DNA of 64,000 nt from Pseudomonas kilonensis. GTDB taxonomy: Bacteria > Pseudomonadota > Gammaproteobacteria > Pseudomonadales > Pseudomonadaceae. Positions 1-64,000 of the stretch are shown here, in pieces. Where the stretch lies: contig NZ_LHVH01000005.1 in assembly GCF_001269885.1 (NCBI RefSeq), positions 106,895 to 170,894 on the forward strand. Direction: 5' to 3'. Numbering within the stretch: position 1 is the stretch's first letter; each line of letters starts with the position of its first letter. Position numbers and translations under genes: made by a program. Under the pieces are notes generated by a model. The model worked only from the letters and a program-made list of their open reading frames with translations, did no database searches and had not been told where the DNA came from.

Positions 1-347
1 ATGTCAATAACGTCACCTACTACAGTTTTTTCGACACCGCCGTGAATACCTACCTGATCGAAGTGGGTGGCCTGGATGTCCATGACGGAGAGGTGGTGGG
101 GTTCGTGGTGAGCTCGGCCTGCGACTACTTCGCCTCGATTGCCTTTCCAGACCGGATTGAAATTGGCCTGCGGGTCGGCAAGCTGGGCAGCAGTTCGGTG
201 CAATACGAGCTGGCGGTGTTCAAGGCGGGCGAGGAGGAGGCTTGCGCGGCGGGGCGTTTTGTTCACGTATTCGTGGACCGGGCGTCGAATCGGCCAGTGG
301 CGATTCCGGATCGGCTGCGTGGGGCTTTGGAACAGTTGGTGGTCTGA
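1..347 (+). CDS. Acyl-CoA thioesterase, hotdog fold (5'-truncated by window edge)
   Basis: The reading frame is open from the left edge (first full codon at 3), so the start lies outside the window. The visible protein begins VNNVTYYSFFDT, the helix-start signature of 4-hydroxybenzoyl-CoA thioesterase/YbgC-like hotdog proteins, where the catalytic Asp sits just before this HVNN-type motif and is therefore not visible. The rest has the expected beta-strand pattern (IEIGLRVGKLGSSSVQYEL) and ends near the usual family length. Such enzymes hydrolyse acyl-CoA thioesters in the cytoplasm; the substrate cannot be told. The GTG at 42 is internal, not a start. It converges on the glycine-zipper gene across a hairpin. 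Confidence 0.8.
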   Translation, partial: VNNVTYYSFFDTAVNTYLIEVGGLDVHDGEVVGFVVSSACDYFASIAFPDRIEIGLRVGKLGSSSVQYELAVFKAGEEEACAAGRFVHVFVDRASNRPVAIPDRLRGALEQLVV

Positions 348-356
348 AACAAAAAA

Positions 357-398
357 TCGCAGCCTCCTGTCAGCTCTGGGAGCTGCCGGAGGCTGCGA
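357..398. terminator. Hairpin between convergent genes (REP-like)
   Basis: An 11-bp inverted repeat (TCGCAGCCTCC at 357-367 and GGAGGCTGCGA at 388-398) lies in the 78-bp gap between two convergent genes. The arm motif AGGCTGCGATC recurs inside the nested repeat near 23947 and 24001, so this is probably a second Pseudomonas REP family that may also act as a bidirectional terminator. There is no clear U-tract. Confidence 0.5.
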
Positions 399-425
399 TC
401 TTCAACGGCGGATATCAGTCAGCCG

Positions 426-905
426 TTAGTCGCGGTAGTGGCGATGATGTTTTTTGCGATGCCCGTAGGCATGGCCGCGACCTGGGTGGCCGTCACGGTA
501 GTAGCGGCGGTCACCACGGCGACCGTCATAACGACGATCATCGTCATCGTCCTTGCCCATGTAGTTACCCAGCGCGCCACCCGCGCCGCCGCCCGCCGCC
601 GCACCGATCAGGCTGCCAGTGCTGCCGCCGACGCTACGGCCGACCACGTTACCACCGGCCGCGCCCAGCGCACCGCCGATCGCCGCTTCGCCGCGGCTGT
701 GTCTGTCTGCACCGACTGCACTGCCGCCCGCACCGCCCAGCGCCGCGCCGATAGTGGAACCGGTGTTGCCGCCCAGGGACTGGCCGACGACCGAACCCAA
801 AACCCCGCCCAATGCGCCGCCCACACCTGCTTCGGCAGTGCCACCGGCAGAAGCGATGCCACTGGTCAGGCTAAGGGACAACAAGAGAATGGAGGAGAAC
901 TTCAT
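426..905 (-). CDS. Glycine-zipper envelope protein (hypothetical)
   Basis: A 159-residue protein with a Sec signal peptide (MKFSSILLLSLSLTSGIASA, cleavage near 20). Residues about 25-115 consist of glycine-zipper repeats of GGALGG / GSxxGxxLGG / GGNVVGRSVGG type, as in YMGG/OmpA-like Gly-zipper proteins that associate with membranes. The C-terminal 45 residues are Asp-, Arg- and His-rich (KDDDDDRR, then a His/Lys tail). It is probably periplasmic or outer-membrane associated; no lipobox Cys is present, so it is not a lipoprotein. The function is not known. It stands alone, convergent with the thioesterase gene. Confidence 0.75.
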   Translation of the reverse strand: MKFSSILLLSLSLTSGIASAGGTAEAGVGGALGGVLGSVVGQSLGGNTGSTIGAALGGAGGSAVGADRHSRGEAAIGGALGAAGGNVVGRSVGGSTGSLIGAAAGGGAGGALGNYMGKDDDDDRRYDGRRGDRRYYRDGHPGRGHAYGHRKKHHRHYRD

Positions 906-1062
906 AGAGGAGCCTCAAAGGGATGACGGCGCGATCCTGAGGCTGGCTTCGCTTGGTTACAATAGAAATCCGACGAGTAACACGACTTGTGCACAATTCT
1001 CTAAGTTATTGTTTTTCGGTGGGAACTTAAGGCAATTCGGCCGGTCTTTAGCTACTTCGGAC

Positions 1063-1093
1063 AGGCCGTTTTCTATGGGAAACGGCCTTTTTT
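1063..1093 (+). terminator. Intrinsic terminator-like hairpin
   Basis: A 9-bp perfect stem (AGGCCGTTT at 1063-1071, AAACGGCCT at 1080-1088) with an 8-base loop is followed by a run of T to 1093. It reads as a rightward terminator although no annotated rightward gene lies immediately upstream, so it may end a short unannotated transcript. Confidence 0.6.
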
Positions 1094-1130
1094 GTGGGCG
1101 TTCGAAAAATAGGATTGTGAGAACAAAGCT

Positions 1131-1222
1131 GTGTGGGAGCAAAGCTTGCTCGCGACACAGGCGACTCTGAACTTCTGAAAGACCGCACCGCTTTCATCGC
1201 GGGCAAGCCTTGCTCCCACACA
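1131..1222. repeat. REPIN (paired REP, GTGGGAGCAAAGCTTGCTCGCGA type)
   Basis: Two inverted REP cores, TGTGGGAGCAAAGCTTGCTC at 1132-1151 and the complementary AAGCCTTGCTCCCACAC near 1205-1221, are separated by about 50 bases. The same unit occurs at 9180, 59534 and elsewhere in this window. Confidence 0.9.
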
Positions 1223-1250
1223 ACCTAAATCCTCGCCATAGACGTGTGTG

Positions 1251-3599
1251 TCAGGCCGACTTGGCCAGGATCAGTCCATTCTCACTCGCCGCTTCCAGGC
1301 GGATCGCGACGAATTTCGACGTTGGGGTATGGCTGCCGTCGCCCGTGCTTTCCAGTGGCACCAGCGGGTTCACTTCAGGGTAGTAGGCCGCAGCCTGCCC
1401 GGCAGGAATGTCGAACGCCAGCAGGGTAAAGCCCTTGACCCGACGCTCGCGACCGTCATCCCAGAGCGAGACGATGTCGGCTTTCTGTCCCGGCTTGAAG
1501 CCCAGGCGAATGATGTCCGCTTCGTTGACGAACAACACGTCACGCTGGCCCTTCACACCGCGATAGCGGTCATCCAGGCCATAAATGGTGGTGTTGTACT
1601 GATCGTGGGAACGCATGGACTGCATGATCAGGTCGGGCAACTGGCCGGTGGCCCGAGTGCGTTCGTGCACAAGGTCGGTCGGCAACCGGTTGGGCTTGAA
1701 GTTGGCGCGACCCGACGGGGTGTTCCAGCGCCGCGAGCCGGCGCTGTTGCCCAGATAGAATCCGCCGGGGTTCTTCAGCTTTTCGTTGAAGTCCTTGAAG
1801 CCGGGTACGGTCTCGGCGATCAGATCGCGGATGCGACTGTAGTCGGCCACCAGCCAGTTCCAGTCCACCGGGCGGCTACCCAGCGTGGCGGCGGCAATGC
1901 CGGCGATGATCCACGGTTCAGAGCGCATCTGGTTCGACAGCGGCTGCAACTGGCCCCTGGAGGCATGCACCATGCTGAAGGAGTCTTCCACGGTCACCGC
2001 TTGCGCACCTTCGGTTTGCAGGTCGATGTCGGTGCGGCCCAGGCACGGCAGGATCAGTGCCTCCTTGCCGTGAGCCAGATGGCTGCGGTTGAGCTTGGTG
2101 CTGATCTGCACCGTCAGGTCGCAATTGGCCAAGGCCTGGAACGTGCGATGGCTGTCCGGTGTGGCTTGGGCAAAGTTTCCGCCCAGGGCGATGAACACCT
2201 TCGCCTGGCCGTCGGCCATGGCGTGGATCGCCTCGACTACGTTGTGGCCGTTTTCACGCGGTACCTTGAATTGGAAGCGCCGCTCCAGCGAGTCGAGGAA
2301 CGCCACTGGCGGACGCTCGTTGATGCCCATGGTCCGGTCGCCCTGGACGTTGCTGTGGCCGCGTACCGGGCACAGGCCTGCGCCTGGCCGGCCGATGTTG
2401 CCGCGCAGCATCATCACGTTGGCGATTTCCTGGATGGTCGCCACCGAATGACGGTGCTGGGTAATACCCATCGCCCAGCACATGATCACGTTCTCGCTTT
2501 TGGCGTACATGCGCGCCGCTTGCTCGATGTCGACCAGGGTCATGCCCGATTGCTCGACGATCTGTTCCCACGGCGTATCGTCGACCGCAGCCAGGTAGTC
2601 CAGCACGTTGGTGCTGTGTTCGTTGAGGAACGCGTGGTCGAACACCGCCGCAGCGCCAGTGTTCTGCGCGTCACGCTCCCACTGCAGCAGGAATTTCGCC
2701 ATGCCGCGCAAGATCGCCATGTCGCCACCCAGGGCCGGGCGGAAATAGGCGGTGTTGGTCGGCTTATTGCCGTTGGTGAGCATTTCGATCGGGCTCTGCG
2801 GATGCTGGAAGCGCTCCAGGCCACGCTCCTTGAGCGGGTTGATGCAGACCACTTGGGCGCCGCGTTTCACCGCCTCGCGCAGCGGTTCGAGCATCCGCGG
2901 ATGGTTGGTACCGGGGTTCTGGCCCCAGACGAAAATCGCGTCGGCGTGCTCGAAATCGTCGAAGGTCACCGTGCCCTTGCCCACGCCAACGCTCTGGGAC
3001 AGCGCTACGCCGCTGGCCTCGTGACACATGTTCGAGCAGTCGGGGAAGTTGTTGGTGCCATAGGCGCGCACGAACAGTTGATACAAGTAGGCCGCTTCGT
3101 TACTGGCTCGGCCCGAGGTGTAGAACTCGGCCTGGTTCGGGCTGGACAACCCTTGCAGGTGCTTGCCGACCAGGGCGAACGCCGCTTCCCAACTGATGGG
3201 CTTGTAGCGGTCGGTTTCGGCGTCGTAGCGCATTGGCTCGGTCAGGCGACCCTGGTACTCGAGCCAGTAGTCGCTCTGCTCCAGCAGCGAGGTCACGCTG
3301 TGCTTGGCGAAAAATGCCGCGTCGACGCGGCGCTTGGTGGCTTCCCAGTTCACGGCCTTGGCGCCGTTCTCGCAGAACTTGACCACGCCGCTTTCCGGCG
3401 AGTCACCCCAGGCACAACCTGGGCAGTCAAAACCGCCATTCTGGTTGGTCTTGAGCATCATGCGGATGTTCTTCAGCGCGTTGTCGCTGGTCAACCAGGC
3501 CTGAGCGACGCTGATCAGCGCTCCCCAGCCACCGGCCGGGCCCTTGTAGGGCTTGTAGCGCGGTACGGGTTTCTGGTCGGCTTGTTGATGATTGCTCAC
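1251..3599 (-). CDS. FdhF/YdeP-family molybdopterin oxidoreductase
   Basis: A 782-residue protein matching the FdhF/YdeP group of the bis-MGD oxidoreductases (formate-dehydrogenase alpha-like, physiological substrate unknown). Near the N-terminus it has a CPGC pair (Cys59, Cys62) and Cys76, then a long molybdopterin domain (YTSGRASNEAAY, FVWGQNPGTNHPRM, MCWAMGITQHRHS, LRGNIGRPGAGLCPVRGHSN) and the C-terminal dinucleotide-binding domain (TPSGRANF, LFVNEADIIRLG). The GTG start at 3599 overlaps the fdhD stop in a GTGA arrangement; an upstream extension in the same frame would run inside fdhD and is rejected. Translational coupling to fdhD fits, since FdhD is needed for sulfuration of this enzyme class. 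Confidence 0.92.
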   Translation of the reverse strand: MSNHQQADQKPVPRYKPYKGPAGGWGALISVAQAWLTSDNALKNIRMMLKTNQNGGFDCPGCAWGDSPESGVVKFCENGAKAVNWEATKRRVDAAFFAKHSVTSLLEQSDYWLEYQGRLTEPMRYDAETDRYKPISWEAAFALVGKHLQGLSSPNQAEFYTSGRASNEAAYLYQLFVRAYGTNNFPDCSNMCHEASGVALSQSVGVGKGTVTFDDFEHADAIFVWGQNPGTNHPRMLEPLREAVKRGAQVVCINPLKERGLERFQHPQSPIEMLTNGNKPTNTAYFRPALGGDMAILRGMAKFLLQWERDAQNTGAAAVFDHAFLNEHSTNVLDYLAAVDDTPWEQIVEQSGMTLVDIEQAARMYAKSENVIMCWAMGITQHRHSVATIQEIANVMMLRGNIGRPGAGLCPVRGHSNVQGDRTMGINERPPVAFLDSLERRFQFKVPRENGHNVVEAIHAMADGQAKVFIALGGNFAQATPDSHRTFQALANCDLTVQISTKLNRSHLAHGKEALILPCLGRTDIDLQTEGAQAVTVEDSFSMVHASRGQLQPLSNQMRSEPWIIAGIAAATLGSRPVDWNWLVADYSRIRDLIAETVPGFKDFNEKLKNPGGFYLGNSAGSRRWNTPSGRANFKPNRLPTDLVHERTRATGQLPDLIMQSMRSHDQYNTTIYGLDDRYRGVKGQRDVLFVNEADIIRLGFKPGQKADIVSLWDDGRERRVKGFTLLAFDIPAGQAAAYYPEVNPLVPLESTGDGSHTPTSKFVAIRLEAASENGLILAKSA

Positions 3600-4441
3600 G
3601 CTTGTTTCTCCATCGCAGGGCTGTAGACCCGCGGCGCACTTTTTTGCGGCAGGTGGATGAGGTTGAGGTTGTGTTGGCGGGCCCACTGCACCGCAAGGCC
3701 CGTGGGCGACGACAGGCTGACCAGGGTCTGGATGCCGGCCCGCAGGACTTTCTGGATCAGTTCGAGGCTGCAACGGCTGGTGACGATCGCCACGCCGCCG
3801 GCCACCGGGATCTGCTGCCGGATCAACGCGCCGATCAGCTTGTCGAGGGCGTTGTGCCGGCCAATGTCTTCGCGACCCAGCAGCAATTCGCCCTGGGCGT
3901 TCATGAACAGCGCGGCGTGGACCGCGCCGCAGTACTGGCCCAGGGGCTGGAACTGGCTGATACGGTCACGCAGGCCATCAAGCCACTGGGCCGGTGGCAG
4001 CGGTGCGCCGGGCAGCACCTTGAGGTTTGGCAATGCCTGTTCCACCGCTTCCACACCGCACAAGCCGCAGCCACTGGTGCCCGTCAATTGCCGGCGTTGC
4101 TGCTTGAGGTTCCAGAAGGCGCGGTTGGCGATGGTCACCTCGGCATGGTGCGCAGCACCCGTACCGCTCAGTTGCAGGTCATAGATGTCCGATGCGTCTT
4201 CAATGATGCCGCTGCCGAGGCTGAAGCCGACGATGAAGTCTTCAAGGTCGGAGGGGGTGACCAGCATGACCGCCTGGCTGATGCCGTTATAGGCAATCGC
4301 CAGCGCCACTTCCTCGGCCAGCGCGGTGCTGTCCGATTGGGAGTGGTCCAGGTTGCAGTAGCGATAGCTCTGGCTGGCGGCCGGCGCGGATGTTTCCATC
4401 GCTGGCGCTGGACTGACCGGAGGCTTGTCGTTCATAGGCAT
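3596..4441 (-). CDS. fdhD: FdhD sulfurtransferase for formate dehydrogenase-type enzymes
   Basis: FdhD transfers sulfur from IscS to the molybdenum cofactor before insertion into formate-dehydrogenase-type apoenzymes. The protein shows the diagnostic CGLCG active-site loop in its middle (TSGCGLCGVEA) and the conserved GREDIGRHNALDKLIG and TSRCSLELIQKV blocks, with the usual length of about 280 residues. The start is ATG 4441 (MPMNDKPP) or ATG 4435 (MNDKPP); neither has a strong Shine-Dalgarno. Its stop overlaps the oxidoreductase GTG, and it follows the LysR gene by about 90 bp on the same strand. Confidence 0.93.
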   Translation of the reverse strand: MPMNDKPPVSPAPAMETSAPAASQSYRYCNLDHSQSDSTALAEEVALAIAYNGISQAVMLVTPSDLEDFIVGFSLGSGIIEDASDIYDLQLSGTGAAHHAEVTIANRAFWNLKQQRRQLTGTSGCGLCGVEAVEQALPNLKVLPGAPLPPAQWLDGLRDRISQFQPLGQYCGAVHAALFMNAQGELLLGREDIGRHNALDKLIGALIRQQIPVAGGVAIVTSRCSLELIQKVLRAGIQTLVSLSSPTGLAVQWARQHNLNLIHLPQKSAPRVYSPAMEKQA

Positions 4442-4528
4442 CACTGAAAGTAGGAATAGTGTTAAGACTAAATGCGGCAATCTGCCACGTCTAATCGCTA
4501 TTACTGATCTTCCAATAGATGACGTCGA

Positions 4529-5416
4529 TCAAGAAGTCGTTGATGATTTCTGGTAAAGGGCAAAACAGGCCTCTGCCAAGGCCGAGCGTGGGGCGCCGCG
4601 TCGCATGATCAGGCCCAGGGGGACTAACGTCTGCGCGCTTTCGATGGGCTGGATGCGCAAGTCTTCGGTCAGCACATTCAGGCCGCTGTCCAACGGCATC
4701 ACCGCGCAACACAGCCCGCCGTGCACAGCTTGTAACAATTGGTGCACCGCGTCGGTTTGCAACAGCGGTTGAGGCGTGAGGCCCCGGCTGTGGAAGTTGT
4801 GATCGATGGATTGGCGAAAATGCATGCCACTGGTGAGCATGCCCAGGGGCAGTTCGATCAGCGCTTCCCAGCTCAGCGGTTGTTCGCCGAAAAAGAAAAA
4901 GCGCTGGTCGTAGAGCAAGCCCATGCGGGTGTGGCTGAAGGGCAGGGCTTCGAAACGTTCGTTGTCCAGGCGTTCCAGATAGGAAATACCCAGGTCGATA
5001 CGGTTGTTCGCCAACTGTTCAAGGATGCGTTCGGAGCTCAGGGACGACAATTCGAAACGCAGGCTGGGGTGCTCGGCGTGCAAGCGCTGCATCATTGCCA
5101 TCGGGTCGAAGTCCGACAACGGCACCACGCCCAGGCGCAGCGTACCCACCAGGTTGCCGCGACAGGCCGCCGCTTCGGCCTGCAGCCCGTCATAGGCCGC
5201 CAACACCGTGCGCGCCCAGGCCAGCACCCGTTCCCCCGGCGCGGTAAAACCTTCAAAGCGCTGGCCGCGATTGACCAGTGGCAGGTCGAGTTCTTCTTCA
5301 AGGCTGCGCAGGCGCATCGACAGGGTCGGCTGGGTGATGTGGCAGCGTGCGGCGGCTTGGCCGAAGTGGCGGGTTTCGTCGAGCGCGATGAGAAATTTCA
5401 GCTGCTTGATGTCCAT
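4529..5416 (-). CDS. LysR-family transcriptional regulator
   Basis: A 295-residue LysR regulator. The N-terminal winged helix-turn-helix is clear (MDIKQLKFLIALDETRHFGQ followed by the ARCHITQPTLSMRLRSLEE recognition helix), followed by a periplasmic-binding-protein-like effector domain (LRLGVVPLSDFDP, NRIDLGISYLER). The start is ATG 5416 at MDIKQLKF, the canonical LysR N-terminus. It lies directly upstream of fdhD-fdhF in the same direction, so it may be co-transcribed or regulate them; the effector is unknown. From memory the same gene order occurs in P. aeruginosa (PA5179-PA5181). Confidence 0.9.
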   Translation of the reverse strand: MDIKQLKFLIALDETRHFGQAAARCHITQPTLSMRLRSLEEELDLPLVNRGQRFEGFTAPGERVLAWARTVLAAYDGLQAEAAACRGNLVGTLRLGVVPLSDFDPMAMMQRLHAEHPSLRFELSSLSSERILEQLANNRIDLGISYLERLDNERFEALPFSHTRMGLLYDQRFFFFGEQPLSWEALIELPLGMLTSGMHFRQSIDHNFHSRGLTPQPLLQTDAVHQLLQAVHGGLCCAVMPLDSGLNVLTEDLRIQPIESAQTLVPLGLIMRRGAPRSALAEACFALYQKSSTTS

Positions 5417-5549
5417 CTTCGCTCCAGGGCGCAGGAAGGTTCGGATTCTAGCGCTTGCGCGTGGCGGGGTCATTGGTCGGTTGGGAACCGGGTTCGTTTC
5501 GCCTGGTCTAGTCTTTGCGTCTGGACACTTAAATCAAGGAGCGTGTGCC

Positions 5550-5990
5550 ATGAGTATTTTTAGCTTTGTGAAGGAAGCCGGTGAAAAGCTGATCGATCTG
5601 CTGACCCCCGGGAATGCCAATGCCAGCGAACAACTGAAAGCGCACATCGCAAAGGTCGGCCTGGGTAATCCGAATGTCCAGGCGACCATCGACGGCGACA
5701 AAGTCATTGTCACCGGTGAAGTAGCGAGCCAGGAAGAAAAGGAAAAGATCCTGTTGGCGGTGGGCAATATCGCCGGTGTCGGCAGTGTCGAGGACCAGAT
5801 TACGGTGACTGGCCCGGTGGCTAAAGAGGCCAAGTTTGTGACAGTCGAAAAAGGTGACACCTTGAGTGCCATTTCCAAGCGTGTTTATGGTGATGCAAAT
5901 AAGTACCAGAAAATTTTCGAGGCCAATAAACCGATGCTGTCGCACCCGGACAAGATCTATCCGGGGCAGGTGTTGCGTATCCCCGAGTAA
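5550..5990 (+). CDS. lysM: BON and LysM domain protein (YgaU/Kbp-like)
   Basis: A 146-residue protein with an N-terminal BON domain (about residues 25-95: IDGDKVIVTGEVASQEEKEK, VGSVEDQI) and a C-terminal LysM domain (about 98-146: VEKGDTLSAISKRVYGDA, IYPGQVLRIPE). This matches E. coli YgaU/Kbp, a small K+-binding protein. There is no signal peptide, so it is probably cytoplasmic despite the LysM. The ATG at 5550 has AAGGA at 5536-5540 with good spacing. It is transcribed away from the lysR gene. Confidence 0.9.
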   Translation: MSIFSFVKEAGEKLIDLLTPGNANASEQLKAHIAKVGLGNPNVQATIDGDKVIVTGEVASQEEKEKILLAVGNIAGVGSVEDQITVTGPVAKEAKFVTVEKGDTLSAISKRVYGDANKYQKIFEANKPMLSHPDKIYPGQVLRIPE

Positions 5991-5993
5991 CCT

Positions 5994-6310
5994 TCAGGCC
6001 TGACAGCCCGGATGTTGTCGATCGAGTGCATATCCATTGCTGCGGTAACGGCGGCTTATGGTTCCGCTCTTACAGCGGGTCACTTTTGAAGAGCGCAAAA
6101 GTAACCAAAACGCTCTTGCCCCACCACTCTGCACCTCGCCTAGGCTCGGTGTGCCCTCACTCCGGCATTGCTCCGTGGGCCCGCCGCGAAGGGCCATCCA
6201 TGGCCCAGCGCGGCTATCCCGGCATCCATGCCGGGATGCCCACTCCACAATGCCTGCGTTCGGCCATCGTGGTTAACGGGGCGCCGAAATCAACGTCCAC
6301 CGCGAGGCGG
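5994..6310. repeat. Dispersed Pseudomonas intergenic element (non-coding)
   Basis: About 315 bases directly after the LysM gene. They contain self-complementary blocks such as GGCATCCATGCCGGGATGCC near 6221-6240 and a segment around 6057-6260 that I recall as a widespread intergenic repeat in P. fluorescens genomes, often miscalled as small proteins because several frames stay open. No ribosome binding site or recognisable protein supports a gene. It abuts the 88-bp tandem array. Confidence 0.45.
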
Positions 6311-6945
6311 CCTAGTAGCCGACCTGGCTCTCCCGGTCGTACACCCATCAGCTCTGTTTGAGCAGGACCTGTGGGAGCAAAGCTTGCTCGCGATGCGGCC
6401 TTAGGGCCGGCCTGACTCTCCCGGTCGTACACCCATCAGCTCTGTTTGAGCAGGACCTGTGGGAGCAAAGCTTGCTCGCGATGCGGCCTTAGGGCCGACC
6501 TGACTCTCCCGGTCGTACACCCATCAGCTCTGTTTGAGCAGGACCTGTGGGAGCAAAGCTTGCTCGCGATGCGGCCTTACAGCCGGCCTGGCTCTCCCGG
6601 TCGTACATCCATCAGCTCTGTTTGAGCAGGACCTGCGGGAGCAAAGCTTGCTCGCGATGCGGCCTTAGGGCCGACCTGACTCTCCCGGTCGTACACCCAT
6701 CAGCTCTGTTTGAGCAGGATCTGTGGGAGCAAAGCTTGCTCGCGATGCGGCCTTAGGGCCGACCTGACTCTCCCGGTCGTACACCCATCAGCTCTGTTTG
6801 AGCAGGATCTGTGGGAGCAAAGCTTCCTCGCGATGCGGCCTTAGGGCTGGCCTGACTCTCCCGGTCGTACACCCATCAGCTCTGTTTGAGCAGGACCTGT
6901 GGGAGCAAAGCTTGCTCGCGATGCGGCCTTACAGCCGGCCTATTT
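6311..6945. repeat. Tandem array of seven 88-bp units, each with one REP core
   Basis: The marker AGCAGGA(C/T)CT occurs at 6361, 6449, 6537, 6625, 6713, 6801 and 6889, an exact 88-base period. Each unit is nearly identical: CTCCCGGTCGTACACCCATC, CTCTGTTTGAGCAGG, then the REP core GTGGGAGCAAAGCTTGCTCG and GATGCGGCCTTA. All REP cores point the same way, unlike the inverted pairs elsewhere in the window. Copies differ only at scattered positions (for example a C for G in the core at 6826), which indicates recent amplification. As 88 is not a multiple of three, open frames across it are not genes. Confidence 0.95.
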
Positions 6946-6967
6946 CTCCGACCGTGCCCCGATCCAA

Positions 6968-6995
6968 CTGTGGGAGCGAGCTTGCTCGCGATGAA
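6968..6995. repeat. Single REP element
   Basis: One REP core (CTGTGGGAGCGAGCTTGCTC at 6968-6987, then GCGATGA) follows the 88-bp array after a short unique spacer and lies just before the yrfG stop codon. Confidence 0.85.
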
Positions 6996-7007
6996 TGCGG
7001 CGCCGGT

Positions 7008-7670
7008 TCAAAGCCCGGCAATCAAGTCCCGATAATCCCCCAACGCGTCAAACTCCCCCGTGTCCTTCGGTCCTTTGCGGCTATCCGGCTCGCTCACGGC
7101 CAGCAAGTGCGCCACGCCGAAGTCCCGGGCACTGCGCAGCACGGGCAGGGTGTCGTCGATGAACAGGCTGCGGGCCGGGTCGAAATTCAAGTCGGCTTGC
7201 AGCGCGTCCCAGAATTGCGGGTTTTCCTTGGGGAAGCCGTAGTCGTGGGAACTGATCAAGCGGTCGAAGTAAGGGGCCAGTTCGATGCGTTCCAGCTTCA
7301 GGGACAATGAATCGCGGTGGGCGTTGGTGATCATCACCACGCGCTTGCCGGCCCGCTGGATCGCCGCGAGGAAGGTATCGGCGTCCGGGCGCAAGGCGAT
7401 CAGGTGCGCGGTTTCCAACTTCAGTTCGCGTACCGGCAGTTTCAGCTCGGTGCTCCAGAAATCCAGGCAATACCATTGCAACTGGCCGGCGTTGCGCTCG
7501 AACAGCGGCTGCAGCTCCATCTCGGCCATCGCCCGGCTCACGCCATGCAGTTCGGCGTAGCGCTGGGGCAGGTGTTCGAGCCAGAAATGGTTGTCGTAAT
7601 GCAGGTCCAGCAGGGTGCCGTCCATGTCCAGCAGAACCGTATCGATCTCATGCCAGGGCAGCAAAGCCAT
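7008..7670 (-). CDS. yrfG: GMP/IMP nucleotidase YrfG (HAD phosphatase)
   Basis: A 220-residue HAD-superfamily phosphatase. Motif I is LLDMDGTLLDLHYDN (nucleophile Asp15, Asp17), motif II is VVMITNAH, and motif IV is SLFIDDTLPVL near the C-terminus. E. coli YrfG dephosphorylates GMP and IMP in purine turnover. ATG 7670 (MALLPWHEIDTVLL) is preceded by GGAGAAG at good spacing; the longer open frame upstream is not needed. It is divergent from nudE with about 90 bp between, as I recall in other pseudomonads, grouping nucleotide-cleanup enzymes. Confidence 0.9.
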   Translation of the reverse strand: MALLPWHEIDTVLLDMDGTLLDLHYDNHFWLEHLPQRYAELHGVSRAMAEMELQPLFERNAGQLQWYCLDFWSTELKLPVRELKLETAHLIALRPDADTFLAAIQRAGKRVVMITNAHRDSLSLKLERIELAPYFDRLISSHDYGFPKENPQFWDALQADLNFDPARSLFIDDTLPVLRSARDFGVAHLLAVSEPDSRKGPKDTGEFDALGDYRDLIAGL

Positions 7671-7758
7671 AAAACTTCTCCATCGGTAATCGGATATCCG
7701 ACACAAACAATCAGAATAGGCCGGGTATAGTAGCCCGCTATCGCCCAGGGAGCCGTTT

Positions 7759-8325
7759 ATGCGCCAGAAACCCACCATACTCGATCGCCGGATCGTCGCT
7801 ACCAGCCGCCTGTTTTGCGTGGAAGAACTGAAATTGCGGTTTTCCAACGGTGTTGAGCGCACCTATGAACGTCTGGCGAGCAAGGGGGTGGGCTACGGCG
7901 CGGTGATGATCGTGGCGATGCTCGATGCCGATCACGCGGTGTTGGTGGAAGAGTATTGCGGTGGCACCGACGCCTACGAACTGTCCCTGCCCAAGGGCTT
8001 GATCGAGCCAGGCGAAGACGTGCTGGCGGCGGCCGAACGGGAGCTCAAGGAAGAGGCCGGTTTCGGTGCGCGCCAGTTGGAACACCTGACCGAACTGTCG
8101 TTGTCCCCCGGCTACATGAGCCAGAAGATCCAGGTGGTGCTGGCGACCGATCTGTATGAAGAACGGCTGGAGGGTGACGAGCCCGAGCCGATGCGTGTGG
8201 ACAAGGTCAACCTGCGTGAGCTGTCGGCCCTGGCACAGAACCCGCAGTTCACCGAGGGCCGGGCCTTGGCGGCGCTGTACCTGGCCCGTGACCTGCTGGC
8301 CCAGCGTGGAGCATTTCTGTCATGA
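7759..8325 (+). CDS. nudE: ADP compounds hydrolase NudE (Nudix)
   Basis: A 188-residue Nudix hydrolase active on ADP-ribose, Ap3A, NADH and related ADP-containing compounds. The Nudix box is complete (LPKGLIEPGEDVLAAAEREL followed by KEEAGF, about residues 76-101), and the N-terminal RKPTILDRRIVATSRLF is typical of NudE. The start is ATG 7759. The stop overlaps the cysQ start (ATGA), so the two are translationally coupled and probably work together in clearing ADP-ribose-like metabolites and PAP. Confidence 0.93.
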   Translation: MRQKPTILDRRIVATSRLFCVEELKLRFSNGVERTYERLASKGVGYGAVMIVAMLDADHAVLVEEYCGGTDAYELSLPKGLIEPGEDVLAAAERELKEEAGFGARQLEHLTELSLSPGYMSQKIQVVLATDLYEERLEGDEPEPMRVDKVNLRELSALAQNPQFTEGRALAALYLARDLLAQRGAFLS

Positions 8326-9149
8326 CATTTCCTCATTCGCTGATGGCCCCGGTGGTCGAGCTGGCGCTCCAGGCCGGCGAGGCAATCCTGCCGTTCTGGC
8401 GCGCCAACGTGCAGGTCAACCACAAGGCCGACGAGTCGCCGGTGACGGCCGCAGACATGGCCGCTCATGATGTGATCGTGGCCGGGCTGACGGCACTGGC
8501 CCCGGATATTCCGATCCTCTCCGAAGAAGACGCCGATATTGCCCAAAGCGTGCGCGCCGGCTGGCATCGCTGGTGGTTGGTGGACCCGTTGGATGGCACC
8601 AAGGAATTCATTTCCGGCAGCGAGGAGTTCACCGTCAACATCGCGTTGGTGGAGCAGGGCCGTGTGGTGTTCGGCGTGGTATCGATGCCCACCAATGGGC
8701 GCTTTTACGTCGGCGGCGCAGGGCTGGGTGCCTGGCGTGGCGACAAGGGCGGCGTGCCTTTGCCTATCGCGGTTCGTGACGTCCTGGCCCCGGGTGAAGC
8801 TTTTACCGTGGTCGCCAGCCGTCGGCACACCAGCCCGGAGCAGGAGCGCCTGCTGAATGGCCTGAGCGGGAGCCTGGGTGAGCTGCAACTGACCAGTATT
8901 GGCAGTTCGTTGAAGTTTTGCCTGGTGGCCGAAGGCGCGGCGGATTGCTATCCACGACTGGCGCCGACCTCCCAATGGGACACCGCTGCCGCCCAGGGGG
9001 TATTGGAAGGCGCGGGAGGCGAGGTGTTGGACTTGAGCGGCGAACCGTTCTGCTATCCACCGCGTGAGTCGCTGTTGAATACGTCGTTTCTGGCGTTGCC
9101 GGCGAAAGCGGCTTGGCGTGCAAAGTTGTTGGAGCTTGCTCGCTCTTAA
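8322..9149 (+). CDS. cysQ: 3'(2'),5'-bisphosphate nucleotidase CysQ
   Basis: A 275-residue inositol-monophosphatase-superfamily enzyme that removes the 3'-phosphate of PAP/PAPS formed during sulfate assimilation and acyl-carrier-protein charging. The metal-binding motifs are ILSEEDA (about 65-71) and WLVDPLDGTKEF (about 85-96, with Asp88 and Asp91), and the C-terminal SQWDTAAAQGVLEGAGG motif is present. It overlaps nudE by 4 bp. A REPIN follows the stop. Confidence 0.93.
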   Translation: MTFPHSLMAPVVELALQAGEAILPFWRANVQVNHKADESPVTAADMAAHDVIVAGLTALAPDIPILSEEDADIAQSVRAGWHRWWLVDPLDGTKEFISGSEEFTVNIALVEQGRVVFGVVSMPTNGRFYVGGAGLGAWRGDKGGVPLPIAVRDVLAPGEAFTVVASRRHTSPEQERLLNGLSGSLGELQLTSIGSSLKFCLVAEGAADCYPRLAPTSQWDTAAAQGVLEGAGGEVLDLSGEPFCYPPRESLLNTSFLALPAKAAWRAKLLELARS

Positions 9150-9179
9150 GCCTGGCTCGATCCTTTGTGGCGAGGGGAT

Positions 9180-9268
9180 TGTGGGAGCAAAGCTTGCTCG
9201 CGATACAGGCGCCTCGATCTCTGAAAGACCCCAGCGCATCCATCGCGGGCAAGCCTTGCTCCCACACA
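9180..9268. repeat. REPIN after cysQ
   Basis: Inverted REP pair: TGTGGGAGCAAAGCTTGCTC from 9180 and the complementary AAGCCTTGCTCCCACAC ending near 9268. It lies between the convergent cysQ and thioesterase genes and may protect or terminate both transcripts. Confidence 0.9.
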
Positions 9269-9299
9269 GCGATACCTCGCCACAGGGGCCGGCGGTGTT

Positions 9300-9755
9300 T
9301 CAGCGATGCAACACGTACTGCCCCTCGAACTGCACCGCCACGTCCTCGCTGCCGGTATTCATCACCCGCGTCTGCAACGCCAGCCGGGCCCGTCCGTAAC
9401 GCCGGTAGGTGGCCAGGAAGCGCTTCCAGAGCTTTTCCTCGGGTGCTTGGCAAACCACAGTCGCGTCGCGGGTCACTGGCAGTGGATAGCTGATCTGTCC
9501 TTCCTGAATCACGATATGCCCGTCTTCGATGCCTTCCTCGCGCAGGGCCAGGTGCAACCAGCCCCAGCCACCGAGCACCGCGCCGCAATACAGGCTGCCA
9601 CCGAACATGGTGCTCTTGTGATTGACGTTGGCCGCAAGCGGCAAAGACAGACGCAGTTGCCGGGCCTGCCAATCGAGCACCTTGAGGCCCATGTCCCGGG
9701 TCAAGGGGATGTCGTGGTGCAGGATCGATTCCAGGTAACGACTGTCGCGGTTCAT
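9300..9755 (-). CDS. YiiD C-terminal-type thioesterase (hotdog)
   Basis: A 151-residue protein of the putative-thioesterase family matching the C-terminal domain of YiiD. The conserved segment NVNHKSTMFGGSLYCGAVLG carries the helix-forming SxFGGS signature, and later blocks (ISYPLPVTRDATVVCQAP) fit the hotdog sheet. ATG 9755 (MNRDSRYLESILHHD) is chosen as start; longer in-frame versions lack a better site. The substrate is unknown. It lies 37 bp from the dctD stop, downstream of dctBD on the same strand, so it could be read from that transcript. Confidence 0.85.
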   Translation of the reverse strand: MNRDSRYLESILHHDIPLTRDMGLKVLDWQARQLRLSLPLAANVNHKSTMFGGSLYCGAVLGGWGWLHLALREEGIEDGHIVIQEGQISYPLPVTRDATVVCQAPEEKLWKRFLATYRRYGRARLALQTRVMNTGSEDVAVQFEGQYVLHR

Positions 9756-9792
9756 TGCGGGGCCTTTTGCTTGAACGGGAAATGACGATAAC

Positions 9793-11184
9793 TCAATCGG
9801 ACTCATCGGCCGAACCGTGGTTGCTGTCGCCGAAGTTCAGCCCATGTTTGCGTAACTTGTCGTGCAAGGTCTTGCGTGGAATGCCCAAGGCTTCGGCCAG
9901 GCTGCGCACCGAGCTGTGGGGGCGGGCCAGTTCAGCGGCGATCAGGGTTTTCTCGAAGTTTTCCACCTGCTCGCTCAAGCCGCCACTGACCACTTCCACC
10001 GGTGCGCCGGGGCTGCCGTCTGGCGCGGCGTTGTCCAGGGCCAGTTCCAGGCCCAGGGCAAAACGTTCGGCGGCGTTCTGCAACTCTCGCACATTGCCCG
10101 GCCAACTGTGGCGCAGCAGCAACGCCCGTTGCGCCGGTTGCAATTGATGGGGCGGCAGGCCGTGGCGAGCGCTGGCTTCGTCGGCGAAGTGCTGGAACAG
10201 CATCAGCGCATCCTCTCCCCGTTCGCGCAATGGCGGTATGCGCAGCGGGGCGACGTTCAGGCGGTAATACAGGTCGGCGCGAAAACGCCCCTGGTCGGCG
10301 GCCTGGCGCAGGTCTTCCTTGGTTGCGGCGATTACGCGGATATCCAGCGGGATCTGTTGATTGCCCCCCAGTCGCTCCACCATGCGCTCTTGCAGCAGAC
10401 GCAGCAGTTTGACCTGGACATCCAGGCTCATGCTTTCGATTTCATCCAGAAACAGTGTGCCGCCATTGGCGAACTCGAACTTGCCGATGCGGCGTTTCTG
10501 CGCGCCGGTAAACGCGCCGGGTTCGTGGCCGAACAGCTCGCTTTCCACCACCGACTCGGCCAGGGCCCCGGCGTTGATCGCCACGAAGGGGCCGTTGCGT
10601 CGGCCCGAAAGATCGTGCAATGCACGGGCGACCACTTCCTTGCCGGCGCCGGTTTCACCAAGGATCAACACATCGGCGCGGGTGGCGGCCAGGGCGCCGA
10701 TCTGCTCGCGCAGGCGCAACATCGGTGTCGATTGGCCGACCAGACGGGCGCTGAGTTCATGGCGATCGCTCAGGGCCAGGCGCAGGCTGCGGTTGTCCAG
10801 CACCAATCGACGCAAGGCCAGGGCCCGGCGTACGCTGTCGAGCAGGTGATCACTGGCGAAAGGCTTTTCCAAAAAGTCATAGGCCCCGGCGCGCATCGCC
10901 TGCACCGCCAGCGGCACGTCACCGTGGCCGGTGATCAACAGCACCGGCAGTTCCGGGTCCTGGGCGTGGAGTTCGCCCAGCAGTTCGAGGCCATCCATGC
11001 CCGGCATGCGAATATCGCTGACTACCACGCCCGGCCAGTCACGGGGCAGTTGCGCGGCCACGCCCTTGGCTTCGGCCAGGGGCAGGATTTTCAGGCCCGC
11101 CAGGTCGAGGGTCTGGCTCAGGGCCTGACGCAAATGGGGATCGTCGTCGATCAGCACCACCTCAATCCGGTTGTCGATGGTCAT
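9793..11184 (-). CDS. dctD: C4-dicarboxylate response regulator DctD (NtrC-type, sigma-54 activator)
   Basis: A 463-residue three-domain regulator. The receiver domain has the acidic pair in LIDDDPH and the phosphoacceptor Asp57 in VVVSDIRMPGMDG. The AAA+ domain has Walker A GETGAGKE, the sigma-54 contact loop ESELFGHEPGAFTGA and Walker B GGTLFLDEIE. The Fis-type helix-turn-helix is at the C-terminus (VRSLAEALGIPRKTLHDKLR). DctD activates sigma-54 promoters of dicarboxylate transporters when phosphorylated by DctB. The start is ATG 11184, overlapping the dctB stop by 4 bp. The transporter genes themselves are not in the window. Confidence 0.9.
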   Translation of the reverse strand: MTIDNRIEVVLIDDDPHLRQALSQTLDLAGLKILPLAEAKGVAAQLPRDWPGVVVSDIRMPGMDGLELLGELHAQDPELPVLLITGHGDVPLAVQAMRAGAYDFLEKPFASDHLLDSVRRALALRRLVLDNRSLRLALSDRHELSARLVGQSTPMLRLREQIGALAATRADVLILGETGAGKEVVARALHDLSGRRNGPFVAINAGALAESVVESELFGHEPGAFTGAQKRRIGKFEFANGGTLFLDEIESMSLDVQVKLLRLLQERMVERLGGNQQIPLDIRVIAATKEDLRQAADQGRFRADLYYRLNVAPLRIPPLRERGEDALMLFQHFADEASARHGLPPHQLQPAQRALLLRHSWPGNVRELQNAAERFALGLELALDNAAPDGSPGAPVEVVSGGLSEQVENFEKTLIAAELARPHSSVRSLAEALGIPRKTLHDKLRKHGLNFGDSNHGSADESD

Positions 11185-12989
11185 ACACTTCGGTCCTCGG
11201 ACGGTTGCAGGCTCACCCCGGGGGCGCCAGCGCGCAGTTTCAGGGTAATCAGGGCGCCGCCTTCCTTGTGGTTGGCGAACGACAGTTCGCCGCCAAAGGC
11301 GCGCATCAGGGTGTCGCAGATCGCCAGCCCCAGGCCTAGGCCTTGGGTGCGCGTCTTGGTGGTGTAGAAGGGCTCGCCGGCGCGGCCCAGGGCTTCCATG
11401 CAAAACCCCGGGCCGTTATCGCGGATGTACAGGTTGACGCCGGTTTCGGTGGCCTGGGCACTGAGCCAGAGTTTGCGCGGCGGGCCTTTCTCGGTGAGCG
11501 CATCGAGGGCGTTGGCCAGCAGGTTGCCGAGTACCTGGCGCAAGCGGGTTTCGCCGGCCTCGACCCACAGGGTGGCGGCCGGCAAGTCGCGGATCAGTTC
11601 CACTTCCATGCTGCGCCGGCGTTTGGCGAGCAGGGCCAGGGCATCGTCCAGCGCCGGCTGCAGGGCGACGCTTTCCGGGGCATGGCGGTCGCGGCGGGCG
11701 AAGGCGCGCAGGTGGGCGATGATCGACGCCATGCGCCCCGTCAGTTCGCTGATCAGCTTGAGGTTGCCCCGGGCGTCGTCGGTGCGTTGGTGATCGAGCA
11801 GAATCTCGGCGTTTTCCGCGTAGCTGCGAATCGCGGCCAGCGGCTGGTTGAGTTCGTGGCTGATGCTCGCCGACATGGTGCCCAGGGCCGACAGCTTGCC
11901 GGCCTGCACCAGGTCATCCTGGGCGCGGACCAACTCCTGCTGGGCCTGTTCGCGCTCCAGCACTTCCTGTTTCAACCGTCGGTTCAGCCCTTCCAGGTCA
12001 CTGGTGCGCTCGGCCACCCGGCCCTCCAGCTGTTGGCGGGCCTTGGCTTCGAAGGCGATCCGATCCAGGTAATGGCGCCGGCGTTGCATCATCAACCCGA
12101 GCAACAGCATCAACACCAGCAACGCCGCGCCACCGATGGCGACCACGGTGCGCACCGGACGATCAATCAGCGTGCGCGGGGCGAGAATGCTTACGCTCCA
12201 GCCGGTTTCCTCGATGGACTGGGTCTGGGTCAGCCAGGCGTTGGCGTCCAGGTTCAGCGGTTTGGGATCACGGGTCGGATACGGTTGTACCGCGCTGATG
12301 GCTTTGCGCTCATCGTCATTCAAGGGCCGGGTCGCGCGAAATCGCCATTCCTGTCGCGACGTAAGGATGACCACGCCGTTGTGGTCGGTCACCAGCAATT
12401 GTTCGGGGGTCTTGCCCCACAGGCTTTCGGTGTGGTCGAGGTCGACCTTGACCACCAGCACGCCGATGACTTTTTCGCGGTCGTGCACGGCGGCGGCAAA
12501 GAAGTAACCGCGCTTGGCCGACGTCGTGCCCAAGCCGAAGAAGCGGCCCAGGCGTCCGGCCATGGCTTCGATGAAGTAGGGCCGGAAGGCGAAATTGCGT
12601 CCGACGAAACTGTCGTGTTTGTCCCAGTTTGACGCGGCCAGGGTCTTGCCGGAAGGGTCCATCAGGTACATGACTTCGGCGCCGGTCTGGGCGCTGATGT
12701 TTTTCAACAGCCGGTTGGCATTTCCTTGGGTCACGCCATCGTCCGGCGCCGATAAGGCGGCGCGCAAGGCGGGCAGCTCGCCGAGAATCTGTGGCAGCAC
12801 CTCATAGCGGTGCAGCGTGCCCAACAGGTTGGCGACGTAGAGGTCCAGGGTCTGGCGGTTCTGCCCGGCCAGCTCGCTGCGGTAATAACGTTCGGCCAGG
12901 TGTTCCAACGGCCACAGCAAGGGCGCCAGGCACAGCGCGAGCAAGGCCAGGCTGCGCCAACGGGGTCTGCGGGGAAGGGTGGAATTCAT
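11181..12989 (-). CDS. dctB: C4-dicarboxylate sensor histidine kinase DctB
   Basis: A 602-residue membrane sensor kinase. The first transmembrane helix is at about 13-28, followed by a long periplasmic sensor region of dCache type (NWDKHDSFVGRNFAFRPYF and TTSAKRGYFFAAAV are typical DctB contacts), then a second transmembrane helix at about 287-307, a coiled coil, the H-box ASISHELNQPLAAIRSYAEN near residue 380, and the ATPase motifs (LGNLLANALDA, DNGPGF, GLGLGLAICD). It probably senses succinate, fumarate and malate. It overlaps dctD (ATGA). It lies 71 bp downstream of rfbD across a hairpin. Confidence 0.9.
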   Translation of the reverse strand: MNSTLPRRPRWRSLALLALCLAPLLWPLEHLAERYYRSELAGQNRQTLDLYVANLLGTLHRYEVLPQILGELPALRAALSAPDDGVTQGNANRLLKNISAQTGAEVMYLMDPSGKTLAASNWDKHDSFVGRNFAFRPYFIEAMAGRLGRFFGLGTTSAKRGYFFAAAVHDREKVIGVLVVKVDLDHTESLWGKTPEQLLVTDHNGVVILTSRQEWRFRATRPLNDDERKAISAVQPYPTRDPKPLNLDANAWLTQTQSIEETGWSVSILAPRTLIDRPVRTVVAIGGAALLVLMLLLGLMMQRRRHYLDRIAFEAKARQQLEGRVAERTSDLEGLNRRLKQEVLEREQAQQELVRAQDDLVQAGKLSALGTMSASISHELNQPLAAIRSYAENAEILLDHQRTDDARGNLKLISELTGRMASIIAHLRAFARRDRHAPESVALQPALDDALALLAKRRRSMEVELIRDLPAATLWVEAGETRLRQVLGNLLANALDALTEKGPPRKLWLSAQATETGVNLYIRDNGPGFCMEALGRAGEPFYTTKTRTQGLGLGLAICDTLMRAFGGELSFANHKEGGALITLKLRAGAPGVSLQPSEDRSV

Positions 12990-13024
12990 GAGCCTCGGAC
13001 GCCTGTGGTGACAGGCGTATTATG

Positions 13025-13065
13025 CCTAGTTGCCTTGCAAATACTATTTGTAAGGCAGTACTAGG
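13025..13065. terminator. Hairpin at the end of the rfb operon
   Basis: A near-perfect inverted repeat (CCTAGT at 13025-13030 with ACTAGG at 13060-13065; TGCCTTGCAAA at 13031-13041 with TTTGTAAGGCA at 13047-13057) overlaps the rfbD stop codon. No strong U-tract follows, so it is either a weak terminator or an mRNA 3' stabiliser between rfbD and dctB. Confidence 0.5.
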
Positions 13066-13942
13066 TTTGTCCGGCGAGGCACTGCTGCAGCGCGCTTCGC
13101 CAGTCCGGTTGGCTCACCCCCCACTCCTTGAGCAGGCGCGTGCAATCCAGGCGCGAATTAAGTGGCCGCGGGGCTGGAGTCGGATAGGCGCTGGATTCAA
13201 TGGGCTCCAGCAGCGCACACGCTTTGTGCCGATCGAGCAGGTTTTCGCCGATGGCCTGGGCGAAACCGAACCAGGACGTCTCACCTTGGGCCGTCAGGTG
13301 ATAGGTGCCCCAGGCGCCGGGGTGGCCGGCCTGCCAGCGCTCGATCAGTTGCGCCGTACTGTCGGCAATGGTGCCGGCCCAGGTCGGTGCGCCGACCTGG
13401 TCGGCGACCACCCGCAACTGCGGTTTTTCCTGCAACAGGCGCTGCATGGTCAACAGGAAGTTGCGGCCCGCGGTGGAGTACACCCAACTGGTGCGCAGGA
13501 TCAGGTGCTGGCCACCAGCCTGGCGGATGGCATTCTCGCCGGCCAGCTTGCTGCGTCCGTAGACACTCAGCGGGTTGGGCGTGTCGTCCTCGGTGTAGGG
13601 GGCGGGTTTGAGGCCATCGAAGACGTAGTCGGTGGAGTAATGAATCAGCGGGATGCCCAGCGCAACCGCTGCCTGGGCCAGGATGCCCGGTGCCGTGGCA
13701 TTGATGGCGAACGCCCGCTCCGGTTCGCTTTCGGCCTGGTCGACGGCCGTGTGGGCGGCAGCGTTGATGATCAGGCCGGGCCTCAGCGCCTCGATGGGCG
13801 CGCGCAGGGCGTCCGGTTGCGCCAGGTCGAGCTGGTCGCTGCCGCGCACGATCAACTCGCCCAGGCCGCTCAGGCGCGACTGGAGCGCCCGGGAAACCTG
13901 GCCATTCTGGCCAATGATCAGGATACGCAAGGGGGCACTCAT
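13061..13942 (-). CDS. rfbD: dTDP-4-dehydrorhamnose reductase
   Basis: A 293-residue extended short-chain dehydrogenase that catalyses the last step of dTDP-L-rhamnose synthesis, reducing dTDP-4-keto-L-rhamnose with NAD(P)H. It has the Rossmann motif ILIIGQNGQVS at the N-terminus, STDYVFDG, and the catalytic YGRSK (Tyr-x3-Lys). The start ATG 13942 overlaps the rfbC stop (ATGA). It is the last gene of the rfbB-A-C-D operon. Confidence 0.95.
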   Translation of the reverse strand: MSAPLRILIIGQNGQVSRALQSRLSGLGELIVRGSDQLDLAQPDALRAPIEALRPGLIINAAAHTAVDQAESEPERAFAINATAPGILAQAAVALGIPLIHYSTDYVFDGLKPAPYTEDDTPNPLSVYGRSKLAGENAIRQAGGQHLILRTSWVYSTAGRNFLLTMQRLLQEKPQLRVVADQVGAPTWAGTIADSTAQLIERWQAGHPGAWGTYHLTAQGETSWFGFAQAIGENLLDRHKACALLEPIESSAYPTPAPRPLNSRLDCTRLLKEWGVSQPDWRSALQQCLAGQT

Positions 13943-14484
13943 GGGAACAGGTCGGCCTCGTGCAGGGCCTTGCCGTTCTGGTCCTTGGCCGAGAGGATCG
14001 GCGCGCCTTCGAGCTCCCAGTCGATGGCCAGCTGCGGGTCGTCCCAGCGAATGCAGCGTTCGGCCGATGGCGCGTAGTAGTCGGTGGTCTTGTAGAGGAA
14101 GTCCGCTGATTCGCTCAGCACGACGAAACCGTGGGCAAACCCTGGCGGGACCCACATCTGCCGGTGGTTCTGCGCCGACAGGCGTACGCTGGCCCATTGG
14201 CCGAAGGTCGGCGAGCTGTGGCGGATGTCCACCGCGACATCCAGCACCTCCCCGGCAGTGACGCGCACGAGCTTTCCCTGGGCCTGTTCGATCTGATAGT
14301 GCAGGCCCCGCAGCACGCCCCTGGTGGAGCGTGAATGGTTGTCCTGGACGAACGGCAGGGTGCAGCCAGTCGCTTCGGCAAACGCCCGGGCATTGAAGCT
14401 TTCGTAGAAAAAACCTCGGTCGTCGCCAAAGACTTTCGGTTCGATGACCAGGACGTCTGGCAAGCGAGTGGCGATGACATTCAT
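13939..14484 (-). CDS. rfbC: dTDP-4-dehydrorhamnose 3,5-epimerase
   Basis: A 181-residue cupin-fold epimerase converting dTDP-4-keto-6-deoxyglucose to dTDP-4-keto-L-rhamnose. The signatures [34 protein letters not shown] (catalytic His) and [15 protein letters not shown] are intact and the length is standard. It overlaps both neighbours by 4 bp (rfbA upstream, rfbD downstream), indicating tight translational coupling. Confidence 0.96.
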
Positions 14485-15356
14485 CGTGTTTCTCCGGCGA
14501 TCTTGAACAAGTACTGGCCGTAGCCGGTCTTGCCAAAATACTGGGCGCGCTCAAGGACGTGCTCGCGGCTGACCCAACCTTGCTGGTAGGCAATTTCTTC
14601 CAGGCACGCCACTTTCAGGCCTTGGCGATGTTCGATGGTCTGCACGTATTGCGAGGCTTCCAGCAGGCTATCGTGGGTGCCGGTGTCCAGCCAGGCGAAA
14701 CCACGGCCGAAGCGCTCGACGTGCAGGTCGCCGCGTTGCAGGTAGGCATTGTTGACGTCGGTGATTTCCAGTTCGCCGCGCTTGGACGGCTTGATGGCCT
14801 TGGCGATCTCGATCACGTCGTTATCGTAGAAATACAGGCCGGTTACCGCGTAGCTGGATTTGGGCGCGGTGGGTTTTTCTTCGATGGACATCGCCCGTCC
14901 TTCTGGATCGAAATCGATCACGCCAAAACGTTCAGGGTCCTTGACCCAGTAGCCGAACACTGTCGCGCCACTCTGCCGGTTGACGGCGGTCTGCAATTGT
15001 TCGCCAAAATGCTGGCCGTGGAAAATGTTGTCGCCCAGGATCAGGCACACCGAGTCGCTGCCAATGAACTGCTCGCCGATCAGGAACGCCTGGGCCAGGC
15101 CATCGGGCGTCGGCTGCTCGGCGTAGCTGAACTGCACACCAAACTGATGACCGTCGCCCAAGAGGGCGCGGTATTGCGGCAGATCCTGGGGGGTGGAAAT
15201 CACCAGGATGTCTTTGATGCCGGCGAGCATCAGCACCGAGATCGGGTAATAAATCATCGGTTTGTCATAAACCGGCAAGAGTTGCTTGGAAACCCCAAGG
15301 GTGATCGGGTGCAAGCGTGTGCCGGAACCGCCGGCCAGAACAATGCCCTTCATCAT
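14481..15356 (-). CDS. rfbA: Glucose-1-phosphate thymidylyltransferase
   Basis: A 291-residue nucleotidyltransferase that makes dTDP-glucose from dTTP and glucose-1-phosphate. The nucleotide-binding loop is [16 protein letters not shown] ([13 protein letters not shown]), followed by [26 protein letters not shown] and [15 protein letters not shown]. The first of two adjacent ATG codons (15356) overlaps the rfbB stop and is chosen. The product feeds rfbB, encoded just upstream. Confidence 0.96.
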
Positions 15357-16435
15357 GCAATTGCATCCTTGTTGTCGAGCGAGCCCAGGCGCTCGCCTTG
15401 ATAGCTGCCGTCCTGGACACGTTGGCACCACAGCAGGTTTTCGAGGTACCACTGCACGGTCTTACGCAGTCCGGTCTCGAAGGTTTCCCGTGGTGTCCAG
15501 CCCAGTTCCCGTTCGATCTTGCTGGCGTCGATGGCGTAGCGCAGGTCGTGGCCGGGGCGATCCTGGACGAAGCTGATCAGGTCGGCATAGTGCTCGACGC
15601 CTTCGGGCTTGCGTGGCGCCAGTTCTTCGAGCAGCGCGCAGATGCTGCGCACCACGTCGATGTTTTTCTGCTCGTTGTGCCCGCCAATGTTGTAAGTCTC
15701 GCCGACCGCGCCTTCGGTGACGACCTTGAGCAGTGCACGGGCATGGTCTTCGACAAACAGCCAGTCGCGCACTTGCTGGCCGTCGCCATAGACCGGCAAC
15801 GGCTTGCCGGCCAGCGCGTTGAGAATCACCAGTGGAATCAGCTTCTCGGGGAAGTGAAACGGCCCGTAGTTATTCGAGCAGTTGGTCAACAGCACGGGCA
15901 AGCCATAGGTGCGTTGCCAGGCGCGGACCAGGTGGTCGGACGCCGCCTTGCTCGCCGAATACGGTGAGCTTGGGGCATAGGCGGTGGTCTCGGTGAACAG
16001 GTCATCCACACCGTGCAGGTCGCCATACACTTCGTCGGTGGAAATGTGGTGGAAGCGAAACGCGCGTTTCTGCGGCTCGGGCAGGGCCTGCCAATAGGCT
16101 CGAGTGGCTTCCAGCAGGCTGTAGGTGCCCACGATATTGGTCTGGATGAAGTCCGCCGGGCCATCAATGGAGCGGTCTACATGGGACTCGGCCGCCAGAT
16201 GCATGATGGCGTCAGGCTTGAATCGCGCTAGCACCGCACTGACGGTTGGTTGATCGACGATATCGGCCTGGACGAATTCGTAGCGGCTGTCGTGATCGAT
16301 GCTGCTCAGTGATTCGAGATTGCCAGCATAGGTCAGCTTATCGAGGTTCAGGACCTGGTGTCCGGTATCAAGAATCAAGTGCCGTATGAGCGCCGAGCCG
16401 ATGAAACCGGCACCGCCAGTGATGAGAATGCGCAT
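15353..16435 (-). CDS. rfbB: dTDP-glucose 4,6-dehydratase
   Basis: A 360-residue NAD-dependent dehydratase, second step of dTDP-rhamnose synthesis and first gene of the operon. It has the Rossmann motif [18 protein letters not shown], the [12 protein letters not shown] block, STDEVYGDL and the catalytic YSASK (Tyr-x3-Lys). The start is ATG 16435 at MRILITGG. It is divergent from the aminotransferase fusion across 209 bp, where the promoters of both units must lie. Rhamnose from this pathway goes to LPS, rhamnolipid or other glycans; no transferase is nearby. Confidence 0.95.
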
Positions 16436-16644
16436 CCGGGTAAGCCTTTTTCCGTGAGACGACAGAGCCTTAGGAGCATAGCTTGTAGGCATGGCGGGGG
16501 CGGTGCAAGCGAATATCCTATGGACACCCCCTCCCCATATAGCCTCTCAGGAGAGCTGTGCATATTTTTGAACAGGGGGGTTGCTTATCCCCCGACTCAG
16601 TGGCGTGATAGGCATCCGATCAAAACCACCTCAGGGGTCGTTGT

Positions 16645-19557
16645 ATGCCGCTCACTACGTTGGTTCACCGTGCCAGTTTGCCAAGCCCACAGATCAGCGC
16701 CGAGCAGGCGTTGGTGCTGTTGCGCTTGAATTACGGACTCAGCGGCGACCTGCGACCCCTTGGCAGCAACCAGGACCTGAACTACCGCGTCGACAGCGAG
16801 CGCGGGCGCTTTGTGTTGAAAATTTGCCACGGCGACTACGCCGTCCAGGAGCTCCAGGCCCAACACGCTGCTCTCAAGCAGTTGGCCGGGCACGGCGCGG
16901 TGAAGGTGCCGCGGGTGATTACCGCCAGCAACGGCCAGGACCTGCTGACATTGGACGTCGACGGGCAAGCGGTCCATATGCGACTGCTGGAGTACATCGA
17001 CGGCCAGTCCCTCACGCAGCTCAAACACCTGCCGCCTGAGTTGGTGACCGGCCTGGGCCGCCTGTGCGCGGAAATGGACCTGGCCCTGGCGACATTCGAC
17101 CACCCAGGCCTGGAGCGCACCCTGCAATGGGACGCGCGCCACGCCCCCGCCCTGATCGATCACTTGTTGCCTGTCATCGACGACGATCAGCGGCGGCAAC
17201 TGATCACCGAGGTCGCGCAACAGGCCGAGCGGCGCTTGCAGCCGCTCAAGGCCAGCCTGCCGGTGCAGGCGATCCACATGGACATCACCGATGACAACGT
17301 GGTCTGGCAGCGCGATGCCCAGCGCCAATGGCAATTGCAGGGCGTCATCGATTTCGGCGACCTGATCCGCACTTGGCGCATCACCGACTTGTCGGTGACC
17401 TGCGCCGCCCTGCTGCACCACGCCGACGGCGATCCGTTCTTTATCTTGCCGGCGATCAAGGCCTATCACGCGGTCAATCCCTTGCAACGTGAAGAACTGC
17501 TGGCGCTATGGCCACTGGTCGTGGCACGCGCCGCGGTACTGGTGCTCAGCGGTGAGCAGCAGGTTTCCATCGACCCGGACAACCAATACAGCCGCGACAA
17601 CCTGGCCCATGAGTGGGAGATTTTCCGGGTCGCGCACTCGGTGCCCCTCGAACTGATGGAAGCGGCGATTCTCACCGCCGTCGGCCACAGCCTGCCGGCC
17701 ATTGCCAGCGAAGGCTTTGCGCCGCTGTTGCCGACCCTGGTGGGGCGTGAATTTGCCTTGATTGACCTGGGTGTACTGAGCCCGCATTTCGAGGCCGGCA
17801 ATTGGGAGCAACCGGGGATCGACCAGCGCCTGTTGAGCGAGGCCGCTGGCGTTCACGGCCTGGCCGCCAACCGCTACGGGCAGTACCGGTTATCCCGCAC
17901 CCGACCGGACAGCGCCGTCGAGCCCGATACTTATCCACTGCACGTGGAGTTGAGCGTTCCTCAGGGGACGCCGCTCGAATCCCCGTTCGCTGGGGTCGTG
18001 CACAAGACGGCCGACGGCCTGTTGCAGCTGGACAGCGCGCAGTTGAGCGTGCGGCTGTGGGGCGTGACGTCGCCGCTGCATTCCGGCGCGGCACTGGTCA
18101 AGGGGCAGGTGCTGGGCGAAGTGACGGGGCCGTTGCGGGTCCAGTTGTGTCGGGGCTCCCAGGTGAATCCACCGTTGTTCTGCGTACCTTCCAGGGCATT
18201 GGCCTGGCAGGCGCTTTGCCCTTCGCCGGCGGTGCTGCTGGGGCTGGCTTGTGATGCCGAGCCGGAGATCGATCCCGACGCGCTGCTGGCCCGTCGCGAT
18301 GCGAGCTTTGCCCGTTCGCAAAAGCACTACTACGTCGACCCGCCGCGTATCGAGCGCGGCTGGCGCAACCACCTGATCGACATGCAGGGCCGCTCGTACC
18401 TGGACATGCTCAATAATGTCGCGGTACTGGGCCACGGCCATCCACGCATGGCGGCGGTGGCTGCCCGGCAATGGTCGCTGCTCAATACCAACTCGCGTTT
18501 TCACTACGCGGCGATTGCCGAATTTTCCGAGCGCCTGCTGGCGCTGTCGCCCTCCAACATGGATCGGGTGTTCCTGGTCAACAGCGGCACCGAGGCCAAC
18601 GACCTGGCGATCCGCCTGGCCTGGGCCTACAGCGGCGGGCGGGACATGCTCAGCGTATTGGAGGCCTATCACGGCTGGTCGGTGGCGGCCGATGCGGTCT
18701 CGACCTCCATCGCTGACAATCCCCAGGCCCTGAGCAGCCGCCCGGACTGGGTGCATCCGGTGACCGCACCGAACACCTATCGCGGCGAATTCCGTGGCCC
18801 CGACACTGCGCCGGATTACGTGCGCAGCGTCGAACACAACCTGGCGAAAATCGCCGAGAGTAAACGCCAGCTCGCCGGTTTCATCTGCGAACCGGTGTAC
18901 GGCAACGCCGGTGGGATCGCGCTGCCGCCTGGTTATCTCAAACAGGTCTACGCGATGGTGCGTGAGCGCGGTGGGGTCTGCATCGCCGACGAAGTACAGG
19001 TCGGTTATGGGCGCATGGGCGAGTTTTTCTGGGGCTTCGAAGAGCAAGGCGTGGTGCCGGACATCATCACCATGGCCAAGGGCATGGGCAACGGCCAGCC
19101 GCTGGGCGCGGTCATCACCCGCCGGGAAATCGCCGAGGCGCTGGAAGCCGAGGGGTATTTCTTCTCGTCGGCCGGTGGCAGCCCGGTCAGTTGCCAGATC
19201 GGCATGGCGGTGCTGGATGTCATGGAAGAAGACAATCTCTGGGAAAACGCCCGGGTAGTGGGCGGGCATTTCAAGGCGCGGCTGGAGGCCTTGATCGACC
19301 GCTATCCATTGGTCGGCGCGGTGCATGGCTCCGGGTTCTACCTGGGCGTGGAACTGATCCGCGACCGCAACACCCTGGAGCCGGCCACTGAAGAAACCAC
19401 GGCGTTGTGCAACCGCCTGCGAGCGTTGGGGATCTTCATGCAACCGACCGGCGATTACCTGAACATCCTCAAGATCAAACCGCCGATGGTCACCACGCGC
19501 CAGAGCGTGGATTTCTTCGTCGATATGCTGGTGAAGGTCTTGGACGAGGGGCTGTAA
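16645..19557 (+). CDS. Three-domain fusion: APH-type kinase + M23-like domain + class III aminotransferase
   Basis: A 970-residue protein. Residues about 1-350 are an aminoglycoside/homoserine-kinase-type phosphotransferase with catalytic loop [13 protein letters not shown] (Asp213) and metal motif VIDFGD (Asp236). Residues about 400-530 resemble the lipoyl-like M23 peptidase fold ([30 protein letters not shown]) without a convincing zinc site. Residues about 550-970 are a fold-type I class III aminotransferase ([31 protein letters not shown] lysine Lys812 in [14 protein letters not shown]). This resembles ethanolamine-phosphate phospho-lyase-type relatives in which a kinase phosphorylates an amino alcohol that the PLP domain then cleaves, but the substrate is unknown. 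Agmatine deiminase follows after about 260 bp. Confidence 0.88.
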
Positions 19558-19593
19558 TCGATCGGGAACGCCAGGCTGTAAAGCTGTGTTCCC

Positions 19594-19684
19594 CTGTGGG
19601 AGCGGGCTTGCTCGCGAAAGCGGTGTGTCAGTCACCGCATAGGTCGCTGACCCGACGCCTTCGCGAGCAAGCCCGCTCCCACAG
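19594..19684. repeat. REPIN after the fusion gene
   Basis: Inverted REP pair of the GGG variant: CTGTGGGAGCGGGCTTGCTC from 19594 and the complementary GCAAGCCCGCTCCCACAG ending at 19684. Confidence 0.9.
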
Positions 19685-19817
19685 ATATCTCGTTATAAAA
19701 TCGATTTTTGTCGGTGTTTTCAGCTGTTTTTTGATTGCGTTTAGTCTTTCTGACTTTATTAGTCGATATTTATCGTTTATAAAGTTGCCACTGCCCCATC
19801 GCCCAGGAGATGACCCC

Positions 19818-20924
19818 ATGACAACGTTGCACAGCACTCCCCGCGCGGATGGTTTCCACATGCCTGCCGAGTGGGCGACCCAGACCCAGGTCTGGATGAT
19901 CTGGCCCGAGCGCCCGGACAACTGGCGCCTGGGTGGCAAGCCCGCGCAGGCTGCCCACGTAGCGGTCGCCAAGGCCATCGCCCGTTTTGAGCCGGTGACT
20001 GTGGCGGTGTCTGCGGCCCAATACGAAAATGCCCGGGCGCGTCTCGACGTGCCGAATATCCGCCTGGTGGAAATGTCCAGTGACGACGCTTGGGTCCGCG
20101 ACACAGGGCCGACGTTTGTCATCAATGACAACGGTGAAGTGCGCGGTGTCGATTGGGATTTCAACGCCTGGGGCGGTTTCGACGGTGGCCTGTACACGCC
20201 GTGGAACCGTGATGCGCAAGTGGCCGGCAAGATCCTCGAGATCGAGCGCAGCCCGCGTTATTGCACCGAAGGTTTTGTGCTCGAGGGCGGTTCGATCCAC
20301 GTGGACGGCGAAGGCACCCTGATCACCACCGAAGAGTGCCTGCTCAACCGCAATCGCAACCCGCACTTGAGCCGCGAAGAGATCGAGGCAGTGCTCAGCG
20401 CGCAGTTGGCGGTGGACAAGATCATCTGGCTGCCTGATGGTCTGTTCAATGACGAGACCGACGGCCATGTGGATAACTTTTGCTGCTACGTGCGGCCGGG
20501 TGAAGTCCTGCTTGCCTGGACCGACGACCCGCAAGACCCTAACTACACCCGCTGCCACGCAGCGATGAACGTGCTGCAAAACAGCACTGACGCCAAGGGA
20601 CGCCCATTCACAGTGCATAAAATGCCGATTCCGGGGCCGTTGTATGCCACCGAGCAAGAGTGTGCCGGCGTGGATACGGTGGAGGGTTCCCAGGAGCGTA
20701 ACCCGTCGGTACGGCTGGCCGGTTCCTACGTGAATTTCCTGATCGTCAACGGCGGCATCATCGCGCCAAGCTTTGACGATCCGCTGGACACGCCGGCCAG
20801 GGACATCCTGCAGAACCTGTTCCCGCAGCACGAAGTGGTCATGGTACCGGGGCGCGAACTGTTACTGGGGGGTGGGAATATCCATTGCCTTACACAACAG
20901 CAACCTGCGCCGCGGGCAAAATGA
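19818..20924 (+). CDS. aguA: Agmatine deiminase
   Basis: A 368-residue guanidine-modifying (pentein) enzyme that converts agmatine to N-carbamoylputrescine and ammonia in arginine-to-putrescine catabolism. Signatures are [35 protein letters not shown] (catalytic Asp), [15 protein letters not shown] and the nucleophile Cys357 in [16 protein letters not shown] 19818 is preceded by AGGAGA; an ATG at 19810 runs into a stop at once. No N-carbamoylputrescine amidase (aguB) is adjacent. The large aminotransferase fusion upstream may be functionally linked to amine metabolism. Confidence 0.95.
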
Positions 20925-20994
20925 GTGGCGATGTAACAGCTGGGTGATAACGACCGCGCCGGCTCTAGGCCGGCGGTTTTGGATCCATCCCGGC

Positions 20995-21028
20995 AAGCCC
21001 GCGGCCTGATTGGTGCGCGGGTTTTTTT
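20995..21028 (+). terminator. Intrinsic terminator downstream of aguA
   Basis: A GC-rich stem (CCCGCG at 20998-21003 with CGCGGG at 21016-21021) followed by seven T to 21028. A second, weaker dyad GCCGGC...GCCGGC lies at about 20958-20974 just upstream. Confidence 0.75.
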
Positions 21029-21166
21029 GTGCCTGTTTATTGGCGTGACGGATACATTGGCATAGCTCTTGTATCTGTACTTCGGCAGTTCTGGGGAGAG
21101 AACTGAGTTGTTTTGTCATAAACCTTGGATAAATTGGCCGCTCATCAACCAGGAGAGGGCGCTGGA

Positions 21167-21367
21167 ATGAATATGATAAGCGAGCGCACATGCCATCCCT
21201 TGGCCGTTAATGGTGAGTCGCTTCAAGCCTTGGCGCAGTGGTTGAAGTCCAACGGAACGCGTCAGATCAGAGAACCTGATCCGCGCCGGATGATCGTTGA
21301 GCGTTACCCCGTTGGCCTGTTCAGCGAGGCGGAGCTGGAAGCGTTGTGGGATGTGATGCAAGGATAG
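21167..21367 (+). CDS. Small hypothetical protein, 66 aa
   Basis: A small protein starting MNMISERTCHPLAVNGESLQ and ending FSEAELEALWDVMQG, with no membrane segment or signal peptide. The case for a real gene is an AGGAGA ribosome site at 21151-21156, an ATG at 21167, and an intrinsic terminator straight after the stop, so it forms its own transcription unit between two clear terminators. The basic patch REPDPRRMIVERYP sits in the middle. I do not recognise the family. Confidence 0.6.
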   Translation: MNMISERTCHPLAVNGESLQALAQWLKSNGTRQIREPDPRRMIVERYPVGLFSEAELEALWDVMQG

Positions 21368-21383
21368 AAATCGACGGATTGAT

Positions 21384-21419
21384 AAAAAGCGCTGGCCGGG
21401 ATGGCAGCGCTTTTTTTGT
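21384..21419 (+). terminator. Intrinsic terminator of the small gene
   Basis: Stem AAAAAGCGCTG / CAGCGCTTTTTTT around the loop GCCGGGATGG, about 20 bases after the stop at 21367, ending in a run of seven T. Confidence 0.85.
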
Positions 21420-21449
21420 GTCCGCCGGACTTGCGGGCTGATGCAACTC

Positions 21450-21540
21450 GTGTGGGAGCGGGCTTGCTCGCGAAAGCGGTGTGTCAGGCACCGCATATGT
21501 AGCTGACCCGACGCCTTCGCGAGCAAGCCCGCTCCCACAG
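21450..21540. repeat. REPIN before the DsbA-like gene
   Basis: Inverted REP pair almost identical to the one at 19594-19684 (TGTGGGAGCGGGCTTGCTCG and its complement ending CTCCCACAG), including a matching spacer (GTGTGTCAG, CACCGCATA, GACCCGACGCC). The two copies are 1.9 kb apart, which suggests recent duplication. Confidence 0.9.
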
Positions 21541-21665
21541 GATCAGTGTTCACCATGGGTATTCGACCGATCCGCGAAACAGATTGAAAGCCATTCCAGC
21601 GTTTTTCCGCAGTGCTCCAGAGACTACCCTGCTGCCATCGAATCCTCATGGCTAGCGGAGTCCCC

Positions 21666-22337
21666 ATGACCACTCTTCATTATATCTACGACCCGCTGTG
21701 CGGCTGGTGTTACGGCGCCAAGCCGTTGGTGCAGGCCGCCCGGACCGTTTTGCCGGTGATTGCCCATGGCGGCGGCATGATGACCGGTGCCAATCGCCAG
21801 CAGGTCTCGCCGCAGTTGCGCAATTACGTGATGCCCCACGACCGGCGCATTGCCGAGCATTCCGGGCAACCATTTGGCGAGGCCTATTTCGAAGGTCTGC
21901 TGCGCGACCACAGCGCCGTGTTCGATTCGGCGCCGCCGACCGCCGCCATCCTCGCTGCCGAACAGCTCGGCGGCCACGGCCTGGAGTTGCTCGGGCGCCT
22001 GCAAACCGCACACTACGTCGAAGGCCGGCGCATCGCTGACGAAACCGTCCTGCTGGAGCTCGCCCAAACAATCGGCCTGCCGGCCCAGGCGTTCCTGACG
22101 GCATTCAGCACGGTTGATGTGCAAGGGCATATCAAGGCCAGTCGCACCTTGCTGGCCCAGGTCGGCGGCCAGGGTTTCCCAACCTTGGCCTTGGAGCAGG
22201 ATGGCCAGTTCACGCTGATCGACATCGGCCCTTGGTTCGGCAAGCCCGAGGCATTCGCCCAATGGCTGACGCAAGCCTTGCCGGTTCAGGCCTCCACGTC
22301 ATCAGCGGCCTGCGGTCTTGACGGTTGTTCGCGGTGA
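21666..22337 (+). CDS. DsbA-family thiol oxidoreductase (cytoplasmic, CGWC)
   Basis: A 223-residue thioredoxin-fold protein with the active-site pair Cys12-Gly-Trp-Cys15 in IYDPLCGWCYGAKP at the very N-terminus, a helical insertion, and the cis-Pro loop QGFPTLALEQDG. There is no signal peptide, so it acts in the cytoplasm, like FrnE/2-hydroxychromene-isomerase-type DsbA relatives and unlike periplasmic DsbA. The C-terminus carries an extra cysteine pair (CGLDGCSR). ATG 21666 follows the upstream in-frame codons without a clear ribosome site. The substrate is unknown. Confidence 0.85.
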   Translation: MTTLHYIYDPLCGWCYGAKPLVQAARTVLPVIAHGGGMMTGANRQQVSPQLRNYVMPHDRRIAEHSGQPFGEAYFEGLLRDHSAVFDSAPPTAAILAAEQLGGHGLELLGRLQTAHYVEGRRIADETVLLELAQTIGLPAQAFLTAFSTVDVQGHIKASRTLLAQVGGQGFPTLALEQDGQFTLIDIGPWFGKPEAFAQWLTQALPVQASTSSAACGLDGCSR

Positions 22338-22454
22338 GCAGTTCTTAGACATTTTTTGCCTAATTACAGACGTTTCACGAAATTGACACACCGTTGAGGG
22401 CGCGACTAGGATTCGCCTACGCCTGTGGCTAACAACCATGACTCTTAAATAATA

Positions 22455-22492
22455 AAAAGGCCCGACACGATCACTCGTGGGCGGGCCTTTTC
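22455..22492 (+). terminator. Intrinsic terminator upstream of the porin gene
   Basis: Stem AAAAGGCCCG / CGGGCCTTTT separated by about 18 bases containing the smaller dyad CACGATCACTCGTG. It lies between the DsbA-like gene and the porin, and could terminate the former or attenuate the latter. Confidence 0.7.
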
Positions 22493-22586
22493 ATTATTTC
22501 CAGGAGCAAGAGTCCGAAAAAGAGCGCAAAAGCGCCATTTCGGTTGCCCGCCACAGTGCGTATCAACCCGTACAAGGAAAATAATC

Positions 22587-23873
22587 ATGTTGAACAAGCG
22601 CATTAGTTTGATCGCACTGGGGATCTTGAGCACGACACACGCCATGGCCAACGACCAGGCGCAGTCCAAAGGGTTCGTTGAAGACAGCAGCTTGAAAGTG
22701 CTGTTGCGCAACGCTTATATCAACCGCGACTACAAAGATGGCAACGAAGACAAGGCCGAATGGGGCCAGGCGGCCATCGGTACCTTCTCGTCCGGCTTCA
22801 CCCAGGGCACCGTGGGTGTCGGTGTGGATGCGTTCGGCCTGTACGCGCTGCGTCTGGACGGCGGTAAAGGCCGCAGCGGGGCGGGCGGCATCGACTTCTT
22901 CAAGCAAGGCGACAGCGGCAACGCCGCCGATGACCTGTCCAAGTTCGGGGCAGCGGTCAAGTTCCGCGTCTCCAACACCGTGCTGGCCTACGGTGACCAG
23001 ATGCCGGCCCTGCCGGTGCTCAGCTATGACAACTCGCGCCTGCTGCCGGAAAGCTACACCGGCACGCTGATCACCTCCAAGGAGATCAAGGGCCTGGAAC
23101 TCAATGCCGGCCGTTTCACCGCCGAATCGCGCAAGAGTGCTGAAGGCCGCGACAGCGGTGGCCTGAAGTCGATCAACGTCTTGGGCGGCAGCTATCAGTT
23201 CACCGAGCAGTTCAAGGCTTCGCTCTACGCCTCGGATGTCGAGGACGTATTGAAGAAGCAATACGTGAACGCCAACTACGTGTTCCCGCTGGCCAAGGAT
23301 CAGTCCCTGACCCTGGACTTCAACGGTTATCGCACCAAGCTGGACAACAGCTACGTTCGTGAAAACAACGTCACCGGCGACGACAACAAGATCTGGAGCC
23401 TGGCTGCCACCTTCGCCACAGGACCGCACAGTTTCACGCTTGCCCACCAGCGCAGCACTGGTGACAGCAACCTGGGTTATGCCTACGGTGGCTATCAGCG
23501 CGAGCAGAATCGTGTGGGTGATGGCGGTAACACGATCTACCTGGCCAACTCCTACTGGTCCGACTTCAACGCTGAAGACGAACGCAGCTGGCAGTTGGGC
23601 TATGGCCTGGACTTCACCACGTTCGGCGTACCGGGCCTGACCTATAACGTCGCTTATGTGCGTGGCGATAACATCACCACGTCCACCAGCGAAGGCGGTA
23701 CCGAGCGCGAGATCTTCAACCAGTTCAAGTACGTGGTCCAGAGCGGCCCGGCCAAGGACTTGAGCGTAAGGTTGCGCAGTTCCGTGCTGCGGGTGTCGCA
23801 GAAGTCCAGCGAGTACAACGTCAGCGGCAATGAGCTGCGGGTGTTCGTGGATTACCCGATCAACGTCTTCTGA
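22587..23873 (+). CDS. OprD-family outer-membrane porin
   Basis: A 428-residue outer-membrane protein. The signal peptide ends at MLNKRISLIALGILSTTHAM / A-NDQ (about residue 22). The mature protein shows OprD landmarks: GFVEDSSLKVLLRNAYINRD at the N-terminus, EWGQAAIGTFSSGFTQGTVG, the LPVLSYDNSRLLPESYTG loop-3 segment, SRKSAEGRDSGGLKS, and a terminal aromatic residue (INVF) for BAM recognition. OprD porins form 18-stranded channels for basic amino acids, peptides or carboxylates; the substrate of this member is not readable from sequence. It is monocistronic, between a terminator and a repeat. Confidence 0.92.
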   Translation: MLNKRISLIALGILSTTHAMANDQAQSKGFVEDSSLKVLLRNAYINRDYKDGNEDKAEWGQAAIGTFSSGFTQGTVGVGVDAFGLYALRLDGGKGRSGAGGIDFFKQGDSGNAADDLSKFGAAVKFRVSNTVLAYGDQMPALPVLSYDNSRLLPESYTGTLITSKEIKGLELNAGRFTAESRKSAEGRDSGGLKSINVLGGSYQFTEQFKASLYASDVEDVLKKQYVNANYVFPLAKDQSLTLDFNGYRTKLDNSYVRENNVTGDDNKIWSLAATFATGPHSFTLAHQRSTGDSNLGYAYGGYQREQNRVGDGGNTIYLANSYWSDFNAEDERSWQLGYGLDFTTFGVPGLTYNVAYVRGDNITTSTSEGGTEREIFNQFKYVVQSGPAKDLSVRLRSSVLRVSQKSSEYNVSGNELRVFVDYPINVF

Positions 23874-23903
23874 TGCCTGAACAGGTTACAAACGTATAAA
23901 ACC

Positions 23904-24065
23904 GTGGCGAGGGAGCTTGCTCCCGCTGGCCGTAGGAGCTGCCGAAGGCTGCGATCTTTTGATCTTTTGATCTTTCGCTTGAGACTCAAGCGTCTGGGGA
24001 AAGATCGCAGCCTCGTTGCACTCGACAGCTCCTACGAGCCCAGCGAGGGCAAGCTCCCTTGCCAC
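23904..24065. repeat. Nested inverted repeat (REP within REP)
   Basis: Outer arms GTGGCGAGGGAGCTTGCTCC (from 23904) and the near-complement ending CTCCCTTGCCAC (to 24065) enclose inner arms GTAGGAGCTG (23932-23941) and CAGCTCCTAC (24026-24035), plus a further pair GGCTGCGATCTT / AAGATCGCAGCC. The loop holds the direct repeat GATCTTTT three times. Two different REP families are thus nested into one long hairpin. Confidence 0.85.
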
Positions 24066-24299
24066 AACTGATTCGTGCCTGCCTGAAGTGAATAGCGTTG
24101 CGACCTCAAACTCGGGTCTTTTTGGCTTTTAGTGCAATAAATACCGCTGTAACCGCCTGTTTCCCCGAGAAAAAGTCGTACTAATGCATCTTTGCCCGCC
24201 GTTTCAAGCTCCGCTTGAAATGCCTCAAATACTTTCTCATGGACGTAAATCCTGCACCTACTAGATTAGGCCGCTCAACGCAGCGGAGACCTATGAAAA
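24066..24299 (+). promoter_or_regulatory. Promoter region of the dioxygenase operon, with a dyad
   Basis: The 234 bp before the dioxygenase start contain a perfect 8-bp inverted repeat with 3-bp spacer, TTTCAAGC-TCC-GCTTGAAA at 24202-24220, a plausible regulator operator. No clean sigma-70 pair was found. GGAG at 24285-24288 serves the ATG at 24300. Confidence 0.45.
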
Positions 24300-25046
24300 A
24301 TGATCGTTCTGAACAGGGAAGTGGGCGAAGCGCTAAGACGTGACAAATACGTCAACGTTCGCGGTGGGGACTTCAACCTCTACGGTCATTTCGGCGATTT
24401 TGTCCGGCTGACCAAAAGCTGGGAAAACATGGAGCCCGACAGCTACTACGGCCAGGCCGAGTCAGGCATGCGTTTTCGCCGCTACAGCGACTTCGAATAC
24501 AACCCTACGACCCGTGAGCTTGCGCAGCTCGAACACCGGGCCTACGTTCAGTCCAAGGCCAACAACAGCTATGTCGGCGGACTGGAGCGGCACTTCGAGG
24601 ACTTTTCCAACGAAGTGATCAATTCGCCGGTGATGCGCAGCCTGATCGACACGGACTTCGAGGTTTACAAGAACGTCCTGCCGCAGGAATTGCACGATGA
24701 AATCTGGCAGTGCCAGATCCATCAGATCCGCATCGAGATCAAGCCGGGCAAACAACTGGAAATCACCCCCGAAGGGATTCACTGCGACGGCTATCCGTTC
24801 AGCGGCGTGCACTTCTGGGGCCGTCAGAATGTGGCAGGTGCGGAAAGTCGCTTGTACACCGCCCAGGAAGAGCAGCTGGCGGCGACAACCTACGAGGACA
24901 TCCTCGACACGACGTTTTTCCTGGATCGCGACATGCGCCATTACGTGACCCCGGCGCGCAACACCCATAGCCATGACATGGCGTACCGGCAGATCCTGGC
25001 CATTTCCTTCTCGCGGCCCGGGACCGCTTTCGACATTGTTCGCTGA
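24300..25046 (+). CDS. 2OG-Fe(II) dioxygenase, isoleucine-dioxygenase (IDO)-type
   Basis: A 248-residue protein of the 2OG-Fe dioxygenase family that includes Bacillus thuringiensis L-isoleucine-4-hydroxylase. Aligning from memory, the facial triad is His161-x-Asp163 in GIHCDGYPFSGVHFW and His214 in DMRHYVTPAR, and the 2-oxoglutarate-binding Arg is Arg230 in YRQILAISFS. Other matching blocks are RFRRYSDFEYNP and VINSPVMRSLIDTDF. It should hydroxylate a free aliphatic amino acid. ATG 24300 gives the full reading frame; an ATG at 24293 yields only 16 codons in another frame. A GNAT gene starts 13 bp after the stop, followed by azlCD. Confidence 0.85.
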   Translation: MIVLNREVGEALRRDKYVNVRGGDFNLYGHFGDFVRLTKSWENMEPDSYYGQAESGMRFRRYSDFEYNPTTRELAQLEHRAYVQSKANNSYVGGLERHFEDFSNEVINSPVMRSLIDTDFEVYKNVLPQELHDEIWQCQIHQIRIEIKPGKQLEITPEGIHCDGYPFSGVHFWGRQNVAGAESRLYTAQEEQLAATTYEDILDTTFFLDRDMRHYVTPARNTHSHDMAYRQILAISFSRPGTAFDIVR

Positions 25047-25059
25047 ACGGCTCGAACCC

Positions 25060-25497
25060 ATGGACGACCCGACGCAGCAGGTCCTGTTGCGCCGGACCAT
25101 GATCCGGGACGCCGAGCGACTGGAGCGGTTCTTTCGCGGTTTCGACGAAGTGTCGTTCTGCGAATGGCAGGACGCCCGATTCTTGCGCGGTGTGTTGTTG
25201 CAGGAAACCACCACCGCGTACCTGGCCATCGATGCGAGCGGTGAAGTCGTGGGCGCGGTGATCGGCGGCATGCTCGGTACCCGTGGCACGATCAATCACT
25301 TGGCGGTCAGCCCGCAGCATCGCACCAAAGGCCTGGGCCAGCGCCTGGTGGAAGCCGCATCGGCTGACATGAAGCGGGTCGGCGTGCTGCGCATGTTCCT
25401 TTTCGTCGATGATGCTAATCTGGCCGGCAAGCGTTTCTGGGCCGCCCAGGGGTTCTGTGAGCCCCGGGGTGAAATCACCTTCGAGAGGGATTTATGA
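25060..25497 (+). CDS. GNAT-family N-acetyltransferase
   Basis: A 145-residue GNAT protein. The acetyl-CoA pyrophosphate loop is the V-x-x-x-x-R-x-x-G-x-G segment VSPQHRTKGLGQRL, with the preceding strand GTRGTINHLA and the C-terminal FLFVDDANLAGKRFWAAQGF typical of small-molecule acetyltransferases. ATG 25060 lies 13 bp after the dioxygenase stop, and the end overlaps azlC (ATGA). In this operon it most simply acts on an amino acid or its hydroxylated form, but that is inference. Confidence 0.85.
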   Translation: MDDPTQQVLLRRTMIRDAERLERFFRGFDEVSFCEWQDARFLRGVLLQETTTAYLAIDASGEVVGAVIGGMLGTRGTINHLAVSPQHRTKGLGQRLVEAASADMKRVGVLRMFLFVDDANLAGKRFWAAQGFCEPRGEITFERDL

Positions 25498-26207
25498 ACA
25501 AGACTTCCAGCCAACCGCTGGCGGTCGAACCACAAGCCTCGCGTACCTTTGCTGAAGCCAGTCCGGTGGTAGCGGGTTATTTCACGGTTTCGTTTGTGTT
25601 CGGTCTGATGGCGGTCAACGCCGGGCTGCCCCTGTGGCTGCCGGTGGCGATGTGCCTGTTCGTTTATGCGGGCGCTGCGCAATTCGCCGCGCTGGCGTTG
25701 ATTTCCAGCGGTGCGTCGCTGACCACCATCGTGCTCACCACGTTCCTGATCAATGCCCGGCACATGCTGATGTCGGTCTACATGGCCAAGGCCCTGCGTG
25801 CGCTGGGGCTCAGCCGTTTCGAGCGCTGGTGCTACGCGGCGGGGCTGACGGACGAGTCGTTCGCGTTCCACAGCGTCAAGCTCGGCAGCGGGGCACCGGT
25901 GAGCGTGCGCTACCTGGTCGGCTTCAACCTGTTCTGCCACACATCCTGGGTGCTCGGTGGCTTGCTCGGCGCCGTGTGCGCGCAATACGCGGCGCACCTC
26001 ATCAAATACCAACTCGACTATGCCCTGACCGCGATGATGCTCTATGTGCTGGTTTCGTTGTGCAACACCCGCAACAAACTGATCGCGGCCCTGGCGGCTG
26101 TCGTCTGCATGGGCGGGCTGAGCCTGCTGGGCAGCTCGCCATTCAATGTCTTCATTGCCACGTTCGTTGGCTGCGGGGTGGGCGTATGCCTGACCAAACG
26201 TTCCTGA
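25494..26207 (+). CDS. azlC: AzlC-family branched-chain amino acid exporter, large subunit
   Basis: A 237-residue inner-membrane protein with about six to seven hydrophobic segments. The AzlC signatures are FGLMAVNAGLPLW, FVYAGAAQFAALALI, NARHMLMSVYMAKAL and LTDESFAFHS. AzlC with AzlD forms an exporter for valine, leucine, isoleucine and analogues (BrnFE/YgaZH-type). It overlaps the GNAT gene by 4 bp and azlD by 22 bp, so the four genes are one tightly coupled operon. Confidence 0.92.
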   Translation: MNKTSSQPLAVEPQASRTFAEASPVVAGYFTVSFVFGLMAVNAGLPLWLPVAMCLFVYAGAAQFAALALISSGASLTTIVLTTFLINARHMLMSVYMAKALRALGLSRFERWCYAAGLTDESFAFHSVKLGSGAPVSVRYLVGFNLFCHTSWVLGGLLGAVCAQYAAHLIKYQLDYALTAMMLYVLVSLCNTRNKLIAALAAVVCMGGLSLLGSSPFNVFIATFVGCGVGVCLTKRS

Positions 26208-26503
26208 TCCTGGTCGTGGCCCTGATGATGGCCGTGACCTTCCTGCCGCGCGCCCTGCCGTTGCAGATCAATACCGAACACTGGCCGCCCTTCGTCGCCC
26301 GTGCCTTGGAATACCTGCCAGTGGCGATCGTCGCTGCCATCAGCCTGACCCCCTTGCTGATCAAGGACCAGCAGATACAACTTGATCGCCCTGAATTCTA
26401 TGCCGCGATACCGACGCTGTTATGTGCGTATTTCAGCCGCAACCTGTTTCTCAGTGTGGCGGTGGGCACGGCGGCGTACATCGCGCTCGGTTCGTTCCTG
26501 TAG
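26186..26503 (+). CDS. azlD: AzlD-family small exporter subunit
   Basis: A 105-residue membrane protein with three to four hydrophobic helices, matching AzlD/YgaH (FLPRALPLQI, FVARALEYLPVAIVAAISLT, YFSRNLFLSVAVGTAAYI). It completes the AzlCD exporter. The start ATG 26186 lies inside the azlC end. Its last 84 bases are read antisense by the 3' end of the facing lysR gene. Confidence 0.9.
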   Translation: MPDQTFLILVVALMMAVTFLPRALPLQINTEHWPPFVARALEYLPVAIVAAISLTPLLIKDQQIQLDRPEFYAAIPTLLCAYFSRNLFLSVAVGTAAYIALGSFL

Positions 26504-27346
26504 CGTCAGGTCCACTACATCGTGCAGCGCCTGGCCGGACAGCTCCGAATTGTTCACCGCCAGGCGGACCTCAAGGAAGTCTTCGAAGTCCGGGAAAATC
26601 GCCAGGCCGTTGCGCAACGCCGCCTCCCGGGATACCAGCCCCAGGCCATCGAGTTGCGTGATCAACGACAACGTCAGCGTTTCACTGCAGGAATACACCA
26701 TTCGCTGGCTCGACCCATATTCGCCCAGGCCTGCATCGAGAAAACGCAGGAAACTCTGGGAATACGGACATTCTTCTGCCGGACGCACCTGAAACTTGTC
26801 ACCGAGCAAGCCAAGGGAATCGTCTGCGTCGCCACAATGGGCGCCGACCACCCGCACCTGTACATCCGGCATGGTGATGCTGGTAAAACCGCCCTGCGGC
26901 TGCCCGATCAGGATCGCCAGGTCAAAATCTTCGTTCCTGAGCTTGCTCAGGTTCTCCATCGATTCGGCGTAGCTGAACTCCAGCTGATACTGGGGGAACA
27001 CGGCGATCAAACGGTCGATCATCCGCCGGTTGAACTCCGCCGGCAGGGTGGTATTGAGTGCCACTCTGAGGGTGCGCTGTCGCGGCGTCTTGAGCGCCGC
27101 GACTTTCTCCTCCAACTGCCGGGTGGCAACCAACACCTGATCCATGAAGGGGGTCAGTTCCGAGCCTTGGCTCGTCAACGTCAGGCCCTTGTTCGAGCGT
27201 CGGAACAACCGGAAACCGAACTGTTCCTCAACCTTGTTCAACTGCGCCGCCAACGCCTGCACCGTGAGGCACGAATGCTCGGCCGCTGCCGACAACGAGC
27301 CGGTCTGCACGATACGCATGAGGTTGCGTAGGGTTCTGCTATCCAT
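26420..27346 (-). CDS. LysR-family regulator, convergent with azlD
   Basis: A 308-residue LysR protein with the N-terminal helix-turn-helix MDSRTLRNLMRIVQTGSLSA / LTVQALAAQLNKVEEQFGFR and an effector domain (RVALNTTLPAEFNRRMIDRL, EDFDLAILIG). It differs from the second LysR in the window and is probably the regulator of the dioxygenase-GNAT-azlCD operon, sensing an amino acid; that role is inferred from position. The last 28 codons, basic and unconserved in look (TERDVRRRAHRHTEKQ), lie over the azlD 3' end. Confidence 0.85.
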   Translation of the reverse strand: MDSRTLRNLMRIVQTGSLSAAAEHSCLTVQALAAQLNKVEEQFGFRLFRRSNKGLTLTSQGSELTPFMDQVLVATRQLEEKVAALKTPRQRTLRVALNTTLPAEFNRRMIDRLIAVFPQYQLEFSYAESMENLSKLRNEDFDLAILIGQPQGGFTSITMPDVQVRVVGAHCGDADDSLGLLGDKFQVRPAEECPYSQSFLRFLDAGLGEYGSSQRMVYSCSETLTLSLITQLDGLGLVSREAALRNGLAIFPDFEDFLEVRLAVNNSELSGQALHDVVDLTLQERTERDVRRRAHRHTEKQVAAEIRT

Positions 27347-27741
27347 GAGGTAATGCCCTCTGCTTAAGTGGGCTCGCTATTGTTGTGCACCTGGTCCGGG
27401 CCAGGCAGTGCATGCTGGCTATCATCATGCACCTTGCCACGATTGTCGCGATTTTGTGCCGAAAAACGCTCGGAGGCGATGGTTGGAGCTTATGCGGAAT
27501 TTGGGGATTTTGCCCAGTCGGTGCTGGTCGGGATCAGTTAGCAGGGTCATAGGTGGACTGTCTTGCGACAAATCCTGCGTGAGTCTTACGCCCGCCCCTG
27601 GTTACGTTTGTTGACTTGGGAAGTCATGCCGAATTGTTCAAATAGGGGATCTGTGGAGTCCACTTGCGAATAAAAACTTAAAAATAATCCATATCTGTAC
27701 TATCCTCTAAGCACCACCCCGCGACAAAGGAGCCCAAACCC
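27347..27741. other. Divergent intergenic region with dyads
   Basis: No gene seen. Between the lysR and antitoxin starts are two dyads: CCTGG-TCCGGG-CCAGG at 27391-27406 and GTGCATG-N11-CATGCAC at 27408-27432. The latter fits the spacing of LysR-type operators and lies about 70 bp upstream of the lysR start, so autoregulation is possible. An AT-rich stretch at 27670-27710 probably carries the toxin-antitoxin promoter (TACTAT at 27698-27703). Confidence 0.45.
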
Positions 27742-28152
27742 ATGGCGACTTCCTCCATCACGCTCAACGCACAGCAACAATTGGACTCCCCGGACGCGGG
27801 TCGAGTCGCGTTGAAGTTTTTCTTCAACCTCATGGCGCTCTGGGGCTGCAGCGTCGAACAGCAGCGCACATTGCTGGGCAAGGTGGGAAACACGACCTTC
27901 TACAAATACAAACAGCTGCCGGAAAACGTGAAGTTGCCTCGCGATACGCTGGAGCGCATTTCCTACCTCATGGGTATCCACAAGGCGCTGAGCATTATCT
28001 TCAGCAATAGCCGGGACCGTGCTTATCAATGGGTCAGCAGTCCGAACACCGCGGCACCGTTCAACGGCCAGTCGGCGCTGTCCTACATGCTGACCGGACG
28101 AGTGGTGGACATCGCCGATGTGCGGCGATACCTCGACGGAGTGCGCGGTTAA
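27742..28152 (+). CDS. Xre/MbcA/ParS-type antitoxin of a RES toxin
   Basis: A 136-residue protein. The N-terminal half is a degenerate helix-turn-helix (LMALWGCSVEQQRTLLGKVG, NTTFYKYKQLPENV), and the C-terminal half matches the DUF2384/MbcA-ParS-Xre antitoxin region that caps RES toxins (LERISYLMGIHKALSIIF, YQWVSSPNTAAPFNGQSAL). CAAAGGAG at 27725 gives a good ribosome site. The stop overlaps the toxin start (TAATG), the usual coupling for RES-Xre pairs. It should both neutralise the toxin and repress the promoter. Confidence 0.88.
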   Translation: MATSSITLNAQQQLDSPDAGRVALKFFFNLMALWGCSVEQQRTLLGKVGNTTFYKYKQLPENVKLPRDTLERISYLMGIHKALSIIFSNSRDRAYQWVSSPNTAAPFNGQSALSYMLTGRVVDIADVRRYLDGVRG

Positions 28153-28829
28153 TGGTGCCACCACTGGCGGACCCGCAATGGAAACGGGCCTATCGGATCG
28201 TCAACAGCAGCTTCCCGCCGATTTCGCTGTTTGAAGACGTACTCGACCCCGAAGACCTGCCCACGGCCTACGCCCTGGAAGCGCTGACCAACGATCGGCT
28301 GATGGAACAAGCCGGCGTGCTGTCCCGGGTCCGCCCCGAGGATCGCATTTCCGGGCCCGGCTCCTCTCCGGTGATGGCGGCGTTTACCCACATCGGCAAA
28401 AGCAGCCGCTTCAGCGATGGCACCTTCGGCGTCTACTACGCCGCCAGCAGCCAGGAAGCCGCCATCGCCGAGACCTGCTACCACCAGGCGCGATTTCTTG
28501 GCGCGACCAACGAGCCAGACCTGGAGTTGACCATGCGCACCTACGTCAACAAGGTCGTCAAACCTCTGCACGACATCCGCCACGACTACCCCCACCTCCA
28601 CAACCCGGACCCTACCGCCTACGGCCCGTCCCAAGTGTTTGCCCGGCAGCTGCGTGAAACCCTGTCGTGGGGGCTGCTGTACAACAGCGTCCGCCTGCCC
28701 GGCCACGAATGCGTGGCCGCGTTTCGCCCGCCGGCGGTTTCGATTCCGACGCAGGGCAAGCACATTCGGTACGTCTGGAGTGCCCAGAAGCGGGAGATTT
28801 CGTTTGTGTTTGAGGTGAGTCAGGTGTGA
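28152..28829 (+). CDS. RES-domain toxin (NAD+-degrading type)
   Basis: A 225-residue RES-family toxin; characterised members kill or arrest cells by consuming NAD+. The active-site residues are visible as the early Arg in WKRAYRIVNSSFPP, the Tyr/Glu pair in GVYYAASSQEAAIAET, and the late Ser in LYNSVRLPGHECVAAFRPP. The start ATG 28152 shares a base with the antitoxin stop. A 34-bp perfect palindrome follows 20 bp after the stop. Confidence 0.88.
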   Translation: MVPPLADPQWKRAYRIVNSSFPPISLFEDVLDPEDLPTAYALEALTNDRLMEQAGVLSRVRPEDRISGPGSSPVMAAFTHIGKSSRFSDGTFGVYYAASSQEAAIAETCYHQARFLGATNEPDLELTMRTYVNKVVKPLHDIRHDYPHLHNPDPTAYGPSQVFARQLRETLSWGLLYNSVRLPGHECVAAFRPPAVSIPTQGKHIRYVWSAQKREISFVFEVSQV

Positions 28830-28848
28830 GTCAGGCTTTTAGGGTGTT

Positions 28849-28882
28849 TTATGGCTGGGCAATAATTATTGCCCAGCCATAA
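28849..28882. terminator. 34-bp perfect palindrome after the RES toxin
   Basis: Each half is TTATGGCTGGGCAATAA or its exact complement, with no spacer (28849-28865 and 28866-28882). A second dyad, TTTCAATA / TATTGAAA, follows at 28884-28908. The first ends in AATTTTC, so it can act as a terminator; perfection over 34 bp is unusual. Confidence 0.75.
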
Positions 28883-28928
28883 TTTTCAATAATTCGTGAG
28901 TATTGAAAGTAGAGGCTGCTGTGCAGCC

Positions 28929-28956
28929 CAGCGGGAGCAAGCTCCCTCGCCACAAA
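28929..28956. repeat. Single REP-like element (CGGGAGCAAGCTCCCTCGCCA)
   Basis: The sequence GCGGGAGCAAGCTCCCTCGC at about 28930-28949 matches one arm of the nested repeat at 23904-24065. It lies before the chemoreceptor stop. Confidence 0.7.
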
Positions 28957-28968
28957 AGCGCCGATTGA

Positions 28969-30576
28969 TCAAATCTTGAACTGCTGCACCGAAGCCTGCA
29001 TCGACCCCGCCGCATTGTTCAATTGATCCGCCGTTTGCGTCAGGGTGTGAATCGAGCGGGTGTTCTCACGGGACTGCTCGGCAATCGACTCCACCCGCTG
29101 GGCCATCTCATCACTGGCCTTGGATTGCTCGGCAATGGTCTGGGAAATTTCCTCCACCACTTCGGCCGCATGCCGGGCACCGGTGCGGATTTCGCTGATG
29201 GACACCCCGGCCTGCTGGGCCAGGTCGACGCCTTCGTCCACGCGGCTGACGCAAGCCTGCATGTTCGCCACCGCGTCCCGTGCGCTGGACTGGATGCGCT
29301 CGATCATTGCGGTGATTTCCTGAGTGGACTGGGTGGTGCGCGCCGCCAGGTTGCGCACCTCGTCGGCCACCACCGCAAAACCACGCCCCGCCTCACCGGC
29401 ACGGGCGGCTTCGATAGCGGCGTTGAGCGCCAGCAAGTTGGTTTGTTCGGCGATGCTCTTGATCACCTGGATGATGGAATGAATGTCCTCGGACGACGCG
29501 TCCAGCGCCGTGATCTTGCTGGACGACTGGTTGACCACCTCGGCGATCCGGTTCATGCCTTCCACCACGCCGAGAATCACCTGGCCGCCGCTGCTCGCCA
29601 AATGCTCGGACTGTGCTGAAATCGTCCGGGCGCTGTCGGCGTGCTGATGGATCTGGCTGATATTCGCCATCATCTGCTCCATGCTCGCCGCCATGCTGGT
29701 CGCGCTCTGGGCCTGCTGGTCGGCGCTGGACACAATCTGCCGCGCCGTATCGCCCAAATCCCGGGACGTGCCGTGCAACTCATCGCTCTGGCCGCGGATC
29801 GTAGCGATCATCTGCCGCAGATTGGTCTGCATCTGCTCGATCACACCTTGCAACTGACCCAGCTCATCCTTGCTCTGAGCCCCCATCGAGCGCTGCAGAT
29901 CCCCTTGGGAAATCGCCTGGGTATTGAGGATGATCTTGTTCAGCGGCGTAAGCACCGCCTTGAGCAGGCTCCACGATAACAGCGCCAGCGCCACGCAGGT
30001 GGCCAGTAACGTCACGATCAGCCAGCGCTCCGAGGTGTGAATGCTTCGGTCCTGATGCTCGCGCGATGACTGCGCCTGGTTCTCGATCAGTTCGCTCACC
30101 GCCTCGTTGCGCTCCTCCAACGCCGAGAACGCCCCATCGAACTCCGCCCGCAACGCCTGGCCATCCTGGGCACCGTTCAGGGCCTTGCCGATGACTTGCT
30201 TGGCTTTATCGATGTAGGTTTCGACCTGCGGCTTGAGCTCGCCAATCGCCGTGGCGACATCCCCAGGCAACTTGGCCTCGGCATTTTCGGCGATGACCTT
30301 GCGCATCCGCTGCGTATGTTCATCGAATGCCTCCAGCACCTCCTTCGCCCCCTGGGCATCCCCCGGCTTCACCAGCAGAGCGGCGAGCACATCGGCACGA
30401 ATGGCGTCGTGCATCATGTCCGCCTCCATGTGCTTGCGCATGGCCGAAATACTGGTCTCGTTCTGCACCAGGGCCTCGGTCATGGAGTGATAACCCCACA
30501 ACCCGATACCGCCGAGCAACAGCGCAAAAGAAAGACTGACCAACCCCGAGCCTATGACCTTGGTGCGGATCTTCAT
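28969..30576 (-). CDS. Methyl-accepting chemotaxis protein
   Basis: A 535-residue chemoreceptor. The first transmembrane helix is at about 8-30, the periplasmic ligand domain of four-helix-bundle (4HB_MCP) type at about 31-185, the second transmembrane helix at about 186-208, and a HAMP domain follows ([27 protein letters not shown]). The signalling domain ends with the hairpin tip [35 protein letters not shown], and the two methylation helices flank it. No CheR-docking pentapeptide is seen at the C-terminus (SVQQFKI). The ligand is unknown. It is monocistronic. Confidence 0.92.
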
Positions 30577-30732
30577 TGCTTACTGCTCCTTGGAGCGGGG
30601 GGAATTCTGGGAAAGTGTAGTCGAGCGCCAGCCGAGCCTTGGGACAGGCCAAGCTCTTATCTGAGGCTATCGGCGGGGGAGTTGATTAGATGAATACGCC
30701 GCAAATTGTTTGGGCCAGGGACAGGGTGAACC

Positions 30733-30832
30733 TGTGGCGAGGGCGCTTGCTCCCGCTGGGCTGCGAAGCAGCCCTTCTTTAACTGCCCCGGCAGACTAAA
30801 CCCAATGCTGCCCCGCTCAGTGAGCAGCATTG
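30733..30832. repeat. REP-like element and hairpin
   Basis: GTGGCGAGGGCGCTTGCTCC at about 30732-30751 is a REP of the class seen at 23904. It is followed by a hairpin, CAATGCTGC at 30803-30811 with GCAGCATTG at 30824-30832, just after the stop of the DUF3077 gene, which may be its terminator. Confidence 0.6.
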
Positions 30833-30844
30833 CGCCTGCGGTTC

Positions 30845-31123
30845 TTAAGCAGGATTACTCCCCGGCGCCTCCAGCACCTTCACCACATCATCGATGACGG
30901 CCTTGCTCATATCCTGTAGATAACACGACGCCCAGGCATATCGATCCGTGCTGCGAATCATCGCCGCGTCCTCGGCCAGGACCTTGGCGACGTGGAGCAG
31001 GTCGGAGGCGTGGGACAGGGCTTCGCCGATGGGAATGCCGCTGTTGACGCGGAATAGCGGGCGGTCGGAGTGGTAGCAGAAGGGGGTTAGGCCTGGGGTT
31101 TTGAGGTCTTGCGGATTTGGCAT
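30845..31123 (-). CDS. DUF3077 family protein
   Basis: A 92-residue soluble protein of the DUF3077 type common in Pseudomonas (TPFCYHSDRPLFRVNSGIPI GEALSHASDLLHVAKVLAED). Its function is unknown; the fold looks like a helical bundle after a short strand. ATG 31123 (MPNPQDLK) has AAGGAG at good spacing; longer frames run into the structured leader. The leader upstream (31149-31360) is highly folded and probably regulatory. Confidence 0.75.
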   Translation of the reverse strand: MPNPQDLKTPGLTPFCYHSDRPLFRVNSGIPIGEALSHASDLLHVAKVLAEDAAMIRSTDRYAWASCYLQDMSKAVIDDVVKVLEAPGSNPA

Positions 31124-31148
31124 TGTCTGGCTCCTTGACTTGAAAGAG

Positions 31149-31360
31149 CTGCCACCGACCTTCTCACAGGTTGGGGTGGCAGCCATGCGCGGGGTGAGAA
31201 TCCGGCAATCAAGGCAACCGGTAGACCCGAAGGTCTCCCACGCACAGCCGCCATAAAACGACATCGCAGACGAAAAAAAAACGCCGCGATGGGATTATGG
31301 GCGCTTTTGCGCCTTGATTGCTTCGGGTTCTCACGCCCGGTCGCTGAATTGGCAGCGACG
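31149..31360 (-). ncRNA. Large folded leader upstream of the DUF3077 gene (candidate structured RNA)
   Basis: Three nested or serial stems are visible. GCTGCCACC (31149-31157) pairs with GGTGGCAGC (31175-31183). A long arm, GGGTGAGAATCCGGCAATCA then AGGC (31192-31215), pairs with GCCTTGATTGC then GGGTTCTCACGCCC (31311-31338), with CTT left as a bulge. GTCGCTG pairs with CAGCGAC at 31340-31359. Inside the long arm is a small hairpin AGACC-CGAA-GGTCT near 31223-31236. I recall near-identical blocks upstream of DUF3077 genes elsewhere in P. fluorescens. It could be a cis-regulatory leader or a mobile DNA element; the sequence alone does not decide. Confidence 0.5.
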
Positions 31361-31511
31361 TTCAGAGAGTAGCGGGCGATTGGGTAGGGTGCAATCGTGG
31401 CGCGATGCTGGCGGGTGAGGTTTTGGTATTTTTATGGATAGGCAATAATTTGCGTCGCTGTCGAAATAGTCGGCTGCCGACGCGCGAGACAAGCGACTGG
31501 AGGAAATTCCA
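31361..31511. other. Unassigned intergenic DNA
   Basis: No gene, repeat or recognisable remnant was found here. It carries the start of the AT-richer island. Confidence 0.4.
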
Positions 31512-31709
31512 ATGGATGATGGATGCGAGCAATTTCAGCAGGACGTGTTCGGCCCTGAACATCAAATGACAGAGCCAGAAGCCTTGTCAAACCGGGGCCA
31601 GTTGCCCTCAGAGTCGGTCCTAATGAGAGATGATGTAGCCTTGATCCATAAGGTGCGAGAGCGGCTTGCGGCCCCACAACGAGTTAAAGTTTCTATGAAT
31701 GATCTATAG
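31512..31709 (+). CDS. Small unrecognised reading frame, 65 aa
   Basis: A 65-residue frame (MDDGCEQFQQDVFGPEHQMT ... KVSMNDL), acidic, with no membrane segment. The only support is a good ribosome site, GGAGG at 31499-31503, eight bases before the ATG. Protein similarity is not recognised and the surroundings look like decayed mobile DNA, so it may be a remnant read by chance. Confidence 0.25.
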   Translation: MDDGCEQFQQDVFGPEHQMTEPEALSNRGQLPSESVLMRDDVALIHKVRERLAAPQRVKVSMNDL

Positions 31710-31836
31710 CCCTGAATTCGGTGGGCAGGAATGACACAGTCTGTACGGACCGGACACAGTCGGAAGGGTACCTTCCAATGAAATTTTGAGGGTAGCTGTC
31801 CCGGTAGTTGATTTCAACTGGTGACCCTCTTCGTAA

Positions 31837-32748
31837 TCACCAGCCTTTGGCGTCAGTCTTCCATAGCTCAGGAAAGCCCATGCGCTGGAAGTGCGCGACG
31901 CCATACCTTTCCTCCATTGACGCCAGCCTCGCTTTGAAGGTGCCGTTAAATCCTATCGAGCTCAGCAAGACATGAATCACTGTAAGCGAGGCGTAGACCG
32001 TCTTGTTATCGGTGAACTTGATGTCTTTGAGCTTTAGGTTGGTGGGAGAAACCCCAAGTTTAACGTCGATGAACCGGTCGTGATGAGCAGCCATATTCCG
32101 AAGCACGGTTAGTGCATGTAGCCAGCTTTCGAACACTTCCACCTGTGTGATACCGAATTTTGACGAGATGACTCTGCGGTCAACCGGGTCTCTGAGCATT
32201 GCGAAAATTTTCGACCAGGTACCCAATGTCACGCATTCGCTCATCGCCCAGCTGGGCGGCAGGTACGGGTCGTCGTAGCTCTCGTAGTAGGCTTTTATAT
32301 AAAGCCGGGATGAGGCCCGTTCCACCTCTCCCTCGATTTTCGACAACATTTGCCCGATGCCAGCGCGTCCTTTTGGGGCAAATATGTCCGTTTTCAGGTA
32401 CCAGTGCGGGGAGTACTTGAGGCTCAGCAGGTTACAGATCACGGTGCGAACGGCGACCTCCAGCCTTTCCACGGACTCCATGATAATGGCGCGAATTTCT
32501 CGATCGCACTCGTAACGCTGACAGATAAGCTCAAACGTTGTATTAGGCAGGAAGTTTTTGGTGGCGGGGTCTTGGAGCTGATACCAATAGCCCTTCAGTC
32601 GGAAATGCCCCACGTACGAGATGTATTTCAGGGCAAGGTCGTCGTCGTCAACGATCAATCCTTGCGTCTTCAGCTTGGCGAGCAGTGCCTGGGGTGTGAA
32701 AGCGGTTTTCGCAAATGGGAGCTTTGCTGCGGTAGCCTGCTTGGCCAT
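31837..32748 (-). CDS. Abi_2 family abortive-infection protein (AbiF/AbiD-type, HEPN)
   Basis: A 303-residue Abi_2 protein. The N-terminal block YISYVGHFRLKGYWYQLQD and the following REIRAIIMESVERLEVAVRT and SPHWYLKTD segments are typical of AbiD/AbiF. The HEPN nuclease motif R-N-x3-H is intact as Arg217-Asn218...His222 in TVLRNMAAHHDRF. Such proteins cleave RNA to abort phage infection. ATG 32748 has GGAG at good spacing; a TTG two codons earlier is less likely. Immediately upstream on the same strand lies a compact structured RNA ending in a terminator, so translation depends on read-through, as in type III toxin-antitoxin loci. Confidence 0.9.
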   Translation of the reverse strand: MAKQATAAKLPFAKTAFTPQALLAKLKTQGLIVDDDDLALKYISYVGHFRLKGYWYQLQDPATKNFLPNTTFELICQRYECDREIRAIIMESVERLEVAVRTVICNLLSLKYSPHWYLKTDIFAPKGRAGIGQMLSKIEGEVERASSRLYIKAYYESYDDPYLPPSWAMSECVTLGTWSKIFAMLRDPVDRRVISSKFGITQVEVFESWLHALTVLRNMAAHHDRFIDVKLGVSPTNLKLKDIKFTDNKTVYASLTVIHVLLSSIGFNGTFKARLASMEERYGVAHFQRMGFPELWKTDAKGW

Positions 32749-32763
32749 GGTCAAACTCCAGGC

Positions 32764-32838
32764 AAAAAAAACTCGCCTTTTGCACGCCTGCTTTGGGGCA
32801 GGACCCTACCCGTTGGATAGGACGTGTGGCGAGTGTGT
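32764..32838 (-). ncRNA. Candidate AbiF-type structured small RNA upstream of the Abi_2 gene
   Basis: Read leftward, the RNA folds into a closed multibranch structure. The outer stem is ACUCGCC (32834-32828) with GGCGAGU (32777-32771). A second helix, CACG (32826-32823) with CGUG (32786-32783), encloses two hairpins: CCUAUCC/GGGUAGG with a 3-base loop (32821-32805) and CCUGC/GCAGG with a 6-base loop (32802-32787). Eight U follow the outer stem (32771-32764), making it an intrinsic terminator. A promoter fits exactly upstream. I recall a described structured RNA motif beside AbiF genes; membership was not checked. Confidence 0.7.
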
Positions 32839-32845
32839 TGAGTCA

Positions 32846-32874
32846 AGGTTATTCGTCTTTGACAGAGGGGTCAA
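32846..32874 (-). promoter_or_regulatory. Sigma-70 promoter for the small RNA / Abi_2 unit
   Basis: Leftward -35 TTGACC (32874-32869), a 17-base spacer and -10 TAACCT (32851-32846). The predicted start near 32839 coincides with the 5' base of the folded RNA. Confidence 0.65.
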
Positions 32875-32994
32875 TCACTTTGGTGGGATCTGACAATCGC
32901 TTTAGGGCAAAGCGACGTTCGGAACCTGTGACGGGTACTCTGCCCGCAAGGCGCCCAGCGGCGCTATGCGCAATGCTGTTCTCGTGCAAGACCA

Positions 32995-33010
32995 CTGTTT
33001 TCATATACAG
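32995..33010 (+). promoter_or_regulatory. LexA (SOS) box
   Basis: CTG-TTTTCATATA-CAG matches the CTG-N10-CAG LexA operator with an AT-rich core ending ATATA. It lies 12 bp before the start of the next gene, so LexA would block its transcription until DNA damage. Confidence 0.6.
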
Positions 33011-33022
33011 TTGTGATCCGTT

Positions 33023-33292
33023 ATGGCCCGTGATTTACCCCCATTCCGGCCTGTGACGAAGGCCGAACTGCGCTACATCTGGACCAATCATCCCGAGAAC
33101 CGACGATTGGTGCTCGAAATTGAGTGTTACAGTCGTGTGATCGCAGAAATTGACGTTTTGTACAAAACCACGCACCAAGCGTGGCGCTATCACTTAGGTG
33201 GCAACCTGACCGCCCTCCATCTCCTTCAGCAAATCATGACCGCAGAACGCCAGCGCTTACCTGCGGAGATCGTTGATGCGGATCAACCCTAA
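33023..33292 (+). CDS. Small hypothetical protein behind a LexA box, 89 aa
   Basis: An 89-residue soluble, mostly helical protein (MARDLPPFRPVTKAELRYIW ... HLLQQIMTAERQRLPAEI) with no recognised domain. The ATG at 33023 has no strong ribosome site and follows a LexA box by 12 bp, so the message may have a very short leader. Its stop overlaps the end of a convergent membrane-protein gene by 4 bp. SOS control suggests a role in damage or phage response; that is inference only. Confidence 0.55.
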   Translation: MARDLPPFRPVTKAELRYIWTNHPENRRLVLEIECYSRVIAEIDVLYKTTHQAWRYHLGGNLTALHLLQQIMTAERQRLPAEIVDADQP

Positions 33293-33918
33293 GACGAAGG
33301 GGGGGTATCAGTTTGAGTCAGGTGTTTTTTTATATTATCTGAAAGATGAGCGCTTCCCATTAGAAATAAGTTGTTTATAAGGTCTAGTGTGAAGTACATG
33401 GAGAGCCAAAAAGAAAACCAGCTAGCGAGTCTCAAATAGAGGTGGTCGATAAATATTTTCTGAAATATTCCAATCGCGATCGTTGCGGTTATTATAATTA
33501 AAGGAAGTGCCATTTCTGTGTTTAGCAATAGTACGGAGCCAGATTTGTTGTTCTCCTTGTTATAACCCTCGAAACCGTTCTGAAGGTCTTGAACAAATTT
33601 TCTATCCAGAGCGAATATTAGTGCATACACCCCGATTCCAAAGCCTAGGAGGTTAGGTAATATGCTAGTGGCTAGTTCGCCTGGGGTGACCTCTACCTTG
33701 TAAGAAAGGTATGAGCAAGGGAGGAGTGAGTTGATAAAGTCGGGCATTAGCAAGATGGCGACGCTAAGGCAGATAAAGAATGGGAAAAAATAAATTTTTA
33801 TCCATGCCAAGATCCCAGCAAACTGATCGTCAGCTTTAACGTCTCCATCGTAAGCGTAGGAGTTGAAAACCTTCAGTATTACTCCGATAATTGGGATTTT
33901 AGTAAGTAATCTAAACAT
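33289..33918 (-). CDS. Hypothetical membrane protein, third gene of an unknown operon
   Basis: A 209-residue protein with about four transmembrane helices (hydrophobic runs near residues 40-60, 85-105, 135-160 and 170-190) and a short polar C-terminal tail (SDNIKKHLTQTDTPPSS). No family is recognised. ATG 33918 has AGGAGA at an 8-base spacing and overlaps the preceding gene by 8 bp. Codon use is AT-rich compared with the flanking core genes, which suggests transfer. In a defence-type locus such a protein could be a membrane effector, but nothing in the sequence proves it. Confidence 0.6.
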   Translation of the reverse strand: MFRLLTKIPIIGVILKVFNSYAYDGDVKADDQFAGILAWIKIYFFPFFICLSVAILLMPDFINSLLPCSYLSYKVEVTPGELATSILPNLLGFGIGVYALIFALDRKFVQDLQNGFEGYNKENNKSGSVLLLNTEMALPLIIITATIAIGIFQKIFIDHLYLRLASWFSFWLSMYFTLDLINNLFLMGSAHLSDNIKKHLTQTDTPPSS

Positions 33919-34153
33919 TGCTGTTATCTCCTGTGTCGACTCCACCTATTCGACGAATCTCCACGATCACTCTGCGTCGCATCTCTGCAGGCTGTTCATC
34001 TTTCTTTTGTCTTAGCTTTATTTTTAGCGGATAGTTTGAAGAGGCATAGCGCATTAATTTGCCGCCAGCTTCAGTTAAGTAGGCTAGTGACGTTTGGCCA
34101 TATTCTACGGAGGCTTCTACAAGTTGCTTTAAAAAAGCAGGTAGCGTCGGCAT
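33911..34153 (-). CDS. Hypothetical small basic protein, second gene of the unknown operon
   Basis: An 80-residue protein (MPTLPAFLKQLVEASVEYGQ ... EIRRIGGVDTGDNSNV) with a basic middle (PLKIKLRQKKDEQ, AEMRRRVIVEIRR) and no signal or membrane helix. It overlaps the downstream membrane-protein gene by 8 bp and follows the first gene by 27 bp, which supports co-expression. No family is recognised; the ribosome site is weak. Confidence 0.5.
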   Translation of the reverse strand: MPTLPAFLKQLVEASVEYGQTSLAYLTEAGGKLMRYASSNYPLKIKLRQKKDEQPAEMRRRVIVEIRRIGGVDTGDNSNV

Positions 34154-34180
34154 CGCGGTATCTTTAGAACCGGTTGAGGC

Positions 34181-34813
34181 TTAAACTTTTAGATGGTGGA
34201 CGTTATTGTCCTTTAGCTCTTGTAGTTGACTGCCTAGTCTATGACCATTTGGAAATGTGAGAGTGGTCTTAACAGATTTATAGCCGGCGGCAGTATTAAA
34301 TATCTGTTCCAGCTTCGTGGGGTCTGAGATTAAGTTGATTTTGAGGATGTGATTGGGAAAAAGCGTGTCTGCGATTTTTCCGAAAATGCTTTCAAAGATA
34401 TTTATGCAGACGTCGGGTGAAGGGAGTTTTCCGGAAACTTCCTGAATTGCCAGTCTATGAGTTTGGAAGTCGAAGACATAGTCAAACGAATGTCTATTTG
34501 CTATCGGGAAGGTGCCTTTGGTTGCTGTGAATAATTTCGTGTTGGAGTACAGGTCCTCGATATCCTCGCCGAGGTTATATTTCAACCACTCTCCGTACGC
34601 ATGGTCATCGGTTGTGATTGTGCTTCGAGGTGCCATGTATGCATCGTTTAAAAGAGAATAAGAGATTGTATCAATCTGCTTTTTCTTGAAGGCGTCCACA
34701 GTTAAGTTATGTAGCCCGTCTAGAAGTCGTTTATAGCCGACTATGCCAACTTCTCTGATTTTAGTGGTGTCCGCTGGCAACAACTGAACGTTAAATACGA
34801 TGAATGACGCCAT
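34181..34813 (-). CDS. Hypothetical protein, first gene of the unknown operon (possibly DUF4747-like)
   Basis: A 210-residue soluble protein (MASFIVFNVQLLPADTTKIR ... QLQELKDNNVHHLKV). The FNVQLLP opening and the overall pattern remind me of DUF4747-type proteins, but this is a weak recollection. AAGGAAG lies at good spacing before the ATG at 34813. A 12-base G/C homopolymer sits 32-43 bases upstream of the start, in the presumed promoter or leader. AT-rich codon use marks it as acquired together with the next two genes. Confidence 0.55.
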   Translation of the reverse strand: MASFIVFNVQLLPADTTKIREVGIVGYKRLLDGLHNLTVDAFKKKQIDTISYSLLNDAYMAPRSTITTDDHAYGEWLKYNLGEDIEDLYSNTKLFTATKGTFPIANRHSFDYVFDFQTHRLAIQEVSGKLPSPDVCINIFESIFGKIADTLFPNHILKINLISDPTKLEQIFNTAAGYKSVKTTLTFPNGHRLGSQLQELKDNNVHHLKV

Positions 34814-34844
34814 TTGCTTCTTCCTTGATTAGCAGCTTGCTGCC

Positions 34845-34856
34845 GGGGGGGGGGGG
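34845..34856. repeat. Poly-G/C tract (12 bases) upstream of the unknown operon
   Basis: Twelve consecutive G on the + strand, poly-C in the leftward transcript, 32 bases before the ATG at 34813. Tracts of this length are prone to slipped-strand length changes. Confidence 0.9.
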
Positions 34857-35141
34857 TGGTGGCCAATTCGTATCGTACCAGATCAGTTCATGTGCAAGCC
34901 CGCTTTAGCCAAAAAGCCCCGCCACGCCTGTGGGCTAGATAGGTCTCAATTTCTGCACACCTGCACCCGTTCGCTAGCAGCACCCGGCTGGGCTTCTCCT
35001 GAGCAAATAGGATTAGAGAAAGCCCTACAAAACCCCGCACGTCCCACTGCTTTTTTCGAGCGGAGAAGAGTGCAATCCTGAGGTCATTTTTCAGGTGACC
35101 CATGGGAAACAGGTAATTTAGGTGTAGACAGGTTAGGAATC

Positions 35142-35172
<31 letters not shown>

Positions 35173-35600
35173 GTGCGATGCGGGTTTGAGCACTTACTTG
35201 GCAGCAGCTTTTTTGAGTAAGGAGGGGGAGTAATTTTTTTGCTAACTATCTGAATTATAAAAAATTATATTTTTGATTTCTGTCCTAGCTAAAAGGTAAT
35301 ATCATTACTATGTATATTACTAAAAACTTACCTAGCCAGATCCTCTACAAGCCTTGTCTTACCTGCCTTTCAGGAGGATAGAGGAAAAACTTACCAAAAT
35401 ACCATTTTCCCCGTGGGTCAACAGAAAACGGGCTCGGCTTTAAATGGAGGGTGGCAGCAGGCTCTTGCTTCTCCATCAGTTCTCCTGCGCTCTGCATCAG
35501 CCGAAACTGACACGAAACGCTCTCAGCGCACACTGACACTTCGGAACCCTGAAGTAGTGAAGCGGCTGGAGTGAAAGAAGCTGCCGGGAGAAGATCGAAG

Positions 35601-36485
35601 TTATAACACCGCCACTGAAAAGATTTTTCTCCTTAAAAAATTAGATATATACACAGACATAAAGGTACTTAGCATCATGCTTGCCATGCTAACCCACTTG
35701 TTAATATCTAAAATATCGATGAAGTAAGCAATACACATAGATACCCCGCCCATTGTAAGGAGGTAGGTGACGGCGGCGAACAAAAAAAGTAGGACTTTTG
35801 CAATAACTCCTGAGTGCCTTATGCAAGCCCAAATGGCCAGCATAGTTCCTACAAGTAATATATGGGTCACAGCCCAAGTGAGCCAAAACGGGATATGCGA
35901 AATAGGAAGTCTTGATGCCTTTGTCGACCTTTCAATCGGCGAAATAGCCACATAGAATCCAGAGCGAGGTTCAGGTTTAGCCTTCGTGATAGCTGGTAGA
36001 CCCACGATGCGGCTGCTGACGCCTGAAATCATTACCGGAGATCTAGAAAATATTTCAATGAAGAACCGGTCGCCTGGATTAAGCAGTAATGAAGAAACAG
36101 CTAAACCATTCTGAGTCTTCGACAATTTAACGTCTAGATTCGCTGGGGTTGAAAAAACAGTTTTGTAAGATAAGACGGACTCAGAGTTAGAAATATGAAT
36201 GGATATTGGGCTGTCGAAATCCTCTCGCTTTATTGGAAGCTTGCCAGTGTTTGCTATTGCCAAGGTCAAAAATGAGCCGGTGCTGACATCTATTCCTCCA
36301 TAAGAAATTTTGATGTCTGGCCAAGTGCGATCTAGAGAGTCTAGGTTGGTAAGCTCTCGCGTTGACAATACTTCGTAGCTAAGCTCCTTTTTATCGGAGA
36401 AATAAGCGCTCCAGTAGGGGCTAAAGATAAATAACGCTATCGGCAGTATGAAGGAGGCGAGGGCGCCGAGGATTTTGGACTTCAA
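35601..36485 (-). CDS. Hypothetical membrane protein with periplasmic beta domain (TTG start)
   Basis: A 294-residue protein with one N-terminal hydrophobic segment (LGALASFILPIALFIFSPYW, about 6-25), a polar domain of about 170 residues rich in beta-strand patterns, and three C-terminal transmembrane helices (about 200-285). The start is TTG at 36485, supported by AAGGAG seven bases upstream and no better in-frame ATG. No family is recognised. It is the outermost island gene before tRNA-Thr, with AT-rich codon use. Position near other defence-type genes hints at a related role without proof. Confidence 0.6.
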   Translation of the reverse strand: MKSKILGALASFILPIALFIFSPYWSAYFSDKKELSYEVLSTRELTNLDSLDRTWPDIKISYGGIDVSTGSFLTLAIANTGKLPIKREDFDSPISIHISNSESVLSYKTVFSTPANLDVKLSKTQNGLAVSSLLLNPGDRFFIEIFSRSPVMISGVSSRIVGLPAITKAKPEPRSGFYVAISPIERSTKASRLPISHIPFWLTWAVTHILLVGTMLAIWACIRHSGVIAKVLLFLFAAVTYLLTMGGVSMCIAYFIDILDINKWVSMASMMLSTFMSVYISNFLRRKIFSVAVL

Positions 36486-36617
36486 GCTGCGCTCCTTGCT
36501 GCGAGGCCGATAGAGAGTGGACGTCTGTAGCAGGCAGCAAGGAGATGGAGTGCTGCGGGAGGCTGTTCGACGAGCACCTGCTAGGGTGTTGTTACGTCAG
36601 TTGTTATGCCTAACGCA

Positions 36618-36654
36618 TAAACAAAGGGCCTGCATCGCTGCAAGCCCTTGTTTT
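36618..36654 (-). terminator. Terminator downstream of tRNA-Thr
   Basis: A dyad with AAGGGC and GCCCTT arms (AAAGGGCCTGCATC ... GCAAGCCCTTGTTTTG on the + strand) sits just past the tRNA 3' end and ends in an AT-rich run for the leftward transcript. Confidence 0.6.
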
Positions 36655-36657
36655 GTA

Positions 36658-36733
<76 letters not shown>

Positions 36734-36844
36734 GTGTGGGCGACGATTATAGCGATTGGGTGCGTTCTGTAAACCCCTGAATTCTGACTATTTTTGCACT
36801 ACCTATACTCAAGCGCGGTGCAGCAGGTTGCGCCGTTTGTTCGG

Positions 36845-37113
36845 GGCTCGTCAGGTGCGGCTGTTTTGCATGGCGTGGAGTTGGGCTTCGGCCTGTTCGG
36901 CGCGTTGCAGGGCGGCGCTGATCTGTTGGTCTGCGTCGTTGATGGGGCGGCTGAATTTGTGGCCTTTGCAGAGTTGGAAGCCGTCGAGGTTGCACGGGGG
37001 GGGATGTCGAAGGCGGGTTTGAAGGCCAGGTGTTCTTCGGCGAGGTAGTAGGTGTTGATGCCGCGCCACGGGCGTATGTCTTCGAAGTTTTGCGCGTAGG
37101 AAATGAACGTCAC
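36845..37113 (-). pseudogene. FkbM-type methyltransferase / glycan gene fragment with frameshift
   Basis: From a GTG at 37113 the leftward frame reads VTFISYAQNFEDIRPWRGIN, the N-terminal signature of FkbM-family methyltransferases associated with surface glycans (usually MTFISYAQNFEDVMLWRAL). At the 8-base C tract (36996-37003) the frame shifts, after which the continuing product is read as SAALQRAEQAEAQLHAMQNS followed by RT and a stop. The intact proteins continue for hundreds of residues, so this is a truncated, shifted remnant. No partner genes remain nearby. Confidence 0.6.
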
Positions 37114-37444
37114 CGCCAGTCCTCGAGTGTGTCGGCATTGCCTCAATCGCGATACGTTGGGCTGTTGTATGGCACGGGCACGGTTGACGCAATTAATGGC
37201 GCGGAGCAGCACTGAATTCGGCGGTTATGTCGTTTTGCTTAGACGCTTATGCACAACGGGCAGGATGAGGCGCTGGGCATCTTGCGATTTTGTGACCGCT
37301 TTCGCGTTTCGTCGCAAATGACTGTTTTCATGGTTTTTTATCCATATGAACAAAAAATGACCAATGCTGATTCGGTCAGGAAATCACGGATTTCTTGGAT
37401 CCAGGTTTATTTCATCAACAGAGTTATCCACAGGCTGTTTCGTC
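37114..37444. other. Intergenic region with DnaA-box-like sites
   Basis: No gene seen. It contains TTATGCACA at 37247-37255 and TTATCCACA at 37424-37432, both matching the DnaA-box consensus TTATNCACA, and an AT-rich stretch with the near-match TTATCCATA at about 37337. A third full match, on the other strand, lies at 37673-37681 inside the next gene. Confidence 0.5.
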
Positions 37445-38677
37445 TCAGTAACGCTCTGCCAACAACAACAGATTGCGCGGCGTCAGCGGGGTTTCGCAGA
37501 AGGTGCCAAGGCGAACGTCATAGCCCTTTTGCGTGAGGAAAAGTGCTCGGTCCAGCACCAGCCAAAGCTCCAGTGGCCGTCGGAAAAGGCCTCGCAGCAA
37601 CTCCAGGTTACGCACCTCGGCCAGGCGCTGATGGCCCGCTGCTTCCAGGGCGAGCCAATCCGGCGTGCCGACTGTGGATAAGTCTTTCAGGGCCGCCAGG
37701 TCGGTGCAGTATTGGGCGAAGGATTTATCCAGCCAGGCGCTGGGCAATGAGGGCGTGGGCAGGTAATCGTCGCGCCCTCTGATTTGCCGTTGCAGCAGGT
37801 CGAAACCCAGGCGCCAGGCCATGGATTGGTCCCGTTGTCTTCTGACGCGCGCGCCAGCGGTGATGGTTTCGGTCTGCGGCAGGCCGAGATCGTCGAGTGA
37901 TAGCCGTAGGGCTGAGCCTTTGGCCGCGTCGGACAGCGCTTGATAATGCTCGCTGCTGATGCGGTTGTAACAGCATGGCGCGATAGCCAGTTGTGCACAG
38001 CCAGCTGCGCTGGCCAGGTGCATCAGGTGCACGTGCAGGTCGCCGCAGGCGTGCAGGGCCACGGGGGTGTGTCCTGGATGCAGCGCCAGGGCCGCGTCTG
38101 CCGCTAGTACGTCTTGTTGCAGGTGCGTGGCGGGCAGGTGATGGCGCTGGCTCAGTTGTTGGCCGCTGGCGACCAGTGCGGGGTCGTACTCCAGGCAGGT
38201 CAGTTGTTGCTCACCGTGCAGCAGGCGTCGACCGAGGTGGCCTTTGCCGGCGCACCAATCGAGCCAGTGAGTCGGCTGGGTGGTGAAGTGCAGGCGACTG
38301 GCGAAGGCTTCGATCTGCTGCCATTTGCGGCCGGGCACATCGACGTTGAGGCGATGGCGTGGCGCTTCGAGCGTGCTGGCCGGCAATTCAGCAACAGCGC
38401 TCAGTGCGCGGGAGACAGCGGCCAATTCCGGGAATGGCGCTGCCGCGTTTTCCATCAACCACGGCTGGTGATGATCGTTTTCCGCCGCTTCCAGCGAACG
38501 CTGGCGTAGCCATTGGGCCAATTCCGGGTGAGACGTTTCCCAAGGCAACTGCAGATGGGTGAACGGACGCGGTTTCCACAGTGCCTGTTGCGCTGTAAGA
38601 AAAACGTCCAACGCCGTGAAGCGGGCGAGCAGTGCCTCGCCCGTCAGGACGTCGCTGTCAGCGTCCTTGGCAGGCAT
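37445..38677 (-). CDS. SAM-dependent methyltransferase (Methyltransf_32 type)
   Basis: A 410-residue protein. The central class I methyltransferase core has motif I as HWLDWCAGKGHLGRRLL, followed by LTCLEYDPALVASGQ and the VALHACGDLHVHLM and APCCYNRIS blocks typical of the family that includes GSTCD-like RNA/protein methyltransferases. The substrate is unknown. ATG 38677 overlaps the upstream permease gene by 20 bp, so it is the last gene of the ABC-transporter operon. The N-terminal 120 residues are outside the recognised domain. Confidence 0.85.
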   Translation of the reverse strand: MPAKDADSDVLTGEALLARFTALDVFLTAQQALWKPRPFTHLQLPWETSHPELAQWLRQRSLEAAENDHHQPWLMENAAAPFPELAAVSRALSAVAELPASTLEAPRHRLNVDVPGRKWQQIEAFASRLHFTTQPTHWLDWCAGKGHLGRRLLHGEQQLTCLEYDPALVASGQQLSQRHHLPATHLQQDVLAADAALALHPGHTPVALHACGDLHVHLMHLASAAGCAQLAIAPCCYNRISSEHYQALSDAAKGSALRLSLDDLGLPQTETITAGARVRRQRDQSMAWRLGFDLLQRQIRGRDDYLPTPSLPSAWLDKSFAQYCTDLAALKDLSTVGTPDWLALEAAGHQRLAEVRNLELLRGLFRRPLELWLVLDRALFLTQKGYDVRLGTFCETPLTPRNLLLLAERY

Positions 38678-39347
38678 CGACGCGCAACCAGCGTTCCAGT
38701 TGCTTGAAACCTTGTACCAGGACGAAGGACATCAGCAGGTAGAACATGCCGGCCGCGAAGAAAATCTCCACCGGCATATAGGTCCGGGCAATGATGGTGC
38801 GGGCCATGCCGGTGAGTTCCAGCAAGGTCACGGTACTCGCCAGGGCGCTGGCCTTGAGCATCAGGATCACTTCGTTGCTGTAGGCCGGCAGGCCGATGCG
38901 CGCGGCGCGGGGCAGCATGATGTAGAACAGCGCCTTGGGCCGCGACATGCCCAGGGCCCGCGCGGCTTCGATCTCGCCCTTTGGGATGGCCTGGATCGCG
39001 CCGCGCAAGATCTCGGCGATGTAGGCGGCGGTGTGCAGGGTCATGGTGGCCGTGGCGCACCAGAACGGATCCCGCAGGTACGGCCACAGCGCGCTGCTGC
39101 GCACGGCATCGAATTGCGCCAGGCCGTAGTAGACCAAGAACAGCTGGACCAGCAGCGGCGTGCCACGGAAAAAGAAGATGTAGGCGTAGGGCAATGCCCG
39201 CACCTGCCACAGGCGCGAAGAGCGGGCGATACCCAGCGGAATCGCCAGCAGCAGCCCGGCGATCACGGCGATGGCCACCAGCTCCAGGGTCAGTGTGGCG
39301 CCTTGGGCCAGCTTCGGCAGCCACTTGATGATGACGTCCCAGTTCAT
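38658..39347 (-). CDS. Amino-acid ABC transporter permease (HisM/ArtM type)
   Basis: A 229-residue inner-membrane permease with about five helices. The family block FFRGTPLLVQLFLVYYGLAQ and the EAA loop EAARALGMSRPKALFYIMLP, which contacts the ATPase, are clear. It pairs with the upstream permease, overlapping it by 4 bp, to form the channel of a polar amino-acid importer, probably for basic amino acids. The ATG 39347 start is set by that overlap; longer in-frame versions run through the upstream gene. Confidence 0.9.
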   Translation of the reverse strand: MNWDVIIKWLPKLAQGATLTLELVAIAVIAGLLLAIPLGIARSSRLWQVRALPYAYIFFFRGTPLLVQLFLVYYGLAQFDAVRSSALWPYLRDPFWCATATMTLHTAAYIAEILRGAIQAIPKGEIEAARALGMSRPKALFYIMLPRAARIGLPAYSNEVILMLKASALASTVTLLELTGMARTIIARTYMPVEIFFAAGMFYLLMSFVLVQGFKQLERWLRVDACQGR

Positions 39348-40039
39348 TGGGTGCTCCTGGTGAATCCACGGGCGGCGCGTCGTTCCAGCAAGTGCATGCC
39401 GATCATGGCGAGCACCGTCAGCCCCAGGTACATGAAGGCTGCGACCATATAGAAGGTGAACGGTTGCTTGGACACGGTCACGCCGATTTGCGCATGGCGC
39501 ATGATTTCTTCCAGGCCGATCACCGAGACCAGTGCGGTGTCCTTCATCAGGATCATGAACAGGTTGCCCAGGCCGGGCAGGGCGATGCGCCACATCTGCG
39601 GCATGATCAATCGGGTGAAGATCCGCCATTTCGACAGGCCCAGGGCCACGCCGGCTTCGCGATGGCCCTTGGGAATCGCCAGGATCGCGCCGCGAAACAC
39701 TTCCGTGGCGTAGGCGCCAAAGCACAGGCCCAAGGCAATGACCCCGGCGGCGAAGGCGTTGAGGGCAAGCTCGGGGTTGCCGAAGTATTCACCCAAGGCG
39801 CGCATCAGGTTGACGGTGCCGAAATAGATCAATAGCACCCAGAGCAATTCCGGGATGCCGCGAACCAGTGTTGAATAAGTGCCGCCCAGCCATTGCAGCG
39901 ACTTGTATGGCGAGGTCTTGGCCAGGGCACCGAGCAGGCCGAGTACCAGCCCCAGGCCTAAGGCAGAAAGGGCCAACTTGACGGTCATCAGCGCGCCGGC
40001 GGCGAGCGCTGGGCCGAATCCGTAGAGATCGATCATCAT
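39344..40039 (-). CDS. Amino-acid ABC transporter permease (HisQ/ArtQ type)
   Basis: A 231-residue permease with about five helices. The signature YSTLVRGIPELLWVLLIYFG and the EAA loop EAGVALGLSKWRIFTRLIMP are intact. The first of two adjacent ATG codons is at 40039. It follows the binding-protein gene across 79 bp that contain a hairpin (40079-40101), which may lower expression of the permeases relative to the binding protein. Confidence 0.9.
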   Translation of the reverse strand: MMIDLYGFGPALAAGALMTVKLALSALGLGLVLGLLGALAKTSPYKSLQWLGGTYSTLVRGIPELLWVLLIYFGTVNLMRALGEYFGNPELALNAFAAGVIALGLCFGAYATEVFRGAILAIPKGHREAGVALGLSKWRIFTRLIMPQMWRIALPGLGNLFMILMKDTALVSVIGLEEIMRHAQIGVTVSKQPFTFYMVAAFMYLGLTVLAMIGMHLLERRAARGFTRSTQ

Positions 40040-40078
40040 GGGTGTGTGTTCATATCGCGGCAGGCTTTGCTAAGGGCG

Positions 40079-40101
40079 GGCGCTGCGCAATAGCGGGCGC
40101 C
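40079..40101 (-). terminator. Intercistronic hairpin between binding protein and permeases
   Basis: GGCGC and GCGCC arms around TGCGCAATAGCGG form a GC-rich hairpin in the binding-protein to permease gap, without a U-tract. Such hairpins commonly stabilise the binding-protein message. Confidence 0.5.
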
Positions 40102-40118
40102 AGCCAGGCACGTCAGGA

Positions 40119-40868
40119 TCAATAGATGCTGAACGGGAAGTACTTGTCGTTGATTTTTTTATAGGTGCCGTCGGCAACAATTTCTTTCAGCGCTGCGTTC
40201 AGTCGGTCACGCAGTGGATCGGCCTTGCGCACGGCGATGGCGATCTTGTCGCCCTCTACCACCGGGTCACCTTTGAATTCGTAAGCACGGCCAGCGTCGG
40301 TTTTCAGCCAGTCGTAATTCACGTATTTGTCCGCCAGGATTGCGTCAACGCGGCCGGAGATGAGGTCCAGGTAGGCGTTTTCCTGAGTGTCGTAGAGTTT
40401 CAGTTCGACGCCTTCCATGTTGTCTTCCATCCAGGTGCCGGCGAGCGTGGAGCGTTGTGCACCGATGACCTTGCCCTGGAGAGACGCTTTATCGATTTTG
40501 AAATCGACGTTTTTCGGTGCGATGAATTGCAGTTTGTTGGAGTAGTACGGGTCGGTGAAGTCTACGGCTTGCTTGCGTTCTTCGTTGATCGACAGCGAAG
40601 AAATCAGGAAGTCGAACTTCTTGGCCATCAGGGCGGGAATGATGCCGTCCCAGTCGGAAGTGACCACTTCGCACTCGACTTTCATCTTGGCGCACAGGGC
40701 GTCGCCGATGTCTTTATCGAATCCTACGACCTGGCCGCTGGCGTCCTTGTTGTTGAACGGCGGATAGGCCGCTTCGATGCCCATCTTCAGCTTTTCCGCC
40801 GCCATGGCATTGGCCGAAAAGACCAGGCCGGCAACTGCGGCCAGGAGGAATTTCTTGTAGGTCTGCAT
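40119..40868 (-). CDS. Periplasmic basic-amino-acid-binding protein (ArtJ/HisJ type)
   Basis: A 249-residue solute-binding protein. The signal peptide MQTYKKFLLAAVAGLVFSAN AMA is cleaved near residue 23. The mature protein shows LKMGIEAAYPPFNNKDASG, the VGFDKDIGDALC signature of family 3 binding proteins, and AQRSTLAGTWMED. By resemblance to the LAO/arginine group it should bind arginine, ornithine or related amino acids in the periplasm and deliver them to the permease pair encoded downstream. The start is ATG 40868; upstream in-frame codons lie in the ATPase gene. Confidence 0.9.
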   Translation of the reverse strand: MQTYKKFLLAAVAGLVFSANAMAAEKLKMGIEAAYPPFNNKDASGQVVGFDKDIGDALCAKMKVECEVVTSDWDGIIPALMAKKFDFLISSLSINEERKQAVDFTDPYYSNKLQFIAPKNVDFKIDKASLQGKVIGAQRSTLAGTWMEDNMEGVELKLYDTQENAYLDLISGRVDAILADKYVNYDWLKTDAGRAYEFKGDPVVEGDKIAIAVRKADPLRDRLNAALKEIVADGTYKKINDKYFPFSIY

Positions 40869-40881
40869 CAGTACTGCTCCG

Positions 40882-41655
40882 TTAGCGGTTGCTGGACATG
40901 AATTGTTTGCAGCGCGCCGAAAGCGGGTTCTCGAAGACCTGCTGTGGCGATCCTTGCTCCTCGACCAGGCCTTGATGAAGAAACACGACTTCGCTGGAAA
41001 CCTGACGGGCGAAGCCCATTTCATGGGTGACCAGCAGCATGGTGCGTCCTTCTTCGGCCAGGGCGCGGATCACACTAAGTACTTCCTGAACCATTTCCGG
41101 GTCAAGGGCGGAGGTGGGTTCGTCGAACAGAATCACCTTGGGCTGCATCGCCAGTGTGCGGGCGATGGCGGCGCGTTGTTGCTGGCCGCCAGACAGTTCG
41201 GCCGGGTAGGCGTGGCGTTTGTCGGCGATACCGACCTTGGCCAGCAGCGCTTCGGCCACTTCGACGGCTTCGGCCTTGCTCTGGCCCAGCACCCGGCGCG
41301 GCGCTTCGATGATGTTATCGAGCACGCTCATGTGCGGCCAAAGGTTGAAGTTCTGGAAGACAAAACCGATCTCGCTGCGCAGGCGGTTGATCTGTTTGCC
41401 GTCGGCGGCCACCAGTTCACCGTTCTTTGCGGCCTTGAGCTTGAGCGCTTCGCCGGCCACCAGGATCTGGCCCTGGTTAGGGTTTTCCAGCAGGTTGATG
41501 CAGCGCAGGAACGTGGACTTGCCGGACCCGGAGGATCCGAGGATCGAGATCACATCGCCGTCGCGGGCGGTCAGCGAGACGCCTTTGAGCACCTCCAGCT
41601 GTCCGTAGCGTTTGTGCAGGTTGCGGATTTCAAGCGCGGGCGTGGCCTGGGCCAT
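40882..41655 (-). CDS. Amino-acid ABC transporter ATP-binding protein (HisP/ArtP type)
   Basis: A 257-residue ATPase that powers the importer. Walker A is [20 protein letters not shown], the Q-loop is [12 protein letters not shown], the signature motif is [18 protein letters not shown], Walker B is [14 protein letters not shown] and the H-loop is LVTHEMGFA. It is first in the operon; the binding protein starts 13 bp downstream. Confidence 0.93.
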
Positions 41656-42091
41656 GTGCGGTCCTCATGGTATGTGCTCCCTTGCTGTTGGCTGCCTTCC
41701 TTGGCGAGGCGGCCAAGCTAGCATGCGTCCGAATGGCAGCCAACAGCGCTACGGGCGGTAAACCGGTGATGTGCGGCAGGTTGTCGCATCGGCGCAGCAG
41801 ACTGTCGCGCCATCAACAACCGAACGGCCGTTTGAACCTGGTTACCGATAAAAAGTCCGGGGAGTCGCGTAAAAAAAGGCGCGATGGTGCCAGCTTTGGG
41901 CGGGGGTTGGAAGGGTTAACCGGATGAGCGTTCGTGTTGTGCCTGTTTATTGTCCTGGGAGGGGATTATCTGAATTCCTCTATTCCAATCCGCAGTGTGG
42001 GCAAGTTCCAATCGGTCTAAACCCATGTGGACGATTAATAATCACACAAGAAGCCTCAATTGGTTTTTTCCAGAGAGCGGGAGTTTCCATC
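41656..42091. other. Divergent intergenic region
   Basis: No gene is supported in 436 bp between the ABC-transporter operon and the small exported protein. A hairpin-free stretch with the AT-rich run TAAAAAAAGG at 41870 is seen; promoters of both units must lie here but none is clear enough to assign. Confidence 0.4.
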
Positions 42092-42541
42092 ATGAAATCC
42101 CTCCACCATTTGTTGTTGCCTTTCGTTGCCATCAGCATCCTGCTGTTCCCCATCGCCCTCAACGCCACCAACCTCGCGCCCATCGACAACACCGGCGTGC
42201 AGGTCCAACCCATGCAGCAGAACGGCATTACTTACCTGTCGGGCGGTATCGGTGAGGATGAAGCCCGGGCCATCGGGCAGGCCCAGGGCTACAACTTGCA
42301 CATGACATTCGCGGTTGGCCCGGAAAACAAATACATCCCGGATGTGGAGGTCACCGTCCAGAACGCGTCGGGGCAAACGCTGCTGACGCTGGATGAGGCC
42401 GGGCCGCTGGTTTATGTGCAACTGCCGCCGGGCAAGTACAACGTGGTGGCGACGCGCAACGGTGAGGCGCGGCGCGACACTGCTGAGGTAGGCAGTGGGG
42501 CCGCGCGCAACCTGGTGTTCCATTGGAACAGTGACGAATAG
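42092..42541 (+). CDS. Exported carboxypeptidase-regulatory-like protein
   Basis: A 149-residue protein with a signal peptide (MKSLHHLLLPFVAISILLFP IALNA, cleaved near 25) and a beta-sandwich domain resembling the carboxypeptidase regulatory-like fold (VEVTVQNASGQTLLTLDEAG, VYVQLPPGKYNVVATRNGEA). The EDEARAIGQAQGYNLHMTF stretch lies before it. It probably is periplasmic; the function is unknown. GGGAG precedes the ATG at 42092; the longer in-frame version would lose the signal peptide. Confidence 0.75.
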   Translation: MKSLHHLLLPFVAISILLFPIALNATNLAPIDNTGVQVQPMQQNGITYLSGGIGEDEARAIGQAQGYNLHMTFAVGPENKYIPDVEVTVQNASGQTLLTLDEAGPLVYVQLPPGKYNVVATRNGEARRDTAEVGSGAARNLVFHWNSDE

Positions 42542-42550
42542 CCGGCCGGC

Positions 42551-42997
42551 TTATTCGCTGGCGGGTTCTTCCAGGGTCTGGCGGTAACGGTCCAGCGCCT
42601 CGCTGAAATCCTTGATGAACTCCGGTGTGCTGAGCCAGCGCTGGGCGGTCTCGCGGTCCATTTCATCGACCCACATGCGGTAGTCCACCAGCATGTCGGC
42701 GGCCAGGTTGGTCGCCGCCATGCTTTCATTTTCGGCGTTTTTCAGGTCGAGCAGGCCTGGGCGCTCATTGATCATCACGCTCAGGGATGCGAGCAGCGTA
42801 TCGAGCATTTCACTGCGGCTGATGGCCTCGGCTTCGCGCAGTTTGGCGAACAGTTCCAGCACGTAGACCGGCGGCTGGGCGGTGGCGTGGGCCGGGTCGC
42901 CATACATCGGGATCGATTTGCGCCCGGTCATGCGGATCTGTTTGGCTTTGTCTTTGGCGCGCTTGGCGCGTTTTTGCTGTTTGTTCAGTGAGGCCAT
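42551..42997 (-). CDS. Hypothetical protein with basic N-terminus (paralogue A)
   Basis: A 148-residue soluble protein. The N-terminus is strongly basic (MASLNKQQKRAKRAKDKAKQ), the rest acidic and helical (LELFAKLREAEAISRSEMLD, DEMDRETAQRWLSTPEFIKD). Its N-terminus and the QTALDW/ETAQRW segment match the product of 44394-44801, so the two are paralogues. The function is unknown. Confidence 0.7.
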   Translation of the reverse strand: MASLNKQQKRAKRAKDKAKQIRMTGRKSIPMYGDPAHATAQPPVYVLELFAKLREAEAISRSEMLDTLLASLSVMINERPGLLDLKNAENESMAATNLAADMLVDYRMWVDEMDRETAQRWLSTPEFIKDFSEALDRYRQTLEEPASE

Positions 42998-43126
42998 TGG
43001 GCTTCGGTTTCCAATTCGTTAGGGGAGGTCCGCAACACCTGGATTGGGGAGGAATGGGCTGCGGCCGGTGACGTGCAGGATAGCGTTCTTGGGGTAGGCG
43101 CTGCTGAAAAAACACACTAAAGGCGG

Positions 43127-44173
43127 TTATCGGGTGTCGGCTGTCACGTCTTCAAGGCGCGCCCGTTCGCGATCCAGCTCGTTGCGCAGCTCTTCTTCCG
43201 TGGGCAGCACCAATTGGTATTGGCTGGCGAACAACTGTTCATGGCCTTGCAACACGGAATAACGCACCACCGAGTCGTCTTTGCGCGCACAGAGAATGAC
43301 GCCCACGGTAGGTTTGTCGTCAGGGCCGCGCTTGAGATCATCGTAGAGACGTACATACATATCCATCTGGCCGATGTCCTGGTGGCTGAGCTCGCCACGT
43401 TTGAGATCGACGATCACAAAGCACTTGAGCAGGTAGTTGTAGAAGACCAGGTCGATGTAGAAGTCTTTGCTTTCGGTGCTGATGCGTTGTTGGCGGGCGA
43501 CAAAGGCGAAGCCTTTCCCCAGTTCCAGAAGGAAGCCTTGTAGCTGGTCGATCAAGGCCTGTTCAAGGTTGGTTTCCAGCAGCGTGCCGGTATTGGGCAG
43601 TCCTAGGAACTCAAGGACCACCGGATCCCTGACGATGTCCCTGGGACCGAAATCCAGTTTCTCAAGATTGGCGGCCGCTTCCTGCTCTACCGCAGGCCGG
43701 TCGCGGCTTGCCAGGAGACGTTCGTAATAGAACGTGCCGATCTGTCGTTCCAAGGCGCGGGTGGACCAGTTTTGAGTGACGGCTTCGTTCATGTACCAAC
43801 GGCGTGCATTCGCATTTTCGACGCGTAGCAGCGTTCGATAGTGAGTCCAGCTCAATTCGTGACGCAGTGCGTCACAGATTGGAAACGCCTGATAAAAGAG
43901 ACGCATGTAGCGCAAATTTGAAGCATCAAACCCTTTCCCAAACCGCGCCGTCAGCACTTTCGCCAACGACGGTAGCAACCTTGCGCCGTAAGCCGCCCGT
44001 TCGGCGCCGCCCTGTTCGAATTCGATGATATGCCGGCCGATCTGCCAGCAGGTTTGTACCTGGAGCGTATCGACGGCACGCAGGACCTTCTGGCGTGCCT
44101 GGCGAATCAGCTCGCCGAGTTCGTTGATCAAGGGGGCGAGCTGTGGGTCATCTTGAGGCAGCAGTGGCGTCAT
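43127..44173 (-). CDS. DUF1016/YhcG-family PDDEXK nuclease
   Basis: A 348-residue protein of the YhcG family. The N-terminal DUF1016 helical domain (INELGELIRQARQKVLRAVD, WQIGRHIIEFEQGG, NLRYMRLFYQAFP, WTHYRTLLRVEN) is followed by a PDDEXK-type nuclease domain with DFYIDLVFYN and IVDLKRGELSHQDIGQMDMY as the metal and catalytic strands. Members occur in defence and mobile-element contexts and some are linked to restriction systems. ATG 44173 starts the conserved part; a longer open frame upstream is not conserved-looking. It sits between two paralogous small genes, apparently inserted there. Confidence 0.88.
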   Translation of the reverse strand: MTPLLPQDDPQLAPLINELGELIRQARQKVLRAVDTLQVQTCWQIGRHIIEFEQGGAERAAYGARLLPSLAKVLTARFGKGFDASNLRYMRLFYQAFPICDALRHELSWTHYRTLLRVENANARRWYMNEAVTQNWSTRALERQIGTFYYERLLASRDRPAVEQEAAANLEKLDFGPRDIVRDPVVLEFLGLPNTGTLLETNLEQALIDQLQGFLLELGKGFAFVARQQRISTESKDFYIDLVFYNYLLKCFVIVDLKRGELSHQDIGQMDMYVRLYDDLKRGPDDKPTVGVILCARKDDSVVRYSVLQGHEQLFASQYQLVLPTEEELRNELDRERARLEDVTADTR

Positions 44174-44393
44174 CGCAGTGTCCAGCCATTGAGAGGGGCG
44201 GACCGCAAGGATGCTCCTGGCGACGTTTCGATGATGCCGGACGGGGCTGATTGCTTGGGAGGAAAAATAGCTGATTGACGCAGGACGGGTATGACGCCGT
44301 CCCATGTTGGTTGACCTTGGCTTGTAGGAACTATTCCCGCAGCCTGTCAGCCACTGCGAACCCCTTCGCCACAAAGCGCTTGGCGGGTGACAG

Positions 44394-44801
44394 TCAGACC
44401 TTACCTTGCGCCAGTGCCTGGGATGCAGCCACATAATCGGCCTGGAATTGCTTGCTTTCCACCCAATCCAGCGCGGTCTGCTCATCCACACCGGTGGTCA
44501 AGCGGCGGTATTCGATCAATGCGGTAAAGATGAAGTCGGTCGCTTCTTCCTCTCCTTCCTGCTCCAGCACCAACTCCAGCAGTGGATGCCCCAGGAAGGC
44601 GATGCACATGGCCTGCTGGCTGATCTTTTCGGCAGCGCCCATGAGTCGGAACATGTCCGATAGGTCCACGGTTTCCAGGTCGATGCGCTCGTCGTTCGGG
44701 TCGAGGAAATCGTTCGGCGCAGCAGCACGCTTAGTACGGTTCTGCTTGGCTTTCGCCTTGGCGCGCTGGCTGCGCTTCTGCTGTTTGTTCGCCGATGACA
44801 T
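44394..44801 (-). CDS. Hypothetical protein with basic N-terminus (paralogue B)
   Basis: A 135-residue soluble protein (MSSANKQQKRSQRAKAKAKQ at the start), basic N-terminus followed by an acidic helical region (LSDMFRLMGAAEKISQQAMC, EEEATDFIFTALIEYRRLTT). It is paralogous to the 42551-42997 product. The start is taken at ATG 44801, which aligns with the paralogue. The function is unknown. Confidence 0.7.
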   Translation of the reverse strand: MSSANKQQKRSQRAKAKAKQNRTKRAAAPNDFLDPNDERIDLETVDLSDMFRLMGAAEKISQQAMCIAFLGHPLLELVLEQEGEEEATDFIFTALIEYRRLTTGVDEQTALDWVESKQFQADYVAASQALAQGKV

Positions 44802-44862
44802 GGTCGGATTCCTGATGGATAAGGCCATCTATCCTACAGCTTCAACGCGCACGCTTCGAATC

Positions 44863-45192
44863 TCAATCCACGATGAAGAGCGTAGCCCCCGATGAAGTGG
44901 AGGAACGATGGGGTTCGGCCTGGTCGGCGACCTGGTAGCTCATGCCGGGCTTGAGCAAAAATTGCCGACCGTCTTCGAGTTCAGTATTGAGCTCGCCCTT
45001 GAGGCAAAACAGGATGTGGCCCTTGGTGCACCAATGGTCGGCCAGGTACCCCGGCGTATATTCCACCATCCGCACGCGAATGTTCCCGAACTGCTGGGTG
45101 CGCCAATACGCGGTTCCAGTGACACCTTTGTGTTCGGTGGGCTCGATGGTTGACCAGTCGGTGGTGCCAAAGGGGATGCCGGTGATGTCCAT
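44863..45192 (-). CDS. DHCW-motif cupin protein
   Basis: A 109-residue single-domain cupin. The metal-binding region contains GYLADHWCTKGHILFCLKGE, the DHWC-type motif that names this small family, and the second cupin strand is LLKPGMSYQVADQAEPHRS. It is cytoplasmic and probably an enzyme or small-molecule sensor; the substrate is unknown. It lies between paralogue B and tRNA-Phe. Confidence 0.85.
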   Translation of the reverse strand: MDITGIPFGTTDWSTIEPTEHKGVTGTAYWRTQQFGNIRVRMVEYTPGYLADHWCTKGHILFCLKGELNTELEDGRQFLLKPGMSYQVADQAEPHRSSTSSGATLFIVD

Positions 45193-45268
45193 GTCGACTC
45201 GCTTGCTGGAGGGGAGCGGACGAATGTAGCCGAGTCGGTAAGGTGGAGGAAGAAAATCCCGGGCAATA

Positions 45269-45300
45269 AAAAACCCCGATCAATTGCTTGATCGGGGTTT
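45269..45300 (-). terminator. Terminator of tRNA-Phe
   Basis: A 12-bp stem (AACCCCGATCAA/TTGATCGGGGTT type) with a short loop and A/T runs on both sides (45266-45302). It can act for the leftward tRNA transcript and for any rightward one. Confidence 0.85.
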
Positions 45301-45308
45301 TCGGTATT

Positions 45309-45384
45309 TGGTGCCCAGAGACGGAATCGAACCGCCGACACGGGGATTTTCAATCCCCTGCTCTACCGACTGAGCTATCTGGGC
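45309..45384 (-). tRNA. tRNA-Phe (anticodon GAA)
   Basis: The complement reads GCCCAGATAGCTCAGTCGGT, then GGGGATTGAAAATCCCC as the anticodon arm (anticodon GAA), then TTCGATTC in the T loop and GGGCACCA at the 3' end with encoded CCA; 76 bases. A strong terminator follows. Confidence 0.96.
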
Positions 45385-45486
45385 AACGGGGCGCATTAAA
45401 CGGGTTTTTCAGGGGGGCGTCAAGCAAGTTTTCAAAAAATATTTAACTATTACCGTCGCTTACGATCCGCCCCCGTGTTGAACAGC

Positions 45487-45759
45487 TTATTCGGATGGCG
45501 GTACGTAGCCTTCGGCCTTGGCGTAATCTTCGCCGGAAAAGTACTTGTCCATCTCGCCCTGAAGGTATTTGCGATCTTCGGCGTTCATCATGTTCAGGCG
45601 TTTTTCGTTGATCAGCAGGGTCTGGTGCTTCTGCCAGTCGGCCCAGGCCTTGGCCGAGACGTGGTCGTAGATGTCCTGGCCCTTGGCACCCGGGAACGGC
45701 GCACGTTCCAGGCCTTCGAGTTCTTCTTTGTACTTGCGGCACATGATGGTGCGGGTCAT
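45487..45759 (-). CDS. yggX: YggX, oxidative damage protection / Fe(II)-trafficking protein
   Basis: A 90-residue protein ([39 protein letters not shown]) with the single conserved Cys7 and the full family pattern to the C-terminus (GYVPPSE). YggX protects iron-sulfur proteins such as MutY from oxidative damage. Its start overlaps the mutY stop (ATGA), and MutY is a [4Fe-4S] enzyme, so the operon pairs a cluster protein with its protector. Confidence 0.96.
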
Positions 45760-46823
45760 TGCAACTCTCCTGCGTTCATTACGGCGGCCGCGCGTTCGAG
45801 CAAGGTTTTGACCGGGGCGGCAAGGCCCAGGCGCGGCGGGGTGGCGAGGTTATACCAGAGCCAGTCGGCCTCGGCCACGTGATGGCCGGTTTCCCGGACC
45901 CGGACCAGCCAGGGTTCGATCGCCAACTGGAAGTGGCTGAAGGTGTGCACCAGGCTTGGCATTTCCTGTTGGCTGCCCAATTCCAGCGAGTGTTGCAGGG
46001 CCAGGTGCTGCAGGTCGTCGAGGTCGTCGAGCTCCGGCAGGCTCCACAGACCGCCCCACAGCCCCGTGGAAGGGCGACGGTAAAGCAGGATCGCGCCTTC
46101 GTGGTTCGCCAGCATCGGCATCAAAGTACGCTTCTTGGGCACTTCCTTGCGAGGCTTGGGAATCGGGTAGCGGGTTTCCAGGCCCAGCATGTGGGCCTCG
46201 CAGCCTTGCTTCAGCGGGCAGAGCAGGCAACTGGGCTTGCTGCGGGTACAGAGCGTGGCGCCCAGGTCCATCATCGCCTGGGTGTAGGCGTTGACGCGGT
46301 CCTGTGGCGTGAAGCGCTCGGCGGTGGCCCACAGCTGCTTCGCAACCTTGGGTTCGCCTGGGTAGCCTTCCTGGGCGGTGAAGCGCGCCAGCACGCGCTT
46401 GACGTTGCCATCGAGGATCGGCGCCCGCAGGCCCATGCTGATGCTGGCAATGGCGCCAGCGGTGGAGAGACCGATCCCCGGCAACTCAGTGAGTTTCTCC
46501 ACGTCCCGGGGAAATTCGCCGCCGTACTGTTCGACGACGATTTTCGCGGTTTTCTGCAAGTTGCGCGCACGGGTGTAATAACCCAGCCCGGTCCACAGGT
46601 GCAGCACTTCGTCCTCTGGCGCAGCGGCCAGGGCTTGGACGGTGGGCAGCGAGGCCATGAACCGGTCGAAGTAGTTGAGTACGGTACTGACCTGGGTCTG
46701 CTGCAGCATGATTTCCGAGACCCACACCCGATAGGGCGAGATGGCTTGTTGCCAGGGCAAATCGTGGCGCCCGTGGCGGTCGAACCAGTCCAGTACGGCG
46801 GTGGAAAACTGCTCGGCTCTCAT
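45756..46823 (-). CDS. mutY: Adenine DNA glycosylase MutY
   Basis: A 355-residue base-excision repair enzyme removing adenine opposite 8-oxoguanine. It shows [15 protein letters not shown] (catalytic Glu), the helix-hairpin-helix [14 protein letters not shown] followed by the catalytic Asp in [12 protein letters not shown], and the cluster cysteines in [17 protein letters not shown]. The C-terminal Nudix-like 8-oxoG recognition domain is present (WGGLWSLPE). It overlaps yggX downstream and the AsmA gene upstream (ATGA each). Confidence 0.96.
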
Positions 46824-49045
46824 CGCTTGAACAGCCCCTTGAGCGCATCTTTGAGTTCGGGGCTGACCTTGTCGCCGAGCTTCTCATCGATCTTGTCGCC
46901 GAGACGGTCGCCGGCCAGTTTCGCCGCGACCTTGCCCAGCCCGTCGTTGTCCAGGCGGCAGGCCTTGGCGCCCAGTTCCAGCGGGCCGCGGCAGCGCAAC
47001 GGCCATTCGACGTCGACGTAGCGTTCGTTGACCTGACAGGCCGGGTCGGGCATATCGCTCTTGTCGCCTTCGACGATGACGCCGATGCGATAATCCATGC
47101 CCAATACCCGCAGGTCGATGTCGCCGTTGCCGTTGACGGTCATACCGGGGATGCGGACTTTCAGGTCCGGGTTGTGGGCAACGCCATTGTTGAAGGTGAG
47201 ATTGCCGTTGAGTTGCTGGAACGGCGTGTCCTTGCCCCGGGGTTCACCGCTGAGGGTCTGGCGATTGAGGGTGGCGATGCCTTTGCACAATTGCTGTTCG
47301 AGGTTGGCATTGAGCAGCACGCCATCGTTGATGACGAACCCGGCGGTGCCGTTGAGGCTGTCGATCAGGGCTTTCTGGCTATTACCGCTGGCGGTGATCG
47401 CGCTGTTGACGGTGACCAGGCCTTTGACCGGTGGATTCTTGCCTTGGCTTTCGATGATCTTCTCGGCAGGGACCCGGTTGATGCGCGTTTGCAGGCTCAA
47501 CTGTGGTGTAGGCTGGCGCACGTCCAGGGTGCCCTTGGTTTCGAAGTTGCCGCTGTACAGGTCGCCTCGCAGGTTCTCCAGGGTCAGCAGGCCGCCCCGG
47601 CCGGAGGCCTTGAGCGCAGCGTTCTGGATCGGCAGTTTATCGAGGGTCAGTTGCCCGAAGGTCAGGTCGGCATCGAGGTCCAGCTTGCTCAGGCGTTCCA
47701 CCGGAAACAATCGATCGTTACTCCAGGCACCCTGGGTCGGGGCGCTTGGCAGCGGTGTACTGCCGGCACCGGCCATGGCGCTGGCTTCGGTGTTGCTGAC
47801 TTCGGCTTCGCGGGCGGCCTTGGAGCTGTCGGCTTCGGCGGACTTTGGCGCCAGGTAGCGGTCGACGTTGAACGTGTCGGCCTTGAGTTGCGCGCGCAGG
47901 GACTGCTTGGCGAAGTCCTCCACGGCGATGCGACCGCTGAAGTTGCTGTCGTCCACTTTCAGGTTGATGTCGTTGAGCTCGACACTGGTTGGCGTACCGG
48001 CAATGCGGCTGGACAGCTCGACCTTGCTCAGGCTGCCTTCGGCCATGGCGGGGAGTTTCTGCCCGACGCTGTCGACGAACTTCGCCAAGTCGAACTGGGC
48101 GATCGATATTCCGCCATTCAATTGCGGGGTCTTGTCGAGGTCGTTGACCTTCAGTTCACCCAGGGCGCGCAGTTGATTGAGCGACAGTTTGATGCCGGTC
48201 CACTCGGCGACGTTGGCCGCCTTGTCCAGGAACAGTTGGCCTTGGGCGGCGAAATTCAGGGTCTTGCCCTGCAAGGGGTCGCCGGTGGCTTCGCCGGACA
48301 GTTTCAGGTCTTCGAACTTGTAGCGCTGCAGGGCACGCTCGAAGCGCAGTTCACCTGTCACTTCGGTGCGTACGCGCACGGCCGGCTGGTTGCTGGACAG
48401 GAAGGCGGTCAGGGTCACCGGGATGTTGGTGGAGTCGTGGACCGGGCCGGTGCTCAGTTGGATGCTCTCGGCGGTGTACAGCTTGCCGGTCTGCTCGTCG
48501 GTGTATTCGACCCGGGCGTTGTTCACGGTCAGGCTGTCGATGTCCAGGCGGGTCGGTTGGGCAGGTTTTTCTGCCGGGGTGCCGGTGGGCGGGGCCGGTT
48601 GCTCGGCCGGTGCCGGGGTGTTCGCCGTCGTCGCGGAGGCTGGCGCCTTGCCGATGTCTTCCCAGTTGCCGTGCCCGTTCTTGTCACGGTTGAGTCGCAG
48701 GTTCAGGCCTTCGACCCGCACATCGCTCATTTGTACTTCCCGGCGCAGCAGCGGTATCACCCGTACCGAAAGACCGAGCATCTGCAGGTCGGCGAAAGGC
48801 TGCGTTGGGCTGGCCAGGGTTGCGACGCTGGCGTCGTGCAACTCAAGGCCCAGCCATGGAAACAGGCTCCAGCCGATGTCGCCATTGAGGGTCAGCTCGA
48901 TGTGGGCCTTGTCGCGGGCTATCTGGCGGATCTCTTCTTTGTAGTCGTTGGGATCGAACAGGTGGCTCAGGGCAAAGCCCAGGGCCACAATGATCAGCAA
49001 CAGCCCGAGAAGTACCAGACCCAGGATTTTGCCGAACGCTTTCAT
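46820..49045 (-). CDS. AsmA-family envelope protein
   Basis: A 741-residue AsmA-like protein anchored by an N-terminal helix (ILGLVLLGLLLIIVALGFAL, about 6-25) with a large periplasmic domain of beta-strand repeats. The AsmA N-terminal part (DPNDYKEEIRQIARDKAHIE, TLNGDIGWSLFPWLGLEL) and the C-terminal AsmA_2 region are recognisable, with a Pro/Ala-rich linker at about 140-165. AsmA-type proteins are lipid-transfer bridges between membranes. ATG 49045 (MKAFGKILG) is the likely start; it is first in the unit asmA-mutY-yggX. Confidence 0.9.
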   Translation of the reverse strand: MKAFGKILGLVLLGLLLIIVALGFALSHLFDPNDYKEEIRQIARDKAHIELTLNGDIGWSLFPWLGLELHDASVATLASPTQPFADLQMLGLSVRVIPLLRREVQMSDVRVEGLNLRLNRDKNGHGNWEDIGKAPASATTANTPAPAEQPAPPTGTPAEKPAQPTRLDIDSLTVNNARVEYTDEQTGKLYTAESIQLSTGPVHDSTNIPVTLTAFLSSNQPAVRVRTEVTGELRFERALQRYKFEDLKLSGEATGDPLQGKTLNFAAQGQLFLDKAANVAEWTGIKLSLNQLRALGELKVNDLDKTPQLNGGISIAQFDLAKFVDSVGQKLPAMAEGSLSKVELSSRIAGTPTSVELNDINLKVDDSNFSGRIAVEDFAKQSLRAQLKADTFNVDRYLAPKSAEADSSKAAREAEVSNTEASAMAGAGSTPLPSAPTQGAWSNDRLFPVERLSKLDLDADLTFGQLTLDKLPIQNAALKASGRGGLLTLENLRGDLYSGNFETKGTLDVRQPTPQLSLQTRINRVPAEKIIESQGKNPPVKGLVTVNSAITASGNSQKALIDSLNGTAGFVINDGVLLNANLEQQLCKGIATLNRQTLSGEPRGKDTPFQQLNGNLTFNNGVAHNPDLKVRIPGMTVNGNGDIDLRVLGMDYRIGVIVEGDKSDMPDPACQVNERYVDVEWPLRCRGPLELGAKACRLDNDGLGKVAAKLAGDRLGDKIDEKLGDKVSPELKDALKGLFKR

Positions 49046-49130
49046 GGGCGAATCCTTGTAGGTTGAGTTCAAAATTTAGCCGGGAGTATAACGCTGTGGA
49101 TTGGTGGTGGTGCGTTGGGACCGCAAATCC

Positions 49131-49222
49131 ACTGTGGGGGCGAGCTTGCTCGCGATAACGGTGTGACAGCCAATGAAGGTGTTGCGTGTGCGACCGCCAT
49201 CGCGAGCAAGCCCGCACACAGT
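49131..49222. repeat. REPIN upstream of the AsmA gene
   Basis: Inverted REP pair, ACTGTGGGGGCGAGCTTGCT from 49131 and the complementary GAGCAAGCCCGCACACAGT to 49222, with a few mismatches. Confidence 0.85.
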
Positions 49223-49227
49223 GGTTT

Positions 49228-49626
49228 CTAATCCTGGACCAACATTAGACCCAGCTTGGCCGCCAGCGCCTGGGCTTGCAGATGCCCGGTCGGCGCCAAC
49301 AAATGCAGCTCGGCACCGTTTAACGCGGCCATTCGCCGGGCTTCGCTCACCAGCCGTTCAGCCACGCCACGGCGACGGGTAACGTTTCGTACGCACAGGT
49401 GGGACAAGCGCCAGGCGTTCTGGTGCCGTTGCAGGCGTGCGGCACCGAGCAGGCGGTCATTGAACCGTGCTGCTACCAACGAGCCTTCCTCAAGGCATTG
49501 CGCGATCAGTTGCGTGGCATCGCCAAAGGGTTCAAACAGCCAGGCCGGGGCATCCCGGTAGATTTTCTGCAGGTCCTGTTGGTCCTGACAATTGGCGTCA
49601 GTAATGAGCTCGACAACGATGGGCAT
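49228..49626 (-). CDS. panM: PanM/PanZ-type GNAT (aspartate decarboxylase maturation factor)
   Basis: A 132-residue small GNAT-fold protein (LITDANCQDQQDLQKIYRDA, LSHLCVRNVTRRRGVAERLV). PanM/PanZ binds acetyl-CoA and triggers autocleavage of PanD, controlling pantothenate synthesis. The pyrophosphate loop NVTRRRGVAERL is intact. The Pseudomonas form is assigned from overall resemblance; it lies alone, upstream of a REPIN. Confidence 0.8.
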   Translation of the reverse strand: MPIVVELITDANCQDQQDLQKIYRDAPAWLFEPFGDATQLIAQCLEEGSLVAARFNDRLLGAARLQRHQNAWRLSHLCVRNVTRRRGVAERLVSEARRMAALNGAELHLLAPTGHLQAQALAAKLGLMLVQD

Positions 49627-49887
49627 GAAAATTCCTGAAAAAATAAATCGTTAGCCCCCTACAGAAAGCGAGCAAGCGTGCGATAAGACAGATGGCACGA
49701 AAAAGGTGATATCACTTTGGTTTTTCTGCCGCGAGCAAATGGTAACCTTTGCCCGTTCGTCCGTCCTTCTGCGACTTGATGTCGCACACTATGGAGCTTC
49801 ACCAGAAAATACAGCCATGCCTGCGTGCAATGAAGGCTGAGGGTGAGGCGTGGCTGACGGATCATTCCAATAATTGGGGGATACACA
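49627..49887. other. Divergent intergenic region before the MFS gene
   Basis: No gene in 261 bp. It must hold promoters for panM and the transporter; none is clear. Confidence 0.4.
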
Positions 49888-51549
49888 ATGAGCACGAGCA
49901 TCACGGCAGACGGCATCGCCGACCAGCCAGCGTTCCTCTCCAAGGAACGTATCATCGCCAAGCCCGGTTTCAACCGGTGGCTGGTTCCACCGGCCGCACT
50001 GGCCATTCACCTCTGCATCGGCATGGCCTATGGCTTCTCGGTGTTCTGGTTGCCACTGTCCAAAGCCTTGGGTGTCACCAAGCCTGTGGCCTGTGCACCG
50101 GATATGAGTTTCATCTCGCAAGTCTTTTCGTCCCAATGCGACTGGCCGATCTCGATGCTCGGCTGGATCTACACCCTGTTCTTCATCTTCCTGGGTTGCT
50201 CGGCAGCCATCTGGGGCGGCTGGCTGGAACACGCCGGGCCACGCAAGGCCGGCGTTGTATCGGCATTGTGCTGGTGCGGTGGCCTGCTGATTTCCGCGTT
50301 GGGTATCTATACCCACCAGATCTGGCTGATGTGGGTCGGTTCCGGGGTGATCGGTGGTATCGGCCTGGGCCTGGGCTACATCTCCCCGGTGTCGACCCTG
50401 ATCAAGTGGTTCCCGGACAAGCGCGGCATGGCGACCGGCATGGCGATCATGGGCTTCGGCGGTGGTGCGATGGTCGGTGCTCCGCTGGCCGCGGCGCTGA
50501 TGAACCATTTCGCTTCGCCAACCGGCGTGGGCGTATGGCAGAGTTTCCTGGTCATGGCCGCGATCTACTTCGTGTTCATGATCGGTGGCGCCTTGTCGTA
50601 CCGCGTTCCGCCGACCGGCTGGAAGCCTGAAGGCTGGACCCCGGCACCGAAGAAAGCCGCGAACGCGATGATCACCCATCGCCACGTTCACGTGAACGTT
50701 GCCTGGAAAACCCCGCAGTTCCGTCTGGTATGGCTGGTGCTGTGCCTGAACGTATCCGCTGGTATCGGCATCCTCGGCATGGCTTCGCCACTGTTGCAGG
50801 AGGTGTTCGGCGGCAAGTTGCTCGGCAATGACCTGCCTTTCGGTCAGCTGGACGCCGTGCAACTGGGCCAGATCGCGGCCATCGCGGCGGGTTTCACCGG
50901 TCTGTTGAGCCTGTTCAACATAGGCGGCCGGTTCTTCTGGGCCTCCTTCTCGGATTACCTGGGTCGTAAAAACACCTATTTCGTGTTCTTCGCCCTGGGC
51001 TTTGCCCTGTACGCGCTGATCCCGAACCTGGGTCACCTGGGCAGCGTCGCGCTGTTCGTGGCGGCGTTCTGCATCATCCTGTCGATGTACGGCGGCGGTT
51101 TCGCCACGGTGCCAGCCTACCTGGCGGACCTGTTCGGTACGCAAATGGTCGGTGCAATCCACGGTCGTCTGCTGACTGCCTGGGCGGCGGCAGGCGTGCT
51201 GGGTCCGGTACTGGTGAACTACCTGCGTGAATATCAACTGAGCATCGGTGTTGAACGTGCCGCGGCCTATGACATCACCTTGTACATCCTCGCCGGCCTG
51301 CTGGTGCTGGGCTTCCTCTGCAACCTGATGGTCCGTCCGGTCGCCGACAAGTACTTCATGACCGATGCCGAACTGGCCGCCGAACAGGCGCTGGGCCATG
51401 ACAAGGGCGCCGACAGCAGCACTTCGCTGGAGTGGAAAGCCGCACCGGGCACCAAGTCCCTGGCGATCGCCGCCTGGCTGGTGGTGGGCATTCCGTTGGC
51501 GTGGGGTGTGTGGGTGACCCTGCAGAAGACGGCGGTGTTGTTCCGCTAA
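49888..51549 (+). CDS. OFA-family MFS transporter (oxalate/formate antiporter-like)
   Basis: A 553-residue major facilitator with about 12 transmembrane helices plus an extra C-terminal helix (SLAIAAWLVVGIPLAWGVWV). The OFA signatures are LAIHLCIGMAYGFSVFWLPL, GGIGLGLGYISPVSTLIKWF, DKRGMATGMAIMGFGGGAMV and MYGGGFATVPAYLADLFGTQ. It should exchange small carboxylates; the substrate is unassigned. A 70-residue insert between helices 2 and 3 (VTKPVACAPDMSFISQVFSS) is notable. GGGGG at 49876-49880 precedes the ATG. Confidence 0.88.
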   Translation: MSTSITADGIADQPAFLSKERIIAKPGFNRWLVPPAALAIHLCIGMAYGFSVFWLPLSKALGVTKPVACAPDMSFISQVFSSQCDWPISMLGWIYTLFFIFLGCSAAIWGGWLEHAGPRKAGVVSALCWCGGLLISALGIYTHQIWLMWVGSGVIGGIGLGLGYISPVSTLIKWFPDKRGMATGMAIMGFGGGAMVGAPLAAALMNHFASPTGVGVWQSFLVMAAIYFVFMIGGALSYRVPPTGWKPEGWTPAPKKAANAMITHRHVHVNVAWKTPQFRLVWLVLCLNVSAGIGILGMASPLLQEVFGGKLLGNDLPFGQLDAVQLGQIAAIAAGFTGLLSLFNIGGRFFWASFSDYLGRKNTYFVFFALGFALYALIPNLGHLGSVALFVAAFCIILSMYGGGFATVPAYLADLFGTQMVGAIHGRLLTAWAAAGVLGPVLVNYLREYQLSIGVERAAAYDITLYILAGLLVLGFLCNLMVRPVADKYFMTDAELAAEQALGHDKGADSSTSLEWKAAPGTKSLAIAAWLVVGIPLAWGVWVTLQKTAVLFR

Positions 51550-51585
51550 GACCGTTGCCCTGACCGTCAGGCCAGGGCAACCCTA

Positions 51586-51680
51586 AATGTGGGAGCGGGC
51601 TTGCTCGCGAATGCGGTGTGTCAGTTAACGATGATGTCGACTGATACGCCGCCTTCGCGAGCAAGCCCGCTCCCACATTT
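51586..51680. repeat. REPIN after the MFS gene
   Basis: AATGTGGGAGCGGGCTTGCT from 51586 with the complementary CAAGCCCGCTCCCACATT to 51680. Confidence 0.9.
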
Positions 51681-51833
51681 GCTTTTGGGCGACCTTGAAA
51701 GCTTGTATGGACATGTCTATCACCGACAGCCCGGGATTCAGCCCGTCAGTGATGTCACCTCTTGTGTTTCTGTTTGCCGCTCGCGCCCCTATAATGGCTG
51801 CCTTTTTCGCCCAATGATTTTGCGGAGCTGGTG

Positions 51834-52427
51834 ATGGCCGAACGTAAGGCGTCTGTCGAGCGCGACACTCTGGAAACCCAGATCAAAGCCTCGATCAACC
51901 TGGATGGCACCGGAAAGGCCCGGTTTGATATCGGTGTACCTTTTCTTGAGCACATGCTGGACCAGATCGCCCGTCACGGGCTGATCGACCTGGACATCGT
52001 CAGCAAGGGCGACCTGCATATCGACGACCACCACACGGTGGAAGACGTCGGTATCACCTTGGGCCAGGCCTTTACCAAAGCCATCGGCGACAAGAAGGGC
52101 ATCCGTCGCTACGGCCATGCCTACGTGCCGCTCGATGAAGCGCTGTCGCGCGTGGTCATCGACTTCTCCGGTCGTCCGGGCCTGCAGATGCACGTGCCGT
52201 ACACCCGTGCCACCGTCGGCGGCTTCGACGTTGACCTGTTCCAGGAATTCTTCCAGGGCTTCGTCAACCACGCCAACGTGACCCTGCACATCGACAACCT
52301 GCGCGGGCACAACACCCACCACCAGATCGAAACCGTGTTCAAGGCTTTCGGCCGCGCCCTGCGCATGGCCGTCGAGCTCGATGACCGCATGGCCGGCCAG
52401 ATGCCTTCCACCAAGGGCGTCCTGTAA
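51834..52427 (+). CDS. hisB: Imidazoleglycerol-phosphate dehydratase
   Basis: A 197-residue manganese enzyme, sixth step of histidine synthesis. The metal motifs [32 protein letters not shown] and [18 protein letters not shown] are intact. GGAG at 51824 fits the ATG at 51834; an in-frame GTG at 51831 is less likely. It is the first gene of hisB-hisH-DUF2164-hisA-hisF and its stop overlaps the hisH start (TAATG). Confidence 0.96.
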
Positions 52428-53065
52428 TGCAGACGGTCGCGGTAATCGACTACGGCATGGGCAACCTGCACTCGGTGGCCAAGGCTCTCGAGCACGTGGG
52501 CGCTGGCAAGGTGCTGATCACCAGCGATGCCGACGTGATTCGCGAAGCCGACCGGGTGGTGTTCCCCGGCGTCGGTGCGATTCGCGATTGCATGGCCGAG
52601 ATCCGTCGCCTGGGCTTCGACAAGCTGGTGCACGAAGTCAGCCAGGACCGTCCGTTCCTTGGCATCTGCGTGGGCATGCAAGCCTTGCTCGAGCGCAGCG
52701 AAGAGAACGACGGCGTCGATTGCATCTCCATGTTTCCAGGCCAGGTGAAGTTTTTCGGCAAGGGCCTGCATGAAGACGGCGAGCACCTGAAAGTCCCGCA
52801 CATGGGCTGGAACGAAGTGAAGCAGACGGTGGATCACCCGCTGTGGCACAACATCCCGGACCTGGCGCGCTTCTACTTCGTGCACAGCTACTACATCGCC
52901 GCCGGCAATGCGCGGCAGGTGGTGGGCAGCGGTCACTATGGCGTCGATTTCGCCGCGGCCCTGGCCGATGGTTCGCGCTTCGCCGTGCAGTTCCACCCCG
53001 AGAAGAGCCATACCCATGGCCTGCAGCTGTTGCAGAACTTCGCCGCGTGGGACGGGCGCTGGTAA
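52427..53065 (+). CDS. hisH: Imidazole glycerol phosphate synthase, glutaminase subunit HisH
   Basis: A 212-residue glutamine amidotransferase that supplies ammonia to HisF. The catalytic Cys is in [17 protein letters not shown] and the His/Glu dyad is in [11 protein letters not shown]. Its stop shares a base with the next start (TAATG). Confidence 0.96.
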
Positions 53066-53319
53066 TGGCCCGCAAGAAACCGCCGATCCTCACCCTCACG
53101 CCCGAGCAGGAGAGTGAAGCGAACCGCAAGATCCAGCGGTTCATGGAGGACCGTTTCGAGCTGGACCTGGGCTCGTTCGAAGCGGCGGAAATTCTTGACC
53201 TGTTTACCCGCGAAATTGCTCCGCACTATTACAACAGGGCGATTTTCGATGTGCAGACGCACCTTAAAGAAAGGTTCGAAAGCATTGAAAGCGACTTGTG
53301 GGCGCTCGAGAAAAACTGA
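53065..53319 (+). CDS. DUF2164 family protein within the his operon
   Basis: An 84-residue soluble helical protein ([40 protein letters not shown]). DUF2164 is a small family of unknown function. It begins at the hisH stop (TAATG) and ends 42 bp before hisA, so it is co-expressed with the histidine genes. Confidence 0.85.
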   Translation: MARKKPPILTLTPEQESEANRKIQRFMEDRFELDLGSFEAAEILDLFTREIAPHYYNRAIFDVQTHLKERFESIESDLWALEKN

Positions 53320-53361
53320 TTTTCGAGCCAAGCTGAATATTCGTATTTGAAGGTTTGCCAG

Positions 53362-54099
53362 ATGCTGATTATCCCCGCTATCGATCTCAAGGACGGCGCT
53401 TGCGTACGTCTGCGTCAGGGCCGCATGGAAGACTCCACGGTGTTTTCCGATGACCCGGTGAGCATGGCCGCCAAGTGGGTGGAGGGCGGCTGCCGTCGCC
53501 TGCATCTGGTCGATCTGAACGGTGCCTTCGAAGGGCAACCGGTCAATGGCGAAGTGGTCACGGCCATTGCCAAGCGCTACCCGAACCTGCCGATCCAGAT
53601 CGGCGGCGGCATTCGCTCGCTGGAAACCATCGAACATTACGTCAAGGCTGGCGTGAGCTACGTGATCATCGGCACCAAGGCCGTGAAAGAGCCCGAGTTC
53701 GTTGCTGAAGCGTGCCGCGCCTTCCCGGGCAAGGTCATCGTTGGCCTGGACGCAAAAGACGGTTTTGTCGCCACCGACGGCTGGGCTGAAGTCAGCACCG
53801 TGCAGGTGATCGACCTGGCCAAGCGTTTCGAAGCCGACGGCGTGTCTGCCATCGTCTACACCGACATCGCCAAAGACGGCATGATGCAGGGCTGCAATGT
53901 CCCGTTCACCGCCGCCCTGGCTGCCGCGACGAAGATCCCGGTCATCGCTTCCGGTGGCATCCACAACCTGGGTGACATCAAGGCGCTGCTCGACGCCAAG
54001 GCGCCGGGCATCATCGGTGCGATCACCGGTCGCGCGATCTACGAAGGCACCCTGGACGTCGCCGAGGCCCAGGCCTTCTGCGATACCTATAAAGGCTGA
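53362..54099 (+). CDS. hisA: ProFAR isomerase HisA
   Basis: A 245-residue TIM barrel that isomerises ProFAR to PRFAR. Asp8 in [20 protein letters not shown] and Asp about 130 in [11 protein letters not shown] are the catalytic pair, and the phosphate loops IGGGIRSLE and ASGGIHNLG are clear. The start is ATG 53362 at MLIIPAID. Confidence 0.97.
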
Positions 54100-54108
54100 G
54101 GACTCACC

Positions 54109-54879
54109 ATGGCGCTGGCCAAACGCATCATCCCTTGCCTGGACGTGGACAACGGCCGGGTGGTCAAGGGCGTCAAGTTCGAGAACATCCGTGATGCCGG
54201 CGACCCGGTGGAAATCGCCCGTCGCTACGACGAACAGGGTGCGGACGAGATTACCTTCCTCGACATCACGGCCAGCGTCGATGGCCGCGATACCACATTG
54301 CATACCGTCGAGCGCATGGCCAGCCAGGTGTTCATCCCGCTGACCGTGGGCGGTGGCGTACGCACCGTGCAAGACATCCGCAACCTGCTCAATGCCGGGG
54401 CCGACAAGGTGTCGATCAACACCGCGGCGGTGTTCAACCCGGAATTCGTCGGCGAAGCGGCCCAGCACTTTGGCTCGCAGTGCATCGTCGTGGCCATCGA
54501 TGCGAAGAAGGTCTCCGGCCCGGGCGAAACCCCGCGCTGGGAAATCTTCACCCACGGCGGGCGCAAACCCACGGGCCTCGACGCCGTCGAGTGGGCGAAG
54601 AAGATGGAAGGCCTGGGCGCCGGTGAAATCCTGCTGACCAGCATGGACCAGGACGGCATGAAAAACGGCTTCGACCTGGGCGTCACTCGCGCCATCAGCG
54701 ATGCCCTGGGCATTCCGGTGATCGCTTCCGGCGGCGTCGGCAACCTGCAACACCTGGCCGACGGCATCCTCGAAGGCCATGCCAGCGCGGTGCTGGCGGC
54801 GAGCATTTTCCACTTTGGCGAATACACCGTGCCGGAAGCCAAGGCCTACATGGCGCATCGCGGTATCTGCATTCGCTGA
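54109..54879 (+). CDS. hisF: Imidazole glycerol phosphate synthase, cyclase subunit HisF
   Basis: A 256-residue TIM barrel cyclising PRFAR with ammonia from HisH. Catalytic Asp11 is in [15 protein letters not shown], with Asp130 in [11 protein letters not shown]; the phosphate loops [10 protein letters not shown] and [10 protein letters not shown] are intact. It starts 10 bp after hisA. Confidence 0.97.
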
Positions 54880-54942
54880 CTGCTGGACACCATGGCGGGC
54901 CCAAGGCACTCTTGGGCACACCATGGATTGCGGTAGCCCGAC

Positions 54943-55689
54943 ATGCTCAAACGCCTCGTTCTTGCCTTTGCCGGTGCCACGCTGCTGCTCGCCGGTACCG
55001 TCCGCGCCGCTGAAACATCGCTGGTGTTACTGACGGAAAACTTCCCGCCGTACAACATGGCCAAGAACGGCAAGAACTTCGCCCAGGACGAAAACATCCA
55101 TGGCATTGCCGCGGACATCGTCCGCGAAATATTCAAGCGTGCCGATATCTCCTACAGCCTGACGCTGCGTTTCCCCTGGGAGCGCATCTACAAACTCGCC
55201 TTGGAAAACCCTGGCTACGGTGTGTTTGTCATGGCGCGGTTGCCGGAGCGTGAAAAGCTGTTCAAATGGGTTGGCCCGATCGGCCCGGATGATTGGATCA
55301 TGCTCGCCAAGGCCGACAGCAAGATCGCCCTAGGCTCGCTGGAGCAGGCGCGCCAATACAAGGTCGGTGCCTACAAGGGCGACGCGATTGCCGAGACATT
55401 GGCCAAGCAAGGGCTGAACCCGATTGTCGTGTTGCGCGATCAGGACAACGCCCGGAAACTGGTCAACGGCCAGATCGACCTGTGGGCCACCGGCGACCCT
55501 GCCGGGCGGTACCTGGCGCGTCAGGAAGGGGTGAACGATCTCAAGACCGTGCTGCGATTCAACAGTGCCGAGCTGTACCTGGCCTTGAACAAAGACGTGC
55601 CTGACGACGTGGTTGCCCGGCTTCAAAAGGCCCTGGATGAATTGCGCAAGGAAGGTGAAGTGGACGCGATCATGGCGCGGTATCTCTGA
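54943..55689 (+). CDS. Periplasmic solute-binding protein (family 3)
   Basis: A 248-residue exported protein with signal peptide MLKRLVLAFAGATLLLAGTV RA (cleaved near 22). The family 3 pattern is present (LLTENFPPYNMAKNG, HGIAADIVREIFKRADISYS, LALENPGYGVFVMARLPERE). No permease or ATPase lies next to it, so it may act as an orphan binding protein or serve another system; the ligand is unknown. From memory the same gene follows the his genes in P. aeruginosa (PA5136). Confidence 0.85.
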   Translation: MLKRLVLAFAGATLLLAGTVRAAETSLVLLTENFPPYNMAKNGKNFAQDENIHGIAADIVREIFKRADISYSLTLRFPWERIYKLALENPGYGVFVMARLPEREKLFKWVGPIGPDDWIMLAKADSKIALGSLEQARQYKVGAYKGDAIAETLAKQGLNPIVVLRDQDNARKLVNGQIDLWATGDPAGRYLARQEGVNDLKTVLRFNSAELYLALNKDVPDDVVARLQKALDELRKEGEVDAIMARYL

Positions 55690-55714
55690 GCGCTGTGCAG
55701 GACTGTGCCGCCGC

Positions 55715-55971
55715 CATCGTCGGATCGCCGCCCGGAGCAAGCTCGCTCCCACAGGTATCCGGGTGTTCATAAATACTGCCTTCACCACAGATCAAAATGT
55801 GGGAGCGAGCCTGCTCGCGAATGCGGTGGATCAGCTTGCAGAGATGTTGAATGTGCAGCCTTCATCGCGAGCAGGCTCGCTCCCACAAGGGATCTGCTGT
55901 GAATACAAATCTTGTGCCCGATGCAGAACCACTGTGGGAGCGAGCTTGCTCCGGGCGGCGATCCGACGATG
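55715..55971. repeat. Perfect 40-bp inverted repeat enclosing a REPIN
   Basis: Outer arms of 40 identical bases in opposite orientation (55715-55754 and 55932-55971), each with CGGATCGCCGCCCGGAGCAA and a REP core, flank an inner REPIN (TGTGGGAGCGAGCCTGCTCG at 55799-55818 and its complement to about 55888). Together they form a four-REP nested palindrome that could fold as a long cruciform or hairpin. Confidence 0.92.
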
Positions 55972-55989
55972 AAGGCAACGCGGTCGCCG

Positions 55990-56769
55990 CTACCGATAAA
56001 CCCCATCCTTCCCATGCCCGACCATTGCCCGATTGCTGCGCAGGCTGATCATCGACTTGATGTCGATCCATTCGATGCCCTGGGCCTTGAGCTTGGGTAG
56101 CTCGCGTTCGAGCACGGCCAGGGTCTGCGGGTAGGGGTGGCCGATCATCACGGCCGAGCCCTGCCGGCGGGCCAGGTCGATGGCGCTCTGGAGTTGCTGG
56201 GCGATGGCGGCTTCGGTGCGCTCGTCGTCCAGGAACACGTCCCGCGACACGCTGGCGAGGCCGATCTTCTGCGCCTCGGCGGCGGCGACTGTCTGGGCGC
56301 TGGTGCGGCTGTCGACGAAAAACTTGTGGCGCTGCTGCAAATTCGCCATCAGCCACGCCATGGCCTGGGGCTGGGCGGTCATGCGGCTGCCCATGTGGTT
56401 GTTGATCCCGCTGGTGTAGGGCACTGCCGCGAAGGCGGCGTCGAGGCGCTTGCCCAGTTCTTCGACGGGCAGCTCAGGATGCCAGGCGAACGGCCCGGAG
56501 GCCGGGTCCATGGGCATGTGCAGCATGACCAGTTTGCCGGCGCGATGGGCCTCGCGGGCGAATTCGGCGGCGTGGGGTGTGTCCGGCATGATCGCGGCGG
56601 TGACCGGGCCGGGGAGGGCCAGTACCCGGCGATCCCTAGGCAGGTTTTGCCCCAGGTCATCGATGATCAGGCTCAGGTACGCCTTGTGCGGCGAAGAGGG
56701 TGTGGCGGGCGCCGCGTTAACGGCCCCCGCCAGCAGGCACAGCAGGACGAAGGTAAAACGCAGGCCCAT
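55990..56769 (-). CDS. Divergent polysaccharide deacetylase family protein (YibQ)
   Basis: A 259-residue exported protein (signal peptide MGLRFTFVLLCLLAGAVNA) with the YibQ-type divergent polysaccharide-deacetylase fold: YLSLIIDDLGQNLPRDRRVL, ALPGPVTAAIMPDTPHA, LVMLHMPMDPASGPF, INNHMGSRMT and FVDSRTSA. The Asp and His residues of the carbohydrate-esterase active site are partly kept, so activity is possible but unproved. It lies 1 bp downstream of ctpA, probably in the same message. Confidence 0.88.
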   Translation of the reverse strand: MGLRFTFVLLCLLAGAVNAAPATPSSPHKAYLSLIIDDLGQNLPRDRRVLALPGPVTAAIMPDTPHAAEFAREAHRAGKLVMLHMPMDPASGPFAWHPELPVEELGKRLDAAFAAVPYTSGINNHMGSRMTAQPQAMAWLMANLQQRHKFFVDSRTSAQTVAAAEAQKIGLASVSRDVFLDDERTEAAIAQQLQSAIDLARRQGSAVMIGHPYPQTLAVLERELPKLKAQGIEWIDIKSMISLRSNRAMVGHGKDGVYR

Positions 56770-56770
56770 C

Positions 56771-58087
56771 TCAGCGGCCGGACGTGATGTTCAACCCTTT
56801 GAGCAGGCTCAGGGCCTGGGCCAACTGATAGTCGTCATCCTGCGGCATTGGCTTGGCCTTGGCGCCTGAGCCGGTCGGCTTGTCGGCACCGCCGTTGCCA
56901 TTGCCCAGGTGACCTTGCAGGTCGGCTTCCTTGAAGTATTCGCTGTCCTGCTCGTTGGTGATCTTGGCCTTGCGCACCTCGATGTCCGGGACGATGCCCT
57001 GGGCCTGGATGGAGCGGCCGTTGGGCGTGAAGTACAGCGCGGTGGTGATCTTCAGGGCGCGGTCGTTGTTCAGTGGCAAGACGGTCTGTACCGAGCCCTT
57101 GCCGAAACTGGTGGTGCCCATGACCACGCCACGCTTCTGGTCTTGCAGGGCGCCGGCGACGATTTCCGATGCCGAGGCGCTGCCGCCGTTGATCAGCACT
57201 ACCAATGGCACGGCTTCGCTCAGGTCGTTGCCGGTGGCCGAGAAGCGCAGCTCGGAATTGGCGATGCGCCCCTTGGTGTAGACGATCAGGCCCTTGGTGA
57301 TGAAGTGATCCACCACTTCCACTGCCGATTGCAGCACGCCGCCGGGGTTGTTGCGCAGGTCCAGGACCAGGCCGTTGAGCTTCTTGCCGTTGTCCTTGCG
57401 CATCTTGGCCAGGGCCTTGGCGACTTCTTCGCCGGTCTTGACCTGGAACTGAGTGATGCGGATGTAGCCGTAGCCCGATTCCAGCAACTGGCTCTTCACG
57501 CTCTTGACCTGGATGACCGCTCGCGTGAGGGTCACGTCGAACGGCGTGCCGCCGTCGCGCACCAGGGTCAGGGTGATCTTCTGGCCGATCTTGCCGCGCA
57601 TCTTGTCCACGGCTTCGGTCATGCTTTGGCCGCGGGTCGGCTGGCCGTTGATCTTGACGATGAAGTCACCGGCCTGGATGCCGGCCTTGGAAGCGGGTGT
57701 GTCGTCGATCGGCGAAACCACTTTGACAAAACCGTCTTCGCTGCCGACCTCGATGCCCAGGCCGCCGAATTCGCCGCTGGTGCTTTCCTGCAGCTCGGCA
57801 AAATCCTCCGGCCCCAGGTAGGCCGAATGCGGGTCAAGGTTGCTGAGCATGCCTTTGATGGCGTTCTCCAGCAGTACTTTGTCGTCCACCGGTTCGACAT
57901 AGGCGGCCTTGATCCGGTCCATGACCTCGGCAAAGGTGCGCAGTTCGTCCAGCGGCAGCGGGGCCTTGGTGGTCGCGGCTGTGGCGGCGGGTGCCGACGG
58001 GGCCGGTTCGGCGGCGAAAGCCAGGGGCGCAGCGATCACGAGGGCGATCGTCAGGGCCAGCGAGGTAAGGCGGGACAAATGCAGCAT
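56771..58087 (-). CDS. ctpA: C-terminal processing peptidase (S41, CtpA)
   Basis: A 438-residue periplasmic serine protease with signal peptide (MLHLSRLTSLALTIALVIAA PLAFA), a PDZ domain (about 95-170: GLGIEVGSEDGFVKVVSPID, FIVKINGQPTRGQS) and the S41 catalytic domain with Ser in LINGGSASASEIVAGAL and Lys in TTSFGKGSVQTV. CtpA-type enzymes degrade peptidoglycan hydrolases. A Gly/Asn-rich linker precedes the C-terminal tail. It lies between envC and yibQ; ATG 58087 gives the signal peptide. Confidence 0.92.
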   Translation of the reverse strand: MLHLSRLTSLALTIALVIAAPLAFAAEPAPSAPAATAATTKAPLPLDELRTFAEVMDRIKAAYVEPVDDKVLLENAIKGMLSNLDPHSAYLGPEDFAELQESTSGEFGGLGIEVGSEDGFVKVVSPIDDTPASKAGIQAGDFIVKINGQPTRGQSMTEAVDKMRGKIGQKITLTLVRDGGTPFDVTLTRAVIQVKSVKSQLLESGYGYIRITQFQVKTGEEVAKALAKMRKDNGKKLNGLVLDLRNNPGGVLQSAVEVVDHFITKGLIVYTKGRIANSELRFSATGNDLSEAVPLVVLINGGSASASEIVAGALQDQKRGVVMGTTSFGKGSVQTVLPLNNDRALKITTALYFTPNGRSIQAQGIVPDIEVRKAKITNEQDSEYFKEADLQGHLGNGNGGADKPTGSGAKAKPMPQDDDYQLAQALSLLKGLNITSGR

Positions 58088-58119
58088 GTCGAACGAACTC
58101 CTTAATAGGATGGGCGCGC

Positions 58120-59412
58120 TTATCCTTGCGCACGACACCATTGGGTCGGGTCACTGGGGCGACCCTGCTGACGAATAGCGAAATACAGTGCTGGCGTATC
58201 CTGCCCGCCACTGTTACCGACCGTGGAGATGGACTCACCGGCCTTGACCACATCCCCCGCGGACTTGAGCAGCGTCTGGTTGTGGCCGTACAGGCTCAAA
58301 TAACCGTTGCCGTGATCCAGGATCACCAGCAGGCCGGCGCCGCGCAGCCAGTCGGCGAAGACCACGCGCCCGCCATGCACGGCATGCACCTGGCTACCGG
58401 CGGAGGCGCTGATCATCACGCCGTCCCACTTGGTGCGGGTGTCGTCGCCGCGGGTTTCACCAAAGCGCGCAAGCAGTCGACCATTGACCGGCCATGGAAG
58501 TTTGCCTCGTGCCGAACCAAAAGCGCCGCCGAAGGTTTCTCCGTCACTGGAAACCAGTGCGCCGGGGCTGGATTTTGCCGGTTTGCGCGGTGCGTCGCCG
58601 GCGTCTGCGTCGGCCTGGGCTTCACGCAAACGCTTTTTTTCGGCTTCCTGCTGGGCGATCAGCGCTTTCTGGCGCGCTTCTTCCGCCTCTCGGGCCTGGC
58701 GGGCCAGGGTTTCTTCGATGGTTTTCAACACATTGGCCAGTTCGGCCTGGTCCTGCTCGCGGGCCTTGAGCTTGCTGTCGCGAGCCTTCACATCGTCATT
58801 GAGCTTGGCCAGGGCCACCTGGCGTTCCTTGCGGACCTTCTCGAGCTCTTCGCGCTGGGTGTCGAGGCTGCTTTTCTGCACCAGCAATTGGGCTTGCTGC
58901 AGCTCGATGTCTTTTTCGACATTGGCCAGTTGGCGCAGGGTTTCGTTGAAGCTCTTGAGCTGTTCCAGGCGTGCCTGGCTCAGGTAATCGTAATAAGTGA
59001 GGGTGCGGGCGAATTTCTCGGGGTTCTGCTGGTTGAGCAGCAGCTTGAGGTATTCCTGGCGACCGTTCTGGTAGGCGGCCCGGGCCTGGATGGCGATCAG
59101 CTTTTGCTGTTCAGTGCGCGCGCTCTGGAGTTTTTTTTTCTCTCCATCGAGTCGTTGCAGCTCGGATTCGCTTTTCTTCAGCTCTTTTTGCAGGGCTTCG
59201 ACCTGCTTCTCCAGATTGCCCATCTCGGTCTCGGTGCCGCGCAGGTCTTTCTGCACGCCGGATTTCTCTTCCTGCAACTTGCCCAGCAGCTTTTTCAGCT
59301 CGGCAATGTCCTGGCGCGTGGCTTCCAACTGTTGTTGGGTTTGCGCGCGCTCGTCGGCAAAGGCCGGTTGGAGCAGGCAGGTCAGAGCGAGGGCTATCAG
59401 GACGCGAAGCAT
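58120..59412 (-). CDS. envC: EnvC-type murein hydrolase activator
   Basis: A 430-residue exported protein (signal peptide MLRVLIALALTCLLQPAFA, ATG 59412). Residues about 22-260 are a long coiled coil (ELKKLLGKLQEEKSGVQKDL, LARQAREAEEARQKALIAQQ) and the C-terminal about 120 residues are a LytM/M23 fold. The zinc ligands are replaced (KWDGVM for HxxxD, ALYFAI for the HxH strand), as in EnvC, so it activates amidases at the septum rather than cutting itself. It is upstream of ctpA. Confidence 0.93.
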   Translation of the reverse strand: MLRVLIALALTCLLQPAFADERAQTQQQLEATRQDIAELKKLLGKLQEEKSGVQKDLRGTETEMGNLEKQVEALQKELKKSESELQRLDGEKKKLQSARTEQQKLIAIQARAAYQNGRQEYLKLLLNQQNPEKFARTLTYYDYLSQARLEQLKSFNETLRQLANVEKDIELQQAQLLVQKSSLDTQREELEKVRKERQVALAKLNDDVKARDSKLKAREQDQAELANVLKTIEETLARQAREAEEARQKALIAQQEAEKKRLREAQADADAGDAPRKPAKSSPGALVSSDGETFGGAFGSARGKLPWPVNGRLLARFGETRGDDTRTKWDGVMISASAGSQVHAVHGGRVVFADWLRGAGLLVILDHGNGYLSLYGHNQTLLKSAGDVVKAGESISTVGNSGGQDTPALYFAIRQQGRPSDPTQWCRAQG

Positions 59413-59533
59413 AGAGGCGGGCGACACCAGGGAAAGGGACGGCCTAGTATGCCCGCCCCACGCTGCAAAAAAAACGCCCATTTGGGGCTGTGTGATAACT
59501 GGAGTGGTGCAGGGCACTTATTTCCCGCCAAAC

Positions 59534-59631
59534 CCCTGTGGGAGCAAAGCTTGCTCGCGATGACGTCGGCACATCCAACGAAAATGTAGATTGTCAGATT
59601 GCTATCGCGAGCAAGCTTTGCTCCCACAGGG
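59534..59631. repeat. REPIN between envC and gpmI
   Basis: CCCTGTGGGAGCAAAGCTTG from 59534 with the complementary AAGCTTTGCTCCCACAGGG to 59631. It separates two same-strand genes, gpmI upstream and envC downstream. Confidence 0.9.
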
Positions 59632-59653
59632 TTTACGGTGATTGATGGATCAA

Positions 59654-61183
59654 TCAGACCAGGATCGACGTCCCGGTCATCTCCGCCGGCTGCTCCATGC
59701 CCAGCAGCATCAGCATGGTCGGTGCCACGTCGGCCAGCACGCCGCCGTCGCGGACCTTGAAATCACGCTTGCCGACATAGATAAACGGCACCGGCTCGGT
59801 GGTGTGGGCGGTGTGGGCCTGGCCGGTGGATTCATCGGACATCTGCTCGACGTTGCCGTGGTCGGCCGTGATCAGTGCTTCGCCGCCGACCTTTTCCAGG
59901 GCTTCGACGATGCGGCCAACGCAGGTGTCCAGGCATTCCACGGCCTTGACCGCCGCGTCGAACACGCCGCTGTGGCCCACCATGTCGCCGTTGGCGTAGT
60001 TGACCACGATCACGTCGTAACGCTGGTTTTCAATGGCCTCGACGATGCGGTCGGTCACTTCCGGCGCGCTCATCTCCGGTTGCAGGTCGTAGGTGGCGAC
60101 TTTTGGCGAGGGGATCAGGATGCGTTCTTCGCCCGGGAAGGGTTCTTCACGGCCGCCGGAGAAAAAGAACGTCACGTGGGCGTATTTTTCGGTCTCGGCG
60201 ATGCGCAGTTGGGTCTTGCCGTTCTTCGCCAGGTAGTCGCCCAGCACGTTTTCCAGGCTGCCGGCGGCGAAGGCCGATGGCGCGGGGATGCTGGCGGCGT
60301 ATTGGGTCAGCATCACGAAACCGGCCAGTTTCGGCTGGCGAGCGCGTTCGAACGCCTTGAAGTCGTCCTCGACAAACACGCGGGTCAGTTCGCGAGCGCG
60401 GTCGGCGCGGAAGTTCATGAACACCACGGCGTCGCCGTCTTCAACCTTGACCGGCTCACCGATGGTGGTGGCCTTGACGAATTCGTCGCTTTCGCCGCGC
60501 TCGTAGGCGGCTTGCAAGCCTTCCTGGGCGGTGGCGGCGTTGAAATCGGCGCTGCCGTCGACGATCAGGTTGTAGGCCTGGGACACGCGGTCCCAACGGT
60601 TGTCACGGTCCATGGCGTAGTAGCGGCCAATGAGGCTGGCGATGCGACCCTTGCCGAGTGCCTGGAACGCTGCGTCCAGCAGTTCGATCGACGACGTGGC
60701 GCTTTTCGGCGGGGTGTCGCGGCCATCGAGGAACGCGTGCAGGTAGATCTGCTCGGCGCCGCGCTTGAAGGCCAGTTCGGCCATGGCAATCAGGTGGTCC
60801 TGGTGGCTGTGCACGCCACCGTCGGACAGCAGGCCCATGAAGTGCACGGCCTTGCCGGCGGCCACGGCTTTATCCACGGCGGCGCAGATGGTCGGGTTTT
60901 CGAAGAATTCACCGTCGCGGATCGATTTGGTCACGCGGGTGAAGTCCTGATACACCACGCGGCCTGCGCCGAGGTTCATGTGGCCGACTTCGGAGTTGCC
61001 CATCTGCCCGTCCGGCAGGCCGACGTCCATGCCGCTGCCGGAGATCAGGCCGTTGGGCACGGTGGCCCACAAACGGTCCAGCACAGGCTTGTTGGCCGAA
61101 TACACGGCGTTGGATTCGTGGCTGTCACTGTGACCGAAGCCGTCGAGAATCATCAGGACCAAAGGTTTAGGCGTGGTAGTCAT
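59654..61183 (-). CDS. gpmI: Phosphoglycerate mutase, cofactor-independent
   Basis: A 509-residue alkaline-phosphatase-fold enzyme interconverting 3- and 2-phosphoglycerate in glycolysis. The metal motifs [12 protein letters not shown] and [12 protein letters not shown], the catalytic Ser in [19 protein letters not shown], and HDGRDTPP-type ([11 protein letters not shown]) are intact. The start is ATG 61183 at MTTTPKPLV. It is divergent from the rhodanese-grxC-secB unit. Confidence 0.96.
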
Positions 61184-61335
61184 GGAATCCACTCGTGGCG
61201 GGTTAAAAGAAGACGATGGAAAAGGGACGGGCAGTTTAAAGGTAAGTTCCGACGGCGTCACCGCCGGGCGGGGTTTGGCCGGCCTTGTGTGCTGTGTATA
61301 CTGGCCGACATTTTAACGCCCTGGAACCTCCTTCG

Positions 61336-61749
61336 ATGGTTGCTCACCTGATTGAATTTGCCACTAACCACTACATTCTCGTCGGTATCTTCGTCGTACT
61401 GCTGGCGTTGCTGGTAGCCCATACGATGCAGGGCGGCGGCCGCAGCCTCAGTACCGCCGAGCTGACGGCGCTGGTCAACAAGGATGCCGGCGTGGTGGTG
61501 GACATCCGCCCGAGCAAGGACTACGCCGCCGGCCACATTGTCGGTGCGGTGAATATTCCCCAGGACAAACTGATCGCCCGTATCGGCGAGCTGGAAAAAC
61601 ACAAGGCCAAGACGCTGATCCTGGTAGATGCCCAAGGCCAGCACGCCGGCACCCACGCCCGCGAGCTGATGAAATCTGGTTTCACCGCCGCCAAGCTGTC
61701 CGGTGGTGTGGCGAGCTGGAAAGCCGACAATCTGCCCCTGGTGAAGTGA
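61336..61749 (+). CDS. Membrane-anchored rhodanese-like protein without active-site Cys
   Basis: A 137-residue protein with one N-terminal helix (YILVGIFVVLLALLVAHTM) and a rhodanese domain (VVVDIRPSKDYAAGHIVGAV NIPQDKL). The loop that normally holds the sulfur-carrying Cys reads LILVDAQGQHAGTHA, with Asp in its place, so it is probably not a sulfurtransferase. It precedes grxC by 1 bp and secB, the conserved arrangement in Pseudomonas as I recall. Confidence 0.9.
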   Translation: MVAHLIEFATNHYILVGIFVVLLALLVAHTMQGGGRSLSTAELTALVNKDAGVVVDIRPSKDYAAGHIVGAVNIPQDKLIARIGELEKHKAKTLILVDAQGQHAGTHARELMKSGFTAAKLSGGVASWKADNLPLVK

Positions 61750-61750
61750 A

Positions 61751-62005
61751 ATGCCCCACGTTGTTGTCTATTCCAGCGATTACTGCCCCTATTGCTCCAG
61801 AGCCAAGTTCCTGCTCCAGAACAAAGGCGTGGCCTTCGAAGAGATCAAGGTCGACGGCAAGCCGCAACTGCGCGCCGAAATGACCCAGAAGGCCGGGCGC
61901 ACGTCCGTGCCGCAGATCTGGATCGGCAGCACCCACGTGGGCGGTTGCGATGATCTGTTCGCCCTGGAGCGTGCCGGTAAGCTCGACGCACTGCTCAAGG
62001 CCTGA
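61751..62005 (+). CDS. grxC: Glutaredoxin 3
   Basis: An 84-residue glutaredoxin with the CPYC site (SSDYCPYCSRAKF, Cys11 and Cys14), the TSVPQIWIG cis-Pro loop and the glutathione-binding GGCDDLFALE. It reduces disulfides with glutathione. Confidence 0.96.
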   Translation: MPHVVVYSSDYCPYCSRAKFLLQNKGVAFEEIKVDGKPQLRAEMTQKAGRTSVPQIWIGSTHVGGCDDLFALERAGKLDALLKA

Positions 62006-62045
62006 ATTTCCCACTGAAAGAACCTGAAAGTAAGAAGGATCTGCG

Positions 62046-62528
62046 ATGACTGACCAACAGAACACAGCTGCCAGCGAAGAAGAAGCCGCACCGCAATTCT
62101 CCTTGCAGCGCATTTATGTACGTGACCTGTCCTTCGAAGCCCCGAAAAGCCCGGCGATCTTTCGCCAGCAGTGGGAGCCGAGTGTAGGCCTGGACCTGAA
62201 CACTCGCCAGAAAGCCCTGGAAGATGACTTCCACGAAGTGGTGCTGACCCTGTCGGTCACCGTGAAAAACGGTGACGAAGTGGCGTTCATCGCCGAAGTG
62301 CAGCAGGCCGGGATCTTCCTGATCAAGAACCTGGATGCGGCCTCGATGAGCCACACCCTCGGTGCGTTCTGCCCGAACATCCTGTTCCCGTACGCCCGCG
62401 AAACCCTGGACAGCCTGGTGACCCGCGGCTCGTTCCCGGCCCTGATGCTGGCCCCGGTGAACTTCGATGCCCTGTATGCGCAAGAACTGCAGCGCATGCA
62501 GCAAGAAGGCGGCGTGACCGTTCAGTAA
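62046..62528 (+). CDS. secB: Protein-export chaperone SecB
   Basis: A 160-residue tetrameric chaperone that keeps preproteins unfolded for SecA. Signatures are [54 protein letters not shown] and [27 protein letters not shown] precedes the ATG at 62046. Confidence 0.97.
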
Positions 62529-62553
62529 ACGGCGCTGCCAGCCCGGCACAAAC

Positions 62554-62676
62554 CCTGTGGGAGCGAGCTCTGTGGGAGCAAAGCTTGCTCGCGATGAACG
62601 ATGACGCGGTTTTGCAGTTGAACCGTGTCGACCTCATCGCGAGCAAGCTTTGCTCCCACAGGCTTGCTCCCACAGG
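62554..62676. repeat. Double-nested REP hairpin between secB and trmL
   Basis: CCTGTGGGAGCGAG at 62554-62567 is followed at once by CTGTGGGAGCAAAGCTTGCTC, and the mirror order appears at the other side (GCAAGCTTTGCTCCCACAG then CTTGCTCCCACAGG to 62676). Two REP pairs, one truncated, are nested between convergent genes. Confidence 0.9.
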
Positions 62677-62699
62677 TGTTTCTGGCTGACAGGAAGGGC

Positions 62700-63155
62700 T
62701 CAGGCGAAGCCGTTCTGCCGCCACGCCTCATAAACCGCCACTGCCACGGTATTGGACAGGTTCAGGCTGCGGCAGCCTTCGCGCATCGGCAGGCGCAGGC
62801 GCTGGTCGGCGGGCAGGGCGTCCAGCACCTCGGCCGGCAGGCCACGGCTTTCCGGGCCGAACAGGAACGCATCACCGGCGACGAAGCTGGCGTCATGGAA
62901 CGGCCGCGAACCCTTGGTGGTAAAGGCGAACAGGCGCGGATGCCCCAGGCTCTCCAGACAACTGGCAAGGTCGGCGTGACGCTGCAAGGTGGCATACTCG
63001 TGGTAGTCGAGACCGGCACGGCGCAGGCGCTTGTCGTCCATGTCGAAGCCCAGCGGTTCGATCAAATGCAGGTGGCAGCCGCTGTTGGCGCACAACCTGA
63101 TGACGTTGCCGGTATTCGGCGGAATTTCCGGTTGAAAAAGGATGACGTGAAACAT
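62700..63155 (-). CDS. trmL: tRNA (cytidine(34)-2'-O)-methyltransferase TrmL
   Basis: A 151-residue SPOUT methyltransferase (MFHVILFQPEIPPNTGNVIR LCAN) with the knot motifs LFGPESRGLP and LRLPMREGCRSLNLSNTVAV. It methylates the wobble ribose of tRNA-Leu isoacceptors. ATG 63155 is the only start giving the conserved N-terminus. Confidence 0.95.
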   Translation of the reverse strand: MFHVILFQPEIPPNTGNVIRLCANSGCHLHLIEPLGFDMDDKRLRRAGLDYHEYATLQRHADLASCLESLGHPRLFAFTTKGSRPFHDASFVAGDAFLFGPESRGLPAEVLDALPADQRLRLPMREGCRSLNLSNTVAVAVYEAWRQNGFA

Positions 63156-63219
63156 GCACGGCTCCGCAGATAAAGATGAGCGGCATTCTACGCCGCAAAC
63201 CGATAAACGTTCGAAGCTA

Positions 63220-63594
63220 ATGCCTCGGGTAATGGGCTCGTTGGCGATCGTCGGCGTGATGGTCGGGCTGATGATCGGACGCCTGACCACACCCGAACCG
63301 AGCGTGCTGCAGCAGGTCGAGGTGACCGACGGTGGCGTGGTGGCCTGGTTCAATAACGAACCCAAGTTGCACGGGGAAGTCATCGACGGCTCGGTGGCGT
63401 TGTTGTTCGAAGCAGAAGGTCGATCGCAGAACGGCCAGTTGAAGCTCAACGGCAAGGACGTGAACTGGCGGGTGCGTTTGAGTGACAAGGGGTTGTTGCT
63501 GACACTGGTGGCGGCGCGTCCGTTGCGCGGGGCGTGGACCGCCAGCGAGGTCGATGACCGCTGGCGGCTGGAGGTCCGTCTCCAGGAGCAATAA
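63220..63594 (+). CDS. Hypothetical membrane-anchored protein
   Basis: A 124-residue protein with an N-terminal helix (VMGSLAIVGVMVGLMIGRLT) and a C-terminal beta-rich domain (VVAWFNNEPKLHGEVIDGSV, NWRVRLSDKGLLLTLVAARP). No family is recognised. ATG 63220 is chosen because it leaves room for a divergent promoter with trmL; the alternative ATG 63154 would overlap the trmL start and has AAGGA 11 bases upstream. Confidence 0.55.
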   Translation: MPRVMGSLAIVGVMVGLMIGRLTTPEPSVLQQVEVTDGGVVAWFNNEPKLHGEVIDGSVALLFEAEGRSQNGQLKLNGKDVNWRVRLSDKGLLLTLVAARPLRGAWTASEVDDRWRLEVRLQEQ

Positions 63595-63598
63595 AAGA

Positions 63599-63784
63599 GG
63601 GAATCCCCGGCCTGCCTGTACCAAGGTCCCCAAAACGGGAGGGCTTACCGCGAAGGTCCAGCCCTGGTGTAAAGAAGGGAAACCTTGACCTGCCTGTATC
63701 AAGGCCCCCAAAACACTGGGCTCGATGAGCCCGGTATAAAATGGGGAATCCCCGGCCTGCCTGTACCAAGGTCCCCGAAACTGG
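63599..63784. repeat. Three imperfect tandem repeats
   Basis: The unit GGGAATCCCCGGCCTGCCTG, TACCAAGGTCCCCAAAAC occurs at about 63599-63636, 63678-63715 (AACCTTGACCTGCCTGTATC variant) and 63745-63782. Between copies lies a small hairpin (GGGCT ... AGCCC, as at 63719-63733) followed by GGTATAAA or GGTGTAAA. Confidence 0.8.
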
Positions 63785-63856
63785 GTAGTGATTGAGTTAT
63801 TGCAGGGGGCGTGCCAGTTTTAAATGGCTTGTCACAAAAAGACCGCTGGTGATGCG

Positions 63857-63893
63857 AAAAGCCCCGTATTCCGGGGCTTTTGTTTTTATTTGT
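63857..63893. terminator. Intrinsic terminator
   Basis: Stem AAAAGCCCCG / CGGGGCTTTT with loop TATTC and a T-rich run to 63893. It can serve transcripts from either side. Confidence 0.85.
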
Positions 63894-64000
63894 GCGGTTT
63901 TTTTCGAACGGGGTCGATGGTTTTGGCTCGTTGTGCATGCGCAATTGCGGTTCGCAGTGCATTGATGCGGTGCACAAAGATCCAATGTGGGAGCGGGCTT

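Follow-up and report, generated by a model that had tools for sequence, protein, structure and literature searches.

The locus described here raises the question of whether an Abi_2 gene of Pseudomonas kilonensis and the short structured RNA in front of it form one toxin-antitoxin module and, if so, what kind of antitoxin the RNA is. The AbiF-type module itself is of a known kind, and AbiF-RNA modules have been proposed as ancestors of Cas13. Of the RNAs in such modules, most of what is known comes from one short Rfam motif.

Anatomy of the locus and its protein

A sequence-only reading of the window (the whole stretch of 64,000 nucleotides that was analysed) had described a promoter TTGACC-17-TAACCT, a four-stem RNA with a 7-bp closing helix and eight U, and a Shine-Dalgarno sequence followed by an Abi_2 gene with an intact R-N-x3-H (Arg217, His222). 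All of these elements were found in their places on the minus strand of 31837–32874, with the promoter, kept in near relatives, at 32874–32846 and the RNA at 32839–32764. The features, with the grounds on which each was assigned, are as follows.

32846–32874, minus strand: sigma70-like promoter TTGACC-17-TAACCT (sequence and conservation in relatives)
32874–32869 and 32851–32846, minus strand: promoter boxes TTGACC and TAACCT, with a 17-base spacer (sequence)
32764–32839, minus strand: branched abiF-type RNA, 76 nt (energy z, conservation, compensatory changes, core common to other Abi_2 leader RNAs)
32828–32834, minus strand: 5′ side of the outer helix P1, 7 bp with 32777–32771 (one pair UA to CG on both sides in L065)
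32827, minus strand: single unpaired A at the junction of outer and inner stems, an abiF core feature (fold and comparison)
32823–32826, minus strand: 5′ side of the inner helix P2, partner 32786–32783 (never varies)
32805–32821, minus strand: apical hairpin P3, loop AAC (both-side changes: CG to UA in phage contig L066, CG to GC in L065)
32787–32802, minus strand: apical hairpin P4, the second inserted hairpin (both-side changes from a one-base register shift in L065)
32778–32782, minus strand: 3′ single-stranded bulge CAAAA, starting with CA as in the abiF core (sequence and comparison)
32764–32777, minus strand: intrinsic-terminator-like end, made of the 3′ side of the outer helix and eight T (sequence and fold)
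32771–32764, minus strand: the eight T that close the RNA (sequence)
32756–32759, minus strand: Shine-Dalgarno GGAG, 7 nt 5′ of the ATG (sequence)
31837–32748, minus strand: abi_2 gene for a 303-aa Abi_2/AbiD-F HEPN protein (ATG at 32748, stop at 31839–31837)

The order of the parts, judged by sequence, is that of AbiF/AbiFr modules, namely a promoter, a structured RNA upstream of the gene, and a predicted terminator between RNA and gene. The promoter score by itself is no proof, since its 8 of 12 letters were equalled or exceeded by 217 of 2000 random sequences; the promoter is credible because it is conserved in relatives, with TTGAC-17-TAnCCT at the same distance in L001–L006, L010 and L068. 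L007 has TTGACA-17-TAGGCT, and L065, L067 and L069 have a weaker promoter or another one.

The protein was assigned to Abi_2 by Pfam (PF07751, E 1.3e-46) and to AbiD by PADLOC (E 3.1e-60), and as in AbiF/AbiFr it combines an Abi_2/AbiD-F HEPN assignment with R-N-x3-H. The motif, RNMAAH, was confirmed with Arg217 and His222, and R217, N218 and H222 are invariant in 21 aligned Abi_2 proteins. A sequence comparison with PDB gave a single convincing relative, 8vz6, an Abi family protein (E 1.1e-36). An AlphaFold2 model built from the 21-row alignment (mean pLDDT 89.8) gave one Foldseek match against PDB at E ≤ 0.001, 8vz6_A ("PbAbiF dimer bound to ncRNA", E 2.3e-17, TM 0.85/0.86, 28% identity in the fold alignment), and matches PbAbiF over about its whole length. 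The abi_2 product is predicted to be a HEPN ribonuclease with its catalytic residues in place. In AbiFCd, substitutions at the corresponding R and H abolish toxicity, and a PbAbiF double mutant, R210A+H215A, is reportedly inactive (PMC12373285).

Signs of other system types were also sought. No repeat family of at least 20 nt, as in a ToxIN-type repeat antitoxin, lies at the locus; 28000–37000 holds four two-copy repeat families, all within 28992–29841. A ToxN fold was not found, the fold being that of PbAbiF with no other PDB match at E ≤ 0.001. The 303 residues contain one R-N-x3-H motif and not the two HEPN domains of Cas13, and in 28000–37000 no direct-repeat family of at least 20 nt has three copies within 400 bases, as a CRISPR array would.

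As for the neighbourhood, a C4 antisense RNA (31172–31258) and a c4-a1b1 target (31320–31372; minus strand) lie just downstream of abi_2 and adjoin a DUF3077 gene (30845–31264). C4 and/or a1b1 are also close to Abi_2 in L002, L010, L022, L028 and L037, and near the toxin-free RNA of L067, where a1b1 is under the gathering score; perhaps this is a shared cargo hotspot. Within 27742–28829, an Xre/MbcA/ParS-type antitoxin gene is followed by an open frame which resembles a RES toxin. Genes without a Pfam family over the cut-off occupy 33289–36485 (minus strand), between abi_2 and the tRNA gene at 36661–36733, and the gene at 34181–34813 fell narrowly below the DUF4747 cut-off. Other Rfam matches in the window were P34, NrsZ and TwoAYGGAY, at 805–1089, 63584–63787 and 6177–6241, respectively.

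The RNA, the abiF motif and the presence of the gene

Folding of the 76-nt RNA gave −27.4 kcal/mol, compared with −17.5 ± 3.2 in dinucleotide shuffles (z −3.1), and 1 of 200 shuffles folded as well; when promoter and leader are included, in a 120-nt stretch, the energy is unremarkable (z −0.8). From its 5′ end, the RNA runs through the outer 7-bp helix, the unpaired A, the 4-bp inner helix, two hairpins, the CAAAA bulge and the 3′ strand of the outer helix.

The sequence-only reading had proposed a search for the Rfam abiF motif, and this check failed. In the window, no abiF RNA was found above the gathering score (37 bits), and even at E = 10 the region 32500–33100 gave nothing relevant and no abiF match. 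The failure is best explained by the RNA being a branched variant of the motif, and the branched class matches no Rfam 15 family. The core architecture is present in it: the outer stem encloses an unpaired A, an inner stem with its loop and a 3′ bulge starting with CA, and U follow. All these elements are those of the Rfam abiF RNA (RF03085), but the apical loop of the latter is 11 nt long, where the window RNA carries an insert of ~37 nt with two hairpins.

A topology scan (outer 6-bp stem, single A, 3-bp inner stem, any loop, 4–7-nt 3′ bulge, outer stem) recovered the window RNA together with 7 of 25 other Pseudomonas Abi_2 loci, the seven being picked by eye from many matches. The compared loci were L012–L019 and L021–L037; the seven with core and U-rich tail, L012–L017 and L021, all have a bulge that starts with CA. 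L014 is an Rfam abiF match (16 of the 25 loci were scanned with Rfam), and L012, L013, L015 and L017 form a third RNA class with CTCGGG at the apical start. The first inserted hairpin keeps a C-AAC-G tip, which is also present in the canonical loop TCAACGA. We infer that the window RNA is probably an abiF core in which two hairpins replace the apical loop, its kinship with RF03085 being judged by architecture and short sequence features, through the topology scan and by eye, and not by a model score.

Scanning species genomes yielded seven loci, six of them in Pseudomonas and the other in a Nitrosospira MAG, and further loci came from a draw of 298 Pseudomonas genomes. In the aligned upstream DNA the RNA is near-invariant and the promoter conserved, and the flanks further out diverge. 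A covariance model of the branched RNA, made from 11 copies, gave strong matches (at least 76 bits) in 7 of 398 Pseudomonas genomes, including that of the window, and one match in the whole genome G000. In a class-wide draw, at which stricter filters lost weak matches, the strong match was limited to the window's own genome (1/369). The branched RNA had no match in the named phages and plasmids searched. Matches of 21–28 bits (13 among the 398 Pseudomonas and 6 among the 369 class-wide genomes) were set aside as short GC-rich hairpins; 16 of them span 29–34 nt, while L040, L045 and L057 span 70–112 nt, and in L040 and L057, as far as seen, the conserved letters are absent.

Compensatory stem changes among homologues, which the earlier reading had suggested looking for, did come to light, and a lack of stem conservation, which would have told against that reading, was not observed. 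A first alignment (11 rows, 10 distinct) had 97.8% of cells paired and no pair changed on both sides. In a second one of 14 rows, to which L065, L066, L067 and L068 were added and from which L006 was left out (its RNA is identical to that of L005), 97.7% of cells are paired and six pairs show a change on both sides, a number reached in 0 of 500 shuffles, which ignore relatedness, and compared with 0 to 2 pairs in slid controls. Three of the six are the P4 register shift in a single row, L065; of the three clean changes, two are in L065 (outer helix, UA to CG; P3, CG to GC) and one is in L066 (P3, CG to UA). The letters of loop and bulge are conserved too, beyond the stem.

With each genome counted once, the branched RNA stands with an open gene at eight loci (the window, L001, L002, L003, L005, L006, L010 and L065), with a broken gene at four (L004 with a stop at codon 232, L068 with a frameshift, L069 and L007 truncated), and with no gene at three (L067, L038 and L066). 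Gene fragments without the RNA were found twice, in L011, where the RNA is absent from the upstream alignment, and in G268, which has only a weak 25-bit model match elsewhere. Among the eight open genes of the branched clade none was without the RNA; seven of these loci comprise the window itself and those reached by way of the protein, and L065 cannot count as a test since it was found through the RNA. One of the eight may not be expressed, because L010 has ATA in the start position where others have ATG. The asymmetry between RNA and gene is as expected if losing the RNA first is harmful. In L067 (genome G754), the toxin-free RNA (8697–8769) lies directly 5′ of a SocA/Panacea antitoxin-domain gene (8896–9474), and a promoter of the usual kind is not recognisable.

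A scan of IMG/VR for the branched RNA gave three contigs, L065, L038 and L066. L065 has a complete module with an Abi_2 at 46% identity. The other two are P2-like, with a gpP-type terminase and portal in both, and no Abi_2 was found on these records of 36 kb (L038) and 33 kb (L066), which may be fragments. Identity between the two is 90% in the RNA, 62% in the promoter block and 54% in the stretch that separates the RNA from the next gene; upstream of the promoter their DNA is unrelated. Their promoters, read by eye, are TTACCG-17-TAACCT or TAATCT and lie at the usual distance, give or take one base; best-hexamer scoring of toxin-free copies was uninformative, and the −10 and −35 letters were read by eye. 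The toxin was probably lost in L066, since a 14-codon frame after the RNA resembles, by eye, the Abi_2 N-terminus. With a comparable stub in L038, it seems probable that both contigs lost the toxin gene.

The named phages closest to these two contigs are P2-like ones of Pseudomonas aeruginosa and Stenotrophomonas (~74% DNA identity), and their close relatives are Pseudomonas prophages, including one in a toxin-bearing strain. A terminase 99% identical in protein is found in genome G035 (Pseudomonas tehranensis), which bears an intact toxin module at 97%. The G035 prophage and L038 align on both sides of an unshared stretch, L038 1501–5417, which contains the RNA and reads from this alignment as a variable cargo slot. 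Beside the toxin-free RNA, in L038 3752–5367 and L066 7657–9272, are an IrrE/M78 metallopeptidase gene (assigned by Pfam for L038 and by alignment for L066) and a gene without a Pfam family.

A silencing RNA or a leader

The locus is very probably an AbiF-type module, in which the branched RNA would bind and silence the predicted HEPN ribonuclease. The layout like that of type III toxin-antitoxin loci, which the sequence-only reading had seen in it, gained support from the stems, the conserved promoter, the fold match to 8vz6 and the layout of RCd22/AbiFCd. PbAbiF binds its ncRNA in 8vz6 (Zilberzwige-Tal et al., Cell 2025, as cited in PMC12737573 and PMC12373285), and the window shares with it the HEPN Abi_2 fold (TM 0.85), the RNxxxH site and a partner ncRNA; it differs in that identity in the fold alignment is 28% and that the window RNA has two hairpins beyond the Rfam motif. 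RCd22/AbiFCd of C. difficile has the same layout of a promoter, a short structured RNA and a terminator with read-through into abiF, and there the RNA neutralises in cis, by premature termination, as well as in trans, by binding (PMC12373285). RCd22, however, has two RF03085 motifs per RNA, in contrast to one branched core in the window, and the host and phage context of the two loci differs.

Accordingly modelled on these relatives, transcription would start near 32839, and most transcripts would end after the U-tract and give free RNA, with rare read-through giving the Abi_2 mRNA; both outcomes were shown experimentally for RCd22/AbiFCd (PMC12373285). The RNA would then bind the homodimer and block its R-x4-H active site, as PbAbiF-ncRNA and AbiFCd suggest, and phage infection might upset the RNA supply, upon which the nuclease would be freed and the cell arrested. 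The 76-nt RNA is likely, from its sequence, to be antitoxin and transcription attenuator at once. The AbiFCd authors state that anti-phage activity remains hard to show (PMC12373285).

It is quite improbable that the RNA is a leader of abi_2 that acts as an attenuator only in cis, riboswitch-like or bound by a phage protein, and never exists as free RNA. A terminator does stand between promoter and gene, control by read-through was shown for the relative RCd22, and a phage protein is reported to act on the structured 5′ mRNA leader of AbiD1 of Lactococcus (PMC12373285); the anatomy of the window locus also allows such an AbiD1-like cis mechanism. Against it, the RNA is kept with a broken gene (L004, L068, L069, L007) and without an adjoining abi_2 (L067 and the phage contigs L038 and L066), where a pure attenuator would be expected to decay, and RCd22 works in trans (PMC12373285). 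Moreover, in L038 and L066 it is the RNA that stayed alike, and not the DNA after it or before the promoter. That the hairpin is an ordinary terminator and Abi_2 a stand-alone abortive infection protein, as the U-tract after the hairpin and the description of lactococcal AbiD/AbiF systems as single genes would allow, is very improbable, given that loop and bulge letters are conserved and not the stem alone, that the canonical abiF pattern with a permuted loop matches no viral contig against at least 120, and that 8vz6 is an AbiF bound to its ncRNA.

Toxin-free copies of the probable antitoxin RNA in phages

Beyond the branched class, the canonical abiF RNA was sought in viruses with the pattern CCGCCANGCCTCTN{6,28}GCNCANNNNGGCGG. 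At least 120 viral stretches matched, and a permuted control, with the loop start CTCT changed to TCTC and the stems unchanged, matched none. PF07751 was run on the whole records of 80 of the at least 120 matches, many of them fragments, and detected Abi_2 in 0 of 40 and 3 of 40, leaving 77 of 80 without it. With a home-made Abi_2 model, built from 33 mostly Pseudomonas sequences and liable to miss distant relatives, Abi_2 was found in 5 of 120 fetched stretches among the matches listed. Again among the matches listed, at least 1 kb follows the RNA in 99 of the 115 toxin-free stretches, and the inner-stem bases left free (N) in the pattern are Watson-Crick in 120/120 (115/115 toxin-free); taking one per contig cluster, 52 of 52 pair, with all four pair types, where 0.41 would be expected under independence. 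A tRNA gene lies within 2 kb in 11 of the 115 toxin-free stretches among the matches listed, and at such a number this proximity is a remark and not an argument.

In bacteria, RF03085 gave 32 matches in 26 of 369 class-wide genomes, and Abi_2 is next door in 21 of the 30 bacterial matches with a locus. This differs from the 5 of 120 viral stretches among the matches listed (Fisher p 3e-14) and from the 3 of 80 whole viral records, themselves 80 of at least 120 (p 1e-12), although the bacterial set was drawn by a covariance model and the viral set by a pattern, thus by different tools. Above the Rfam gathering score, 7 of 14 bacterial loci have Abi_2 next door, so that toxin-free copies are not unknown in bacterial genomes, and some of these may be prophages. 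On plasmid pT75-VIM (L233 3001–4035), an abiF RNA scores 36.7 against the gathering score of 37, and the Abi gene lies between DNA methyltransferase and restriction S-subunit genes.

Short blastn searches with three viral RNAs gave 10, 11 and 66 named phage records, partly overlapping, of which ten isolates were fetched. Rfam placed abiF above gathering in nine: the Aeromonas phages PZL-Ah8, T7-Ah, PZL-Ah152 and PT2, Salicola phage CGphi29, cyanophage S-CREM1, Acinetobacter phage Acj61, and the mycobacteriophages Thibault and Baka. None of these nine whole genomes contains Abi_2 (0/9). The tenth isolate, Rhizobium phage Pasto, was dropped, as Rfam gave no listing at E 0.05; Abi_2 is absent from it too. 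The four T7-like Aeromonas phages carry the RNA between their connector and scaffold genes. One of them has the outer stem CCCGCC/GGCGGG and the other three CCCGAC/GTCGGG, so that the change is compensated. The stems of Acj61 and Thibault differ again, and the apical sequence is almost invariant throughout; its letters, GCCTCTCAACGATGC, also occur in the toxin-linked bacterial RNAs L199 and L202 and stay while the stems change. The S-CREM1 RNA (52.2 bits in Rfam) is inside a tRNA array, and those of Thibault and Baka are near tRNA-Gly.

The third RNA class is found in viral records as well, and Abi_2 is absent in both records concerned, L070 and L071. One 36.7-kb viral contig (L071 and L072) holds two diverged third-class copies 8.8 kb apart, each behind TTGACG-17-TAGTCT or TACCCT as read by eye, and Abi_2 is absent from the record.

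It is somewhat more likely than not that the toxin-free copies of AbiF antitoxin RNA serve phages of many lineages as a natural decoy, which would flood the cell and keep the nuclease off. That these copies are instead relics of former complete modules, with no present function, is unlikely. The Abi_2-like frame in L066 and the stub in L038 fit such an origin, those two having probably lost the gene, as do the four bacterial loci of the clade at which the gene is broken and the RNA intact. However, a relic would hardly be expected to remain so alike in L038 and L066 beside diverged following DNA, to show in L066 a pair changed on both sides, to keep the unconstrained position paired in all toxin-free stretches and all contig clusters among the matches listed, or to sit, in four T7-like Aeromonas phages, at the same gene border with a stem change that is compensated.

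Rather unlikely, too, is that the phage copies serve other ends, such as forming transcript ends or RNase processing sites in phage operons. The RNA does lie between late genes in T7-like phages, and at least four T occur in the next eight bases in 98 of the 115 toxin-free viral copies among the matches listed. Yet a terminator needs no such loop, the letters of which are shared with toxin-linked bacterial RNAs and constant while stems change, and other copies have different surroundings, namely a cargo slot, a tRNA array or nearby tRNA genes.

The decoy reading has a precedent in pseudo-ToxI of phage PhiTE, likewise a phage RNA that imitates a type III antitoxin and allows escape from abortive infection (PMC3475682). 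Pseudo-ToxI, however, belongs to the ToxIN family, consists of repeats and became active after expansion under laboratory selection, whereas the abiF copies are structured, mostly single and found in wild phages, with a putative decoy role. An abiF sRNA had already been noted in the lytic phage S-CREM1; the accessible part of that paper gives the sRNA as one annotation, with no decoy role, and speaks of three bacteriophage genomes in Rfam (PMC9964418). In the literature searched, which leaves out bioRxiv and most subscription journals, we found no paper proposing AbiF antitoxin decoys.

The branched class, which the Rfam model misses, would make the antitoxin side of AbiF modules broader, and it offers a reason why other Abi_2 genes seem to be without an RNA. 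If the decoy reading is true, the branched antitoxin RNA of the host and the same toxin-free RNA in P2-like phages would be one arm of a race, and antitoxin RNA mimicry would be common among wild phages as a fixed counter-defence, and not just a laboratory curiosity.
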